Shown: one piece after another, positions 1 to 57,772 of the stretch
How positions within the stretch are numbered: the first letter of the stretch is position 1
How the letters are laid out: each line of letters opens with the position of its first letter
DNA from: Kofleriaceae bacterium
GTDB lineage: Bacteria; Myxococcota_A; Polyangia; Haliangiales; Haliangiaceae
Assembly (NCBI GenBank): GCA_018058095.1
Contig: JAGPCO010000035.1
Location: 1-57,772 of the forward strand
DNA length: 57,772 nucleotides
Direction of reading: 5' to 3'
The notes under the pieces: generated by a model
What the model was told of the DNA's origin: nothing
Seen by the model: the letters and a program-made list of their open reading frames with translations, nothing else
The model's database searches: none
Program-made: the position numbers and the translations under genes

Positions 1-247
1 CCCATGGTCCCCGGCGCGCCTCGTGCGCGGGCGAGGCGGGGGCGGGCCCGACGGTCGGGGCCACCGGAAGGACCGGCCCTCATCGCGCCCTCGCCGCCGC
101 CTCGCGCCCTCGGCGACGCGGCCTCCCCTCGCAGCAGCCAGCGAGCGCAGCGCCTCATCGGGCACCGCGAGCCGCCGCGACCGCGCCACCCTACCGCTGA
201 GCCCACCGCTGCCGCCGCCGCTGCGCCTGTTGCTGTTGCTGTTGCCC
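1..247. repeat. Left-end copy of an inverted end repeat
   Basis: Bases 1-127 are the exact reverse complement of bases 57646-57772. From 128 to about 247 the match continues with scattered mismatches and an indel near 210-220. The inner edge carries a short GTTGCT run (about 225-246), a remnant of the long hexanucleotide array seen beside the right-hand copy. I see no convincing gene here. Reading outward (minus strand) one frame stays open and is similar in both copies, so the repeat may once have been coding, but this is weak. The most economical reading is a dispersed genomic repeat at which assembly stopped. Confidence 0.9.
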
Positions 248-290
248 TCGGCGCGTCCGGGACGCGGGCCGAGCTGCGACGTGATCGTCG

Positions 291-1001
291 CTATTCGCCC
301 CGGTCGGTGAACGTGTCCTCGACGCGCTCATGTGCGCCGCAGGCGTCGCGGTCTCCACCGGCGCAGGCGCGCCGCATCAGCTCGTCACTGTCCGGGTCAC
401 CGGACGGCTTGAACCTGCCACCCTCGAGGTAGTACGCCAGCATCCGGCACGGCGGCCCGTCGAGCTCCGCGCAGAAGCCCGACAGCAGGCCATGCGCCAG
501 TTCGTCGCCGATGCTGGTGGTCGCCGCGCTGACGGTGGCGCGGCCGACCATGCCGCAGCCCATGGAATCGCCGACGGCGCACGTGCCGACGAACAGCGCG
601 GTGGCACAACGCTGGTCCCCGGGCAGTTCGTTCGACCACAGGTGCGCCGCGTAGTTCGTGCACGCCATCGCCGAGCCGCGCAGGCAAGCGCGGCTGTACA
701 GGCTCAGGCTCTCTGGCTCCCGGCCCTGCGCCTCCGCGGCGAAGGCCAACGACAAGCAGTAGTCGCGCCCACCGACGGCGCAGGCGAGCCAGCATCCGGG
801 CGCCCCCGCAGGGAGGTCGCATTGCTCGTACCGGCGCCAGGCCAGGTCGAGCGCCGGCAGCTTGTGGACCACGCAGGCCGGCGGGAGGTCGGTCCTGTGG
901 CGCGGCCTTCGCACCACTCCGATCGTCACGGCCGTCGCGACCGCCAGCGCCACCACCACCGCGAGCCAGGCGGCCGCTCGTCGCCCCGACACGTTCGCCA
1001 C
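291..1001 (-). CDS. Membrane-anchored Cys-rich Sel1-like repeat protein
   Basis: This is a 236-residue protein with a GTG start. Residues 11-30 form one hydrophobic segment, followed by Arg-rich residues, which fits an N-terminal membrane anchor with the rest outside the cytoplasm. The remainder holds four degenerate Cys-containing helical units, for example LYSRACLRGSAMACTNYA (101-118) and LMRRACAGGDRDACGAH (208-224). This is the pattern of Sel1-like (TPR-related) repeats common in myxobacterial exported proteins. Such repeats usually mediate protein-protein contacts; the partner is unknown. The gene is divergent from the next one, with 70 bp between starts. The stop lies just inside the end repeat. 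The Sel1 assignment is by motif pattern only. Confidence 0.7.
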   Translation of the reverse strand: MANVSGRRAAAWLAVVVALAVATAVTIGVVRRPRHRTDLPPACVVHKLPALDLAWRRYEQCDLPAGAPGCWLACAVGGRDYCLSLAFAAEAQGREPESLSLYSRACLRGSAMACTNYAAHLWSNELPGDQRCATALFVGTCAVGDSMGCGMVGRATVSAATTSIGDELAHGLLSGFCAELDGPPCRMLAYYLEGGRFKPSGDPDSDELMRRACAGGDRDACGAHERVEDTFTDRGE

Positions 1002-1071
1002 GCGCCGAGCCTATCAGCACCAGCCCGTGGCTCGATCAGACCCACCGCCGGCGTGGTGCGTCGACAGCCTC

Positions 1072-1485
1072 ATGTCCCCTCGCGCCGGCCTCGTCCTCGT
1101 CCTGCTGGCGGCCACGGTCGCCGGCTCCCTCGTCACCCCCGACGCGGCGGCGCAGCCGCGGCCCCGACGCTTCGCCAGCGTCGTCAGCTACCAGAGCTGC
1201 TCGACGTCGTGGGCGTTTGCGTGCGGCAAGACCGACGCCGGCGGCCGCCGTTACGGCACCGCGCACGAGCAGCGGCACTGCCAGACCTACACGTTCCGGC
1301 CCGACGGCACGGTGTCCGTCGCTGGCGACCTCTTGCTCGGGCTGGGCCAGGCTGGCACCTACCGCCTGTTCGGCGACCGGGTCCGCCTCGAGCTGCAGAA
1401 CGAAGAGGGTCCACCCGACGTGTTCGAGCTGCCGCTGGGTAAGGGCGGCGCGACCCTCGGGGGCATGAAGCGCCTCGGTTCGTGA
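1072..1485 (+). CDS. Small exported protein of unknown function
   Basis: The protein has 137 residues, starting at an ATG that gives a clear signal peptide (hydrophobic stretch about residues 6-20, cleavage near AAA-Q at 26-28). The frame is open further upstream, but that part overlaps the divergent gene and lacks coding character, so the ATG at 1072 is preferred. The mature part has four Cys and a beta-rich segment with the pattern TYTFRPDGTVSVAG, as in small lipocalin-like or copper-resistance-like barrels, but I cannot assign a family. It is followed 32 bp later by another small exported protein, so the two may be co-transcribed. Confidence 0.65.
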   Translation: MSPRAGLVLVLLAATVAGSLVTPDAAAQPRPRRFASVVSYQSCSTSWAFACGKTDAGGRRYGTAHEQRHCQTYTFRPDGTVSVAGDLLLGLGQAGTYRLFGDRVRLELQNEEGPPDVFELPLGKGGATLGGMKRLGS

Positions 1486-1517
1486 TCCACCCCGGCCGCG
1501 CGAGTTATCGTCCCGGC

Positions 1518-2096
1518 ATGGGGTTCACACGCCGCGGGACGATCGCAGCCTTGGCCGCGTCGCTGGTGTCGGTCATCCCGGCGCGGACCGCGGCCGCGCA
1601 GCCGCTGCCACCCGAGGCCGCGCGGTGTGAGGCGGCCCTCGCGGGCGCGCGCGACGACCTCGCCCGCACCCACCGGATGTTCCGATCCACCACGGTCGAG
1701 GGCCTCGCGCCCGAGGTGCGGCCGACGATCCAGGGTGGCCCGGGACGCAAGGCGACGCCGGGCTTCGTGCGCCACGGCTGGGGGGCCGGCGCCGAGCTTC
1801 AGCGGCGCCGGGTGCCCGAGTACTACTACGTCGACGTCGTCGACCGGCGCGACGACCAGGGCGACTGGGCGGCGCTGGCCGGGGACGACACCTGGCGCTG
1901 CCGTGACCGCGCCAGCGGCGCCCAGCACAACCTCGACTGCGCACGCCGTCGCGGCACACACGTCGCCATCGTCCGGGCCACACACTGGCGCCGCGCCACC
2001 CCACGCCACGTCGCCGCCTACCTGGTGGCCCTCAAGGCCGCCACCGAGGTCTGCCTGGTGCCGGCACCTCCGGCCCGTGGCACTCCAGCGCCTTGA
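1518..2096 (+). CDS. Exported protein of unknown function
   Basis: The protein has 192 residues. The N-terminus MGFTRRGTIAALAASLVS with an Arg-Arg pair and hydrophobic run is a signal peptide, possibly Tat-like, ending around AAAQP near residue 27. The mature region has several Cys and an aromatic cluster YYYVDVVDRRDD near the middle. No catalytic motif is recognisable. It lies downstream of the 1072 gene on the same strand and converges on the broken CPXCG gene that ends at 2109. An in-frame TTG or GTG further upstream is possible, but the ATG gives the cleanest signal peptide. Confidence 0.65.
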   Translation: MGFTRRGTIAALAASLVSVIPARTAAAQPLPPEAARCEAALAGARDDLARTHRMFRSTTVEGLAPEVRPTIQGGPGRKATPGFVRHGWGAGAELQRRRVPEYYYVDVVDRRDDQGDWAALAGDDTWRCRDRASGAQHNLDCARRRGTHVAIVRATHWRRATPRHVAAYLVALKAATEVCLVPAPPARGTPAP

Positions 2097-2108
2097 GCGC
2101 CTGAGCCG

Positions 2109-2447
2109 TTACTGCGCGCGCTCGATCCGGACCTTGGTGCGGCCACCGGCCCGCTCGACCGCGACGGTCCACGGCCGGCAGCACACCGCGCAGTCCTCGA
2201 CCATCACGCCGGTGCTGTCGGGGTCGACGTACAGCTCGACCCACTCACGACAGTAAGGGGCCGGGAACGGGCAAGTCGATCGATGCGCGCGGTCGAGGCG
2301 CCCCGCGGGCAAGGCGCGACGAGGGAGCATACCCGTCGGTACGTGACCGAGGAGCAACGAAGCCCCCGGGGATGGATCGGCCGCGCGCGCGACCGAGTTG
2401 CCCGTTCCCGGCCCCTAAGGGCAGCGGACGTTGACCACCTCGTCCAT
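2109..2447 (-). pseudogene. CPXCG-type Cys-rich zinc-ribbon protein, split by an insertion element
   Basis: The reading frame starts with ATG at 2447, 6 bp after the hisIE stop, and runs M-D-E-V-V-N-V-R-C-P before hitting TAG at the edge of the 159-bp element at 2257-2415. Removing the element and one copy of the TAA duplication restores a continuous 58-residue frame. Its centre reads RCPYCREWVELYVD and then VEDCAVCCRPW, the two cysteine knuckles of the CPXCG-motif small-protein family, whose members are about 60 residues long. As found, the first knuckle is destroyed. A restart inside the element at 2357 would make an 82-residue product lacking the first proper CPYC, which I consider unlikely to be functional. 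The intact family is a presumed small zinc protein of unknown role. The rebuilt frame strongly supports a recent disruption. Confidence 0.85.
2257..2415. mobile_element. 159-bp MITE-like palindromic insertion element
   Basis: The element has perfect 18-bp terminal inverted repeats, GGGGCCGGGAACGGGCAA at 2257-2274 and its complement at 2398-2415. It is flanked by TAA on both sides (2254-2256 and 2416-2418), consistent with a 3-bp target-site duplication. Inside the termini a second inverted repeat pairs GCGCGCGGTCGA (about 2286-2297) with TCGGCCGCGCGC (about 2377-2388) with one G-U pair, and the centre holds two small hairpins (around 2319-2338 and 2337-2353). It has no open frame of its own, so if mobile it is non-autonomous. 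It sits inside the CPXCG gene, and precise removal restores that gene. Which transposase family moves it cannot be told from this window. Confidence 0.85.
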
Positions 2448-2453
2448 GAGGCC

Positions 2454-3161
2454 TCAGGCATCGCGCGGCGGGCGGGCCGCCTTCTCGGCCAGGCCGCTCA
2501 CGCCGGCGCGGCGGTCGAGCTCGGCCATGACCGCGGCCAGCGGGATGTGGCGGTGGACCAGGCCGGCCAGGGTGTGGAACAGCAGGTCGGCCGCCTCGGC
2601 CACGACCCGGGCGTCGGGGCCGTCGCCGGTCAGCTCCGCGCACAGCTCGGCCTGCTCCTCGGCGATCTTGGCGCAGATGGCCGGCGCGCCACCGTCGAGC
2701 AGGCGCCGGGTGTAGCTGGTCGAGCCGGTGGCGTGGTCACGCCGGGCCACCATCGTGTGCTCCAGCTCGGCCAGCGCCGCCAGCGCAGGGCGCGCCACCG
2801 GCGCCGCGCCGGGCACGCCGTCGTCGGTGTGACCGTCGTCGCGGGTGAAGAAGCAGGTGGTGGCGCCGGTGTGGCAGGCCGGCCCGCGCGGGTGGGCCCG
2901 GGCCAGGATGGTGTCGCCGTCGCAGTCGAGCCGGAGCTCGACCAGCTCGAGGCCAAAGCCCGAGGTCTCGCCCTTGCGCCACAGGGCCCGGCGCGAGCGC
3001 GACCAGAAGTGGAGCCACCCGGTGTCGCGGGTGCGCTCGAGGGCCTCGGCGTTCATCCACGCCATCATGAGGACCACGCCCGTCGTCGCGTCCTGCACCA
3101 CCGCCGGCACCAGGCCGCGGTCATCCCAGCTCGGCTGCATCGCCATGGTGCCCTCGGTCAT
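2454..3161 (-). CDS. hisIE: Bifunctional phosphoribosyl-AMP cyclohydrolase / phosphoribosyl-ATP pyrophosphatase
   Basis: This 235-residue cytoplasmic enzyme catalyses histidine biosynthesis steps 2 and 3. The N-terminal HisI domain (about 12-115) carries the metal-binding DCDGD at 79-83 and the zinc cysteine motif [10 protein letters not shown] at 94-103. The C-terminal HisE domain (about 130-225) shows the pyrophosphatase helices with TSYTRRLL, the acidic EEQAEL segment and EAADLLFH. Length and domain order match the usual fused HisIE. No other his genes are in the window, so the pathway is dispersed. The small CPXCG gene follows after 6 bp and was probably co-transcribed before its disruption. 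The ATG at 3161 is used; a second in-frame ATG six codons on is also possible. Confidence 0.95.
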
Positions 3162-3199
3162 AGCCCGGAACCCGCCCGACGCGTAGCGCGGGGCTGGCC

Positions 3200-3751
3200 C
3201 TACGCCAGATCCTCGTAGACCGCGGCGAGCTCGATCCGGACGCCGAGGCCGGCCAGCACCACCTCACCCTGGTCGTCGAGAGTCTCCTCGGTCCAGCCCT
3301 CGCCAGCGCGGCTCAGCACCGTCACCGAGCGCCTGGCGTGCGCGACGATGACGACGTGGCGCAAGCTGGCCAGCAGCTTGTACTGGTCGCACTTGAGACC
3401 CCGATCGTACGCCTCGGTGGAGGGACTGGTCACCTCGACGAGCACCAGCGGATTGGTCGCCGCGAGTGGGTCATCGGTGGCCGGCACCACCTTGCCGCAG
3501 ATGACCGCGCCGTCCGGGTAGGAGGTCACGTTGCTGGCCTCGATCCGGACCCGCAGATCGGACGTGTATGTCCGGCACCCGGCGGGAAGCTGGTTGCCGA
3601 TCATCCGGAGCACGGTGGCCGCGAGCGCGGCATGCTCCGGTGTTCCCCCGGCCTTCGCGTAGATCTCACCAGCGACGAACTCGTGCCGCACCGGACTATG
3701 GCCCTCGAGGGCCACGTAGTCCGCGTAGGTGAACGCGTGCAGCGGGACCAT
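3200..3751 (-). CDS. Uma2-family PD-(D/E)XK nuclease-like protein
   Basis: The protein has 183 residues, the normal size for Uma2 (DUF820). It shows the family pattern: an N-terminal YADYVAL...[19 protein letters not shown] segment, then [10 protein letters not shown], which supplies the PD aspartate, then [23 protein letters not shown], which supplies the E-x-S and the DRGxKxxxY signature. These are the presumed PD-(D/E)XK active-site residues. Members are abundant in Cyanobacteria and multicellular-type bacteria, often in many copies, and their substrate is unproven. It lies between a Ser/Thr kinase (27 bp upstream) and hisIE (38 bp downstream) on the same strand, with no partner suggesting a restriction or toxin system. 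Confidence 0.88.
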
Positions 3752-3778
3752 GGCTTTTCAGGCTAGCACGCTGTCGCG

Positions 3779-5371
3779 CTACAGCACCGGGCGCTCGAAG
3801 TCACGCGGGCTGGCGTCTGGCCGCGGCGGCGCCCGGGTGGCGGCGTCGGAGCGGCGTGGTGTGGGCTGGGGCCGTGGTCGCGTCGCGGCGTCGACCGGCG
3901 CCGCGGCTGCAGCGTCCGCACGCGCCGCGGCGTCGATCGGCGCCTCCACCACCGGCGCGTCGACCGGCGTGATCGCGGCCGGGCCCGACGGCATGGCGGC
4001 GTCGGCCTGGTGGTCGGGCGCGGCCCGGACCTCGGCACGGTCAGGGCGCTTCTCCGACGTCGCGACCGTCCGCGCATCGCGGCTGAGCAGCAGCGTCACC
4101 GCCAGCGCGCCGGCACCGAGGCCGGCCAGCACGAGCGGGACCACCAGCCGTGGTGACAACCCGTGCGGCTCGCCGGCAGTCGCCGCCCCCGAGCCGCTGG
4201 GCCCGCTGCCGGCCCGCGCTGCCCGCCGGGTGCGCTCGACCTGCTCGACCTGCCGGGCGCGCTCGACCTGCCGGGCGTGCTCGAGGTGTTCGCCCAGCTC
4301 ACCCGGCGCGACCGCGACGTGGGTCGTGGCCAGGGTCGTGTCATGGGGGTGCACCTCGTCCAGCACCGGGCCGACGTGGGCCAGGCCGCCGCCGCGGCCG
4401 CGCAGGTCCAGCGTGCCCGGCCCGGGCACCGCCGCGGGCGCCGCGGCGACCTCTGGGGCCGGCGTCCCCGCGGCCGCGGCCTCGAGCGTCGGGCGCGACC
4501 GGCGCGGCGCCGGCTCGTCGGTCAGCGTGGCCAGCGTCGAGGCCAGCTCGTCGGCGGTCTGTGGCCGTGCGCTGGGTGCCTTGGCCAGGCAGCGGGCCAC
4601 CAGATCGGCCACCTCGGGCGGGACGGCCGGGCGGTCGGACAGCGTCGGTGGCGGGGCCCGCAGGTGCTGCCGGATGACCTCCCCCGCGCTGCGCCCGGTG
4701 AAAGGGACCTGCCCGGTCATCATCCAGAACAGCAGCACGCCAAAGCTGTACAGGTCGGAGCGGGCGTCGATCTGCCGGCTGCCCAGGCACTGCTCGGGCG
4801 ACATGTAGCTCGGCGTGCCCAGGACCGTGCCGCGTTTGGTCAGATCGTCGTCGGGGCTGTCGACCTGCTTGGCCAGCCCGAAGTCGAGCAGCTTGATGCG
4901 CCAGCCGCTGGCCTCGTCGGCGCTGGCCACCACCATCACGTTGTTCGGCTTGAGGTCGCGATGGACGATGCCCAGCTGGTGGGCGTGGGCCAGCCCGGTC
5001 GCGATCTGGCGCGCGAACACCAGGGCGGTCGCCAGCGGCAGGCCATGGGCGCGCGCGTGCTCCGACAACGTGGAGCCCTCGACCAGCTCGCTGGCCTGGT
5101 AGAAGGTGCCGTCGTCGAGCTGGCCGAAGTCGTACACGGTGACGATGTTGGGGTGGGCCACCCGCGCCAGCAGCTGGGCCTCGCGCAGGAAGCGGCTGCG
5201 CCCGGTCGGATCGCTGGCGACGTGGTCGCGCAGGAACTTGATGGCGACCGGGCGGTCGAGCAGGACGTGGCGACCGCGCCGGACCGTCGCCATGCCGCCC
5301 TGGCCGAGCGGCGGCCCGACCTCGTAGCTGCCGACGCGGGCCGGCACCTCGCCGACGGGCCCGCCGATCAC
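3779..5371 (-). CDS. Membrane-anchored Ser/Thr protein kinase (PknB/Hanks type)
   Basis: The protein has 530 residues. I place the start at GTG 5371, which overlaps the TGA of the upstream TPR gene in the 4-base form GTGA; longer frames upstream only shadow that gene. The kinase domain fills about residues 14-275, with glycine loop GQGGMATV near 22, catalytic Lys in VAIKFLRD, HRDLKPNN near 136, DFGLAK near 164 and GTPSYMSPEQ in the activation segment, so it should be active. After an Ala/Pro-rich linker with an acidic-basic coiled section there is one transmembrane helix (about 407-428, LVVPLVLAGLGAGALAVTLLL). A 100-residue Ala/Pro/Asp-rich outer tail follows with no recognisable sensor domain. 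It is translationally coupled to the TPR protein, so the two probably act together. Confidence 0.93.
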   Translation of the reverse strand: MIGGPVGEVPARVGSYEVGPPLGQGGMATVRRGRHVLLDRPVAIKFLRDHVASDPTGRSRFLREAQLLARVAHPNIVTVYDFGQLDDGTFYQASELVEGSTLSEHARAHGLPLATALVFARQIATGLAHAHQLGIVHRDLKPNNVMVVASADEASGWRIKLLDFGLAKQVDSPDDDLTKRGTVLGTPSYMSPEQCLGSRQIDARSDLYSFGVLLFWMMTGQVPFTGRSAGEVIRQHLRAPPPTLSDRPAVPPEVADLVARCLAKAPSARPQTADELASTLATLTDEPAPRRSRPTLEAAAAGTPAPEVAAAPAAVPGPGTLDLRGRGGGLAHVGPVLDEVHPHDTTLATTHVAVAPGELGEHLEHARQVERARQVEQVERTRRAARAGSGPSGSGAATAGEPHGLSPRLVVPLVLAGLGAGALAVTLLLSRDARTVATSEKRPDRAEVRAAPDHQADAAMPSGPAAITPVDAPVVEAPIDAAARADAAAAAPVDAATRPRPQPTPRRSDAATRAPPRPDASPRDFERPVL

Positions 5372-6480
5372 ACCCGGATCCGGGCCAGGATGTAGGCGTC
5401 GAGCGCGCTGTGGTCGAGCAGGCGGACCTGCACCGCCAGGTCGAGGTCGTGCCCGACCGAGACGCCGCCGCTGACGCTGAGGTACAGGTAGTCGCGTCCG
5501 AGCAGCGCCGGCTTGGGCTCGCGCAGCTCGATGTCGATCAGCCGGGCCTCGAACGAGCTCCACACCGTTGGCGTGGCCTGGAACACCAGCCCGAGCGGCA
5601 GGCGCAGGAAGACGTCGCGGTCCTCATCGAGCTCGATCGACAGCTGGTTCTCGAAGCTGCGCAGGGCCAGGCGCTGGCTCAGGCGGAGCCGGGCATCGAG
5701 GCCGACCGACCACGCCGCCAGCTGGTCGAGGTCGAAGCCGTAGGTCAACGAGGCATCGAGCGCCGCGTCGAAGTCGCCGCGCGCGACCGCGACCGCCAGC
5801 GCGATCGCGACGGCGCTGCGGTCGGGCTCGGACAGGTTGACCAGGGCGTTGGTCGTCAGCTGCACGGCGGAGGTGACGCCATAGGCCAGCGCGAGCTGAC
5901 CGGCGTACTCGTACTCGACGCGGATGGCGCCGGTCGTGCTGCTCATCAGGACTCGCGGCAGCAGGCGCATCGCCAGGGACGACTGCAGCACACCCGCCGG
6001 CAGGGTGCGCGGCCGGTCGATCGCCTGCAGGGGGTAGCGAGGGTCAGGCCGCGCCGGCACGGCCGGGGCCGTCGGCGTCGGCGTGCGGACGTCTCCGGTC
6101 GGTGGTGCCGGCGCCGCCAGCGCCTGGTCGAGCTCGTCGACGATCTGCCGGGCCACCAGCGCCAGCTGGTCGTCCTTGCCGGCGATGATCAGGAACCGCT
6201 TGTAGTAGACCCGGGCCTGGGCCAGGTCGCCCTCGCGCCGGTAGGTCGAGGCGATGTTGAACAGCAGCACGGGCCGGGGATCGAGCTCGCGGGCCCGCTC
6301 GAACTGGGCCCGCGCCTCGGCCCACTGACCGGCCTCGAACAGCTCGGTGCCCTTGCGGAACGCGCGCTCGTACGCTGCCTCCTGGTCGGCGTGGGCGGCG
6401 GGCGCCTGCGCCGTCACGCCGATCGCGCCGCCGATCAGGCCCAGCGTCACCAGTAGCCCGGTCCGTCGCCCGCGTGGCAT
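5368..6480 (-). CDS. Exported TPR-containing protein with beta-rich C-terminal domain
   Basis: The protein has 370 residues from ATG 6480; an ATG four codons earlier (6492) is equally possible because the GGAGG lies between useful distances. The signal peptide (about 5-30) ends at AHA-D. Residues about 35-125 form TPR-type helices (YERAFRKGTELFEAGQW, AEARAQFERARELDPRP, ALARQIVDELDQAL). After a Pro/Thr linker the C-terminal 230 residues alternate polar and apolar residues, as in an outer-membrane barrel, and end in YILARIRV. The stop overlaps the start of the Ser/Thr kinase. Similar TPR-plus-barrel proteins beside kinases are frequent in myxobacteria; a sensing or scaffold role is inference. 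Confidence 0.75.
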   Translation of the reverse strand: MPRGRRTGLLVTLGLIGGAIGVTAQAPAAHADQEAAYERAFRKGTELFEAGQWAEARAQFERARELDPRPVLLFNIASTYRREGDLAQARVYYKRFLIIAGKDDQLALVARQIVDELDQALAAPAPPTGDVRTPTPTAPAVPARPDPRYPLQAIDRPRTLPAGVLQSSLAMRLLPRVLMSSTTGAIRVEYEYAGQLALAYGVTSAVQLTTNALVNLSEPDRSAVAIALAVAVARGDFDAALDASLTYGFDLDQLAAWSVGLDARLRLSQRLALRSFENQLSIELDEDRDVFLRLPLGLVFQATPTVWSSFEARLIDIELREPKPALLGRDYLYLSVSGGVSVGHDLDLAVQVRLLDHSALDAYILARIRV

Positions 6481-6529
6481 CACGACGAGCATACCTCCGT
6501 CACCCGGGTCGACGCCGCCTCGCGGCCGG

Positions 6530-7522
6530 TCAACCTCGGCCGGCGCCAGCGCCGGCGCCACACGGCGGCACCAGGTCGCGCCCGGCGAAGAACTCGTCGA
6601 CCAGCGCCTTCCACGAGCGCGCGTTCTCGACCGGGCCACACTTGAAGGCCGGGCGGCGCAGGCGACCGCGCCCCAGCATCTCGGTCTGCTCCTGCCAGTA
6701 GCGCACCGCCAGCTCGGCGCCGTACTCGTTGACCCCGTCGCCGTTGCCGGGCTGGAACGCGTAGTAGGTCCCGGTGGCGCGGACCTTGGTCGTGCCCGGT
6801 GCGTACGGCGCCAGGCAGCTCGAGCGGGTGCCGCAGCGGGCGACGATGGCGGCGTAGTCGTCGGCCAGCACCCGCAGCGACCAGCCGCGGTGGGCGACGT
6901 CGTTGTTGTGGAACAGCTCGTGGAACAGCGTCTCGCGCACCCGCTCGGCGCTGACCATGAGCGAACCACGCACGTTGTACTCGACGACCCAGCCGAACGC
7001 GTAGGCGCTGGGCGTGCGCTTGCCGACCGAGCGGACGAAGCGCAGCTGCAGGCCGCGCCAGCGGTACGCCGGTGGCGTGGGCGGCGCAGCTCCCGGCCGC
7101 GTCGCGTACAGCCGGGCGAAGAAGTCGTCGAACGAGCGCAGCGCCGCGCTGGTCCACGCCAGGTGGGTCCGGTATCTCCCGCTCGGCAGCTGCGGCACCA
7201 GCGTGATCTTGCCGCGGTAGCCGCCGTCCATGATCTCGCGCGGCCCGACCCCGGCGACGTCGCCGCGGTCGCGCCACAGCGCCAGCGCCAGCGCGCGGGC
7301 GGCGGGATCGGCGGCGTAGCCGGCCTCGAGCAGGCACGGCACGCTGGTGCACGCCGTGTCCGTCGGCAGCAGAGCCTGGGCCTCGGCCAGCGTCGGCTCG
7401 GGCCGGCCCGGGCCACCATCGGCGCCGGCGCTCGAGGTGGCGAGGAGGGCCGCGACCCCGGTCAGCAGCGCCAGGCGGGCCGGGGCGTGATCACGTGCAG
7501 GCGGCCTCACCTGCACCAGCAT
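6530..7522 (-). CDS. Exported HExxH zinc-metallopeptidase-like protein
   Basis: The protein has 330 residues from ATG 7522 (GTG 7534 is an alternative). The N-terminal hydrophobic segment LALLTGVAALLATSSAGA is a signal peptide. The key motif is ETLFHELFHNND around residues 200-210, an HExxH zinc-binding helix with the catalytic Glu. Conserved-looking downstream acids (LADDYAAI, NEYGAELA) could supply the third ligand, and Cys pairs suggest disulfides outside the cytoplasm. The overall fold resembles secreted peptidases that need the host envelope space, but I cannot name the family and no substrate is evident. It sits in a same-strand run between the IgGFc-like lipoprotein (28 bp) and the TPR gene (49 bp), so it is likely co-transcribed with them. 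Confidence 0.7.
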   Translation of the reverse strand: MLVQVRPPARDHAPARLALLTGVAALLATSSAGADGGPGRPEPTLAEAQALLPTDTACTSVPCLLEAGYAADPAARALALALWRDRGDVAGVGPREIMDGGYRGKITLVPQLPSGRYRTHLAWTSAALRSFDDFFARLYATRPGAAPPTPPAYRWRGLQLRFVRSVGKRTPSAYAFGWVVEYNVRGSLMVSAERVRETLFHELFHNNDVAHRGWSLRVLADDYAAIVARCGTRSSCLAPYAPGTTKVRATGTYYAFQPGNGDGVNEYGAELAVRYWQEQTEMLGRGRLRRPAFKCGPVENARSWKALVDEFFAGRDLVPPCGAGAGAGRG

Positions 7523-7550
7523 AGCCGGTCGCACGCGGCGGCGCCGGCCG

Positions 7551-9308
7551 CTACTCGATGACGACGTCGTTGATGCGGGTCAGGTTGCCGCCGGCCGGGT
7601 AGCCGTACGAGGCGGCGCCGTCGGTGCCCCACACCATCACGCCGAACCGCCCGCTCGAGCTGGCGCCGTGGACGCCGTTGACGCAGGTGCCGACGCCGAC
7701 GTTGCCGCGCACCAGGTCGGCGGTGGTGAACTGGTGGCGGCCGCCGCTGCCGACCGGCTGCCAGCCGGTCAGCGGGCCGAGGCAGCCGACGGTGACGTCG
7801 TGGAAGGTCCCGCCGGCGTCGGCCTCGCGCACCACCGTCAGCGTCGAGGTGAAGTAGGTCGGATCGGTCAGGAACGTATAGCTGCCGAGGTACTGCGCCG
7901 GCGGCAACAGGCCGACCCACTCCTCGTCGCCCAGGCACGGGAAGCCCTGGCTGCCGTTGTCACCCGGGCGGCTGCCGCCGATGACCCCGCAGCCCGACAT
8001 GAGCTGGGCCAGCGCGAACGGGTGGTCCTCGTCCTGGCTGCGCACGGTGAAGGCGCCGGTCACCTCGAGGTCGACCACCTGCCCGGCGGCCAGCGCGGCC
8101 GGGGCGCCCGCCTGCGGCGGGTCGACCACCAGCGTGGTGCCGTCGACGACGCCGGTCAGGCGGTAGACGATGGCCTCCTCCTGCAGATCGGCCCGGCGCG
8201 TGGTGTACGGCGCGCCGACGTACTCGAAGCCGAGGGCGTTGGCTGGAAAGACCTGCTGGTGGGTCGAGTCACAGCCGCCCAGGTTGGTGGTCGAGCTGTC
8301 GAAGCACAGGTAGTCGTTGCCGGCGAACACCGCGATCGGCTGGTCGGCCACCAGCGTCGTGCCGGAGGCGTCGCCGCCGCCGTTCCACTGCACGACCTCG
8401 CCGGCGCCGAGCGTGACCGTGCCCGGCGTGCCGGGGTTGACGGCAGGCACCGGGCCACCGCCGGGCAGCGGCGTGGTCGCGTTGACGGTCACCGTGGTCG
8501 GGCCGAGGGCGACGACCTGGAACCACGGCCGCGGACCCTGGCCGGCCCCGCGGTTGCCGATCGGGGGCTGGGTCACCACGTACTGGGTCGACCAGGTGTG
8601 GGTCGGGAGCAGGAGCGAGGCGCTGGGCAGGAACGACGGCGCGCCGCCGTAGGGGAGGATGTCGTAGGCGCTGATCGGCACGCTGCTGGTCACGCGCCAG
8701 GCCAGGCCGACGTCCGAGCCCTGGATCCCCGTGCCCTGGTTGAGGGCCGGGGTGATGGGGCACGACATCGGCGTGAAGCCGTTGACGGAGTTCGGATCGC
8801 TCGACAGGAACAACACGGCGAGCGCCCCGACCGGCAGCCCGGTCGCCGGCACCGCCGGCCAGGCCGCGGCGTTGGGGGAGCCGTCGGGGATGCGGCCGAA
8901 CTGGGTCACGTCGAAGGTCTGGCCGCCGCGGGTCACGGTGAGCTGGACCGGCGCGGCCCAGTCGTTGCTGACGAACACCGCGTGGCACGGCGGGGCGATG
9001 ATGGACAGGAAGGCCGGGGTCGGCACGACGAAGTCGCAGCCGACGCTGCCGCCGTTGGCCACCGCGGCCTGGCAGGCGGCGACACACGCGCCACCCGCGC
9101 AGCCCTGGTCGGGCCCGCACGCGGTGATGGTGCCGTCGGCGTTGACCACGCCGCGCAGGTCGGGCGTGCAGGTCGCGCCGCCGCTGTTGCCGCCGTCACC
9201 ACCGCTGCCTCCGTCCTGGTCGGCCGCGTCGTCGCTGCGGCTGGGGCCGCACGCGAGCAGCTGGGGGGTCGACAGGAGGGCCACGGCGGCGAGCATCACG
9301 GTGCGCAT
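7551..9308 (-). CDS. IgGFc-binding-like N-terminal domain lipoprotein
   Basis: The protein has 585 residues. The start at ATG 9308 gives a classic lipoprotein signal with lipobox ending LLAC at Cys20, followed by an Asp/Gly/Ser linker. A short Cys-rich segment (about 45-80) precedes a large domain. Its motifs THTWSTQYVVTQPP, LVADQPIAVFAGNDYLCFDS, CDSTHQQVFPANALG and EEWVGLLPPAQYLG match the IgGFc-binding protein N-terminal domain (Pfam PF17517 type), which is widespread on myxobacterial cell surfaces. Binding of IgG is not implied in bacteria; adhesion or matrix contact is more likely. The upstream 197 bp (9309-9505) is the divergent promoter region shared with the MORN/HEAT gene, and the four genes downstream follow at short spacing. 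Confidence 0.85.
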   Translation of the reverse strand: MRTVMLAAVALLSTPQLLACGPSRSDDAADQDGGSGGDGGNSGGATCTPDLRGVVNADGTITACGPDQGCAGGACVAACQAAVANGGSVGCDFVVPTPAFLSIIAPPCHAVFVSNDWAAPVQLTVTRGGQTFDVTQFGRIPDGSPNAAAWPAVPATGLPVGALAVLFLSSDPNSVNGFTPMSCPITPALNQGTGIQGSDVGLAWRVTSSVPISAYDILPYGGAPSFLPSASLLLPTHTWSTQYVVTQPPIGNRGAGQGPRPWFQVVALGPTTVTVNATTPLPGGGPVPAVNPGTPGTVTLGAGEVVQWNGGGDASGTTLVADQPIAVFAGNDYLCFDSSTTNLGGCDSTHQQVFPANALGFEYVGAPYTTRRADLQEEAIVYRLTGVVDGTTLVVDPPQAGAPAALAAGQVVDLEVTGAFTVRSQDEDHPFALAQLMSGCGVIGGSRPGDNGSQGFPCLGDEEWVGLLPPAQYLGSYTFLTDPTYFTSTLTVVREADAGGTFHDVTVGCLGPLTGWQPVGSGGRHQFTTADLVRGNVGVGTCVNGVHGASSSGRFGVMVWGTDGAASYGYPAGGNLTRINDVVIE

Positions 9309-9505
9309 GGGGCGGACTGTACCGCCGTCGCGCCGGGGCCGCGCGAAAACCCGCCGGTCCGGCGCTGGCTCGGCGCGCCATCCGGCTGGCGCTTCGCGCC
9401 ACGTGGCCGGCTCGTGCCGTTGTCGCCGGCGGTTCAGTGTGAGATCTACTACGGAGCGCACAGCCGGCGGAGTCGTGGAGACCCGTCGCCGCCCAGAGGG
9501 AGCCG

Positions 9506-12172
9506 ATGTCCACGTCCGCCGACCGCGATCCACCCGACGACGCCTCGCTCAGCCGCTACTTCCAGCAGCACCCGGCCGCGCTGGTCATGCTCGACGCCCG
9601 CCCGGACTACGGCGTGGTGGTCAACGCCGCCGAGGCGCGCCTGGCCGCCGGCGACGCCGCCGGCGCGCTGGCCCTGATCGAGCGCCACGCCCGTCCGGCC
9701 AGCCTCGACGGTCCACACTTCCGCGTCCGCTGCGTCGCGGTGCGGGCGCTGGCCGCGCTCGGGCGGCTCGACGAGGCCGTCACCACCTTCGCCCGCGGCG
9801 TCCCCGAGGACCAGGGCAACACCAGCCCGGTCCACCACGCGCGCGCGGCCATCGCCTGGGCCCAGGGTGATCGCGCCGCTGCGCAGCGGTCGATGTGCGC
9901 CGGGGCGTTCGTCGCCCGCGAGGACGAGGACGAGCTGCGCCTGCTCCAGCGCGACCCAGCCTGGGTCACGGTCGCGGCCGACTACCAGGCCGACGACGAG
10001 ACGCCCATCCGCCCGCACGGCCTCGCCGCCGAGGCGACCTGGGACCCCGGCGACAAGGAGTGGGTGGTCGGCGACGTCGACGGCGCCGGCCACAAGGTCG
10101 GGACCTACCGCTACTACCGGGCCGACGGCACCATCTGCTGCGAGAACCAGTGGGTCGACGGCGAGTGCACCGGGCCGTGGAAGCGCTTCCACGAGGACGG
10201 CACCGAGTCGGGGTTCGGCCAGCTGCTCGGCGGCCAGGTCCACGGCACCCGGGTCTGGCTGGCCTGTAACGGCACCACCAGCGAGATGATGCACATCGGC
10301 GGGGTGTCGCTCGCCGTCGCCCGCAGCGAGATGGACTACGAGCGCGGCACCGTGGTCGCCATCCGCCACTACGACGCCACCGGCCAGCACGTCCGCCCCG
10401 ACGGCACGCCGTTCCCGAAGCGGCCGGCCGGCATCCCCGAGCGGGCCGACTACAACCCGGAGCACGACCGCTGGGTGATGGGCGAGACCAAGCTGGCCGA
10501 CTCGGGCAAGCACAAGGGGGCGGCCCGGACCGGGACCTGGCGCTGGTGGTACGCCGACGGCGCGCGCGCCAAGGAGTGCGACTACGCCGACAACGAGCTG
10601 CACGGGCCGTACCGCGAGTGGGCCGCCGACGGCACGGTGATCGTCGAGGCCCGCTACCAGGCCGGCGCGGTGGTCGAGGCCACCTACCACCGGCACGACG
10701 GCGCGACCCCGGAGGGCTTCCCGAGCTGCGCCGGCGCGGTCGTGCGCGCGGTGCGGACCGGCCCGGCCCAGCTGCTGCGCCTGTTCGACGCCGAGGGCCA
10801 CGAGGTCAACCGGGCCGGGGTCCCGCTCGACGCGCTGATCCGCCGGCACCTGCGCCTGACCGACTTCTTCGCCGAGCTGGGGCGGATCGACTGGGCCAGC
10901 AGCCCCGATCGCCACGGCCCGTCCGGCCCGGTCGCCAGCCTGCTGCGTGATCTCCTGATCGAGGACGAGGTCGACGTCGACGGCGACGCGCTGGCGCCGC
11001 AGGTCCAGGGCGAGCTGGCGTCCCGTTTGCTCCACCGCGGCAACGTCTACCCGGCCTCGGCGCTGGCGCTGGCGCCGCTGCTGCGCCTGGCCGCCGCCGA
11101 CGAGGCGCCCAACCGCCTCGGCCTGTGTGGCTTCGTGCGGGGGCTGGTCATGCTCGATCGGTCGACGCTCGAGGCCGATCCGGCCAACGTCGATCCCGAC
11201 GTGCTCGCGGTCAACCGCGCCTACGAGGCCGCCTGGCCGGCGCTGCTGACGCCCCTGCTCGACGCCGCCGACCCGGTGGTGCGGGCGCGCGCCGCGGCGA
11301 TCGTCAGCTACCAGTACCGGCAGGCGGCGGAGGTGGCGGCGGCGCTGGTGCAGCGCCTGCTGCGCGAGCCGGAGGCCGAGGTGCGGGTGGCCATCCTGGC
11401 CGCCCTCGGCAACCTCGGCGACGCCGCCGGGGTGCGGGCCGCCGAGCAACGCATCGGCCGCGACGGCTTCGAGGGGTTGTGCGCCGCGGTGGCCGCGGCG
11501 ACGGGGCGCGGCACGGCCACGCCGGAGCCGGTGCGGCAGCGCCTGCGCCATGGCCTGCTCGCGGCCACCTCGCTGGCGGCGCAGTGGAAGGACAGCCCGG
11601 CCCTGCCCGAGCATCCGGTCAAGTGGATCGGCCAGGCGCTCATGGCGTCGGGCCTCGATCTCGACGAGGGCGTGCACCTGGCGTCGTGGTTCGGCGCGAT
11701 CGACCGCGACGACCAGCTCGGCCTGGTCGCCGGCGCGCTCTGGATGGCCAGCCCGGCCGAGGGGCAGTCGGACGCGCAGCTGGTGGCGGTGCTCGGCAAG
11801 ATCGCCGCCGACGATCGGCTGTGGAAGCTGCCGTCGCTGTCGGCCACGCTCGAGAGCTTCGACCTGCCGTCGGAGCGCGACGACCTGCGCGCGGCGGTGG
11901 CGGCCCGGCTGGCGGGTGGTGGCGACGAGGACGAGGACGAGGACGAGGATGCAGACGCGGAGGACGAGGACGAGGATCAGGATGACGACGAGGGTGAGGG
12001 CGAGGAAGGGGCTGACGAGGTGGCCGCCGCGGCAGGCGATGACACCAGCGCGCACCAGGTCGTCGACCACGAGGACGACGAGGACGAGGACGACGAGGAC
12101 GAGGAGGATGACGACGACGAGGACGAGGACGAGGGTGACGAGGACGACGAGGACGACGAGGACCAGAACTGA
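9506..12172 (+). CDS. MORN-like (YwqK-type) / HEAT-repeat protein with long acidic tail
   Basis: This is an 888-residue cytoplasmic-looking protein. The start ATG at 9506 has a GAGGGAG box 6-12 bases upstream. Residues about 30-140 look like helical TPR-type repeats (ARLAAGDAAGALALIERHA). Residues about 185-400 hold MORN_2/YwqK-like beta repeats, for example YRYYRADGTICCENQWVDG, then GTWRWWYADGARAKE and NELHGPYREWAADG. Residues about 570-790 are HEAT-like helices (AAWPALLTPLLDAADPVVRARAAAI, VRVAILAALGNLGDAAG). The last 80 residues are almost entirely Asp and Glu. YwqK proteins are annotated as antitoxins, but no toxin gene is adjacent, so that role is not supported here. A binding or scaffold function is my inference. 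Confidence 0.8.
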   Translation: MSTSADRDPPDDASLSRYFQQHPAALVMLDARPDYGVVVNAAEARLAAGDAAGALALIERHARPASLDGPHFRVRCVAVRALAALGRLDEAVTTFARGVPEDQGNTSPVHHARAAIAWAQGDRAAAQRSMCAGAFVAREDEDELRLLQRDPAWVTVAADYQADDETPIRPHGLAAEATWDPGDKEWVVGDVDGAGHKVGTYRYYRADGTICCENQWVDGECTGPWKRFHEDGTESGFGQLLGGQVHGTRVWLACNGTTSEMMHIGGVSLAVARSEMDYERGTVVAIRHYDATGQHVRPDGTPFPKRPAGIPERADYNPEHDRWVMGETKLADSGKHKGAARTGTWRWWYADGARAKECDYADNELHGPYREWAADGTVIVEARYQAGAVVEATYHRHDGATPEGFPSCAGAVVRAVRTGPAQLLRLFDAEGHEVNRAGVPLDALIRRHLRLTDFFAELGRIDWASSPDRHGPSGPVASLLRDLLIEDEVDVDGDALAPQVQGELASRLLHRGNVYPASALALAPLLRLAAADEAPNRLGLCGFVRGLVMLDRSTLEADPANVDPDVLAVNRAYEAAWPALLTPLLDAADPVVRARAAAIVSYQYRQAAEVAAALVQRLLREPEAEVRVAILAALGNLGDAAGVRAAEQRIGRDGFEGLCAAVAAATGRGTATPEPVRQRLRHGLLAATSLAAQWKDSPALPEHPVKWIGQALMASGLDLDEGVHLASWFGAIDRDDQLGLVAGALWMASPAEGQSDAQLVAVLGKIAADDRLWKLPSLSATLESFDLPSERDDLRAAVAARLAGGGDEDEDEDEDADAEDEDEDQDDDEGEGEEGADEVAAAAGDDTSAHQVVDHEDDEDEDDEDEEDDDDEDEDEGDEDDEDDEDQN
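11924..12166 (+). repeat. GAC/GAG low-complexity run encoding an acidic tail
   Basis: The 3' end of the MORN/HEAT gene is built of GAC, GAG and GAT codons in irregular arrangement, interrupted once by a less biased stretch (about 12015-12060). It encodes the Asp/Glu tail and is prone to length change by slippage. Confidence 0.85.
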
Positions 12173-12187
12173 GTCGCGCGCCGGCGC

Positions 12188-12826
12188 TCAGCGTGTGGTG
12201 ACCCGCGTGAGCCCCGCGGCGACCTCGTCACATGCGGCGCTCATCCGTGTGGCCTCGGCGGTCAGCCACAGGCAGTCGACCGAGATCGTCGCCGCCTGGT
12301 CGAACAACAGGTAGTGCCGTCCATGGCGCACCGGCCGGTTGGGAAGGGGCACATGAGGGAGGTCGATCCGGAGCGCTCGACGGCCACCCACCTCGACGAC
12401 TTCGCCCTCGCTCGCCCCCTCGAAGCGCTTGCGGACCATCGCCAAGTAGCCGCTCACTTGCGGCGCGCTTGCCGCCTCGGCGCGTGTCGCGATGGTGACC
12501 CCGAGGCCTTCTGGATCGCTATAGACCACGATCGAGTTCATCGCCCGGTCGGCGCCATCGGCGACGCCGACTCCCGCCGGGCTCTGGTCGGAGAACTCAT
12601 ACAACATCGCGGGATTCGGGTTACTCACGCCCTGCAGTGGGGCAAGTCCGGCCGGGATCTTGAAGCGAACCCGCGCCGCCCGGTGACCTGCCTCGACGGA
12701 CCGGCCGGCCCACAGCGTTGCCGCGATCTCCCCAGCGCGATCCTGGTCGACCTTCTCCTCGCACCCACCGCGACAGCCAATCAGCAAGGCCGACGCCGCG
12801 GCGAGCTTGCGTGCGGCAGAAGCCAC
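12188..12826 (-). CDS. Lipoprotein of unknown function
   Basis: The protein has 212 residues. I use GTG 12826, one base after the thiolase stop, because it gives a lipoprotein signal with lipobox LLIGC at Cys18; no ATG lies nearby. The mature part begins with CRGGCEEK and continues as a mixed fold with MVRKRFEGASEGEVVEVGGRRALRIDLPH in its second half. This is reminiscent of small periplasmic proteins that track exposure or binding, but I recognise no family. It is tightly linked to the thiolase, suggesting transcription from the same promoter, although a metabolic link between a lipoprotein and the thiolase is not obvious. Base composition of its 5' half is slightly lower in GC than neighbouring genes. 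Confidence 0.7.
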   Translation of the reverse strand: MASAARKLAAASALLIGCRGGCEEKVDQDRAGEIAATLWAGRSVEAGHRAARVRFKIPAGLAPLQGVSNPNPAMLYEFSDQSPAGVGVADGADRAMNSIVVYSDPEGLGVTIATRAEAASAPQVSGYLAMVRKRFEGASEGEVVEVGGRRALRIDLPHVPLPNRPVRHGRHYLLFDQAATISVDCLWLTAEATRMSAACDEVAAGLTRVTTR

Positions 12827-12827
12827 C

Positions 12828-14117
<1,290 letters not shown>

Positions 14118-14161
14118 GGTGGGCTCCAGCGCTGGGGCGAGTCGTAGCGGAAGGCGAACGG

Positions 14162-16138
<1,977 letters not shown>

Positions 16139-16303
16139 GCGGCCCGTATACCGCTCCCGCCGCGGGGAGGCCAGACCATGTGGCCTGGCCACCGGGAGCG
16201 TGGCGACGTCGCGCGAACCGCAGCGGCCGGGTTCCCCCGACCGGATGAACGTGCGACCATCGCCGGCGCACGGAAGGGCAAGAAGGGCAAGGGCAGGGTC
16301 AAC

Positions 16304-16726
16304 GTGAGCTACTACATCCGCTACTTCGCCACCCGTCCGATCTCGGCCAAGGCCATCCACCAGGGCCTGCAGGCCGTGGATCCCACGTTCAAGATCGATC
16401 TCGGCGAGCTGGTCCGCGGCGAGGTCGCGCTGGGCCAGGTCGAGGTCAACCAGGCCCAGGGTGATCTGTTCGAGGACGACCTGCGCCAGACCGTGAGCCT
16501 GGTCGAGGCCACCGGCAACGGCGCCGCCGTGGTGCCGCGCCTGCGCGCCGCCGCCGCCATCGTCGTCGTCGGCCTCGAGTGGAACGGGCGCAGCCCCGAC
16601 GACACCCTGGCCCTGGTCGCGCCGCTGTGGAACGTGCTGGCTCAGCTCTCGCCTGGCCTGTCGCAGTGGGAGGGCAGCGGCGTGTTCGACGGCGGCCAGT
16701 GCCTGGTCGATCTCAGCGCGTCGTGA
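16304..16726 (+). CDS. Protein of unknown function
   Basis: The protein has 140 residues from GTG 16304 (first residues VSYYIRYFATRPISAKAI). The frame is open upstream to an ATG at 16178 with a reasonable GGAGG 7 bases before it, so a longer 182-residue form is possible; the upstream part is Arg/Gly/Lys-rich and looks non-coding. No signal peptide or known motif. The body is an alpha/beta-looking sequence (QVEVNQAQGDLFEDDL, AAIVVVGLEWNG) typical of small uncharacterised cytoplasmic proteins. The stop overlaps the next start as GTGA, so the two genes are translationally coupled. Confidence 0.6.
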   Translation: MSYYIRYFATRPISAKAIHQGLQAVDPTFKIDLGELVRGEVALGQVEVNQAQGDLFEDDLRQTVSLVEATGNGAAVVPRLRAAAAIVVVGLEWNGRSPDDTLALVAPLWNVLAQLSPGLSQWEGSGVFDGGQCLVDLSAS

Positions 16727-17604
16727 GCAGCACCCACCTGGTTCGCCTCGCGCTGGCGGCGGCCCTGGCCGGCGCCATGGTGCTGACCGCGCCGGTCGAG
16801 CGTGCCGAGGCCTGCAGCTGCGCGGCGCCGGGTGATCTCGGCCTGCTCGATCCGGGGCCGGAGGTCCCGCTCGGCACCCGCGGCCTGCTGTGGGCCGGGC
16901 GCGGCACCGCCCGCCCGCGTGACTTCGCGATCACCACCACCAGGGGCGGCAAGCGCCACGACGTGCCGGTCACGCTGGTGCCGGTCGGGACCTGGGGTGA
17001 AGGCACGGGGCGCTGGAACCTGGTGCTGGTGCGGCCAGGTCGACCCTTGCTGGCTGGCGTCAGCTATCGCTTCACCACCCGCCGGTTCGACCACGATCGC
17101 TCACCGAGCGGGGGAGCCCGGGTGGTCACGGTGCAGCCGGGGCCGGCCGTCCTGCCGGCAAGCCTGAACACCACCATCGGCCCCGTCACCAGCGCCGGTC
17201 TCGAGGTGATCTCCCTCGCTGGCGACTGCAGCCACACCATCGACGCCAGCCAGGCCAAGGTCGAGGTGGTCTTGCCGCCGGCCCTCGAGCCATACCGTGG
17301 CCAGCTCCTGTATCGCACCTTCGTCGACGGCAAGCCGTGGCAACCCCGGACCTACCTGTGCGCCGCGAACGCGCCCGGGCGGTCGTGGCAGCCAACCGCC
17401 GGGACCGACCTGGTGTACAGCGCCTGCGATCGCAGCGTCGACGGTCCTGGCCTGGAGGCGGGTGTACACGAGGTCAGCATCGAGGTCGCCGCGCCCACGC
17501 TGGCTGACGGCTACCAGGTCCGCACCACGCCAGCCAGCGTCCGCCTCGGCTGCGTCAGGCAGCACCCACGGCGCCCACCGCGCCGGCCGCCCAGCGCGCC
17601 CTGA
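16723..17604 (+). CDS. Exported protein of unknown function
   Basis: The protein has 293 residues, starting with GTG 16723 inside the stop of the preceding gene. Residues about 5-28 are a signal peptide (RLALAAALAGAMVLTAP), followed by EACSCAAP. The mature protein is beta-rich with regularly spaced Val/Thr pairs and an even number of Cys (SLAGDCSHTID, YLCAANAPG, VYSACDRS), consistent with disulfide-bonded Ig-like beta sandwiches. The C-terminus is Pro/Arg-rich (RQHPRRPPRRPP). No known family recognised. Coupling to the upstream cytoplasmic gene is notable since one product is exported and the other appears not to be. Confidence 0.65.
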   Translation: MSSTHLVRLALAAALAGAMVLTAPVERAEACSCAAPGDLGLLDPGPEVPLGTRGLLWAGRGTARPRDFAITTTRGGKRHDVPVTLVPVGTWGEGTGRWNLVLVRPGRPLLAGVSYRFTTRRFDHDRSPSGGARVVTVQPGPAVLPASLNTTIGPVTSAGLEVISLAGDCSHTIDASQAKVEVVLPPALEPYRGQLLYRTFVDGKPWQPRTYLCAANAPGRSWQPTAGTDLVYSACDRSVDGPGLEAGVHEVSIEVAAPTLADGYQVRTTPASVRLGCVRQHPRRPPRRPPSAP

Positions 17605-17649
17605 TCCGGACCGGCCAGGCCGGCATCCGCCCTGGTACCATCGGCGCTG

Positions 17650-18423
17650 ATGACCACCCGCGCCGCGAGCTGGGCCATCCTGACGGTCGCCGCCGCCTGT
17701 GGCCACGTCGACTTCGCCACCCAGCGCGACGGGTCGAGCGCGGACGCCCACGAGGGTGACGGCGACGCCGCCGCCGGGTACGCCGCGCTGATCGCGACCG
17801 ACCGCCCGATCGCGTACTGGAAGTTCGACGAGGCGTCGGGCCGCACCGCCCTCGACAGCGCCGGCAACAACCCCGGCCAGATCGGCGGCCAGCTCGAGCG
17901 CGGCGCCGGCGTGGCCGGCTCGGCTGGCCTGGTGTTCGATGGCGCCACCACCCGGGTCGAGTTCGGCGACGCCTTCCCGTTCGCCGGCGCGCAGCCGTAC
18001 ACGCTCGAGCTGTGGATCAAGCCGCGCGTGGTCGACGACCGGGTCCGCTTCCTGATCAGCCGCCGCACCCCGACCGGCGCCGAGGGCTACACGCTGTACT
18101 ACGGCAAGGACTTCGTGCTGGCGTCGCGCACCATCGCCGGGGTCGAGCAGGCCTACGCCGCCGGGCCGGTGCTGGTCGCCGGTCGGTTCACCCACGTCGC
18201 CGCCACCTACGACGGGACCGAGGTCGCGCTGTACCTCGACGGCGTGTACCAGGGCGGCATGGTGGCCGCGCCGCTGGCGGCGGCCCTGCCGGGCGCGCTG
18301 GTGATGGGCGAGCTCGAGTCCACCACGTTCTACAAGGTCGACGGCGTGGTCGACGAGGTCGCGTTCTACGACACCGCGCTCGCCCCGGCCCGGATCGCGG
18401 CCCACCACGCCGCCGGGCGGTGA
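17650..18423 (+). CDS. LamG/concanavalin A-like lipoprotein
   Basis: The protein has 257 residues. The lipobox AAAC gives a lipidated Cys17 followed by GHVDFATQRDG, a CG-x-VDF motif shared with other lipoproteins here. After an acidic linker a LamG-type domain fills residues about 45-255: IAYWKFDEASGRTALDSAG, LVFDGATTRVEFGD, YTLELWIKP, HVAATYDGTEVALYLDG and VDGVVDEVAFYDTALAPARI. These are the standard strands of LamG_3-like carbohydrate- or ligand-binding jelly rolls. It is likely displayed on the cell surface or in the periplasm. It converges on the Lys-tailed propeller gene, with only 21 bp between the stops. Confidence 0.88.
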   Translation: MTTRAASWAILTVAAACGHVDFATQRDGSSADAHEGDGDAAAGYAALIATDRPIAYWKFDEASGRTALDSAGNNPGQIGGQLERGAGVAGSAGLVFDGATTRVEFGDAFPFAGAQPYTLELWIKPRVVDDRVRFLISRRTPTGAEGYTLYYGKDFVLASRTIAGVEQAYAAGPVLVAGRFTHVAATYDGTEVALYLDGVYQGGMVAAPLAAALPGALVMGELESTTFYKVDGVVDEVAFYDTALAPARIAAHHAAGR

Positions 18424-18444
18424 GGGGGCGGCGGCGGCCGGGTG

Positions 18445-20142
18445 CTACCAGCGGACCGGACCGCTCGGCAGGTGCTCCCACATGAGCCAGCGCGCCACCT
18501 CCTTGCGCGGGCGGAAGCCGTCGATGCGGCCCGGCGCCTCCTCCTGGTACGGGTCGTACAGGTGGATCATGCCCGAGTAGCTGGCCAGCGCCAGCCGGCG
18601 GCTGACCGGGCAGAAGTCGATGCTGCCCGCCGACGAGCCGAAGCCCTGGACCGAGCCGATGGCGCCGACGTGGTTGCGGATGCGCAGCACCCCCGAGCCG
18701 GCCAGCGCGAACGAGCCGTTCGACTTGGCCTCGCGCCCGATGATCGCGCTGTTGACCGCCTTCGGCACCCAGCACGCCGCGTACACGCGCAGGCTCTCGT
18801 CGATACACGGCGCCTGCTCGTGCTGCTCGTACTCTGACAGCGTGGTCCCGCGCACGGCGTCCCAGTCGGCGCAGATCGTCGCGCCGTTGTAGAAGTGGCA
18901 CGAGTTGAACGCGACGTAGCGGCCATCGTCGGAGAAGCAGGCGTAGTGCGGGTACTCGCTGAGGTACCCCACCGTCGCGTACCACTGCGGCACGCCGCCC
19001 GGCCCGACCTCGGCCAGGAAGTGGCCGGCGTCCTGACAGCCGAACGCCAGCCGGGTGCCGTCGCGCGAGATGTCGACGTGGGTCATGTCGCCCGCGCTCG
19101 GGAGATCGTCCGGGTCATCGCTCGGCTCGCCCCGCCCGTACGGCGCCCGCGCGTCGGGCCACAGCAGCTGCCAGGCCGGCTCACCCGGGTGGCGCGAGCC
19201 GAGCAGGATGCCCTGGCGGTAGCAGCTCACGACCACTCGCAACCCGTCGTCCGACACCGCCAGCTGCTCGACGTCGAGCGTCTCGTCCCCGAACTTCCAG
19301 GCCGCGGCCTGGGCCGGGCTCAGGCCGTGCGGACGCATCACGTCGAGGCTGGGCCACGGCAAGGTCGCCCGCGCCGGCCCGCGCAGGCCGGCCAGGCCCG
19401 CGCTCGGATCGCGAAACTCCAGCCCGGCCGCGCGCGCCAGCACCAGCACGTCGCGCCCGCGTGAGCGGCAGATGCCGCGCACGTCGTCGATGGTCGTCGC
19501 CGTGCCGCCCTGGAGGTGGAACGTCACGCCGTCGGCCTCCCACGCCGCGCCGCGCCGGACCAGCAGCTCGTCGGGGCCGAGGATCGTCACGAAGCCCAGG
19601 CTGCGGTTGTTCTGCTTGACCCATCCGAACACCGGCGCGTACGCCGGATCGAACAGCTCGCGCGCCTTGGCCCATTCGCCGGCCGCGTTGAGCGCGATGA
19701 CCGCCTGCACCACCTGGTCGCCCATCGACTCGGGCCGCGGGTCCTGGACGTCGAGGTCGACCTCGCGATCCCCGTCGCCGTAGAACCGGGTGAGGCGCGC
19801 CGAGTACTCGGTGAAGTAGGCGCGTCCAGCCTCGTTCCACGCCGCCGCCAGCTCGGCCGTCGAGGTGTACGTGCGCGCCTTGAGCTTGGCCAGCGCTGGA
19901 GGCTTCTTGCCGGGCGCGGCTTGCTTCTTGGCGGCGGGCGCGGCCTTCTTCTTGGCGGCGGGCGCGGCCTTCTTCTTGGCGGCGGGCGCGGCCTTCTTCT
20001 TGGCGGCGGGCGCGGCCTTTTTCTTGGCGGCGGGCGCGGCCTTCTTCTTGGCGGCGGGCGCGGCCTTCTTCTTGGCGGCGGGCGCGGCCTTCTTGCTGGC
20101 GAACCCCTTGGCGAACCTGCGATTGGTCTTGCTCTTGGCCAT
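18445..20142 (-). CDS. Propeller-like protein with Lys/Ala/Pro-repeat N-terminal tail
   Basis: The protein has 565 residues. After MAKSKTNRRFAKGFASKK come seven tandem AAPAAKKK-type octapeptides (about 19-74), a strongly basic histone-H1-like tail. A helical segment (about 95-160, with AAAWNEAGRAYFTEY) is followed by a long beta-rich region with propeller-blade patterns such as MTHVDISRDGTRLAFGCQDAG, YACFSDDGRYVAFNS and GSIDFCPVSRRLALASYSG. I read this as a WD40-like propeller, but the family is not certain. No signal peptide, so it is cytoplasmic; the tail suggests binding to DNA, RNA or polyphosphate. The start at ATG 20142 is supported because the tail begins there. Confidence 0.75.
   Translation of the reverse strand: MAKSKTNRRFAKGFASKKAAPAAKKKAAPAAKKKAAPAAKKKAAPAAKKKAAPAAKKKAAPAAKKKAAPAAKKQAAPGKKPPALAKLKARTYTSTAELAAAWNEAGRAYFTEYSARLTRFYGDGDREVDLDVQDPRPESMGDQVVQAVIALNAAGEWAKARELFDPAYAPVFGWVKQNNRSLGFVTILGPDELLVRRGAAWEADGVTFHLQGGTATTIDDVRGICRSRGRDVLVLARAAGLEFRDPSAGLAGLRGPARATLPWPSLDVMRPHGLSPAQAAAWKFGDETLDVEQLAVSDDGLRVVVSCYRQGILLGSRHPGEPAWQLLWPDARAPYGRGEPSDDPDDLPSAGDMTHVDISRDGTRLAFGCQDAGHFLAEVGPGGVPQWYATVGYLSEYPHYACFSDDGRYVAFNSCHFYNGATICADWDAVRGTTLSEYEQHEQAPCIDESLRVYAACWVPKAVNSAIIGREAKSNGSFALAGSGVLRIRNHVGAIGSVQGFGSSAGSIDFCPVSRRLALASYSGMIHLYDPYQEEAPGRIDGFRPRKEVARWLMWEHLPSGPVRW
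19921..20088 (-). repeat. Seven 24-bp tandem repeats (Lys-rich tail)
   Basis: Near-identical 24-bp units encode AAPAAKKK seven times (the last ends in Q). Nearly all bases agree between copies, one copy showing a single T change near 20020, so the array is young and likely variable in length between strains. Confidence 0.9.
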
Positions 20143-20173
20143 GCCGCGACGATACGCCGCCGGCCGGCCGCCG

Positions 20174-23100
20174 TCAGGGGCCGGGCACGACGGTGGTGGG
20201 GTCGGCCCAGGTCATCGACACCCCATCCGGAGCGAGGCGGGCGTTGGTCGTCGTCGCCAGCCAGGCCCGCAGTCCGAGCGGGTGGGTCGGCAGGTCGTCG
20301 ACGTAGCCGTCGACGCCGCCGTCGCGAGGCAGCAGCATGGTCCGCCCGCTCGGCGACACGACTGGCAGCACCCGGGACCGGGTCGGCAGGCGTTGCACGA
20401 TGCCATCACGGGCATCGATGCGCAGCACCTCGTTCCCCGCGGTCGATCCGGCGACCACGCCGCCCCAGCTCAGAGAGGGTATGCCGAGCAGCGTCGGCGC
20501 CGACGTGGTCCGGACGGCGCCCGAAGCGTCGACGTAGTGAACGCTGCCGTCCTCGGTGTAGGCCACCACGGCCAGCCCGGTCTCGTCACGCGTGTCGTGC
20601 ACGAGATAGAGGATGCTCGAGCTGAGGGTGGCGACCTCGACCGGGGTGGCGCCGGGGCGCCACTGGACCAGCGTCGCGCCGCGCGCCGCGTGTATGACGC
20701 CGGTCGAGCCCAGGCTGAGCGAGCTGCCCAGCCCGGGTGCCACCTGGGCCTCGTCGTGCGTGCCGTCGGCCAGGCGAAACCGGGCCAGCGTACCCTCCGC
20801 GGTCGAGACCCCCACCGCGTCGCGGCTGCCGGTCACGGCGAGGATGCTCCCCTCGACCCGCCCCAGCTCGCGGACCGATCCGTCGCCGAGCGGGCGCAGG
20901 ACGCCGACGCGCCCGCTCTTGGTGATGGCCACGCCGTCGCGACCGGCCAGGGTGATCAGCTCGAACGCCTCCGGGGCCAACAGGGTCATGGCTTGGGTGG
21001 AGCGGTCGATGACCAGGTGCCCCGGGCCATCCATCGCCTGCAGCGAGGCCACCGCCACGTCTGACCAGGGCGCAGCCAGCACGCTCTGCAGCATGGCCAG
21101 GCGGAGGTCGATCAACCGGTCGGGCCACTGGCCGGTCGCCGAGGACAGGATGCAGTCGACCTGGCAGTTCAGCAGCAGGTCGTCGTCGAGCGGCACGGTC
21201 GTGCCGGGGCGAGCGCTCGACCAGGTCGGGGCCAGATCGCCGTCGAGGCGCCACACCGCCACCGCCGAGGAGGAGGTCCGCCCGGCCAGCAGCTGTCCGC
21301 GCGAGGTGGTGGCCAGGCTGGTGACCCCCAGCGTGGGGGCCAGGAGGCGGCGGGACCGTCCGCCGCCCAGGACCTGAACCCCGGTCCGGTTCGTGAAGGC
21401 GAAGCCCGGACTGTCGGTCCCTTGCCAGCCAGCCATGGCCAGCGAGACCTCCAGGCTGGCCACGTGCGCCATCCCGCCGCTGTGGTAGCGCACCACGCCG
21501 CGCAGCGGCTCGAGGCCGACCACGATGGCGCCCAGGTGCAGCAGGGTGATGGCTCCCGGTGTGGGGGTCTGCCAGCGGCGGGATGGAGTCAGGTCGGCCA
21601 GGGTGTACTCGACGAGCTCGTGGTCGTCGGCGACCGCCACCAGGGACGAGTCGGGCGAGAAGCTGACGTCGAACACCGGCGCCGCGGCGATCGACCGCGG
21701 CCGCGGATCGGGGACGCGCAGATCCCACAGGGTGGCGCCGTGGTCGGCCGCCCACCAGGCCAACCACCGGCCGTCGGGGGAGAACCCCAGCCAGCCACTG
21801 CCGGTCGAATGATCGAGCCCGAGGCGGCGCGGCGTGGCCCCGTCCTCGACGAGGTACACGCCCGCGCCGGTCGCGTAGGCCAGCGCGGGCCGATCCTGGG
21901 CGCTCGCCATCGTGACGTTTTCGTCGCCGGTCGCCAGCTCGCGGCGGACCTGCCCGTCGAGGTCGACGATCCGGACCGCGCCCTGCTTGGTCAGGACGAC
22001 GGCGGTGCCCGCGTCATACCAGGCCACGCCGTTCGCCGCGTCGGTCCCCGGAACACTCCGCCGGCGGCCGGTGGGGAGGTCGACCAGGTAGATCGGACCG
22101 TCGGAGGGGGCGGCCATCAGCTCCTCGCGCGCGGGGTGCACGCGCACGCGATGCCCATGTCCCGGGACCGGGTACAGGCGGGTAAGCCCCGCGCGCCGGG
22201 CCGACTCGAGGATGCCCCGGGCCTGGGGCCACAGCGGCGACCCCAGCGGCAGGCTGGCCGCGGTGATCGCCGCCCGCGTCGGGTCGATGTCGAGCAGCGC
22301 CTCGGCCCGCGCCAGCAGGCCGGCCTCGGTCCGCCGCTCGGCCTCGGCCCGCGCCACCAGCGCGACGCGGGCGCTGGCCTCGGCCTGGTCGCGCGCGCCG
22401 AGCACGTTGCGGAGCGCCACGGTCACGGTCGTGACCAGGGCGATGGCGGCGCCGGCCGCCACCACCAGGGCGGCGCGGTGGCGGCGCGCGAACCGGCGAA
22501 GGCGTTGCCGGCGTGAGTACCGGTGGGCGGCGACCAGCTGGCCGGTCAGGAAGCGCCGCAGGTCGGCGGCCAGCACGCCGGCGTCGGGGTAACGCTGGGT
22601 CGCATCGGCCGCCAGGGCCTTGCCGACGATGGCCGCCAGCTCGACCGGGACGGCGTCGGGCAGCGCGCCGGGGCGGCCCTCGACCGCCGCGCCGGTCAAC
22701 ACGTGGGCCAGCGTCGCGCCGAGCGCGTACACGTCGCTGCTGCGGTCGACCGGCTCGCCGCGCTCCTGCTCGGGCGCCATGTAGCCGGGCGTGCCGACCA
22801 CCGCCCCGAACGAGGTCAGGCCGGCGAACAGGCGCGGCGGCACCACGGCGACCGAATCCTCCTCGTCGATCGCCTTGGCGATGCCCCAGTCGATCACCAC
22901 CGTCTCGCCGTGCTCGCCGACGAGGATGTTGGCTGGCTTGAGGTCGCGGTGCAGGATGCCGCGGCTGTGGGCGTAGGCCACCGCGTCACACGCGGCCAGC
23001 ACGCTCGGCACCAGCGCGAGCCGCTCGCTCGGGGTGACGGCCGCCTCGACCCGGTCGCGCAGGGTCTGCCCGGTGACCTTGCGCATGACGTAGTACGGCG

Positions 23101-23476
23101 CGCCGCCCGGGCCGCGCCCGGCCTCGTACAGCGGGACGATGCCGGGGTGCTGCAGCTGGGCGGTGATACGCACCTCGCGCGCGAACCGGACCTGGGCGTC
23201 GGCGTCGGCCTCGGTCGCCTCCTTGATGGCGACGGTGCGGCCGAGCTGGCGGTCGTACGCCTCGACCACCCGGCCCATGCCGCCGCGGCCGAGCTCGGCC
23301 CCGGCCTCGAACCGGCCCGGCAGATCCAGCGGCGCCGCCGGCGCGGCGTCGGGCGCCGGCGCCGCGGCGTCGGCCCGGGCCGGCTCGTCCACGCCGGGCT
23401 CGCCGCTCGCCCCGGCGCGCCGGCCGGAGCCGCCCCGGCCATCCGTGGTCGGCGCGTCATCTCCGTTCCTCCGCAT
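20174..23476 (-). CDS. Ser/Thr protein kinase with transmembrane segment and WD40-like propeller
   Basis: The protein has 1100 residues from ATG 23476; the frame is open farther upstream but only antisense to the FG-GAP gene. An Ala/Pro linker precedes the kinase domain (about 55-315) with GRGGMGRV near 62, VAIKEATEA containing the catalytic Lys, [10 protein letters not shown] near 174, IDWGIAKA in place of DFG (a W-for-F variant tolerated in many bacterial kinases) and [10 protein letters not shown]. One transmembrane helix lies about 333-352, then a coiled helical stretch with [11 protein letters not shown]. Residues about 430-1100 form repeated WD40-like blades ([44 protein letters not shown]). 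The gene begins 3 bp after the FG-GAP lipoprotein stop, so the two are co-transcribed. Confidence 0.93.
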
Positions 23477-23478
23477 CG

Positions 23479-25845
23479 CTACGGGCAGGCCACGCCGACC
23501 ACGCTGGCGCTGTTGTTGCCCTCGCGGCACTCGAGGTTGTCGCCGGCGGCCTGGCCGGTGCCGTCGTCGTCGACCACGACCTGGGCGTCGCCGGCCGCGC
23601 CCGCCCACACGCAGGACACGGTCTGGCACCCGCCCGGGTACAGGTTGGTGACGGTGCTGGCCGCACACACCAGCGCGGGTGGCACGCCGGCGTAGACCGA
23701 GACCAGCACGCCGTCGGCGACGGGTTCGGTCCCACGGTTGCACACCTCGGCGGTCACGGTGGCGTCGGCGCCGACGCAGGTGGCGCTGGCGGCGTGGACC
23801 GTGAGGTCGGGCGCCAGCGCCTGGTCCGACGCGTCGCCGGGGGCGTTGAGGCGGAAGTTGTTGAGGCCGGGCTGAGCCCAGTTGCGCAGCCAGGCGCTGG
23901 TACGCGGCACCCGGGCCCGATCGTCGATGTTGGTCACGCTGTAGGCGTGCTGGTTCCAGATCGTGCGGGTGTTGACCCAGCGATCGAGCTGGTCGGACAG
24001 CACCCGCACCCCGAACGCGGTGGCCGACCCCGGGTGGCCGGCCCGACACACCTGGCCCGCCGGCGACGGGCCGGCGATGGGGTCGCGGCACACCGCGCTG
24101 TCACCGCCGCAGTCGGTGTCGCTGCTGCACCGGCACCGGCCGAGCGCGTCGGCCGGCTGCTCGCGCCCGCACGTGCTGGCGCCCGGGCAGTCGTCGTCGT
24201 CGAGGCAGCGCACGCCGTCGAAGATGGGGTCGAGCGCCGGGCACGACACGCTGCCCGGGCAGTTGGAGTTCGAGGTCGACACGATCTCGGCGTTGAAGTC
24301 GCCGTCCACGTCGGCGATGACCGGGTTCTCGTACCAGGTGCACGACGTGCGGTAGCGCGAGTACAGGACGTCGCCGGTGACGCCGTCGTAGACCCGGGTG
24401 AAGCACTCATCGCCGTACACCACCTCGGCCCGGCGATCGCCGTCGAAGTCGAACACCGAGGAGCCGGTCAGGTTGGACGACAGGTCCTGCGACGGCTGGG
24501 TCCAGGCGATGAAGTCGGTCCGGCCGCTCGGGCAGGTCGCCGGCGTCACCAGCGTGCCGGCGCAGTCGAGGTCGTACACCGTGTAGGCGCTGCCGCCGGC
24601 CGAGGCCAGCTCGACCCGACCATCACCGTCGACGTCGGCGATGGTGGGCGGCCCGCCGCGACCCGGCCTCGCCCCCTGCATGGGCGCGCTCATCAGCAGG
24701 CGGCCACCGACGGTGAACACCATGACCTGGCCGTTGCCCGAGGTCACGACCTCGGCCACGCCGTCGAGGGTGGCGCGGTCGTCACCGGCCGGGTCGGCGC
24801 CGAAGGTGCCGAAGTCGGCCACCGCGACCAGGCCACCACCACCCGGCAGCGCGGCCTCGGGCGCCCACCGCCGGTTGGCGCGATCCCAGCCGTACAGCTG
24901 GGTGCCGGTGACCAGCTCGGGCGTGCCGTCGGCGTCGACGTCGGCCACCACCGGGATGACGCCGGGCAGGGTCTGCTGCACCGCCCCCGGCGGGATGGAC
25001 TCGTCGATGACCACGCCGGCGGCGTCGAACACGGTGGCGTAGAAGATGATCTCCGGCACGCCGTCGTCATCGAGGTCGTGGATCGACGGGCCACCCCAGT
25101 TGCACAGGGCGTCGCCGATGGTCGACGCCGTCTCCCAGAGCACGCGCCAGCCGGTCGCGACCTCGAAGGTGAACGCGACCAGGCCGCCATTCTGCTTGGC
25201 CGCGACGATCTCCGGCCGGTCGTCGGCGCCGCCGAGGTCGGCGATGGCGACCGAGGCCGAGCCGAGCAAGGGCGGCAGCGCGAGCGACACGGTCTGCTCG
25301 CAGGTCCGGCCGTCGATGATCCGCAGCACGCCGTAGTAGGCCGGGTCGGTGCCGACACACGACTGCTCGCCGCCGTCGGTGAAGTTGTACGAGATGAACA
25401 CGATCGACGGCCGCGAGAACTCCTCGCCGCGGTCGAGCAGCGCGACCGCCGGCGCGCCCAGCACGTTGCGGTGATCGGGATAGGGATCCCCGACCGGCGG
25501 GCCCAGCCACTCGCACTGCGCGCCCGGGAAGAACACGCCGGGCACCGGGTCACGCACGCAGGTCGGGTCGGCGTCGCCGACCGGGCCGACCCCGAACGGG
25601 AGGCACTCGCCGGCCGCCTCGTCACAGTAGGTGTCGCCGGCGCAGTCGCCGTCGACGGTACACGGCGCCGGGGTCGGCACACACACGTCGTACCGGCACA
25701 CCTCGCCGGCGCCGCACCGGCCGCTGCAGCCGTCGGCGTCGGCGCCGCCGGCGCCGTCGTCACCACCGCAGCCGCCACAGCCCGCGCTGGCGGCGGCGAG
25801 GAAGGCGAGGAGCACGGGCGCCACGATCCGGATCCTGCTGCGCAT
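23479..25845 (-). CDS. FG-GAP/VCBS-repeat lipoprotein with CARDB-like C-terminus
   Basis: The protein has 788 residues. The signal ends in a lipobox ASAGC with Cys23, then a Cys-rich EGF-like segment ([30 protein letters not shown]). Calcium-type FG-GAP repeats follow: [49 protein letters not shown] and [15 protein letters not shown], expected to build an integrin-like propeller. Another Cys cluster ([28 protein letters not shown]) precedes a CARDB-like Ig module ([27 protein letters not shown]). This is the architecture of large myxobacterial surface proteins. It is followed 2 bases later by the propeller kinase. Confidence 0.88.
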
Positions 25846-25956
25846 GGCGCGAGGGTACCACCCGGCGTCATCGACGCCGTGGACACCACGTCGCACCTCC
25901 CCGGGGCGCGGCCCGGGGGGTGCGCCCCGAGGCTGGTGGCCCGGCAAGCTGGTACG

Positions 25957-26712
25957 ATGGGGATGATGAGGTCGAGGTTCGGCGTGCTGGCCGCCACGAT
26001 CGGGCTGTGGCCTGGTATCGGGTGTGGTCGTCACCCCTTCGCCGACCCGGTCGACGGCGGCGGCGCCGACGGGGTGACCGCGCCGACCGCGCCGCTGCAC
26101 CTGCGGTTCGAGGCCAACGACTTCCTCGCCACCGGCCTGGGCCTCGCCGCTTGCGAGCAGACCTGCCCGGGGGTCACCACCAGCCTGCCCGGGCATGGCG
26201 AGGCCGCCCAGTTCGTCGGCGCCGGGGGCCTCGAGCTGACCGGCCTGGAGAACACCACCTGGCCGAGCTTCACCGCGGCGCTGTGGCTGCGCCTGGATGC
26301 CGCCACGCTGGTCGCGCCGATGACGTTGTTCGCGCGCGGCTTCGACCCTCTCACCACGGCCTGGAACACCTGGGAGCTGTTCGTGGAGCCAGGTCCGAGG
26401 ATGTTCGTCGGCACCACCACCGATGACGACCTCGCGCGCATCGCCGGCCTGCGCGCGGGCTTCCCCGTCGTCGGGCAGTGGGGCCACGTCGCCCTGACCT
26501 TCGACGGGCGATCTCGGCGCCTGTACGTCGACGGCGAGCTGCGCCTGGCCGACGAGCGCGGCCCGCTGCGCCACGACGCCTCGCCGCTGCTGGTCGGGCT
26601 CGACCGCGACGGCGGACGGCTCGTCAACCACCTGGTCGGCGCCCTCGACGACGTCATGCTGTTCGATCGCGCGCTCGGCGCCGACGAGGTCGCCGCGCTG
26701 GCGGTGCCATGA
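25957..26712 (+). CDS. LamG-like lipoprotein (first of tandem pair)
   Basis: The protein has 251 residues from ATG 25957; ATGs at 25963 and 25966 are alternatives, the upstream GC-poor Shine-Dalgarno signal being weak. The lipobox ends IGC (Cys23) and reads CGRHPFADP, a variant of the CG-x-VDF motif. A LamG-type jelly roll follows: LHLRFEANDFLATG, GAGGLELTGLENTTWPS, FTAALWLRLDAATLV, WGHVALTFDGRSRRLYVDG and VGALDDVMLFDRALGADEVAAL. Its stop overlaps the start of a paralogue, so both are translated together. The two share strand order, the VMLFDR segment and the EVAAL end. Confidence 0.85.
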   Translation: MGMMRSRFGVLAATIGLWPGIGCGRHPFADPVDGGGADGVTAPTAPLHLRFEANDFLATGLGLAACEQTCPGVTTSLPGHGEAAQFVGAGGLELTGLENTTWPSFTAALWLRLDAATLVAPMTLFARGFDPLTTAWNTWELFVEPGPRMFVGTTTDDDLARIAGLRAGFPVVGQWGHVALTFDGRSRRLYVDGELRLADERGPLRHDASPLLVGLDRDGGRLVNHLVGALDDVMLFDRALGADEVAALAVP

Positions 26713-27467
26713 GCGGGGACGGCCGGCCCGTGCGTCGCACCCGGGCCATCGGCCTCGGGCTCCTCGGCGTCGTGGCCGCCTGTGGACAGGTCGACTTCAC
26801 GGCGCGCGAGGTGGGGCCGGGGAGCGCCGATGCCCGGCCCGCGCCGCCCGTGCCCCGGGTCCACTTCACCTTCGACACCGGCACCTTCCTCACCGGCGGC
26901 GAGGTCACCGCCACCTGCACGGCCTGTCCATCGGCCACCCCCGGCCGGCCTGGCCGCGGTGGGGCGGCCCTGTTCACCGGGGCACAAGACCTGACCGTGG
27001 CCGATCAGCCGACGCTGCGCTGGCCGGCGCTGACCGTGGCGTTCTGGGTGCGCATCGACGCGCTGCCGGTGGACGTCACGGTGCTGGCGTCGAAGCAGCT
27101 GCGGTCGGCGAGCACCAGCTTGAACACCTGGGAGGTCTACCTGCACTCCGAGGGCGAGCTCAACCTCGGCGTCATCACCGACACCGGCTGGGTCACGCTC
27201 GCCCTGTGGCCCGACCTCGGGCTGGTCGGCGGCTGGCACCACGTCGCTCACAGCTACGATGGCACCCGGTTGCGCTTCTACGTCGACGGCGTGGTGCGCG
27301 GCGCGTCCGAGGCCGGCGCGCTCGACTACGACGACTCACCGTTCGGGTTCGGCCACGACGTCGACTCCGGCGCCGCGTTCGCGTATCTCGAGGGGGCGCT
27401 CGACGACGTGATGCTGTTCGACCGAGTGCTGACCGAGGCCGAGGTGGCGGCGCTGGCGACGCCGTGA
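26709..27467 (+). CDS. LamG-like lipoprotein (second of tandem pair)
   Basis: The protein has 252 residues. ATG 26709 overlaps the TGA of the previous gene (ATGA), the tight coupling of a duplicated pair. The lipobox VVAAC (Cys25) is followed by GQVDFTAREVG, a clear CG-x-VDF motif. The jelly-roll strands run from VHFTFDTGTFLTGGEV to LTVAFWVRIDALPVD, HHVAHSYDGTRLRFYVDG and LEGALDDVMLFDRVLTEAEVAAL. Compared with the first copy the sequence has diverged strongly outside the last 40 residues, so the duplication is old. Both are probably lipid-anchored and displayed. The stop is 36 bp from the convergent 27504 gene. Confidence 0.87.
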   Translation: MSGDGRPVRRTRAIGLGLLGVVAACGQVDFTAREVGPGSADARPAPPVPRVHFTFDTGTFLTGGEVTATCTACPSATPGRPGRGGAALFTGAQDLTVADQPTLRWPALTVAFWVRIDALPVDVTVLASKQLRSASTSLNTWEVYLHSEGELNLGVITDTGWVTLALWPDLGLVGGWHHVAHSYDGTRLRFYVDGVVRGASEAGALDYDDSPFGFGHDVDSGAAFAYLEGALDDVMLFDRVLTEAEVAALATP

Positions 27468-27503
27468 CGCGGCGGTGACCGCGGCCACGACCCGGCCCAC
27501 GAA

Positions 27504-28883
27504 TCAGAACGTCCCGACCAGGATCCAGCCGTGGCCGGTGCCGCTGTCGACCGAATACGCACGACCCGCCACGGCGTAGCGCTCGCCGTCGAGCGCGACC
27601 GCGACGTCCCGCGCGACCACGCCGAGGCGGTCGAACGTGACCGGATCCTCCTCGCTGCGCAGGTCGAGGCGCGGGCTGACCGCGCCGGTCGGGCTGACCC
27701 GCGACAGCCGCAGCCCGACGACCGGATCGAGCAGCTCGTCGGTCGTGTACATCCAGGCCGCGTCGCCCGCGCTGGTCGCGGCCACCCCGCTGTCGACGTA
27801 ATCGGGGTCGTCCAGGTCGACCCGCACCGCGTACGCGCCGGCGCCGGCGCCCTGGCCGCGCCGGACCAGGTCGACGTGGCCGTGGCCGGAGGTCGAGCCG
27901 AGCAGCTGGCCGCTGCCATCGACGGCCATCGCCGCCTGGTACTGCGGACCGATGGCCGCGCTGTCGGCCAGCGCCACGCCGGCCGCGCTCCAGCGCGCGA
28001 CCAGCGTGCCCTCGACCGACACCGGGTCCTCGATCGCCACCAGCACGGTGCCGGCGCCGTCGACGGCGACCGGCCCGCGTGGGGTGCCGGTGATGGCGCG
28101 GGTCCAGGCCACGGCGCCGGTGCTGTCGACCTTGACGACGTTGCTCGCGACCACCATCACGACCTCGTCGCTCGGGCCGGTCTCGAACCGGTGGGCCATC
28201 GTCGACGCGGTTGGTCCGCCGACCTCCGTGCCGGCCGGCGCGACCTCCTGCCGCCACAGCTCGGTCCCGGTGCCGGGCTCGAGCCGGACCAGGTCGCGGC
28301 CGTGCAGCACGTAGATCGCCCCGGTCGCGCTGACCCGCGCCGCCCCGGGCACGGCCGGGCTCGCCCACACCTGGCCTCCGTCCGCTGCCAGCAAGCGCGC
28401 CCCGGCGCTGGTGCCGATGACCAGCCGGTCGTCGGCGAGGAGCTCGACCGACAGCACCGCCGCGACGTCGACCAGCTCGCGCACCCACAGCGCGCTGGCC
28501 GGCAGCGCGAACGTCGCGCCGACGACGACCGGGGCGACCCCGGTGGTGACCTGACAGGCCCGGCTCGAACCGCTACACCCGTCGGTCCAGCCGGTGAACA
28601 CGGCGGCAGAGCCAGCGTACAGGTCGAGCGTGGTGCCAGGTGCGGCGTCGACGACGCAGTCCTGCCGGCACACCGCCAGCGTGGTCGCACCCGCGCGAAC
28701 CCGGACCGCGCCACCTGGCTCGACCTGCAGCTGCAGCGCGCCGCCGGCCGCGTCGACCGAGGCGACGGCGTCGATGCTTCCGGTCGCGTCGATCGCGCCG
28801 CCGCCGCGTGCGTCGGGACGCGCCTCGTCGTTGCCTCCACACGCCGCCGTCACGCCGACCATCAGGATCGCGAGGGTTCGCAT
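27504..28883 (-). CDS. Propeller-type lipoprotein of unknown ligand
   Basis: The protein has 459 residues with a short signal and lipobox VTAAC (Cys15) followed by an acidic, Asp/Ala-rich linker. A Cys-containing beta segment (VCRQDCVVDAAPG, DGCSGSSRACQ) is followed by a PQQ-like or WD40-like propeller: LADDRLVIGTSAGARLLAADGGQVW, LVRLEPGTGTELWRQE and VVKVDSTGAVAWTR are classic PQQ-enzyme-like blade ends. No catalytic residues are evident, so this is more likely a binding or scaffold protein than a dehydrogenase. It is convergent with the LamG pair. Downstream of korB, its promoter must lie in 28884-28966, which also holds a small direct repeat. Confidence 0.8.
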   Translation of the reverse strand: MRTLAILMVGVTAACGGNDEARPDARGGGAIDATGSIDAVASVDAAGGALQLQVEPGGAVRVRAGATTLAVCRQDCVVDAAPGTTLDLYAGSAAVFTGWTDGCSGSSRACQVTTGVAPVVVGATFALPASALWVRELVDVAAVLSVELLADDRLVIGTSAGARLLAADGGQVWASPAVPGAARVSATGAIYVLHGRDLVRLEPGTGTELWRQEVAPAGTEVGGPTASTMAHRFETGPSDEVVMVVASNVVKVDSTGAVAWTRAITGTPRGPVAVDGAGTVLVAIEDPVSVEGTLVARWSAAGVALADSAAIGPQYQAAMAVDGSGQLLGSTSGHGHVDLVRRGQGAGAGAYAVRVDLDDPDYVDSGVAATSAGDAAWMYTTDELLDPVVGLRLSRVSPTGAVSPRLDLRSEEDPVTFDRLGVVARDVAVALDGERYAVAGRAYSVDSGTGHGWILVGTF

Positions 28884-28930
28884 GCGGCGATGCTACCGCC
28901 GCGGCGCCGGACGCGCCCGCGACGTTCGTC

Positions 28931-28966
28931 ACTCAGTGCCGGGCCTGACTCAGTGCCGGGCCTGAC

Positions 28967-28977
<11 letters not shown>
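28931..28977. repeat. 17-bp tandem repeat across the korB stop codon
   Basis: Units ACTCAGTGCCGGGCCTG occupy 28931-28947 and 28948-28964; a 13-base partial third unit runs 28965-28977 and includes the korB stop (28967-28969, read TGA on the minus strand). The repeat therefore looks like two extra copies of the gene end and lies between korB and the lipoprotein promoter. Confidence 0.85.
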
Positions 28978-30001
<1,024 letters not shown>

Positions 30002-30055
30002 GGCGTCGCTCCGTTCGGTGCGAGGGCGTCGGGGATCGAAGAGGTCGTGCCGGCT

Positions 30056-31933
<1,878 letters not shown>

Positions 31934-32073
31934 GGGGGCCCTCGAGGCGCCGCCGAGGCGGCGCAATTTCGCGGACCTTAACGGAAAGCCAGGGGCTTGG
32001 CCAGGTGATGCACGGCCGGCCTGGCGTAGGCGCGGGTGTGCGAAATCTGCGCGATCGCCGCGCCGAAACGCCA

Positions 32074-32106
32074 CCGGCCCGACCACACGTGTGCAGGTCG
32101 GGCCGG
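32074..32106 (-). terminator. Strong GC-rich hairpin after the DUF4215 gene
   Basis: CCGGCCCGACC (32074-32084) and GGTCGGGCCGG (32096-32106) form a perfect 11-bp stem with an 11-base loop that itself contains the palindrome ACACGTGT. It lies about 30 bases after the stop of the gene ending at 32135, so it fits a transcription terminator, though no T-run follows on the minus strand. Confidence 0.65.
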
Positions 32107-32134
32107 CGGAGCAGCCGCGGGTGGGCTGGCTGGG

Positions 32135-35044
32135 TCAGGGCCCGTAGGCCTGCACCGTGACGTAGACCTCGCCCCCATCGGCGTAGACCACCACGGCGCC
32201 CTGCGCGCCCGGCAGCGGCGCGACGACCGGCGAGGTGCCGGTGCCGCCCAGGCTGCGTGGGGTGGCGAAGGTGGACAGCGCCGTGTCGAAGCGGTCGAGC
32301 TGGATGCCGCCGCCATCGAGCTGGGAGGCGACGAAGGCGTTACCGGCGGCGTCGGCGGCGACGGTGCGGCTCTGCGCGGTCGTCACCGCCGGCAGGCCGG
32401 CGTGGCCGGTCGACGCCGACGGGGTCGACACGTCGATGGCGTACAGCACCGTCGCGTCGCCGCTGGCGCCGAGGTTGGTGCCGACGGCGTAGATCGTGCC
32501 GGCGCCGATGGCCCAGTCCGAGAAGAACTCCTGCCCGGGCGGGTTGACCTCGGCCTCGAAGCTCACGCCCTCGTCGAAGCTGGAGCGAATGTGGAAGCCC
32601 GGCGTGTCGGCCGCCACCACCAGCACTTCGTCGACGATGTCGTACAGCAGGTCGAAGAACGCGATCGACATCCCGACCACGGTGGTGTCGAAACCGCCCT
32701 GCCCGCGCGCGTGGTTGCGCGCCACCGCGACGCCGCCGCTGGTGGAGTAGCCGACGTAGATGTCGTCGTTGAACGCGTGCAGCGACAGCCCGGTCGAGGT
32801 GCTGGTCGCGGTCCCGATCAGGCTGGCCGGCCCCCAGGTGGCGCCGCCGTCCTCGCTGGTCCGCAGGTACACCTCACCGGTGTTGATCATGAGCGCGGCG
32901 TAGGCCACGCCGGTCGGGCCGGCGGCCACAGCGGCCTGCGCCACCACCGCGCCGGCGATCGCCGCGCTGATCTCGAACGGGGCGCTGAAGGTCTGGCCGC
33001 GATCGGCGCTGACGACGACGTGGGCCGCCGTGCCGCATTGCATCACGGCGTAGATCCGGCCGCTGCCGTCGACCGCGACCTTACGCGCGGCGTTGGCAGT
33101 GGCGGTGGTGCAGCCCGCCCCGGTCGTGCTGACCTGGACCGCGCTGGTGGTGGTGAACGGCTCGACCTGGCACGACACATCGCAGCCGTCGCCGGCCGCG
33201 TCGTTGCCGTCGTCGCACTGCTCGCCGCGGGCGAACTGGGTCAGGCCGTCGCCGCATCGCTCGGTCTGGCAGCTGTGGCCGCACCCGTCTCCATCGTCGG
33301 TGCCACCGTCGTCACACTCCTCGACGCCGGCCTGGGTGAAGCCGTCGCCGCAGGCGGCGGGCACGCAGGCGGAGGTGCAGGCGTCGGTGTCGTCGGCGTT
33401 GCCGTCGTCGCAATGCTCGACGCCGGCCTGGGTGAAGCCGTCGCCGCAGGCGGCGGGCACGCAGGAGGAGGTGCAGGCGTCGGTGTCGATGGTGTTGCCG
33501 TCGTCGCAGGCCTCGACGCTGGCCTGGATGCCGTCGCCGCAGGCGGCGGGCACGCAGGAGGAGGTGCAGGCGTCAGTGTCGATGGTGTTGCCGTCGTCGC
33601 AGGCCTCGACGCCGGCGTGGGTGAAGCCGTCGCCGCAGGCGGCGGCGGCGCAGGCCGAGGTGCAGGCGTCGGTGTCGATGGTGTTGCCGTCGTCGCAGGC
33701 CTCGACGCCGGCGTGGGTGAAGCCGTCGCCGCAGGCGGCGGCGGCGCAGGCCGAGGTGCAGGCGTCGGTGTCGACGGCGTTGCCGTCGTCGCATTGCTCG
33801 ACGCCGGCGTGGGTGAAGCCGTCGCCGCAGGTGGCGGCGGCGCAGGTCGAGCGGCAGGCGTCGGTGTCGTCGCCGTTGCCGTCGTCGCACTGCTCGACGC
33901 CGACCTGGACGAAGCCGTCGCCGCAGCTGGAGGCCACGCAGGTCGACAGGCAGGTGTCGGTGTTGATGGTGTTGCCGTCGTCGCACTGCTCGCCGGCCTG
34001 GACGAAGCCATCGCCGCAGGTGGCGCTGGTGCAGGCCGTGGTGCAGGCGTCGGTGTCGATGGTGTTGCCGTCGTCACACAGCTCGACGCCGACGTGGACG
34101 ATGCCGTCGCCACACCGCGTCGGCACGCACTTGTGGCAGGCGTCGCTCGGGTCGTCGTTGCCGTCGTCGCACGGCTCGACGGCGGCGTGGACCACGCCGT
34201 CGCCACAGACGGCGGCCTGGCAGCTCACGCAGGCGTCGGTGTCGTCGCCGTTGACATCGTCGCACTGCTCGACCCCAGCCTGGACCACGCCATCGCCGCA
34301 GCTGGCCGCCATGCAGTTGGTCAGGCAGCCGTCGGTGTCGCTGCCGTTGCCGTCGTCGCACTGCTCGGCGCCCTCGATGACGCCGTCGCCGCAGGTGCGC
34401 ACGTCGTCGACCCGCACCACCACGGTGGCGACGTTCGAGCTCAGCTCGCCATCGCTGGCCTGGTAGGTGAACGAGTCGGTGCCGAAGAAGTGGCCGGTCG
34501 GCGTGTAGATCAGGTTGGGCGCGACGCCGGTCACCTCGCCGTGGGCCGGCTGGCTGGCCAGGCTGAAGGTCAGCACCGCCGTCTCGGCGTCGGTCGCCGC
34601 CAGGGTGATGGCCACGCCCTGGGCCTCGCTGGTCGCCGTGTCGACGTCGCGAGCCACCGGGGCGGTGTTGGGCCTGGCGGTGATGGTGATGGCGAAGCGC
34701 ACGATCACCGTGTGCGTGTCGTCGCTGATGGTGATCTCGACCATGTCCGAGCCGACGTAGCCTGCGGCCGGCCGGTACATGAACATCGGCCCGGTGCCGT
34801 CGAGCGTGCCGTGCGACGGGCCGGTCACCGCGTAGCGGATCGGGCCGGCCTCGGTCACGCCGGATCGGACCTCGCCGTCCGGGCCGATGGCGCTGACGTC
34901 GATGGCGACCGAGCCGTCTTGGACGGCGGAGACCGCGCGTTCGGGCAGCGTGATGGGGGGCTGGTCGGGGTCAGGCCCCAGGATGGGGTCGCCGCAGGCG
35001 ACGGTGAGGGACAGGAGGGGGATGAGGGTCCATGGATGACGCAT
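32135..35044 (-). CDS. Surface lipoprotein: cadherin-like, 13 DUF4215 repeats, sialidase-like propeller
   Basis: The protein has 969 residues. The signal ends SLTVAC (Cys17) as a lipoprotein. Residues about 30-215 hold cadherin-like/Ig-type modules (AVTGPSHGTLDGTGPMFMYRPAAGYVG, DSFTYQASDGELSSN). Thirteen DUF4215 (Myxococcus Cys-rich) repeats follow, each about 32 residues in the form CGDGxxxxxVExCDDGNxxDTDACxxxC. The C-terminal 300 residues look like a BNR/Asp-box propeller (SADRGQTFSAP, SEDGGATWGPA, SFDEGVSFEAE). This three-part arrangement is characteristic of long displayed myxobacterial proteins. Repeat-driven length change is likely. Confidence 0.92.
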   Translation of the reverse strand: MRHPWTLIPLLSLTVACGDPILGPDPDQPPITLPERAVSAVQDGSVAIDVSAIGPDGEVRSGVTEAGPIRYAVTGPSHGTLDGTGPMFMYRPAAGYVGSDMVEITISDDTHTVIVRFAITITARPNTAPVARDVDTATSEAQGVAITLAATDAETAVLTFSLASQPAHGEVTGVAPNLIYTPTGHFFGTDSFTYQASDGELSSNVATVVVRVDDVRTCGDGVIEGAEQCDDGNGSDTDGCLTNCMAASCGDGVVQAGVEQCDDVNGDDTDACVSCQAAVCGDGVVHAAVEPCDDGNDDPSDACHKCVPTRCGDGIVHVGVELCDDGNTIDTDACTTACTSATCGDGFVQAGEQCDDGNTINTDTCLSTCVASSCGDGFVQVGVEQCDDGNGDDTDACRSTCAAATCGDGFTHAGVEQCDDGNAVDTDACTSACAAAACGDGFTHAGVEACDDGNTIDTDACTSACAAAACGDGFTHAGVEACDDGNTIDTDACTSSCVPAACGDGIQASVEACDDGNTIDTDACTSSCVPAACGDGFTQAGVEHCDDGNADDTDACTSACVPAACGDGFTQAGVEECDDGGTDDGDGCGHSCQTERCGDGLTQFARGEQCDDGNDAAGDGCDVSCQVEPFTTTSAVQVSTTGAGCTTATANAARKVAVDGSGRIYAVMQCGTAAHVVVSADRGQTFSAPFEISAAIAGAVVAQAAVAAGPTGVAYAALMINTGEVYLRTSEDGGATWGPASLIGTATSTSTGLSLHAFNDDIYVGYSTSGGVAVARNHARGQGGFDTTVVGMSIAFFDLLYDIVDEVLVVAADTPGFHIRSSFDEGVSFEAEVNPPGQEFFSDWAIGAGTIYAVGTNLGASGDATVLYAIDVSTPSASTGHAGLPAVTTAQSRTVAADAAGNAFVASQLDGGGIQLDRFDTALSTFATPRSLGGTGTSPVVAPLPGAQGAVVVYADGGEVYVTVQAYGP
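33170..34404 (-). repeat. DUF4215-coding repeat array (13 units)
   Basis: The units are about 96 bp and differ by point changes, with two neighbouring copies (33601-33696 and 33697-33792) nearly identical. They encode the 13 Cys-rich repeats of the lipoprotein at 32135-35044. The array is protein-coding, so it is not a CRISPR array. Confidence 0.9.
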
Positions 35045-35158
35045 CTCCCCGCGGTTCGACCGGGGCGGCGAGTCGTTGAGGTGAGCGTGTGCGCTGGCCG
35101 CACTCGCGAGCGGCTCGAGGCCGCTACACGCGGGCGGGATGTGGCCGCGGCGCCGGGC

Positions 35159-36559
35159 TCAGCTGCCCGGGGTCAGGCCGCGCTGGTCGAGCACGAAGGT
35201 GCCGGGGCCGACGTCGACGGCCTTGTCGACGAAGTCGCTGCCGACGAGGAGGCCGGCGTTGCCGGCGAAGGCGCGCTGGCCGGCCGGGCTGGCGAACACG
35301 AAGGTGGCCTGGGCGCCGCGATCGAGCTCGACCACCATGCCCGCCTCGACCCGGGTCGCCCAGTAGCTGGGCGTGGGCAGCGGCAGCAGGAAGGCCGGCC
35401 GGTCGATCATGCACAGCTCCTCCTGGCAGGTGATCGTCGTCGACCACAGCTCGAGGCCGAGCCGCCCGCTGACCGCGCTGCCATCGGCCGGCACGGCGAC
35501 GGTCAGCTCGATGGTGCGCCCGGCCAGGCCCGGGTCGAGCCGGGTCGCCCCGCTCGGGCGCAGGGTGGCGCGCATGGTGACCGTGAGCGGCCCGGCGCCC
35601 GGCGCCAGCGCGCCGACCTCCACCGCGACGTCGGCGGCGAGCGGCGTGGTGACCGCGCCGCCGGCGCCCGCCACGACCGCGCTGGCCGCGTCCAGCGTCA
35701 GCTCGGCCGGGGCCGCCAGCGTGCAGCGCACCGACCGCGCCGCGTCGGGCTCGCCGGCGGTGTCGGCCGCGCAGCTCACCACCAGCGGGCCGGTCGGCTC
35801 GGCCACCGGGGTGACGCCGTCGGAGGTGAGCGCGAAGTGGCCGAAGCCGGGCAGCGGAGTGGCGCGGTCACCCACGGTGGCGGCCAGGGGGCCGCCGCGC
35901 GACGGCAGGTCGAGCCGGATCTGTCGGCCGGCGATGAGCTGGGCGCCCTTGCGGATGGTCACGCTGGTCGCGCCAGCGGCGTCGACGAACGGCGCCAGGT
36001 CGAGCGGGTACGCCACGCTCAGCTCGCCCTGATCGAGGTGGCTGTCGAGCACGACGGTCCCGACCTGGAACGGCACCCGCCAGGTCCGCGGCTGCGCCGC
36101 CGTGGCGGCGTCGGGGCCGCTCAGCGAGATCTCCGACACCAGGCGGGTCGGCAGGATGTTGTTGGCGCCGAGGTTGCCGGCCAGCAGCTCGACCTCGAGT
36201 CGGACCGGGTAGCCATCTTGACGTGCCAGCCGCATGATCGTCGTCGGGCCGGCCGCGCCGGCCTCGAGCTGCTCACCGCCGCCGCCGCGGCTGGCCGACA
36301 CCGCGTTGACGACCACCAGGTCGTACACGGGGTCGACGCCGCGCGAACACACCAGCGTGTCGGTGATGAAGAACACCTCGGTGCCCTGGCCCGGCTCGAT
36401 CCAGCACGACACCAGCGGCGCGGCGCTGGTGGGATCGTCGCACTTGCCGTCACACGGCGAGGGACCGCTGTCGGCATCGACCACCGCGCAGGCGGATCCG
36501 GACACGAACGCGGCGACCAGCGCGGCGCGCGCCGCGGAGGAGAAGGGGTGGTGGTGCAT
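35159..36559 (-). CDS. Large lipoprotein of unknown function with beta-sandwich modules
   Basis: The protein has 466 residues from ATG 36559. Lipobox GSAC (Cys24) is followed by the acidic linker and the segment PCDGKCDDP, a K-D motif shared with two other lipoproteins here. The rest alternates beta segments of about 90-100 residues (LEVELLAGNLGANNILPTR, PLVVSCAADTAGEPDAARSVRC, TVAVPADGSAVSGRLGLELWS), as in repeated Ig-like sandwiches, with paired Cys. Near the end are ELDRGAQATFVFASPAG and FVDKAVDVGPGTFVLDQ. No family is recognised; display on the outer surface is plausible. The upstream 190 bp contains a local AT-rich island that may be its promoter. Confidence 0.72.
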   Translation of the reverse strand: MHHHPFSSAARAALVAAFVSGSACAVVDADSGPSPCDGKCDDPTSAAPLVSCWIEPGQGTEVFFITDTLVCSRGVDPVYDLVVVNAVSASRGGGGEQLEAGAAGPTTIMRLARQDGYPVRLEVELLAGNLGANNILPTRLVSEISLSGPDAATAAQPRTWRVPFQVGTVVLDSHLDQGELSVAYPLDLAPFVDAAGATSVTIRKGAQLIAGRQIRLDLPSRGGPLAATVGDRATPLPGFGHFALTSDGVTPVAEPTGPLVVSCAADTAGEPDAARSVRCTLAAPAELTLDAASAVVAGAGGAVTTPLAADVAVEVGALAPGAGPLTVTMRATLRPSGATRLDPGLAGRTIELTVAVPADGSAVSGRLGLELWSTTITCQEELCMIDRPAFLLPLPTPSYWATRVEAGMVVELDRGAQATFVFASPAGQRAFAGNAGLLVGSDFVDKAVDVGPGTFVLDQRGLTPGS

Positions 36560-36682
36560 GCCCGGCCACTGCTGCAACGCTGGTGCCGGTTGTCCCCAGC
36601 TGCCAGCGGGCCGGATTCGCGCGGATCTCGTGCCCTGGGCCGGGTCAGCGTGCTGGCCGGCAACACGACTGGCCGGATAGGC

Positions 36683-36710
36683 TAGTTGCTCGATATCAAT
36701 GAATATTCTC
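36683..36710 (-). promoter_or_regulatory. AT-rich island, possible promoter
   Basis: The otherwise GC-rich DNA drops sharply in GC around TCGATATCAATGAATATTC. It lies about 130 bp upstream of the 36559 start. On the minus strand it reads AATATTCATTGATATC, with TTGATA as a candidate -35 and TATCCG 14 bases later as a poor -10. The promoter reading is speculative. Confidence 0.3.
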
Positions 36711-36751
36711 CGGGCGTCACGATCCTGACGCGACAGGTACAGGCAGCCCGA

Positions 36752-37993
36752 TCAGGGCACGAACTCATCGAGCCGGGTGATCCGGGCGGCCAGGCCGTCG
36801 GCGCCGAGGTAGTGACCGAGCCGCCCGGCCTGGACCTCGGTCAGCGACCTGGACAGGCTGGTGCGGAGCGTGGCGATCGCGCCGCGCAGGTCGGCCGCCG
36901 CGACCGGGCGCGGCCGGGCCAGCAGCACACGCGCGCTGTCGGCCGCGCCACAGGCCACCAGCGTCGCCACGTCGTCGGCGCACGGCTCGGCACCCGCGGC
37001 CAGGAGCCGCGTGGCCAGCGCCGCTGGCAGCGGACCGTCGACCTCGTCGAACACGTCGCGCGGGACCGCGGCGCCGGCCTCGACCAGGGCGCTGGCCGCC
37101 ACGAAGGCGCCGGCGCCGACGGCGACGGCGACGGCCCCGGCGCTGCCGCGCAGCGGTCCGGCCAGGTCGACGCCAGCGGCGGCCAGCGTCGTCACCGCGG
37201 CGCCGTCGTCGCCGGTGATCGCCTGGAGCAGCGCGGTCCGGGCCAGCTCGGGCGAGGTCACCAGCGTGCCAGCGGCCAGCGCGCTGCGCCAGTCGCGCAC
37301 CGCCGACCGGAACGCCGCGATCACCCGATCGCGCAGGGCCGGGTCGAGCCCGTGCCGGTCGACGCGCTCGTCGAGGTAGTCGAGCAGCGGCGCGCCGGCG
37401 AAGTACGGGTCGGTCGGCGCCAGCGGATCGTCGTCGAGGGCGAGCGCCGCCAGCGCGCCCGCCAGGTCGTCGGCGACGCGGGCCACGCCGGGGGCGTGGA
37501 GCCGATGCTTCCACGCCGGCGGCAGGCCCTGCTTCCACGCCACCACCGCGCCGTGCTCCGGGCCGGGCCGGGTCACCACGTAGATGCGATCGCAGTACTC
37601 GAAGCCGCCGATCGGCAGGTAGTCGAGCCGCCCGCTCCACGCCGTCCCGGCCTCGGTCGCGGCCTCCTCGGCCAGCTCCAGCTCGTGGTCGATCCAGCCC
37701 TGCAGGTCGCGGTAGCCGGAGCTGCCGTCGAAGAACAGCTCGCACCACGAGATGGCCTCGGACTGGCCGTGCATCGTCAGGGTCAGGTCGTAGGCCAGGC
37801 GGCCGCCGGCGGTGAGCCGCCACAGCGCCAGCAGCGACGCCGGCAGCGGGCCAGCGCACACCGCGGCGATCTCGGCCAGGCGCGCCTCGCTCAGCGCCGG
37901 CTGGGCGGCGAAGATGACGCGGTCGGCGTGCAGCACGACGCCGTGGTCGCGCAGGGTCGCGAGCTCGGCGGCGGTCAGCGTGGGCGTATCCAT
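36752..37993 (-). CDS. SUKH (SMI1/KNR4) domain protein with ankyrin-like C-terminus
   Basis: The protein has 413 residues with no signal. Residues about 15-190 match the SUKH/SMI1 fold pattern: LPASLLALWRLTAGGRLAYD, ISWCELFFDGSSGYRDLQGW, LDYLPIGGFEYCDRIYVVT and EHGAVVAWKQGLPPAW. The C-terminal half has ankyrin-like helices (ARTALLQAITGDDGAAVTTLAAAGVD, ARAVGAGAFVAASALVEAGA, ATLVACGAADSARVLL). SUKH proteins are frequent as immunity proteins of polymorphic toxins, but no toxin gene is next to it. It lies between the large lipoprotein and a hydrolase-like lipoprotein. Confidence 0.8.
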   Translation of the reverse strand: MDTPTLTAAELATLRDHGVVLHADRVIFAAQPALSEARLAEIAAVCAGPLPASLLALWRLTAGGRLAYDLTLTMHGQSEAISWCELFFDGSSGYRDLQGWIDHELELAEEAATEAGTAWSGRLDYLPIGGFEYCDRIYVVTRPGPEHGAVVAWKQGLPPAWKHRLHAPGVARVADDLAGALAALALDDDPLAPTDPYFAGAPLLDYLDERVDRHGLDPALRDRVIAAFRSAVRDWRSALAAGTLVTSPELARTALLQAITGDDGAAVTTLAAAGVDLAGPLRGSAGAVAVAVGAGAFVAASALVEAGAAVPRDVFDEVDGPLPAALATRLLAAGAEPCADDVATLVACGAADSARVLLARPRPVAAADLRGAIATLRTSLSRSLTEVQAGRLGHYLGADGLAARITRLDEFVP

Positions 37994-38029
37994 GACGGCC
38001 AGCGTACTACCGCCGGCCGCCGCGCTGGC

Positions 38030-38797
38030 TCACGGCGGCGACAGCAGGCCACGCTCGTCGAGCGAGACGGCGTAGCGGCGCAGCACGTTCCAGGTCAGCC
38101 AGTTGCCGCCGCGACCGACCAGCACCCACGGCGTGTAGGCGTACATCGACGCGGTGGCGTGGCTGCGCGGGGTGACGCTGCGAGGATCGAGCGTGTTTCT
38201 GGCCCGGCCCATCCGCCACGGGCCGGTGCCGTCGATCGAGGCCTGGTACCAGCGGTTCATCGTCTCGGCCGCGCAGGTGAGCTGCCGGCCGAAGCCGCGG
38301 TAGCTGGCGCTGCAGCCGCGGCCGTCGGGGCAGCCGCAGCCGAGGGCGGCGTCGATGCGCGCCTGCGATGGCCGCACCGTCTTGCTGACCAGGGCCTGCT
38401 CGACCTGCATGCGGACCAGCAGCAGGAGCGGGTTGACTTCGTGCTCGTGTGCGACCTGCACCAGCAGCTCGGCCGCGCTGTGGCCGTCGAACTCGGCGTC
38501 GGCCAGCCACGACCTCGTGTGGTACGGCGTGTCCTCGAAGAAGGCCTGGAGCCCGGCGGCGTCGACCGCGTCGGTGGTGCGGTACAGCTCGTCGCTCAGG
38601 ACGAGGTGGCGGTCGAACGCGGTCGGGATGCCGGCCACGTCGGCCTTGCCGTCGGCCACGCCGCCGACCTCCACGAAGTCGCTGTCCTCGTCGTGATCGA
38701 CCAGGCTGCCGTCGTCCTCGGCGCTGGCGCACGCCATCAGGGCGGCGGTGGCGGCGGCTGCGGCGGTCAAGCGGAGCAGGGTTCCGACGGGCAGCAT
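38030..38797 (-). CDS. Lipoprotein with lysozyme-like hydrolase pattern
   Basis: The protein has 255 residues from ATG 38797; the upstream frame start is less likely as it would place the signal peptide inside. Lipobox ALMAC gives Cys23, then an acidic linker with VADGKADVAG, a K-A-D motif shared with other lipoproteins here. The domain about 80-240 has LVQVAHEHEVNPLLLLVRMQVEQALVSKT, resembling the helical core of lysozyme-like and glucosaminidase folds with a potential catalytic Glu, plus a Cys-rich insert GCGCPDGRGC. Enzymatic role is a guess. The gap upstream (38798-38993) separates it from the DUF4303 gene. Confidence 0.65.
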   Translation of the reverse strand: MLPVGTLLRLTAAAAATAALMACASAEDDGSLVDHDEDSDFVEVGGVADGKADVAGIPTAFDRHLVLSDELYRTTDAVDAAGLQAFFEDTPYHTRSWLADAEFDGHSAAELLVQVAHEHEVNPLLLLVRMQVEQALVSKTVRPSQARIDAALGCGCPDGRGCSASYRGFGRQLTCAAETMNRWYQASIDGTGPWRMGRARNTLDPRSVTPRSHATASMYAYTPWVLVGRGGNWLTWNVLRRYAVSLDERGLLSPP

Positions 38798-38993
38798 GTC
38801 CCTGGTGGCTGCAAGGGTAAGGCCGTGCCGGCTGGGGCCCATGCCCCCGGTGACGATCTCGCCCGTGGATCGTGCGATGTCAGCGGCCTGGGCCGCGGGC
38901 CGCGTCGACGCGGAGAGTCTCGCCCCAGGCCAGGGCGCTAGCCACCGACCTGGTCGTGCTGGGGTCGGATGGCCCGGGTCGCCGCCGGCCAGA

Positions 38994-39695
38994 TCATGCC
39001 GACCAGGTCCGGATCCAGCGCCGGAACGCCGCCACGTGTGGCGAGCGCGGGCCCATCAGGCGGGTCAGCCGCGCCAGCTCGAGCCGTGGCCGCAGCTCGG
39101 CGTCCGACACCGCGAACAGCAGCAGCACGTCGGCGCCGCGGCCGAACACGGCGCGGTCGCGCAGGACCTCGAGCGCCTGCAGGCAGGTCTCGAACAGCGC
39201 GTCCCGGAACGCCTCGAACTGCTCGGGGTGGGTCGAGACGTGGTCGCCGACCTCGTCGCAGATCGCATTAAACGCGCGCTCGGCGCCGACGCTCTCGAGC
39301 GCCCACTCCGCCGGTGAGAACGCGGCGTCGGCGGCGTCGTCGGGGTCGCCGGCCAGGCGGGCCGCCCGCGCCGATGCCAGGTCCATCGCCGGGCACACGG
39401 TCATCGCGCCCTCGTCGCTGTACAGCGCGAACGCACACACCGGGTCGCCCGGGTGCTGGCGGCGAACCTCCGCCAGCGCCCGCACGCTGGCGTCGATGAT
39501 CCTGGTCCTCAGCGCCGCGAAGTCGAACCGGGTGCCGAGCCTGGGCCGGGCCCGGGTGGCGCCGGCCACCTTCTTGCTCGTGGCCGGCCGCTGGCTGGCC
39601 GCCGCTCGCCGGCCGCCGGCGGGCTGCTTCGCCACGGAGGCCTGCTGCCTGCCCGGCTTCTTCGCCGCGGTCGCCCGGGTCTTCACGCGCGCCAT
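38994..39695 (-). CDS. DUF4303-domain protein with basic N-terminal tail
   Basis: The protein has 233 residues from ATG 39695 (GTG 39701 is possible). Residues 1-55 are a Lys/Arg/Ala-rich tail with KPGRQQASVAKQPAGGRR and TSKKVAG. The DUF4303 domain runs about 60-225, with RALAEVRRQHPGDPVCAFALYSDEGAMTVCPAMDL, PAEWALESVGAERAFNAICDE and ALFETCLQALEVLR. DUF4303 is another family often found among immunity proteins of polymorphic toxins. No toxin is seen nearby. It is probably cytoplasmic. The tail links it to two other proteins in this window (18445 and 56412). Confidence 0.82.
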   Translation of the reverse strand: MARVKTRATAAKKPGRQQASVAKQPAGGRRAAASQRPATSKKVAGATRARPRLGTRFDFAALRTRIIDASVRALAEVRRQHPGDPVCAFALYSDEGAMTVCPAMDLASARAARLAGDPDDAADAAFSPAEWALESVGAERAFNAICDEVGDHVSTHPEQFEAFRDALFETCLQALEVLRDRAVFGRGADVLLLFAVSDAELRPRLELARLTRLMGPRSPHVAAFRRWIRTWSA

Positions 39696-39726
39696 CGCCA
39701 CAGCGTACCGCGGCGGCGCGCCCGCT

Positions 39727-40713
39727 TCACGGGGCGGGCGCCGGGGCGGGCGCCGGCGTCGGCGTCGGCGGGTCCGCGTCGGCCCCGTGAACGGGGCGCG
39801 GCGCCAGCCACAGCGACACCCCGATCGACACCAAGAGGATGGCCGCCACCGTGCCGAGCGAGACCGGGATCGGGATCTTGTAGACGTCGAGCAGCATCAT
39901 CTTGCCGCCGATGAAGACCAGGATCGCGGCCAGGCCGTGCTTGAGGTAGGCGAACTTGTCGAGGACGCCGGCCAGCAGGAAGTACATCGAGCGCAGGCCC
40001 ATGATCGCGAAGATGTTCGAGGTGAAGACGATGAACGGGTCCTGGCTGACCGCGAAGATCGCCGGCACCGAGTCGACCGCGAAGACGATGTCCGACGCCT
40101 CGATCAGCACCAGCGCGGCCAAGAGCGGCGTGGCCATCAGGCGCCCGGCCCGCCGGACCCAGAACCGATCGCCCTCGAGGGTGTCGGTGGTCGGCACCAG
40201 CTTGCGGAACCAGCGCAACGCGCGCGACTTGCTGAGGTCGGCCGGGCCGTGCTCCTTGCTCATCAGCATCTTCACGCCGGACAGCAGCAGCAGCGCGCCG
40301 AACACGTAGATGAGCCAGTGGAACTTCGCCAGCAGGGCGCCGCCGGCGAGGATGAACCCGGCCCGGAACGCCAGCGCGCCGAGGATGCCCCAGAACAACA
40401 CGCGGTGCTGCAGCGCCGGCGGGATGGCCAGCGCCGAGAACACCAGGACGAACACGAACAGGTTATCGACCGACAGCGACTTCTCGATGAGGTAGCCGGC
40501 GGTGAACTCGAGCGCCCGCTCCGAGCCGAACCAGCGCCACACCAGCAGCGCGAACAGCCCGGCCATGCTCACCCACACCACGCTCCAGGTCGCCGCCTCG
40601 CGCATGCTGACGCGGTGGCTCTTGCGGTGGAACACGCCGAGGTCGAGCGCCAGCATCACCGCCACGAAGGCGAGGAAGCCGATCCAGTAGACGGGGGCAC
40701 CAATCGAGTCCAT
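39727..40713 (-). CDS. TerC/Alx-family membrane transporter
   Basis: The protein has 328 residues with about nine hydrophobic helices. TerC motifs are present: MLALDLGVFHRKSHRVSMREA, ALEFTAGYLIEKSLSVDNLFVFVLVFSAL and LIEASDIVFAVDSVPAIFAVSQDPFIVFTSNIFAIMGLRSMYF, including the DN and D-S-V-P acidic residues in membrane segments. These are manganese/metal-ion exporter family features (Alx, TerC, YoaE); ion preference is not determined. A Pro-rich tail ends the protein. Upstream on the same strand lie the zinc-ribbon and hibernation-factor genes, so it is likely the last gene of that operon. Confidence 0.93.
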   Translation of the reverse strand: MDSIGAPVYWIGFLAFVAVMLALDLGVFHRKSHRVSMREAATWSVVWVSMAGLFALLVWRWFGSERALEFTAGYLIEKSLSVDNLFVFVLVFSALAIPPALQHRVLFWGILGALAFRAGFILAGGALLAKFHWLIYVFGALLLLSGVKMLMSKEHGPADLSKSRALRWFRKLVPTTDTLEGDRFWVRRAGRLMATPLLAALVLIEASDIVFAVDSVPAIFAVSQDPFIVFTSNIFAIMGLRSMYFLLAGVLDKFAYLKHGLAAILVFIGGKMMLLDVYKIPIPVSLGTVAAILLVSIGVSLWLAPRPVHGADADPPTPTPAPAPAPAP

Positions 40714-40723
40714 GCAGGCTCCT

Positions 40724-40768
40724 GTCGAGGTCAGTCAGGGTCGAGGTCAGGGTCAGGGTCGAGGTCAG
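40724..40768. repeat. Three copies of GTCGAGGTCAG between terC-like gene and zinc-ribbon gene
   Basis: Copies are at 40724-40734, 40740-40750 and 40758-40768, spaced by short GGTCAG fragments. The third overlaps the stop of the upstream gene. It resembles replication slippage; I see no regulator-binding or riboswitch pattern here. Confidence 0.75.
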
Positions 40769-41124
40769 TCGAACAGCTGGCTCAGGCGGCTCAGCCAGCC
40801 GCCCTGACGGCCGTCGTCCCCATCGTCGTCGTCACGACCGCCGCGGCGGGCCGGGCCGCGGTCGGCCTGGCCGCGGTCGTCACGATCAGGAGCGCCCTGG
40901 GCGCGGCGGCGGGCCCCGGTCGGGCCGTCGTCCCACGCGTCGTCGTCGTCGTCGTCGTCGCGGCCGCGGGCGCCAGGGGCCCGGCCTTCATCGTGCTCGC
41001 TGGCGATGATCCGATCGAGCTCGCCGCGGTCGAGCCACACCCCGCCACAACGGCGGCAGATGTCGACGGTGGCGCTGACCCAGGCGCGCTCCTCGAGGGT
41101 GTTGCTGCAGCGCGGGCAGTTCAC
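40765..41124 (-). CDS. TFIIB-type zinc-ribbon protein
   Basis: The protein has 119 residues. The N-terminus MNCPRCSNTLEERAWVSATVDICRRCGGVWLDRGELDRI carries the two Cys pairs of a zinc ribbon (zf-TFIIB/PF13453 type), followed by a low-complexity charged linker rich in Asp, Arg and Gly, and a short hydrophobic end WLSRLSQLF. It likely binds protein or nucleic acid in the cytoplasm. Its ATG overlaps the stop of the upstream hibernation-factor gene by 4 bases. The family is often linked to stress or regulatory genes; the exact role is unknown. Confidence 0.85.
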   Translation of the reverse strand: MNCPRCSNTLEERAWVSATVDICRRCGGVWLDRGELDRIIASEHDEGRAPGARGRDDDDDDDAWDDGPTGARRRAQGAPDRDDRGQADRGPARRGGRDDDDGDDGRQGGWLSRLSQLFD

Positions 41125-41495
41125 GACGACCTCCGCCCCGCCGCGGCCCCGGCCAGGGCCAGGGCCAGGGCCGGCGACGCGGTCGGCGCGGCCACGTGGG
41201 CGCGTTCGCGGTGCAGGGCCTTCACCACCACCCGGGCCATCCGGTCGGCGGCGCGGGACACCGCGGCCAGGACCGAGCCGTCGTGCTCGAGCACGATCAG
41301 CTGCTTGCGGCCGTGGACCCGCAGCTGGATCCGCTTGTCGCGCCCGCCGCGCGGGCCGTTGTCGTCGCTGATGACCAGGTCGACACGGGGGATGGCCTGG
41401 CGGAAGCGGCCGAGCGCGAACTGCAGGCGGCGCACGACCTGGTCGTGCAGCTCGGCGGCCAGCTCGACACCCCGTGCCTTGATCGAGATCTCCAT
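41121..41495 (-). CDS. Ribosome hibernation promoting factor family (HPF/RaiA)
   Basis: The protein has 124 residues, the short form. It begins MEISIKARGVELAAELHDQVVRRLQFALGRF, contains VDLVISDDNGPRGGRDKRIQLRVHGRKQLIVLEHDGSVLAAVSRAADRM, the S30AE fold of ribosome-binding hibernation factors, and ends with an Ala-rich tail. ATG 41495 is preceded by AAGGAGCTACCC, a clear ribosome binding site. The stop overlaps the zinc-ribbon start, so translation is coupled. The divergent NhaR-like LysR gene starts 106 bp away and may control it. Confidence 0.9.
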   Translation of the reverse strand: MEISIKARGVELAAELHDQVVRRLQFALGRFRQAIPRVDLVISDDNGPRGGRDKRIQLRVHGRKQLIVLEHDGSVLAAVSRAADRMARVVVKALHRERAHVAAPTASPALALALAGAAAGRRSS

Positions 41496-41600
41496 GGGTA
41501 GCTCCTTGGTCGGAAACGGGTTGTTGAGAGCCCCAGGATGGGTCCGGTCGTGACGTCCGACAATTAGAAAGAACACCAGCAACATGTAGACTAAAGCGAC
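41496..41600. promoter_or_regulatory. Divergent promoter region between HPF and NhaR-like regulator
   Basis: These 105 bp are clearly lower in GC than the rest, with ACAATTAGAAAGAACACCAG and TAGACTAAAG near the LysR start. This is where RNA polymerase and a LysR-type regulator would be expected to bind. No single high-confidence -10/-35 pair or T-N11-A box is claimed. Confidence 0.5.
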
Positions 41601-42572
41601 ATGTTGGATCCCTGGCTCAACTACCACCACCTGCTCTACTTCTGGATGGTGGCCCGCGAGGGTGGCCTGGCCCCGGCCGGCCGCGTGCTGCGCCTGGCCC
41701 ACCCGACGCTGAGCGCGCAGATCAAGCAGCTCGAGCGCAGCCTCGGGGTGGCGCTGTTCGAGCGGCGCGGGCGCAAGCTGGCGCTGACCGAGGCCGGCCG
41801 GACCGCCTACCGCTACGCCGACGACATCTTCGGCATGGGCCGCGAGCTGGTCGAGGCGATGCGCGGCGGCGCGCCCGGGCACGGCCGGCTCACCGTCGGC
41901 GTGGTCGACAGCGTCCCGAAGATGCTGGTGCGGCAGCTGCTCGAGCCGGTGCTGGCGACCGGCGTACACCTGGTCTGTCAGGAGGACCGGTACGATCGCT
42001 TGCTGGCCGACCTGGCCCTGCACACCCTCGACGTGGTCATCGCCGAGTCGCCGGCGCCGCCGGGCGCGGCCGGGCCGATCTACACCCACCTCCTGGGCGA
42101 GTGCGGCGTGACCTTCCTCGGACCGGCCGCGCTGGCGACCCGCTGCCGCCCGGGCTTCCCCGCCTCCCTGCACGGCGCGCCCTTCCTGCTGCCCCTCGGC
42201 GGCAGCGTGCTGCGGCGGGCGCTCGACGCCTGGTTCATGCGCGAGGGCATCGTGCCGCGGGTGGTGGCCGAGGCCGAGGACAGCGCCCTGCTCAAGGCGC
42301 TCGCCACCGACGGCCACGGCGTCGTCGTCGTGCCGCACGCGGCCGAGGGCGACAGCCGGCGCCAGTACGCGCTTGCCCGCATCGGCCGGACCGAGCAGGT
42401 GCGGGAGCGGTTCTACGCCATCAGCGGCGAGCGCAAGCTGGCCCATCCGGCGGTGCTCGCGCTCCACGGCGCGGCCCGGGCCGAGATCTTCAAGGCCACG
42501 CCACGGCCGCGAGCCGCCCCGGGCTCGAGCCGGCGCCTGACCGCCAAGCCGGCTACCGGCAGGGCGGGATGA
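41601..42572 (+). CDS. LysR-family transcriptional regulator, NhaR-like
   Basis: The protein has 323 residues. The winged helix-turn-helix (about 8-66) reads NYHHLLYFWMVAREGGLAPAGRVLRLAHPTLSAQIKQLERSLG, close in pattern to NhaR-type LysR regulators. The effector-binding domain has VGVVDSVPKMLVRQLLEPVL, LDVVIAESPAPPG and GECGVTFLGPAAL. The C-terminus ends in an Ala/Arg-rich stretch. Its position divergent to the HPF/zinc-ribbon/TerC operon suggests it controls that set under ionic or envelope stress, by analogy with NhaR. The stop lies 20 bp inside the convergent lipoprotein gene at 42553. Confidence 0.88.
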   Translation: MLDPWLNYHHLLYFWMVAREGGLAPAGRVLRLAHPTLSAQIKQLERSLGVALFERRGRKLALTEAGRTAYRYADDIFGMGRELVEAMRGGAPGHGRLTVGVVDSVPKMLVRQLLEPVLATGVHLVCQEDRYDRLLADLALHTLDVVIAESPAPPGAAGPIYTHLLGECGVTFLGPAALATRCRPGFPASLHGAPFLLPLGGSVLRRALDAWFMREGIVPRVVAEAEDSALLKALATDGHGVVVVPHAAEGDSRRQYALARIGRTEQVRERFYAISGERKLAHPAVLALHGAARAEIFKATPRPRAAPGSSRRLTAKPATGRAG

Positions 42573-43431
42573 TGTCGGCGCTGGCGTGATCGCCGCTGTC
42601 GGTGGCCGAGGCCACGATCAGCACCTCGTCGCGCCCGGTGTCCCAGCCCTGCCAGGTCGAGTCCTCGATCGGCTCGTCCTCGAAGTACTGCCAGCTGGCC
42701 TCGCGGTAGCGCCAGCCCCACTGGCTGTACATGTCGCTCATCATGTCGTCGGTCAGCGCGGCCGGGATGCCCGGGACCTCCTCGGGGTCGCCGATGTAGC
42801 ACGGCTCCAGCGTGCCGACCGAGTAGTCGCTCAGCGACGAGGCGTAGCGCATCAGCTCATCGGACAGGCCCAGCTCGGTCAGGCGGGCCTCGTAGGCCGC
42901 GGCCTTGGCGCCGTAGTCGGTGTCGGCGCTGACGAAGGTGTAGCGGGCGAAGGCCTGGCGCCCAGCCGCGCGCGCCTCGTCGTTGTAGGTGGTGAGCGCG
43001 GTGCCCTCGCTCAGCACCAGCGGGATCCGCAGCGCGGTCTTGAACAGGTGCTTGTCGGCGGCGTAGGCCAGCAGGCGGGCGAACACCGCCTTGCCGACGT
43101 ACGGCACCTGGTCGAGCTGGCGCAGGTCCGTGAACGCGCCGCCGGCCAGGGTCGTCCGGGCCCGCACGATGCCGCGCGCGACCCGCGTCGACAGGCCGAC
43201 GTCGCTCCTGAGCTTGGTCTCGGTCGCGTTGCTCACCAGCCGCAGCACGGCGGCGCCGTCGGGGCTCCAGTCCTCGACGCCGAACGCGTCGGCCTTGCTC
43301 TCCTCCGTGTAGAAGACGTCGTCGACCGGGTCCTCGATCTCCGGATCGGCGCAGGCCAGCAGGGTGACCGGCAACACCAGGGCGAGCGAGGACGTGAGGA
43401 TCCGGATGGCCAGGGGGTGCGAGGGCGTCAT
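42553..43431 (-). CDS. Lipoprotein with helix-hairpin-helix-like segment
   Basis: The protein has 292 residues with lipobox TLLAC (Cys27). The linker holds FYTEESKADAFG, a K-A-D motif like that in two other lipoproteins. Residues about 65-115 look like a helix-hairpin-helix/ComEA-type element (VARGIVRARTTLAGGAFTDLRQLDQVPYVGKAVFARLLAYA). The remainder is helical and acidic with RYASSLSDYSVG and PCYIGDPEEVPG. HhH domains usually bind DNA, which is odd in a lipoprotein unless it meets extracellular DNA. The start (ATG 43431) is divergent to the STAND kinase gene by 154 bp. Confidence 0.72.
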   Translation of the reverse strand: MTPSHPLAIRILTSSLALVLPVTLLACADPEIEDPVDDVFYTEESKADAFGVEDWSPDGAAVLRLVSNATETKLRSDVGLSTRVARGIVRARTTLAGGAFTDLRQLDQVPYVGKAVFARLLAYAADKHLFKTALRIPLVLSEGTALTTYNDEARAAGRQAFARYTFVSADTDYGAKAAAYEARLTELGLSDELMRYASSLSDYSVGTLEPCYIGDPEEVPGIPAALTDDMMSDMYSQWGWRYREASWQYFEDEPIEDSTWQGWDTGRDEVLIVASATDSGDHASADIIPPCR

Positions 43432-43585
43432 GACGCACCTGCTAGCAAGGGGTACGCCATGGCCGGGGCCGCGAGATCATTGACCAGGCGCCGCCTACCC
43501 GAGCGGCCATGGCCAGCGCGCTGACCGGGCCGGGGATGCGGCGCCGGGACCAGACAGGCTGGGCCGCGCGTCGTAGGCTCGGGCG

Positions 43586-46500
43586 GTGGAGACGCGCGAC
43601 CACGACGCCGCTGGCGGCGACGGCGGCCTCGATGCGCAGGCCAGCCGGTCGGGCGCCTCGGCCGAGACCGAGTCGCTGACCGACGCGGCCGTGGGCGTGG
43701 CTGATGGCGCGACGGCGTCCTTGCCCGGGGCTGCCGGCGCCCCACCCGCGCGCCGCCCGGACCAGCGCGCGCTCCTCGGCCGCCGGCTCGGCAAGTACGT
43801 GGTGGTCGCGCCGCTGGGTCGGGGCGGCTCGGCCGACGTGTTCCGCGCCGAGGAGGAGGAGCTCGGCCGCAGCGCGGTCATCAAGGTCATGCGTGCCGAC
43901 GTGAAGGCCACCCCGCTGCGGATCGAGCGGTTCCTGCGCGAGGCCAAGCTGGCGTCGCGGCTCGACCACCCGTACGCCGCCCACATCTACGCGTTCGGGG
44001 CCGAGCCCGACGGCCTGCTGTGGATCGCGATGGAGCACGTGCGCGGCACCACCCTCGACGACCTGCTGGCCCGGCGCGGGCCCATGCCGCCGGCGCTGCT
44101 GGCCCCGCTGTTCGAGCGGCTGTGCCAGGTCGTACACGGCGCGCACGAGCTGGGCATCGTCCACCGCGACATCAAGCTGGCCAACGTCATGGTGCTCGAG
44201 CGCTCGGGCCAGCTCCTGCCCAAGCTGCTCGACTTCGGCATCGCCAAGGCGGCGACCGCGGCCGGCCCGCCCCGACCCGGCGAGCCCGACACCGGCGCCG
44301 ACGCCGACGCCGACGCGGCGCCGGACCAGGCCGCGGCGGGGCGGCCGCCCGGACCGCCGTCGACCGGGCACGGCGCGCTCATCGGCACGCCGGCGTACAT
44401 GGCGCCGGAGCAGTGGAGCAACCCGGCCGCGGTCGACCACCGCGCCGACATCTACGCCCTCGGGGTGGTGGCGTACCGGATGCTGACCGGGCGCCCGCCG
44501 GTGCAGGGCGAGACCCGCGTGGCCCTGGCCGCGGCGCACCAGCACGTGGTGCCGGCGCCGATCGAGGGTGTCCCGCCGGCCCTGGCCGACGCCGTCGCGC
44601 GTGCGCTCGAGAAGCGGGTCGACGACCGCTGGCCGAGCGCGCTGGCCCTGGGCGCCGCCGTCGCCGCCGCGGTCGGCGCCAGCGCCGGGGAGGTGGTGCC
44701 GCTGCTCGACGGCGAGACGCGCGAGCGGTGGGAGCAGGCCGGGCCGCAGCCGCTGGCCGAGGCGGTCGCCAGCCTGGCCGTCGCCAGCTCCACCGTCGAG
44801 GTCGACGCCGCGCTGCGCGGCTTGATCGACATCACCTGTCGCTGGCTGGCGGCCATCGCCCTGGCCGGCGCGCGTGGCGTCGCCGACGCCGGCCTGCGCG
44901 AGACCCTGGTCGCGGTGTGGGGCCGCGAGGACGCCCGGTCGTGGCTCGAGGTCGCCACCGCCGCCGCCGCCGCCGGCGCGCGCGGGCAGGCCGAGGCCGC
45001 GGCCGCGGCGCGAGCCGGTGCCGCCCCGCGCCGCCCCCCGGCGCCGGGTGAGCTGGCCGACCCGTTGCCCGAGCTGCCGGCCATGCTGGCCGCGGCCGGG
45101 GTGCTGCGCCAGCTCGCGGCGCGGGGTGCGCGCGGGCGCACCGCCGAGGAGCTCGCCGCCGACGTCGGCGCGGTGGCGCCGGCGCTGGCGGCGCTGGCGC
45201 CCCTGCTCGACTACCGGCTCGCGGTCGGCGGCGAGGACGGCCCCGAGCTGTGGACCGGGCTGCGGCGCGGGGCGCGCGGCCGGGCCCTGCTGTGGGGCGA
45301 CGCCATCGCCGTCGGCGAGGTGTGCATGATCGACGACGACGGCCGCATCGTCCTGCGCCTGACCCCGCTGGTGCGGGCCCAGCGCCCGGTCCCGCACGCC
45401 GACCTCGAGCTGTTCGTGATCTGGCGGGCCGACAAGCGGGCGGCCCGGCTGGCGGCCGGCCCGTGGGGCTACGAGCGCGACGACGCCGAGGCCGGCTCGA
45501 TGCTGGCCGCCCTCGGCACCACCGACACCGACACCGCGTACGACGCGGGTGACGACGAGTCGCCGTACCCTGGGCTGGCCGCGTTCACCTCGGCCGACAC
45601 CGCCCGCTTCTTCGGGCGCGAGGCCGAGGTCGAGGCGCTGGCCAACCGGCTGGTGCGGGCGCCGATGGTCGCCGTCGTCGGCAGCTCCGGCGTCGGCAAG
45701 TCGTCGTTCGTCCACGCCGGCCTGATCGGGCGGCTGACCGCGAGCGAGGAGCCCGCCGCCGTCATCACCCTGCGCCCGGGGCGCCACCCGCTGGCCGCGC
45801 TGGTCACGGCCGTGGCCGAGGCATCGGAGGCGCCGTGCTCGGCCGACGTGGTGGTGGCGACGCTGCGTGCCCTCGGCGAGCGGCGCCCGCGCGGCCTGCT
45901 GGTGGTGGTCGACCAGCTCGAGGAGCTGGTCACGCTGTGCGGCGAGGCCGGCGAGCGCGAGCGGTTCGGCCAGGCCCTGGCCGGCGCCGCCAGCGGCCCG
46001 AGCGCGCCGGTGCGGGTGGTGTTCACCGTCCGCGACGACTTCGCCGGGGTGCTCGAGTCGATCGACGGCCTGCGCGGCCAGGTCGAGCCGTTCGTGCTGG
46101 GCCCGCCCTCGCGCGAGGCGCTGCGGCGCATCGTCATCGAGCCGGCCCGGCGCCATGGCGCGGTGATCGAGGCCGGCCTGGTCGACGAGCTGGTCGACGC
46201 CGTGGTCGATCGGGCCGGCGCGCTGCCGCTGCTGTCGTTCACCGCGGCCCGGTTGTGGGCCGGGCGCGAGCTGGCGACCCGGACCCTGACCCGCGCCGCC
46301 CTGGCCGCGATCGGCGGGGTCGCCGGCGCGCTGGCGACCTACGCCGACGAGGTCTACGCCACGCTCGATCGCGCGCAGCAGGAGGTGGTGCGCCAGCTGT
46401 TCGCGCGCCTGGTCGCGGCCGACGGCACCCGGGTGCCACACCCGCGGGCCGAGCTGGCCGGGCTCGACCGCGGCGGGGTGGTGATCGATCGACTGGCCGC

Positions 46501-49030
46501 GGCCCGGCTGCTGGTGATCGGCGACGGCGGTGAACGCGGCGCGGGCGGCGAGGTGGTCGAGATCGTGCACGAGTGCCTGGCCGAGCGCTGGCCGCGCCTG
46601 ACGCGGTGGCGGCAGGAGGACGCGGCCGAGCAGGCCATCCTGGCCGACCTGCGCCAGGCGTCCCGCCGCTGGCACGAGCAGGGTCGGACCGATGATCTGC
46701 TGTGGCGCGGCGTGGCCCTGGCCGACCTGCAGCGGCTGCGCGCCGCCGCCGCCGCCCTGACCGACCGCGAGCGCGCGTTCTCCGACGCGTCGATCGGCCT
46801 GGCCCAGCGCGCCCGTCGCTGGCGCCGGATCGTGGTGGCGGCGGTGATGGTGACCCTGACCGCGGTGGCCGGGGCGATGACGCTGCTGTCGCTCCGGGCC
46901 GGGCGCGAGCGGACCCGGGCCGAGCGCGCCGCCCGCGCGGCCGCCGGCGCCGCCGGGCTGGCCGAGCAGCGCCTGACCGACAACCTGATCGCCCAGGCCC
47001 GGCGCGAGTCCTCCGCGGGCAACCCGGTGGCCGCGCTGGCGTACGCCCGCGCCGCGTTCGATCGCGGCGGCGACGACCTCGCGCTGCGCCTCCTCACCGG
47101 CGCCGCGGCCGCGGCCTGGCCGGCCGAGCGGGTCACCCACCGCGACCTGCTCGAGACCCTGGTCGCCGCCGACGGCCGGCGTGCCCTGGTCCAGGCCGGC
47201 GAGGAGATGGTGATGCTCGACGGCGACGGCCAGGAGCAGCGTCGCTTCCGGCTGGCCGGGGTGTCCCAGGGCTACCAGATCAGCCCCGACGGCCGCTGGT
47301 TCGTGGTGACCGACCCCGACCTGCGGGTGATCGATCTCGACGACCCGAGCCAGGTTCGCCGGGTCGCCCCGGCCGCCAGCGCCGATGACCCGCGCTTCGG
47401 CCCGTTCTTCCTGCCCGACGGCGGGGTCGGCGCGCGCCGCCTCGGCCGGCTCGAGGTGCTCGAGGCCGATGGGCGGGTCCGCCACACCGTCGAGCTCGGC
47501 GCCGGGACGCCGTTCTACTCGGGTCGCCTCGGCCGGATCGCGCTGGCCGAGGGCGAGGGCGCCGCGGCGGCGGTCCGGGTGTTCGACCTGGCCAGCCTGC
47601 GCCCGCGCGGGGCCGTCCCGCTCGCCGCCGTCGACGTCCTGTTCAGCGATGACGGCCGCCGGCTGGCCGTGGCCACCGCCGATGGCAACGTCCACCTGTT
47701 CGACGGCGCGCTGCGCCCGCTGCGGGTGCTGCCGATCGGCGCGCCGACCGCCGGTCTGCACTTCTCGCCGACGGCCGACCGCCTGGCGGTGTGGACCCAC
47801 GCCGGCATCGGCCTGTACCGGGTCGACGACGGGGTGCGGATGGCGTCGATCGACGGCGTCGACATCGGCATCACCGCGCTCGAGTTCGACGGCGACGACG
47901 TGTGGACCGGCGACACCGACGGCATGATCCGGCGCTGGCGCGGCGACGGCGCCCTGGTCGGCGCCCTGTTCGGGCCGGGTGGGACCATCGAGGAGCTGCA
48001 CCTCACGCCGACCTCGCTGGTGGCCAGGACCGCCGGCACGATGCGGTACTACCGGCGCGACGCCCTGGTGGCCACGGCGCTGCCGGCGAGCGCGCAGTGC
48101 CACGCCCTGGAGGTGTGGGCGCCGCCGGCCGCGCGTGATGGCCGGGTCGTGGTGGCGTGTGACGACCGCACCCTGCGCACCTGGTTCCCGACCACCGGCG
48201 AGGTCCACCGCTACGGCGCCGGGTACATGACGGTCGCGGCCATCGCGCCCGACCGCGCCGGCGAGCGCGTCGCCGTCCTGGTCGACGACCACCTCGAGGT
48301 GTACCGGGCCACCGGCGAGCGCGAGCAGGTGGTCACCGGGTTCGCGCTGTCGGAGACCTCGACCCTCACCCTGACCGCGACCGACCTGTGGCTAGGCACC
48401 ACCGTCGGCACCGTGCGCCGCTTCGACCTGGCGCGGCGGGCCTGGACCACGGTCCGCGTGCGCCCGACCGAGGAGGGCACGGCGTGGAGCCTGACCGAGC
48501 TGGCCGATGGCCGCCTGGTCGCGCCGATGAGCGACGGCGAGCTGCTGGTGCTGCGCGGCGACGCGGTCGTCGCCCGTCAGCCGGCGCTCGGCCGCTCGGT
48601 CCGGGTCGTCGAGGGCGGCGCCGGTGGCGTGCTCGCGGTGCTGTCGGCCGATCGGCCGGTCGAGCTGCGCGACGGCGCGACCCTGGCGCCACGCCACACG
48701 CTGGCGCCGCTGGCCAGCTCGATCGAGGGCGGCAGCCTCGACCCGTCCGGTCGGCTGCTGGCGCTGCGCACGGGCGATCAGGAGGTGGTCCTGGTCGACG
48801 CCCGCACCGGGCAGGTCCTGGTCGACCTGCCGCTCGGGGCGACCAGCCTGGACAGCGCGGTGTTCACCGCCGACGGCCGCGCCCTGGTCGTCATCCTGGC
48901 CGGACGGCCGACCCTGGTGCCGTTGCCGATCGACGACCGCCCGATCGCGACGATCCGGCGCGACCTCGACTGCCACCTGGCGCTGCGCCTCGACGGGACG
49001 ACCCTGATCCCGACCGTGCCGTCCTGCTGA
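43586..49030 (+). CDS. Giant Ser/Thr kinase - nSTAND ATPase - WD40-like propeller protein
   Basis: The protein has 1814 residues with a GTG start. The kinase domain (about 70-325) has GRGGSADV near 77, VIKVMRAD, HRDIKLANVM near 191 (Leu in place of the usual Pro after Lys), DFGIAK near 215 and GTPAYMAPEQ. A central unassigned region follows (about 330-650). The nSTAND1-type ATPase starts at YPGLAAFTSADTARFFGREAEVE (about 660), with Walker A GSSGVGKSS near 700, Walker B LLVVVDQLEEL near 772 and helical segments to about 1060. A transmembrane segment lies about 1081-1103, followed by coiled helices. Residues about 1150-1814 form repeated propeller blades (NVHLFDGALRPLRVLPIGAPTAGLHFSPTADRL). This assembly resembles NLR-like/STAND sensor proteins in myxobacteria. 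Confidence 0.93.
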   Translation: METRDHDAAGGDGGLDAQASRSGASAETESLTDAAVGVADGATASLPGAAGAPPARRPDQRALLGRRLGKYVVVAPLGRGGSADVFRAEEEELGRSAVIKVMRADVKATPLRIERFLREAKLASRLDHPYAAHIYAFGAEPDGLLWIAMEHVRGTTLDDLLARRGPMPPALLAPLFERLCQVVHGAHELGIVHRDIKLANVMVLERSGQLLPKLLDFGIAKAATAAGPPRPGEPDTGADADADAAPDQAAAGRPPGPPSTGHGALIGTPAYMAPEQWSNPAAVDHRADIYALGVVAYRMLTGRPPVQGETRVALAAAHQHVVPAPIEGVPPALADAVARALEKRVDDRWPSALALGAAVAAAVGASAGEVVPLLDGETRERWEQAGPQPLAEAVASLAVASSTVEVDAALRGLIDITCRWLAAIALAGARGVADAGLRETLVAVWGREDARSWLEVATAAAAAGARGQAEAAAAARAGAAPRRPPAPGELADPLPELPAMLAAAGVLRQLAARGARGRTAEELAADVGAVAPALAALAPLLDYRLAVGGEDGPELWTGLRRGARGRALLWGDAIAVGEVCMIDDDGRIVLRLTPLVRAQRPVPHADLELFVIWRADKRAARLAAGPWGYERDDAEAGSMLAALGTTDTDTAYDAGDDESPYPGLAAFTSADTARFFGREAEVEALANRLVRAPMVAVVGSSGVGKSSFVHAGLIGRLTASEEPAAVITLRPGRHPLAALVTAVAEASEAPCSADVVVATLRALGERRPRGLLVVVDQLEELVTLCGEAGERERFGQALAGAASGPSAPVRVVFTVRDDFAGVLESIDGLRGQVEPFVLGPPSREALRRIVIEPARRHGAVIEAGLVDELVDAVVDRAGALPLLSFTAARLWAGRELATRTLTRAALAAIGGVAGALATYADEVYATLDRAQQEVVRQLFARLVAADGTRVPHPRAELAGLDRGGVVIDRLAAARLLVIGDGGERGAGGEVVEIVHECLAERWPRLTRWRQEDAAEQAILADLRQASRRWHEQGRTDDLLWRGVALADLQRLRAAAAALTDRERAFSDASIGLAQRARRWRRIVVAAVMVTLTAVAGAMTLLSLRAGRERTRAERAARAAAGAAGLAEQRLTDNLIAQARRESSAGNPVAALAYARAAFDRGGDDLALRLLTGAAAAAWPAERVTHRDLLETLVAADGRRALVQAGEEMVMLDGDGQEQRRFRLAGVSQGYQISPDGRWFVVTDPDLRVIDLDDPSQVRRVAPAASADDPRFGPFFLPDGGVGARRLGRLEVLEADGRVRHTVELGAGTPFYSGRLGRIALAEGEGAAAAVRVFDLASLRPRGAVPLAAVDVLFSDDGRRLAVATADGNVHLFDGALRPLRVLPIGAPTAGLHFSPTADRLAVWTHAGIGLYRVDDGVRMASIDGVDIGITALEFDGDDVWTGDTDGMIRRWRGDGALVGALFGPGGTIEELHLTPTSLVARTAGTMRYYRRDALVATALPASAQCHALEVWAPPAARDGRVVVACDDRTLRTWFPTTGEVHRYGAGYMTVAAIAPDRAGERVAVLVDDHLEVYRATGEREQVVTGFALSETSTLTLTATDLWLGTTVGTVRRFDLARRAWTTVRVRPTEEGTAWSLTELADGRLVAPMSDGELLVLRGDAVVARQPALGRSVRVVEGGAGGVLAVLSADRPVELRDGATLAPRHTLAPLASSIEGGSLDPSGRLLALRTGDQEVVLVDARTGQVLVDLPLGATSLDSAVFTADGRALVVILAGRPTLVPLPIDDRPIATIRRDLDCHLALRLDGTTLIPTVPSC

Positions 49031-49065
49031 GGCGCGGTCGATCGCGACGGCGGCATCGCCCCAGC

Positions 49066-49115
49066 GATCACCGGTCGACGGCCCGCGCCGCCTGGTGGAG
49101 TGATCACCGGTCGAC
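49066..49115. repeat. Two direct copies of GATCACCGGTCGAC
   Basis: The 14-base unit at 49066-49079 is repeated at 49102-49115, 36 bp apart, in the 90-bp gap between two convergent genes. The second copy includes the palindrome GGTCGACC. Function unknown; a terminator or slippage are equally possible. Confidence 0.6.
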
Positions 49116-49120
49116 CGCCC

Positions 49121-51052
49121 TCACGCCGGCAGGCGATCCTTCCACCAGGCCCGGGCCTCGTCCTGGGTCCACTCCGGGATGATCGACGCCAGCGCCTCGA
49201 GGCGTTCCACCAGCGCGGCCATCGACCCGATCCGCAGCCGGGGATCGGGCTGCATACACTCCACCACCAGCTCGTGCAGCGGGCCGGGCAGGTCGGGTCG
49301 CAGCGCCAGCAGGTCGGGCGGCGGCCCGGCCAGCTGGGCGTCGAGGCGGGCGCGCGGCGTCTCGCCCGGGAACGGCGGTTGCCCGGCCAGCAGCAGGTAC
49401 ATCACCGCGCCCAGCCCGAACACGTCGGCGCTGGCCTTGGGCTCGCCGCCGAACAGGACCTCGGGCGCGATGAAGCCCGGGGTTCCGACGACGAGCCCGG
49501 CCCCGGTCACATGGTGGTCGGGTGGCCCGGCCCGGCCCGCGCGATCGATCAGCCCGGGGCCGACCTGCTTGACCAGGCCGAAGTCGAGCAGCTTGACCAC
49601 GTCGGCGGTGTCGCCGCGGACCGTCAGCATGACGTTGGCGGGGGAGACGTCGCGGTGGATGATGCCGAGCCGGTGCGCCTCGCGCAGCGCCTCGGCCAGC
49701 TGGTGGGCCAGGTGGACCACGCGCGCCACCGGCAACGGGCCGCTGGCGGCGACGACGGCGTGGGTGGTGAGCCCGCGCAGCCGCTCCATCGCGTAGTACA
49801 TCAGGCCCTCGTCGGTCATGCCGACGTCGTGGATGGCGACCACGCCCGGGTGGGACAGCTTGGCGGTGAGGGTGACCTCGCGCTGGAACCGGGCTCGCTG
49901 CAGCGGGTCGAGCGCGTCGGGCCGGATCAGCTTGAGCGCGACCGTGCGCTCCATCAGCAGGTGGCGCGCCTGGTACACCACCCCCATCGCGCCGCGCCCG
50001 AGCTCGCGCTCGATCTGGTACTGGCCGAGCCGGCCGATCGCGGCCAGCCGTCGCCGCAGCGCCAGCAGGTTGCCGACGATGAGCGCGCCGCCGGTGAGCA
50101 ACGCGGTCAGGCCGAGGCCGACCAGCCACACCCGCGTCATCGGCTCGCCCGGGGCCGCGGCGACCGAGACCTGCCAGCGCCGGCCGAGCAGCTCGAGCCC
50201 GGTCCGGCCGCCGCGGCCGCCGCGGCCGCCGTACAGCAGCTGCCCGGGTGGATCGGTCACGTCGTCGATCTGGACCGCGCCGGCGGCCACGCCCAGGCCG
50301 CCGGTCACGTCGCGCACGACGTGGGCGATCCGCACCACCAGCACCGCGTAGCCGTCGACCACGGCGCAGCGCGCGGCGCCGTCGAGCGGCGGCGGGCGCC
50401 GCCACACCGGCGCGTACACGATGATGGCCGCGGCGTCATCGGCGGCGGCGCCGGTCACCGCCGCGTCCTCGACCAGCTGGTAGCGCGGCGAGGCGGTCGC
50501 CGAGCCGGTCCGGCACGCGGCGTAGGCCACCGCGGCCGCCTCCGGCCGTGACCACACGTCGAAGCCCCAGGCATCGATCGCCGGCACCGCGTACAGCAGC
50601 GGCAGGTAGCGGGCGCGCGGGGCCGCCGCCACCAGCGCGCCGCTCGGGCCGACCTCGCGGATGGCGAAGTCGGGGCGGAGCTCGCGCTGGGCCCGGGCCT
50701 CGAACTCGGGCCGGCTCGGGCCGGGGACGACGGGCGCCCACTCGATGGCGAAGATGTAGGGCGCGCGGGCGTGCATGGGCTCGGCGATGGCCGCGAACCG
50801 GCGCTGGTCGAGCGTGGCCCCGTCGGCGCCGAGGAACGACGCCAGCGCCTGCACCGCCTCGGCCGGCAGGCGCAGCTGCTCGCCGAGGGCGAACGCCACC
50901 GCCTGGGCGGTCGCCTGCGCGACGTCGGCCTGGCGTCGGACCTCGCGCCCGTGCAGCAACGTGGCGACCCCGACGGTGGCGCCGACCCCGAGCGCTCCCA
51001 GGGCCGCCGCCACCACCAGCACGCGGCGCGTCGGCCGGCCCAGGCTCGCCAT
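49121..51052 (-). CDS. CHASE-domain membrane Ser/Thr protein kinase
   Basis: The protein has 643 residues. A transmembrane helix (about 11-33) is followed by a CHASE-type extracytoplasmic sensor (about 35-290), with PAEAVQALASFLGADG, IFAIEWAPVVPGPSRPEFE and PLLYAVPAIDAWGFDVWS. A second transmembrane helix is about 306-328. The cytoplasmic kinase follows (about 345-630): GRGAMGVVYQ, VALKLIRPDAL, HRDVSPANVML near 466 and DFGLVKQ. HRDVSPAN has Ser where HRDLKPEN has Lys; this variant is common in myxobacterial kinases. CHASE domains usually occur on histidine kinases or cyclases, so the pairing is unusual. The start is 254 bp from the divergent amidase gene. Confidence 0.88.
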   Translation of the reverse strand: MASLGRPTRRVLVVAAALGALGVGATVGVATLLHGREVRRQADVAQATAQAVAFALGEQLRLPAEAVQALASFLGADGATLDQRRFAAIAEPMHARAPYIFAIEWAPVVPGPSRPEFEARAQRELRPDFAIREVGPSGALVAAAPRARYLPLLYAVPAIDAWGFDVWSRPEAAAVAYAACRTGSATASPRYQLVEDAAVTGAAADDAAAIIVYAPVWRRPPPLDGAARCAVVDGYAVLVVRIAHVVRDVTGGLGVAAGAVQIDDVTDPPGQLLYGGRGGRGGRTGLELLGRRWQVSVAAAPGEPMTRVWLVGLGLTALLTGGALIVGNLLALRRRLAAIGRLGQYQIERELGRGAMGVVYQARHLLMERTVALKLIRPDALDPLQRARFQREVTLTAKLSHPGVVAIHDVGMTDEGLMYYAMERLRGLTTHAVVAASGPLPVARVVHLAHQLAEALREAHRLGIIHRDVSPANVMLTVRGDTADVVKLLDFGLVKQVGPGLIDRAGRAGPPDHHVTGAGLVVGTPGFIAPEVLFGGEPKASADVFGLGAVMYLLLAGQPPFPGETPRARLDAQLAGPPPDLLALRPDLPGPLHELVVECMQPDPRLRIGSMAALVERLEALASIIPEWTQDEARAWWKDRLPA

Positions 51053-51306
51053 CGGTCGACCATAACCTCGGTCGCCGCGGCGTAGCGAGCGTGAGCCAGC
51101 GAACCGCGGTTTCAGGCGCCGCGTCGACGGTGAACGCCCGGGTGGGGCCGACCCTGGGTGTCGACTCTCCAGGCGGCGCCGACCGGCGGCGACGACCCCG
51201 GGGTGGCTACCGCGCTAGCCAGCGCGAGCAACCTGGTGATCTTCGACGGACGCGCCATCTGATGCGCAGAACGCGCGCCGGCACGCGCCGTGCTGGAAGC
51301 AGGCTC

Positions 51307-52917
51307 ATGCCCAAGCTCCTGCGCTTCGCCTCGCTCCTGACTGCGGCGCTCGCGACGGCCGGTACGGCGTGTGTCACCGACGTGATCGTCGACGACGGGA
51401 TCGGGGCGGCGGTGAAGGTAGGGCTCGACGACGACTTCGCGCTGGCGGCACAACGTCACGGCGTCCCGGTCGACGTGCTCAAGGCCGTCAGCTACGTCGA
51501 GACCCGCTGGCAACACATCGCCAGCGATGGCGAACACGAGGGCCAGGCGGGCGCCTGGGGCGTGATGGCGCTGGGCGGCAACCGCCTGCGTGATGGCGCC
51601 GGCCTGGTCGGGGTCGGCGAGGCGACCGTGCAGGAGGACGTCGGCAGCAACATCGACTCGGCCGCGGCCCTGCTGGGGAAGCTCGGCGGCGACTTCGGCC
51701 TGGGCGGCGCCGACCTGCTCGACTGGGAGCCGGCCATCGGTGAGTTCTCGGCCATCGTCGACGACGACGAGGCGCGGCAGGACTACGTCGACCAGGTCTA
51801 CCAGCTGCTGCGGGACGGCCACGCCGAGGAGGCCGAGGGCGGCGAGCTCATCGCCTCGATCGAGCCCCACCGCGACCTGCCGGCGCGCGCCACCGGCACG
51901 ATCGCCCGCGCCGCCGGGCCCGACTACGCGGACGCGGTGTGGCGGGCCTCGGGCAACTACGGCTCGCGTGGCGGCGCCGACGTCACGACCATCATCATCC
52001 ACACCTGCGAGGGCGGCTACGCCGGCTGCTACGCCACCCTGCGCGGCGCCAGCAGCGGCGTCAGCGCGCACTACGTGGTCAACGAGCGCGGCAGCGAGGT
52101 GACGCAGCTGGTGCGCGAGAGCGACCGCGCCTGGCACATCGCCGCCAGCTACAAGTGCTCGCTCAACGGGGGCCTCGACTGCGGCAAGAACGGCACCTCG
52201 GTCAACACCTTCTCGGTCGGCATCGAGCACGCCGGCTTCGCGTCGCAGGCCAGCTTCCCGGCCGGGCAGATCGAGGCGTCGGCCAAGCTCACCTGCGACA
52301 TCGCCCGCGACAACGGCGTGCCGATCGACCGCAACCACATCCTCGGCCACGGTCAGCTCCAGCCCAACAACCGGACCGACCCGGGCCGCAACTGGCCATG
52401 GTCGGACTACATCGATCGGGTCCGGCAGAACTGCAACGAGCCGACCGAGGATCCGGGCGGCGGCGGCGATCCGGGCGGCGGCGGCGGCGATCCGGCTCCG
52501 ACCGGACCGAGCCTGGTCATCGACTCCAACAACGCCAACAACCCGGCCGCGGCCAGCCGGGTCGAGCTGGTCGGCTGGGCCTCGGCCAGCTCCACGCCTG
52601 GCTACTACGGCACCGGCTACGCCTTCGCCAGCGCGGGCGCCGGCAACGCCAAGTTCTGGTTCTACGCCGCCACCGCCGGGACCCGCACCGTGTCGGCGTG
52701 GTGGACCGCCGGGACCAACCGCACCACCGCCGCCACGTTCGTGGCGTACGATGGCAACCGTGTCGAGCGCGGGCGCGTCAGCAAGAGCCAGCAGACCAGC
52801 GGTAGCCAGTGGGTGACGCTCGGGACCTGGGACTTCTCGGCCGGGTGGAACCGGATCGAGCTGGTCGCGCCGAGCTCGAGCAAGGTCGCCATCGCCGACG
52901 CCATCCGCGTGCAGTAG
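51307..52917 (+). CDS. Three-domain peptidoglycan hydrolase: lysozyme-like, amidase, golvesin-like
   Basis: The protein has 536 residues. Signal and lipobox TAGTAC (Cys22) direct export. Residues about 45-135 have a lytic-transglycosylase pattern ([31 protein letters not shown]). Residues about 200-370 are a zinc N-acetylmuramoyl-L-alanine amidase (Amidase_2): [12 protein letters not shown] with the first His, [11 protein letters not shown], and [22 protein letters not shown] with the second His and the Asp. A Gly-rich linker leads to a golvesin-like C-terminal domain ([48 protein letters not shown]). It should cut cell wall outside the inner membrane, for predation or remodelling. Confidence 0.92.
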
Positions 52918-52928
52918 CGAGGGCGGCG

Positions 52929-54170
52929 ATGCTCGTGCCGAGGTCGGGCGCCGGCCTCGTCGCCGCGGTGGCCACCCTCACCACGCTCCTGGGCTGTCGT
53001 GATCGTCGGCCGGCCCCGACCGAGCCGGCGCCCTCCGTCAGCCCCGGGTCGCGCGCCGACGCGGCGCCGGTGGTCGACCCGGCGGCGCTGGCGCTGCGAG
53101 CCCGCCTGCACGGCCGGATCGTCATCGCCGTGGCCGGCGAGGCGGCCGGTGCCGGCGACGATCACGGCCACGGTGACGGCGGGCCCGACCTCCTGGTCGT
53201 GCACCTCGGTCCGGCCCCGGGGCGCGGGCCGATCGAGCGGGTGCACGGGGACGGCGTCGGCCTGTACCCGACCGACCAGCGCGACGGCGCCGGCGCGCTG
53301 CTGGCGATCGCCACCTGGGGCCCCGACCAGGGTCACCTCGAGCAGCTGGTCGTGGTCGGCTCGGGCGCCAGCGCCGGCGCCGATCCGGCCGCGCCGGCGG
53401 TGCTGCGCCGGGTCGGCCCGGTCGCCGAGAAGCTGCGCCACCCGCAGGTCGGGCCCGATGGCCACACCGTGGTGTTCGAGAGCAGCGCGCGCTCGTTCCG
53501 CGACCTGTACCGGCTCGACCTGACCGGGCCGCACGACGCCACCCCGGTCCGCCTGACCGACAGCCCGCACGGCAACTTCGAGCCGGCGCTCGCCCCCGAC
53601 GGCAGCTCGCTGGTGTTCGTGTCGTCGCGCGACGGCGACAGCGAGGTGTACGCGCGGGCGCGGCCGCTCGCAGGCGGCCAGGCCGGCACCGAGCGCCGGC
53701 TGACCGCGTTCCACCGCGACGACTGGGGGCCGCGCTGGTCACCCGACGGCAAGACCCTGGCCTTCGTCAGCGATCGCGAGGGCACGCCGCGGGTGTTCCT
53801 GATGGCGCCCGATGGGACCGGCCAGCGCCGCCTGACGCGCGAGACCGAGCCGGAGGTGATCGAGGAGTCGCCGCGGTGGTCGCCCGACGGGGCGTGGATC
53901 GCCCTCACCGTGCAGCGCGGCGGCGCGGTCGAGGTCCACGTCGTGGCCTCGGGCGGAGAGCCGGCGCCGGGCCCGGGCCTGGTCACCCGCGTCGATCTGA
54001 CGCCCGACGGCGCCACCGACGAGGCCTTCGCCTGGTCGCCCGACAGCGCGGAGCTGGTGCTGGCGCGCGAGGGCCGCGGCCTGGTCGTCGTGCCGCGCGG
54101 CGGCGGCCCCGGCGTGACCCTGCGCGCCGGCGCGATCGAGGCCGGGCCGTTCTGGCTGGCCGGGCCCTGA
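52929..54170 (+). CDS. TolB-like PD40 propeller lipoprotein
   Basis: The protein has 413 residues. Lipobox TLLGC (Cys23) and a Pro/Ala linker precede a WD40-like PD40 propeller: RHPQVGPDGHTVVFESSARSFRDLYRLDLTG, FEPALAPDGSSLVFVSSRDGDSEVYA, GPRWSPDGKTLAFVSDREGTPRVFLM and SPRWSPDGAWIALTVQRGG. This is the classic TolB C-terminal/PD40 repeat. It follows the peptidoglycan hydrolase by 11 bp and probably belongs to the same transcript, suggesting an envelope role. The ATG at 52929 is used as it gives the lipobox. Confidence 0.85.
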   Translation: MLVPRSGAGLVAAVATLTTLLGCRDRRPAPTEPAPSVSPGSRADAAPVVDPAALALRARLHGRIVIAVAGEAAGAGDDHGHGDGGPDLLVVHLGPAPGRGPIERVHGDGVGLYPTDQRDGAGALLAIATWGPDQGHLEQLVVVGSGASAGADPAAPAVLRRVGPVAEKLRHPQVGPDGHTVVFESSARSFRDLYRLDLTGPHDATPVRLTDSPHGNFEPALAPDGSSLVFVSSRDGDSEVYARARPLAGGQAGTERRLTAFHRDDWGPRWSPDGKTLAFVSDREGTPRVFLMAPDGTGQRRLTRETEPEVIEESPRWSPDGAWIALTVQRGGAVEVHVVASGGEPAPGPGLVTRVDLTPDGATDEAFAWSPDSAELVLAREGRGLVVVPRGGGPGVTLRAGAIEAGPFWLAGP

Positions 54171-54209
54171 GGTGCGTGGGCGCCGTCGTGGCCTCGGCCC
54201 GACCGTGCT

Positions 54210-54253
54210 GCGACCTCGGCGCGACCTCGGCGCGACCTCGGCGCGACCTCGGC
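54210..54253. repeat. Four 11-bp tandem repeats (GCGACCTCGGC)
   Basis: Four identical copies lie in the 184-bp gap between the PD40 gene and the 54355 gene, followed by a partial GCGAACG. No protein frame is supported. It may be a slippage-prone spacer. Confidence 0.85.
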
Positions 54254-54354
54254 GCGAACGCGCGTGAACTCACCGCGTCCGCGCGCGCTCGCGTCCGTGC
54301 GCCGGGTGGTAGCGTGAACGTGGTCACGTCGCTGCCGACCTCGAGAGGATCCCC

Positions 54355-55092
54355 ATGCGCCCCAAAGGCCTCACGCTCGACACCACCACCGACGGCCACC
54401 TGACCCGATGTACGCTGGCCCTCGCCGGCGTGGTCGAGGCACGCGGCGCCCTGGCCGACGGCAAGTTGACCGGGCCGTGGACCGTGTTCGGACCCGACGG
54501 CGCCGAGGTGTTCTCGGCCGACCTGACCGGCGACGACGTCACCACCACGGCCGAGGCGAGTCAGCTGCGGACCGACCTCACCATCGCCCTCATGCAGCGC
54601 TGGCTCGGGCAGTTCGACGGCCCGCCGGCCTGGATGCAGCGCGCCGGCGTCGGCGACGTCGCCTGGCGCGACCTGGTCGACGACTCGCGCCCGCAGACGG
54701 TCAAGCGGTTCCCGGTCCTGCTCCACGCGGCGTGTTGCCCCATCCCCATGGTGCAGGCCTTCGCCATGCGCGGTCTGCACCTGGCCATGTGCGACGACGA
54801 GGCGATCTTTCCGGTCACGCCGATCGCCGTGCCCATCCTGGTGGCGCTGGCCGGCGAGCCGGGCGCCCCGGTCGAGTGGGTGGCCGAGGTGCTGGTCGAG
54901 GTGGCCGACGCGGTCACCGCTCAGGTCGACGACCAGGAGCTCGACCTCGACGAGGAGATCGCCGAGGCGACCTTGCTCGGGCGCACCGCCGCGGCGCTGC
55001 GGGCGGCCCACGCCACCTTGTCGGCGGCGCCGGCGCGCGGGCCCGAGCTCGACCTCTTGGTCCGGCAGCTGTCCGAGTACTTCTCGTCGTGA
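54355..55092 (+). CDS. Protein of unknown function with one MORN-like strand pair
   Basis: The protein has 245 residues from ATG 54355, which has GAGAGGATCCCC upstream. The N-terminal 60 residues (VVEARGALADGKLTGPWTVFGPDGAEVFSADLTG) resemble a single MORN_2/YwqK-like repeat as in the 9506 protein. The rest is helical (TIALMQRWLGQFDG, VQAFAMRGLHLAMCDDEAIF, EWVAEVLVEVADAVTAQ), with no signal peptide. I do not recognise a family. It could be a relative of the MORN/HEAT protein, but full similarity is not shown. Confidence 0.65.
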   Translation: MRPKGLTLDTTTDGHLTRCTLALAGVVEARGALADGKLTGPWTVFGPDGAEVFSADLTGDDVTTTAEASQLRTDLTIALMQRWLGQFDGPPAWMQRAGVGDVAWRDLVDDSRPQTVKRFPVLLHAACCPIPMVQAFAMRGLHLAMCDDEAIFPVTPIAVPILVALAGEPGAPVEWVAEVLVEVADAVTAQVDDQELDLDEEIAEATLLGRTAAALRAAHATLSAAPARGPELDLLVRQLSEYFSS

Positions 55093-55125
55093 CGGGGGCG
55101 GCGGCGCCTCGGCCTGTTCCCGCGC

Positions 55126-56088
55126 TCAGCGCGTGGCCTGGTACAGCTCGAGGTTGCTGCTGCGCACGCTGGCGAACACCAGGGTGCGCAGGTCCTCGCT
55201 CAGCCACGGGTCATCGTCGACGGCGTCGGCGTTGACGCCCGGGACGAGGCTGGCCGGGCCAAACGGGGTGGTGATGGACGCGCGGGTCGACCACCACAGG
55301 TCCGACGCGCCGACGCCGCCGCTGCGATCGCTCTGCCAGACCAGCACCAGCCCGTCGTAGCTGATCCACGGGTTGGCCTCGCCGCTGGCCGTGTTGACGT
55401 CGCCCGCCACCGGCGCTGGGGGCCCGAAGGCGCAGCCGGGGCCCGACCGCTCCGCGATCCACAGGTCGCCGCCACCCGGGCCGCCAGCGCGGTCGCTGTA
55501 GAACACCGCGCCGTAGCCGCCGAGGAATTCGGCCATGCCGGTGTCGATGCCGGTCGAGCTGAGGTCGGCCAGGCGGGTCGGCGCCGGCCAGGCCACGGTC
55601 GAGTCAGGACGAACCGACAAGAACAGGTCCGACTCGCCGCCAGGACCGGTGCCGGCCACCGCCATACGCAGGCCGTCGGGTGACACCTTGGGCGTGTTGG
55701 CGCCGGCGATGCCCAGCTCGGCGACCGCGACCGGTGTGGTCCAGTCGGCCGCCAGCGTGGGCCGCGTGGACGTGTAGACGTCGGCCCGGCCGCCGCGGTT
55801 GGACTGGAACCACACGGTGAGGCGGTCGGCGGTCAGCGAAGGGTCGTCGTCGGCCTGGGCGGAGTTGAGCAGGAGCAACGGGACCGGCTGTGAGAAGTTC
55901 ATGACCACGTCGCTGCGCGGCGGCGGTGGCGCCGGCTGGCAGGTGTCGCGGGCGTCCGCGCCGGCGGCCGGATCGCCGTCGACCGCGGCGGCGGCGCCGT
56001 CGGCCCGGACCCCGAAGTCGACACGCCCGCATCCGAGCGACACCGCGAGGGCGCAGGCGAGCGGGCGCGGCAGGGTCCTGGCGTGCAC
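55126..56088 (-). CDS. PD40-type propeller lipoprotein with CG-x-VDF motif
   Basis: The protein has 320 residues, GTG start. Lipobox SLGC (Cys20) is followed by GRVDFGVRADG, the same CG-x-VDF segment seen in LamG lipoproteins of this window, then an acidic linker and a propeller: DPSLTADRLTVWFQSNRGGRADVYTSTR, TPKVSPDGLRMAVAGTG, EFLGGYGAVFYSDRAGG, PWISYDGLVLVWQSDRSGG and DPWLSEDLRTLVFASVRSS, the PD40 signature. The ending LELYQATR closes the last blade. It is likely anchored on the envelope. It is divergent from the small TIGR04563 gene with 91 bp between starts. Confidence 0.85.
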   Translation of the reverse strand: MHARTLPRPLACALAVSLGCGRVDFGVRADGAAAAVDGDPAAGADARDTCQPAPPPPRSDVVMNFSQPVPLLLLNSAQADDDPSLTADRLTVWFQSNRGGRADVYTSTRPTLAADWTTPVAVAELGIAGANTPKVSPDGLRMAVAGTGPGGESDLFLSVRPDSTVAWPAPTRLADLSSTGIDTGMAEFLGGYGAVFYSDRAGGPGGGDLWIAERSGPGCAFGPPAPVAGDVNTASGEANPWISYDGLVLVWQSDRSGGVGASDLWWSTRASITTPFGPASLVPGVNADAVDDDPWLSEDLRTLVFASVRSSNLELYQATR

Positions 56089-56179
56089 CGAGGGAACTAT
56101 ATCGCGGGGCGCCGGTTACCTGGCCATCCGGACCAGATCCGGGCCCGACTCGACTATCCTGCCCGCGAGGACAAGCCCG

Positions 56180-56380
56180 ATGGCCAACACCGACAAGCGC
56201 AAGCAATCGCTCTACTTCCCCGAGGACATGCTCAAGGAGATCCAGGCCGAGGCGGCCCGGCTCGACCGATCGCTGTCGTGGATCGTCCAGCGTGGCTGGC
56301 GCATCGCCTCGGCCCAGATCAAGGCGTTCCCGTCGAGCAGCGACGACGACACCGCCTCGCCCGACCCGCGCGAGCAGTAG
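56180..56380 (+). CDS. Small TIGR04563-type protein (ribbon-helix-helix-like)
   Basis: The protein has 66 residues. MANTDKRKQSLYFPEDMLKEI followed by AARLDRSLSWIVQRGWRIA matches the TIGR04563 small-protein family of myxobacteria and resembles ribbon-helix-helix DNA-binding proteins: a beta strand KQSLYF, then two helices. The tail is acidic and disordered. Shape suggests a dimeric regulator, but no target is known. GAGGACAAGCCC lies upstream of ATG 56180. It stands alone between two minus-strand genes. Confidence 0.85.
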   Translation: MANTDKRKQSLYFPEDMLKEIQAEAARLDRSLSWIVQRGWRIASAQIKAFPSSSDDDTASPDPREQ

Positions 56381-56411
56381 GCGCCCAGCAGGGCTGCTGA
56401 AGAGCAGCCTG

Positions 56412-57176
56412 CTAGCGGCGCACCCGGGCACCACCGGCGCGCCCGGGCATCTTGTTGAAGGCGTACGGGTACGAGCAGGCCGGCTCGCGGCCCGCGCTCA
56501 GCTCGGCCGCGACCCACTCGAGCCACGCCGCGAAGTCAGCGAAGTCGGGCTTGGCCGAGGCGGGGTCCTCCCACGCCCCGTCGACCTGTCGGCGGGCCCG
56601 GGGCTCGTCCTGGTGGTGGAAGTAGACCGGGTACTCGCCGTCCGCGCGGGCCTGGGTGACGTCGAAGCAGAAGGCGCACTCGTCGTTTCCACCGCTGGCG
56701 AACGGCACGAGGTGGTTGGTCGTCAGGTACACGCCTTCGTCGCGACTGACGTCCTTCGGCATGTAGACGATGCCACCGGTCTCGCGCAGCTCGTTGGGCG
56801 AGAGCAGGATGAACTCGTCGTGGCCGACGTTGTCGCCCCACGAGATCGCCAGGCGCGACGCGTGCCCCAGGAACGCGCGGTAGCTCGGTGGCAGCGCCCA
56901 CTGGACCGCTCCCCACTCGGGCTTCGGCGCCCGGAGTCGTGTGTCCTGGTCGGCGGCCTTCGCGCGCCACTCGAGCGTGCCGGTCCCGGCCGCGGCCCAC
57001 TGGCGCAGGGCCGCCAGCGACGCGGCGACCCGCGCCGCTGCGCCGCCCGAGGCGGGCTTCTTCTTGACGGCGGCGGGCTTCTTCTTGACGGCGGCGGGCT
57101 TCTTCTTGGCGGCGGCGGGCTTCTTCTTGGCGGCGGCGGGCTTCTTCTTGGCGGCGGCGGGCTTCTTGGCGCGCAT
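56412..57176 (-). CDS. SUKH (SMI1/KNR4) domain protein with Lys/Ala/Pro-repeat tail
   Basis: The protein has 254 residues. It starts MRAKK and then has five tandem PAA(A/V)KKK units (about 6-40), a histone-H1-like basic tail. The C-terminal 200 residues follow the SUKH pattern: WALPPSYRAFLGHASRLAISWGD, FILLSPNELRETGGIVYMP, VPFASGGNDECAFCFDVT, YPVYFHHQDEPRARR and FADFAAWLEWVAAELSAG. No signal peptide, so cytoplasmic. SUKH is a common immunity-protein family, but no toxin is adjacent. The tail makes it a relative, in architecture only, of the 18445 and 38994 proteins. Confidence 0.85.
   Translation of the reverse strand: MRAKKPAAAKKKPAAAKKKPAAAKKKPAAVKKKPAAVKKKPASGGAAARVAASLAALRQWAAAGTGTLEWRAKAADQDTRLRAPKPEWGAVQWALPPSYRAFLGHASRLAISWGDNVGHDEFILLSPNELRETGGIVYMPKDVSRDEGVYLTTNHLVPFASGGNDECAFCFDVTQARADGEYPVYFHHQDEPRARRQVDGAWEDPASAKPDFADFAAWLEWVAAELSAGREPACSYPYAFNKMPGRAGGARVRR
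57057..57161 (-). repeat. Five 21-bp tandem repeats (Lys-rich tail)
   Basis: Near-identical 21-bp units encode PAAAKKK three times and PAAVKKK twice. The sequence differs in period (21 bp) from the 24-bp array at 19921-20088, so the two arrays arose separately. Confidence 0.88.
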
Positions 57177-57326
57177 GCGAGAGAACGTACCAGCCGGGGC
57201 AGCGAGAACCCGCGCCAGGGGCCGGTGAGCGCTCGAATGTGTCGATGGGCTGCCGCCGGGCGGGGGTGACGCGGAGGCACAGGGTCCTTCGGTGCCGAGG
57301 TGGATCGCGAGGGTATGCCCCCGTAC

Positions 57327-57536
57327 AGCAACAGCAACAGCTACAGCTACAGCTACAGCTACAGCTACAGCTACAGCGGCAGCGGCAGCGGCAGCGGCAG
57401 CGGCAGCGGCAGCGGCAGCTACAGCTACAGCTACAGCTACAGCTACAGCTACAGCTACAGCTACAGCGGCAGCGGCAGCGGCAGCAGCAGCAACAGCAAC
57501 AGCGGCAGCGGCAGCAGCAGCAACAGCGGCAGCGGC
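57327..57536 (+). repeat. Hexanucleotide array AGC-NNC, 35 units
   Basis: Exactly 35 hexamers of the form AGCNNC, arranged in blocks: AAC x2, TAC x6, GGC x7, TAC x8, GGC x3, then mixed AGC, AAC and GGC. In the frame beginning ATG 57315 it would read Ser-Asn, Ser-Tyr and Ser-Gly repeats and stay open to the window end, but no protein family supports it. In the 596 bp from 57177 to 57772 I see no other gene: 57177-57314 appears empty. Confidence 0.85.
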
Positions 57537-57772
57537 CGGTTCAGCGGCAGCAACAGGCGCAGCGCGGTGGGCTCAGCGGTGGGGTGGCGCGGTCGCGGCG
57601 GCTCGCGGCGCCCGACGAGGCGCTGCGCTCGCTGGCTGCGGAGGTGGGAGGCCGCGTCGCCGAGGGCGCGAGGCGGCGGCGAGGGCGCGATGAGGGCCGG
57701 TCCTTCCGGTGGCCCCGACCGTCGGGCCCGCCCCCGCCTCGCCCGCGCACGAGGCGCGCCGGGGACCATGGG
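57537..57772. repeat. Right-end copy of the inverted end repeat
   Basis: Bases 57646-57772 are identical to the reverse complement of 1-127. Inward from 57645 the match to the left copy becomes imperfect (mismatches at about 57640-57645, then single changes and a 10-base length difference near 57560). The copy joins the hexanucleotide array. The same outward frame (with PDEALRSLAA and GGRVAEGARRRRG) stays open in both copies. Confidence 0.9.

Follow-up and report, generated by a model that had tools for sequence, protein, structure and literature searches.

A 159-bp MITE inside a CPXCG gene of a Kofleriaceae bacterium, and the covarying hairpin core that it shares with differently ended elements across Myxococcota

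The analysed window is a stretch of 57,772 nt from Kofleriaceae bacterium GCA_018058095.1 (contig JAGPCO010000035.1, positions 1-57,772 of the forward strand), near the start of which a small minus-strand gene of the CPXCG type is split by a palindromic insert. The 159-bp segment with perfect 18-bp inverted ends that had been noted by the initial annotation is indeed present at 2257-2415, and we place it on the plus strand, which is the folding (GA-rich) strand of its core; its left terminal inverted repeat, GGGGCCGGGAACGGGCAA, occupies 2257-2274 (plus strand), and its perfect complement occupies 2398-2415 (minus strand), both being evident from the sequence and from a pattern search of the genome. 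A TAA target-site duplication lies at 2254-2256 and again at 2416-2418. The 5′ part of the interrupted gene, with its ATG at 2447, covers 2416-2447, and the 3′ part, down to the stop codon, covers 2109-2253 (both minus strand), the insertion site being within the codons CCT TAC; the upstream neighbour, a hisI/hisE fusion gene with PF01502 and PF01503 domains (2454-3161, minus strand), is intact. Excision of the element together with one TAA restores, as had been predicted, a 58-aa minus-strand ORF from the ATG at 2447, and the rejoined product, MDEVVNVRCPYCREWVELY...ERAQ, matches PF14255 (Cys_rich_CPXG) in a profile search with an E-value of 2.1e-12. A TTG inside the element also opens a frame running into the CPXCG remainder (2109-2357, minus strand), and its 82-aa product is still recognised by PF14255 (E 1.2e-9), with the inverted repeat supplying one of the cysteines (CPFPAPYC).

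With its 159 bp, the element is too short to code for a transposase, and its identity as a miniature inverted-repeat transposable element (MITE) can be considered settled. A REP/RAYT reading was rejected, since inverted ends accompanied by target duplications are of the DDE type. That a small non-autonomous element was recently inserted here, as had been proposed, finds support in identical copies, in TNA duplications and in CPXCG orthologues that are uninterrupted in 7 of 15 same-genus genomes. These seven orthologues show 67-72% identity and none carries the insert, let alone as conserved coding sequence, while the other eight genomes searched yielded no match to the gene. No HisIE was found in the 1.5 kb flanking the CPXCG gene on each side in the relatives examined (seven or eight), so that orthology is judged by sequence alone and the uninterrupted genes do not represent syntenic empty sites.

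The source genome contains at least 40 element-related places at E<=1.8e-13, which is a lower bound, since these are the 40 of 236 first-look candidates that were scored. Further copies of the element thus exist: sixteen places span the full length from 1 to 159, and four copies, including the one in the window, are letter-identical. The 18-bp end, with up to two mismatches allowed, has 27 matches in the source genome, and the reversed pattern has none. Two end subfamilies, GGGGCCGGGAACGGGCAA and GGGCCCGSGAAGGGGCAA, can be distinguished there, and the same interior also occurs in elements with quite different ends (CTAGTGCTCCGACCGGG); in at least three of the 40 places (L028, L030 and L143), the ends are of the CTAG or another type, and it is the interior that produces the match. 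The flanking triplets are identical in 9 of the 16 full-length copies, being TAA, TCA, TGA or TTA, and differ between the two sides in the other seven; across copies, the TAA duplication of the initial annotation therefore widens to TNA. When relatives were searched with the whole element, the 159-bp query matched 23 of 36 genomes (source included) at E<=0.001, the weakest matches, near 1e-3, probably being due to chance. A second short palindromic repeat, GCAGCCTGCTAG / CATCCTGCTAG, adjoins four of the MITE copies in the source genome, on the right flanks of L015 and L148 and on the left flanks of L022 and L151.

In 11 of the 16 source-genome copies, the triplet on the gene side is an in-frame stop codon, a frame being accepted if it had 120 codons or more, a GC3 no lower than 0.85, and a GC3 exceeding GC2 by 0.2 or more. 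By this criterion, 35 of the 920 TNA sites in the window would count as stop codons, as would 1 of its 27 TAA/TTA sites. Stop-codon placement is weak elsewhere (G019, 2/12; G026, 0/5; G152, 0/4; G127, 2/2; G015, 0/1; G012, 0/1), amounting to 15 of 41 copies in the source genome and the six others together, in a count from which L061 was left out and for which L331 gave no element. As the duplication restores the stop codon, insertions at such sites should spare the protein, and, as many other TNA sites fall within genes, purifying selection must account for part of the excess. Source-genome copies probably persist in part because their TNA target is often a stop codon that the duplication would restore. 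The window copy is an exception, in that its gene is broken.

Folded as RNA, the element reaches -121.5 kcal/mol (z -10.1), with none of 200 shuffles folding equally well. The strong folding of the transcript anticipated by the initial annotation is therefore borne out, but its inner repeat and two small hairpins resolve into one long imperfect hairpin. The window gave no Rfam match at gathering score, and the region 2200-2470 gave none at E<=10. Within the hairpin lies a conserved 86-nt core (2295-2380, plus strand), which scores 102.6 bits with our covariance model R1, this copy itself being among the R1 training rows. In the structure-free alignment A1, composed of 27 cores chosen out of 52 distinct core strings, two motifs stand out: the first, beside the outer helix, consists of AAGGC on the 5′ strand (2311-2315) and AACGAA on the 3′ strand (2356-2361), and the second, under the apical stem, pairs GGAGC (2324-2328) with GTGAC (2343-2347) through a tandem GA mismatch, all on the plus strand. 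The helix has the appearance of a ladder, in which tandem GA/GA mismatches are separated by single or double Watson-Crick steps.

A hairpin of 21 pairs fits A1 with 89.9% of cells paired and with changes on both sides at 15 pairs, and its covariation of 0.439 compares with 0.142 (sd 0.015) in shuffled alignments and with no more than 0.115 when the structure is slid; RNAalifold, unaided, predicts 17 pairs of the same hairpin. The lone pair between two tandem-GA steps is C-G in 13 cores, G-C in 11 and U-A in one, and is unpaired in two. The indels and compensatory changes in the aligned cores led us to reject a coding interior. A larger alignment, A2, composed of 102 model hits from 100 loci chosen out of more than 200 and fitted to the structure model, is 92.4% paired, with a covariation of 0.577 versus 0.146 in shuffled controls, although one of five measures, the number of pairs changed on both sides, was matched by 13 of 500 shuffles. 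At the paired positions of A2, the GA strand has 140 G-U and 10 A-C combinations, against 197 and 95 expected if columns were independent, so that A-C is depleted ten-fold and G-U 1.4-fold; in A1 the corresponding counts are 33 and 4, or 17 and 4 if one column pair is set aside. A purely double-stranded DNA role would be expected to deplete the two about equally, and the asymmetry indicates that the fold appears to be selected on the GA strand, as RNA or as single-stranded DNA. Core variants with a longer inner helix were seen in L060, L061, L114 and L138 (genomes G015 and G023); the lengthened helix of L060 is ACCGGAGCGGAGC...GTGAGCACCGGAAGCGCAGC, and the layout of these variants is between that of the short core and that of ERIC.

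The core was detected with R1 in 79 of 282 genomes of the phylum, representing 67 of 187 genera (Infernal with stricter filters, E<=0.001), at least three of these genomes (G000, G019 and G029) having supplied R1 training sequences. Clear inverted ends were found at 80 of 96 core loci (96 of the 102 model hits were used), giving a median element length of 164 and an interquartile range of 160-169 within an imposed limit of 140-200 bp. These ends fall into 22 single-linkage clusters, an approximate number, as the clustering threshold was uncontrolled; the largest, with 41 loci, is mainly of the GGGNCC/TNA type, and the next two are CTAG types. We regard it as well supported that a portable, covarying hairpin core, folding on one strand, is carried by about 22 kinds of ends. 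Among named genomes, a first pattern, probably too strict, found nothing, and a second recovered five loci, all in a single Myxococcales MAG, JANXXE01. Plasmid and phage records did not match the core, and viral contigs yielded just two stretches, with chance-like R1 scores of 9.4 and 10.8 bits. At positions 371-647 of L146, on contig C210 of the source genome, a 73-bp unit containing half of a core is tandemly repeated 3.8 times at 96%, and this array runs into a full core at 610-695 (58.7 bits).

The initial annotation had also suggested looking for a transposase gene with matching ends; none was found for the end type of the window element. End-pattern searches for an autonomous partner in seven draft genomes returned MITE-sized pairs only. 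The 3-bp TNA duplication is shared with the IS5 superfamily, a TNA target being typical of its IS1031-like elements, but searches with PF13359, with PF01609 and with the end pattern did not reveal an IS5-type transposase flanked by window-type ends: DDE_Tnp_4 (PF13359) was absent from all five genomes searched, and DDE_Tnp_1 (PF01609) had matches in 5 of 7 genomes, of which the three in the source genome, one at a contig end, lack window-type ends in the stretch examined. Those in L171, L177 and L179 of the source genome lie near CCGTGC-type or GTGCCC-type repeat arrays. In G152, a longer core-free repeat (L276-L280) has TNA-GGGCTCGCCGGAAAATAA-like ends that resemble those of TNA-type MITEs, and all six of the copies encountered are cut off at contig ends, as would be expected of a multicopy insertion sequence.

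For a different end type, a carrier could be identified. A search of 10 genomes for CTAGSAGCCYGACCCAAGAC gave, among the matches listed, one pair 1.4 kb apart in G056, and this pair (L264) encloses a 415-aa transposase of the IS1182 family (NF033551, E 1e-90). Its 20-bp end, CTAGGAGCCTGACCCAAGAC, is identical in a MITE from the same genome, L265, the other end of which is one base off. While L265 contains the core (50.5 bits), the 1.4-kb, transposase-coding L264 has no core match at E<=1, so that, with ends of this type, the core does not belong to the insertion sequence itself. The ends of L264 differ from those of the window element.

We compared the central core between loci according to whether they share a host genome or a type of ends, using 84 of the 96 loci, taken before the end filter. 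Core identity averages 0.822 for pairs from the same genome with different ends (46 pairs), 0.695 for pairs from different genomes with the same ends (36 pairs), and 0.675 for pairs sharing neither (2879 pairs); the pairs share members and are not independent, and the value of 0.822 was reached in none of 2000 permutations of genome labels. In 11 of the 46 same-genome pairs both members are of the TNA type, with related or miscalled ends (for example, L191/L224), and the remaining 35 average 0.80, as summed from the printed list. Within the source genome, the CTAG-type L028 is 0.86-0.91 identical to the TNA-type copies and 0.75 identical to the divergent L021; in G035, L127 is 0.81-0.85 identical to the TNA types, and in G026, L137 is 0.70-0.87 identical to the others. 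The lowest same-genome identities, 0.64-0.75, come from G207, G272, G020, G021, G026 and G000. Such a pattern, in which the core follows the genome, could be due to exchange or conversion within genomes, to replacement of the ends within host lineages, or to a host partner shaping the core.

Overall, we favour, with reasonable confidence, a MITE with a portable core that would fold on one strand and meet a host factor as RNA. Its 18-bp ends would be cut and joined by a putative DDE-type transposase acting in trans, with insertion at TNA and duplication of the target; the module of about 86 nt would be selected to fold on one strand, as the unequal depletion of G-U and A-C suggests; and the core would function at the RNA level, in transcripts reading through the insertion, where a host factor would meet it, since its sequence varies more with the host genome than with the type of ends. 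Given the rest, we put that last step, the core acting as RNA with a host partner, at an even chance. With respect to the genes whose stop codons are targeted, the core is in sense orientation in seven cases and antisense in eight, which does not favour a strand-specific role in the mRNA.

Single-stranded DNA may take the place of RNA in this scheme, in that a hairpin extruded during replication could aid excision, target joining or protection, thereby serving transposition itself. Strand asymmetry would be expected here too, G-T being better tolerated than A-C in single-stranded DNA; the even orientation of the core with respect to genes would agree with it, as would its presence with many end types, which is what a general mobility aid should display. 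We nevertheless judge it unlikely, since target duplications and inverted ends are signs of double-strand DDE transposition, for which no need for such a hairpin is known. Ordinary MITE descent is also rather improbable: a single ancestor of about 160 bp would have had its ends drift along with transposases, leaving the core as a slower-changing, functionless remainder. The near-constant length across end types, seen after the 140-200 bp filter, and the GAGGCGCC...GGATGGATCG flank common to many of them would suit such descent, and cores would likewise follow genomes under vertical inheritance in each genome lineage; but compensatory changes and the one-strand asymmetry between G-U and A-C need selection on the fold, and the ends are of distinct kinds (TNA with GGGNCC, and CTAG types), one kind being that of the core-free IS1182 element. 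Misplacement of repeats into the gene by assembly or binning is highly implausible, for although the genome is a draft of 227 contigs and the L007 and L008 copies end at contig ends, the window copy is 2.2 kb away from the start of a contig of 57.8 kb, its target duplication is clean, the interrupted reading frame closes exactly, and the flanks differ among the 16 full-length copies.

Descriptions of MITEs usually centre on the ends and regard the interior as leftovers of the parent insertion sequence. Here it is the interior that is constant and the ends that vary, and the interior is closer to that of elements in the same genome than to that of elements with the same ends. If a portable core meeting a host factor as RNA is indeed the correct explanation, small transposons carry a common functional passenger, and its host partner can be sought. 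What goes beyond the initial annotation is the covarying, phylum-wide interior hairpin, the stop-codon placement in the source genome and the likeness to ERIC.

Other short dispersed repeats invite comparison, including Correia/NEMIS, RUP, YPAL and REP/REPIN; a simple terminator reading was set aside. PMC2229807 lists Correia/NEMIS, RUP and YPAL among the mobile elements of small size that are transcribed into stem-loops, and the sizes and targets of all four groups are, according to this review, unlike those of the window element. Among the titles listed by full-text searches, none dealt with such a core in Myxococcota, which, with subscription journals mostly uncovered, is weak evidence of novelty, and a search for Myxococcus in PMC10969869 and PMC2267715 gave no result.

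The likeness to ERIC extends to the order of parts. In published descriptions, ERIC is a small imperfect-palindrome MITE with a target duplication, the transcript of which forms one long stem-loop (PMC2229807, PMC2267715); ERIC, also known as IRU or RU-1, ranges over Enterobacteriaceae and Vibrionaceae (PMC10969869); and its RNA hairpin alters mRNA stability in Yersinia in an orientation-dependent manner (PMC10969869, PMC2229807, PMC2267715). Our E. coli set comprised five ERIC loci at four distinct sites. Like the Myxococcota core, these copies have an outer helix, an AAGGC/AACGCA asymmetric loop, an inner helix, and then GGAGC, a stem-loop and GTGAC, with tandem GA mismatches. However, ERIC is 127 bp long and the window element, with GGGGCC ends, is 159 bp; ERIC is less GC-rich (about 0.58 versus 0.72); and it differs by its TA ends and by an additional CCCC/GGGG helix inside.

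Models of the Myxococcota core did not recover the E. coli ERIC copies. A descriptor of the shared motifs, composed after both ERIC and the core were known, matches 12 of the 96 Myxococcota core loci in total, the window copy (L001) being one of these, and two of the five ERIC loci (two of the four distinct sites), and has no matches in 100 kb of E. coli, in one strand of 40 Mb of random sequence or among 2 million random hairpins. In the reverse direction, a model for which four ERIC copies of E. coli were the sole input yielded 13 hits at E<=10 in 183 kb of Myxococcota loci, and its best eight hits (E 6e-4 to 0.21, from seven genomes) all lie on the core and on the GA strand, two of them, in L210 and L251, being near-identical. 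Two of the other five hits are on the core, one partly overlaps it, and two are off it (L210:1967 and L016:2962). The window copy is unmatched by the ERIC-only model at E<=10, as are most of the roughly 100 cores, and, among three alignments displayed, a clear register at both motifs is confined to L202. Hairpin-rich sites may attract any hairpin model, a caveat that is lessened by the agreement in strand. The same model also picks up a stretch of E. coli K-12 between ycbX and rlmKL (L262, 6370-6455; 19.4 bits, E 0.0075), which is perhaps a decayed ERIC copy.

A common origin or a shared function of the core and ERIC is thus plausible, although unproven. We would propose, tentatively and with less than even confidence, that the centre of ERIC and the Myxococcota core represent one ancient portable hairpin module, which would have crossed phyla and unrelated transposon ends while being tuned in each host to a conserved factor that binds RNA or single-stranded DNA. 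If so, ERIC would be one member of a cross-phylum superfamily, and the missing transposase of ERIC would be just one among numerous possible carriers; for ERIC, a typing marker of long standing, there would then be relatives that allow ends, carriers and covariation to be studied.
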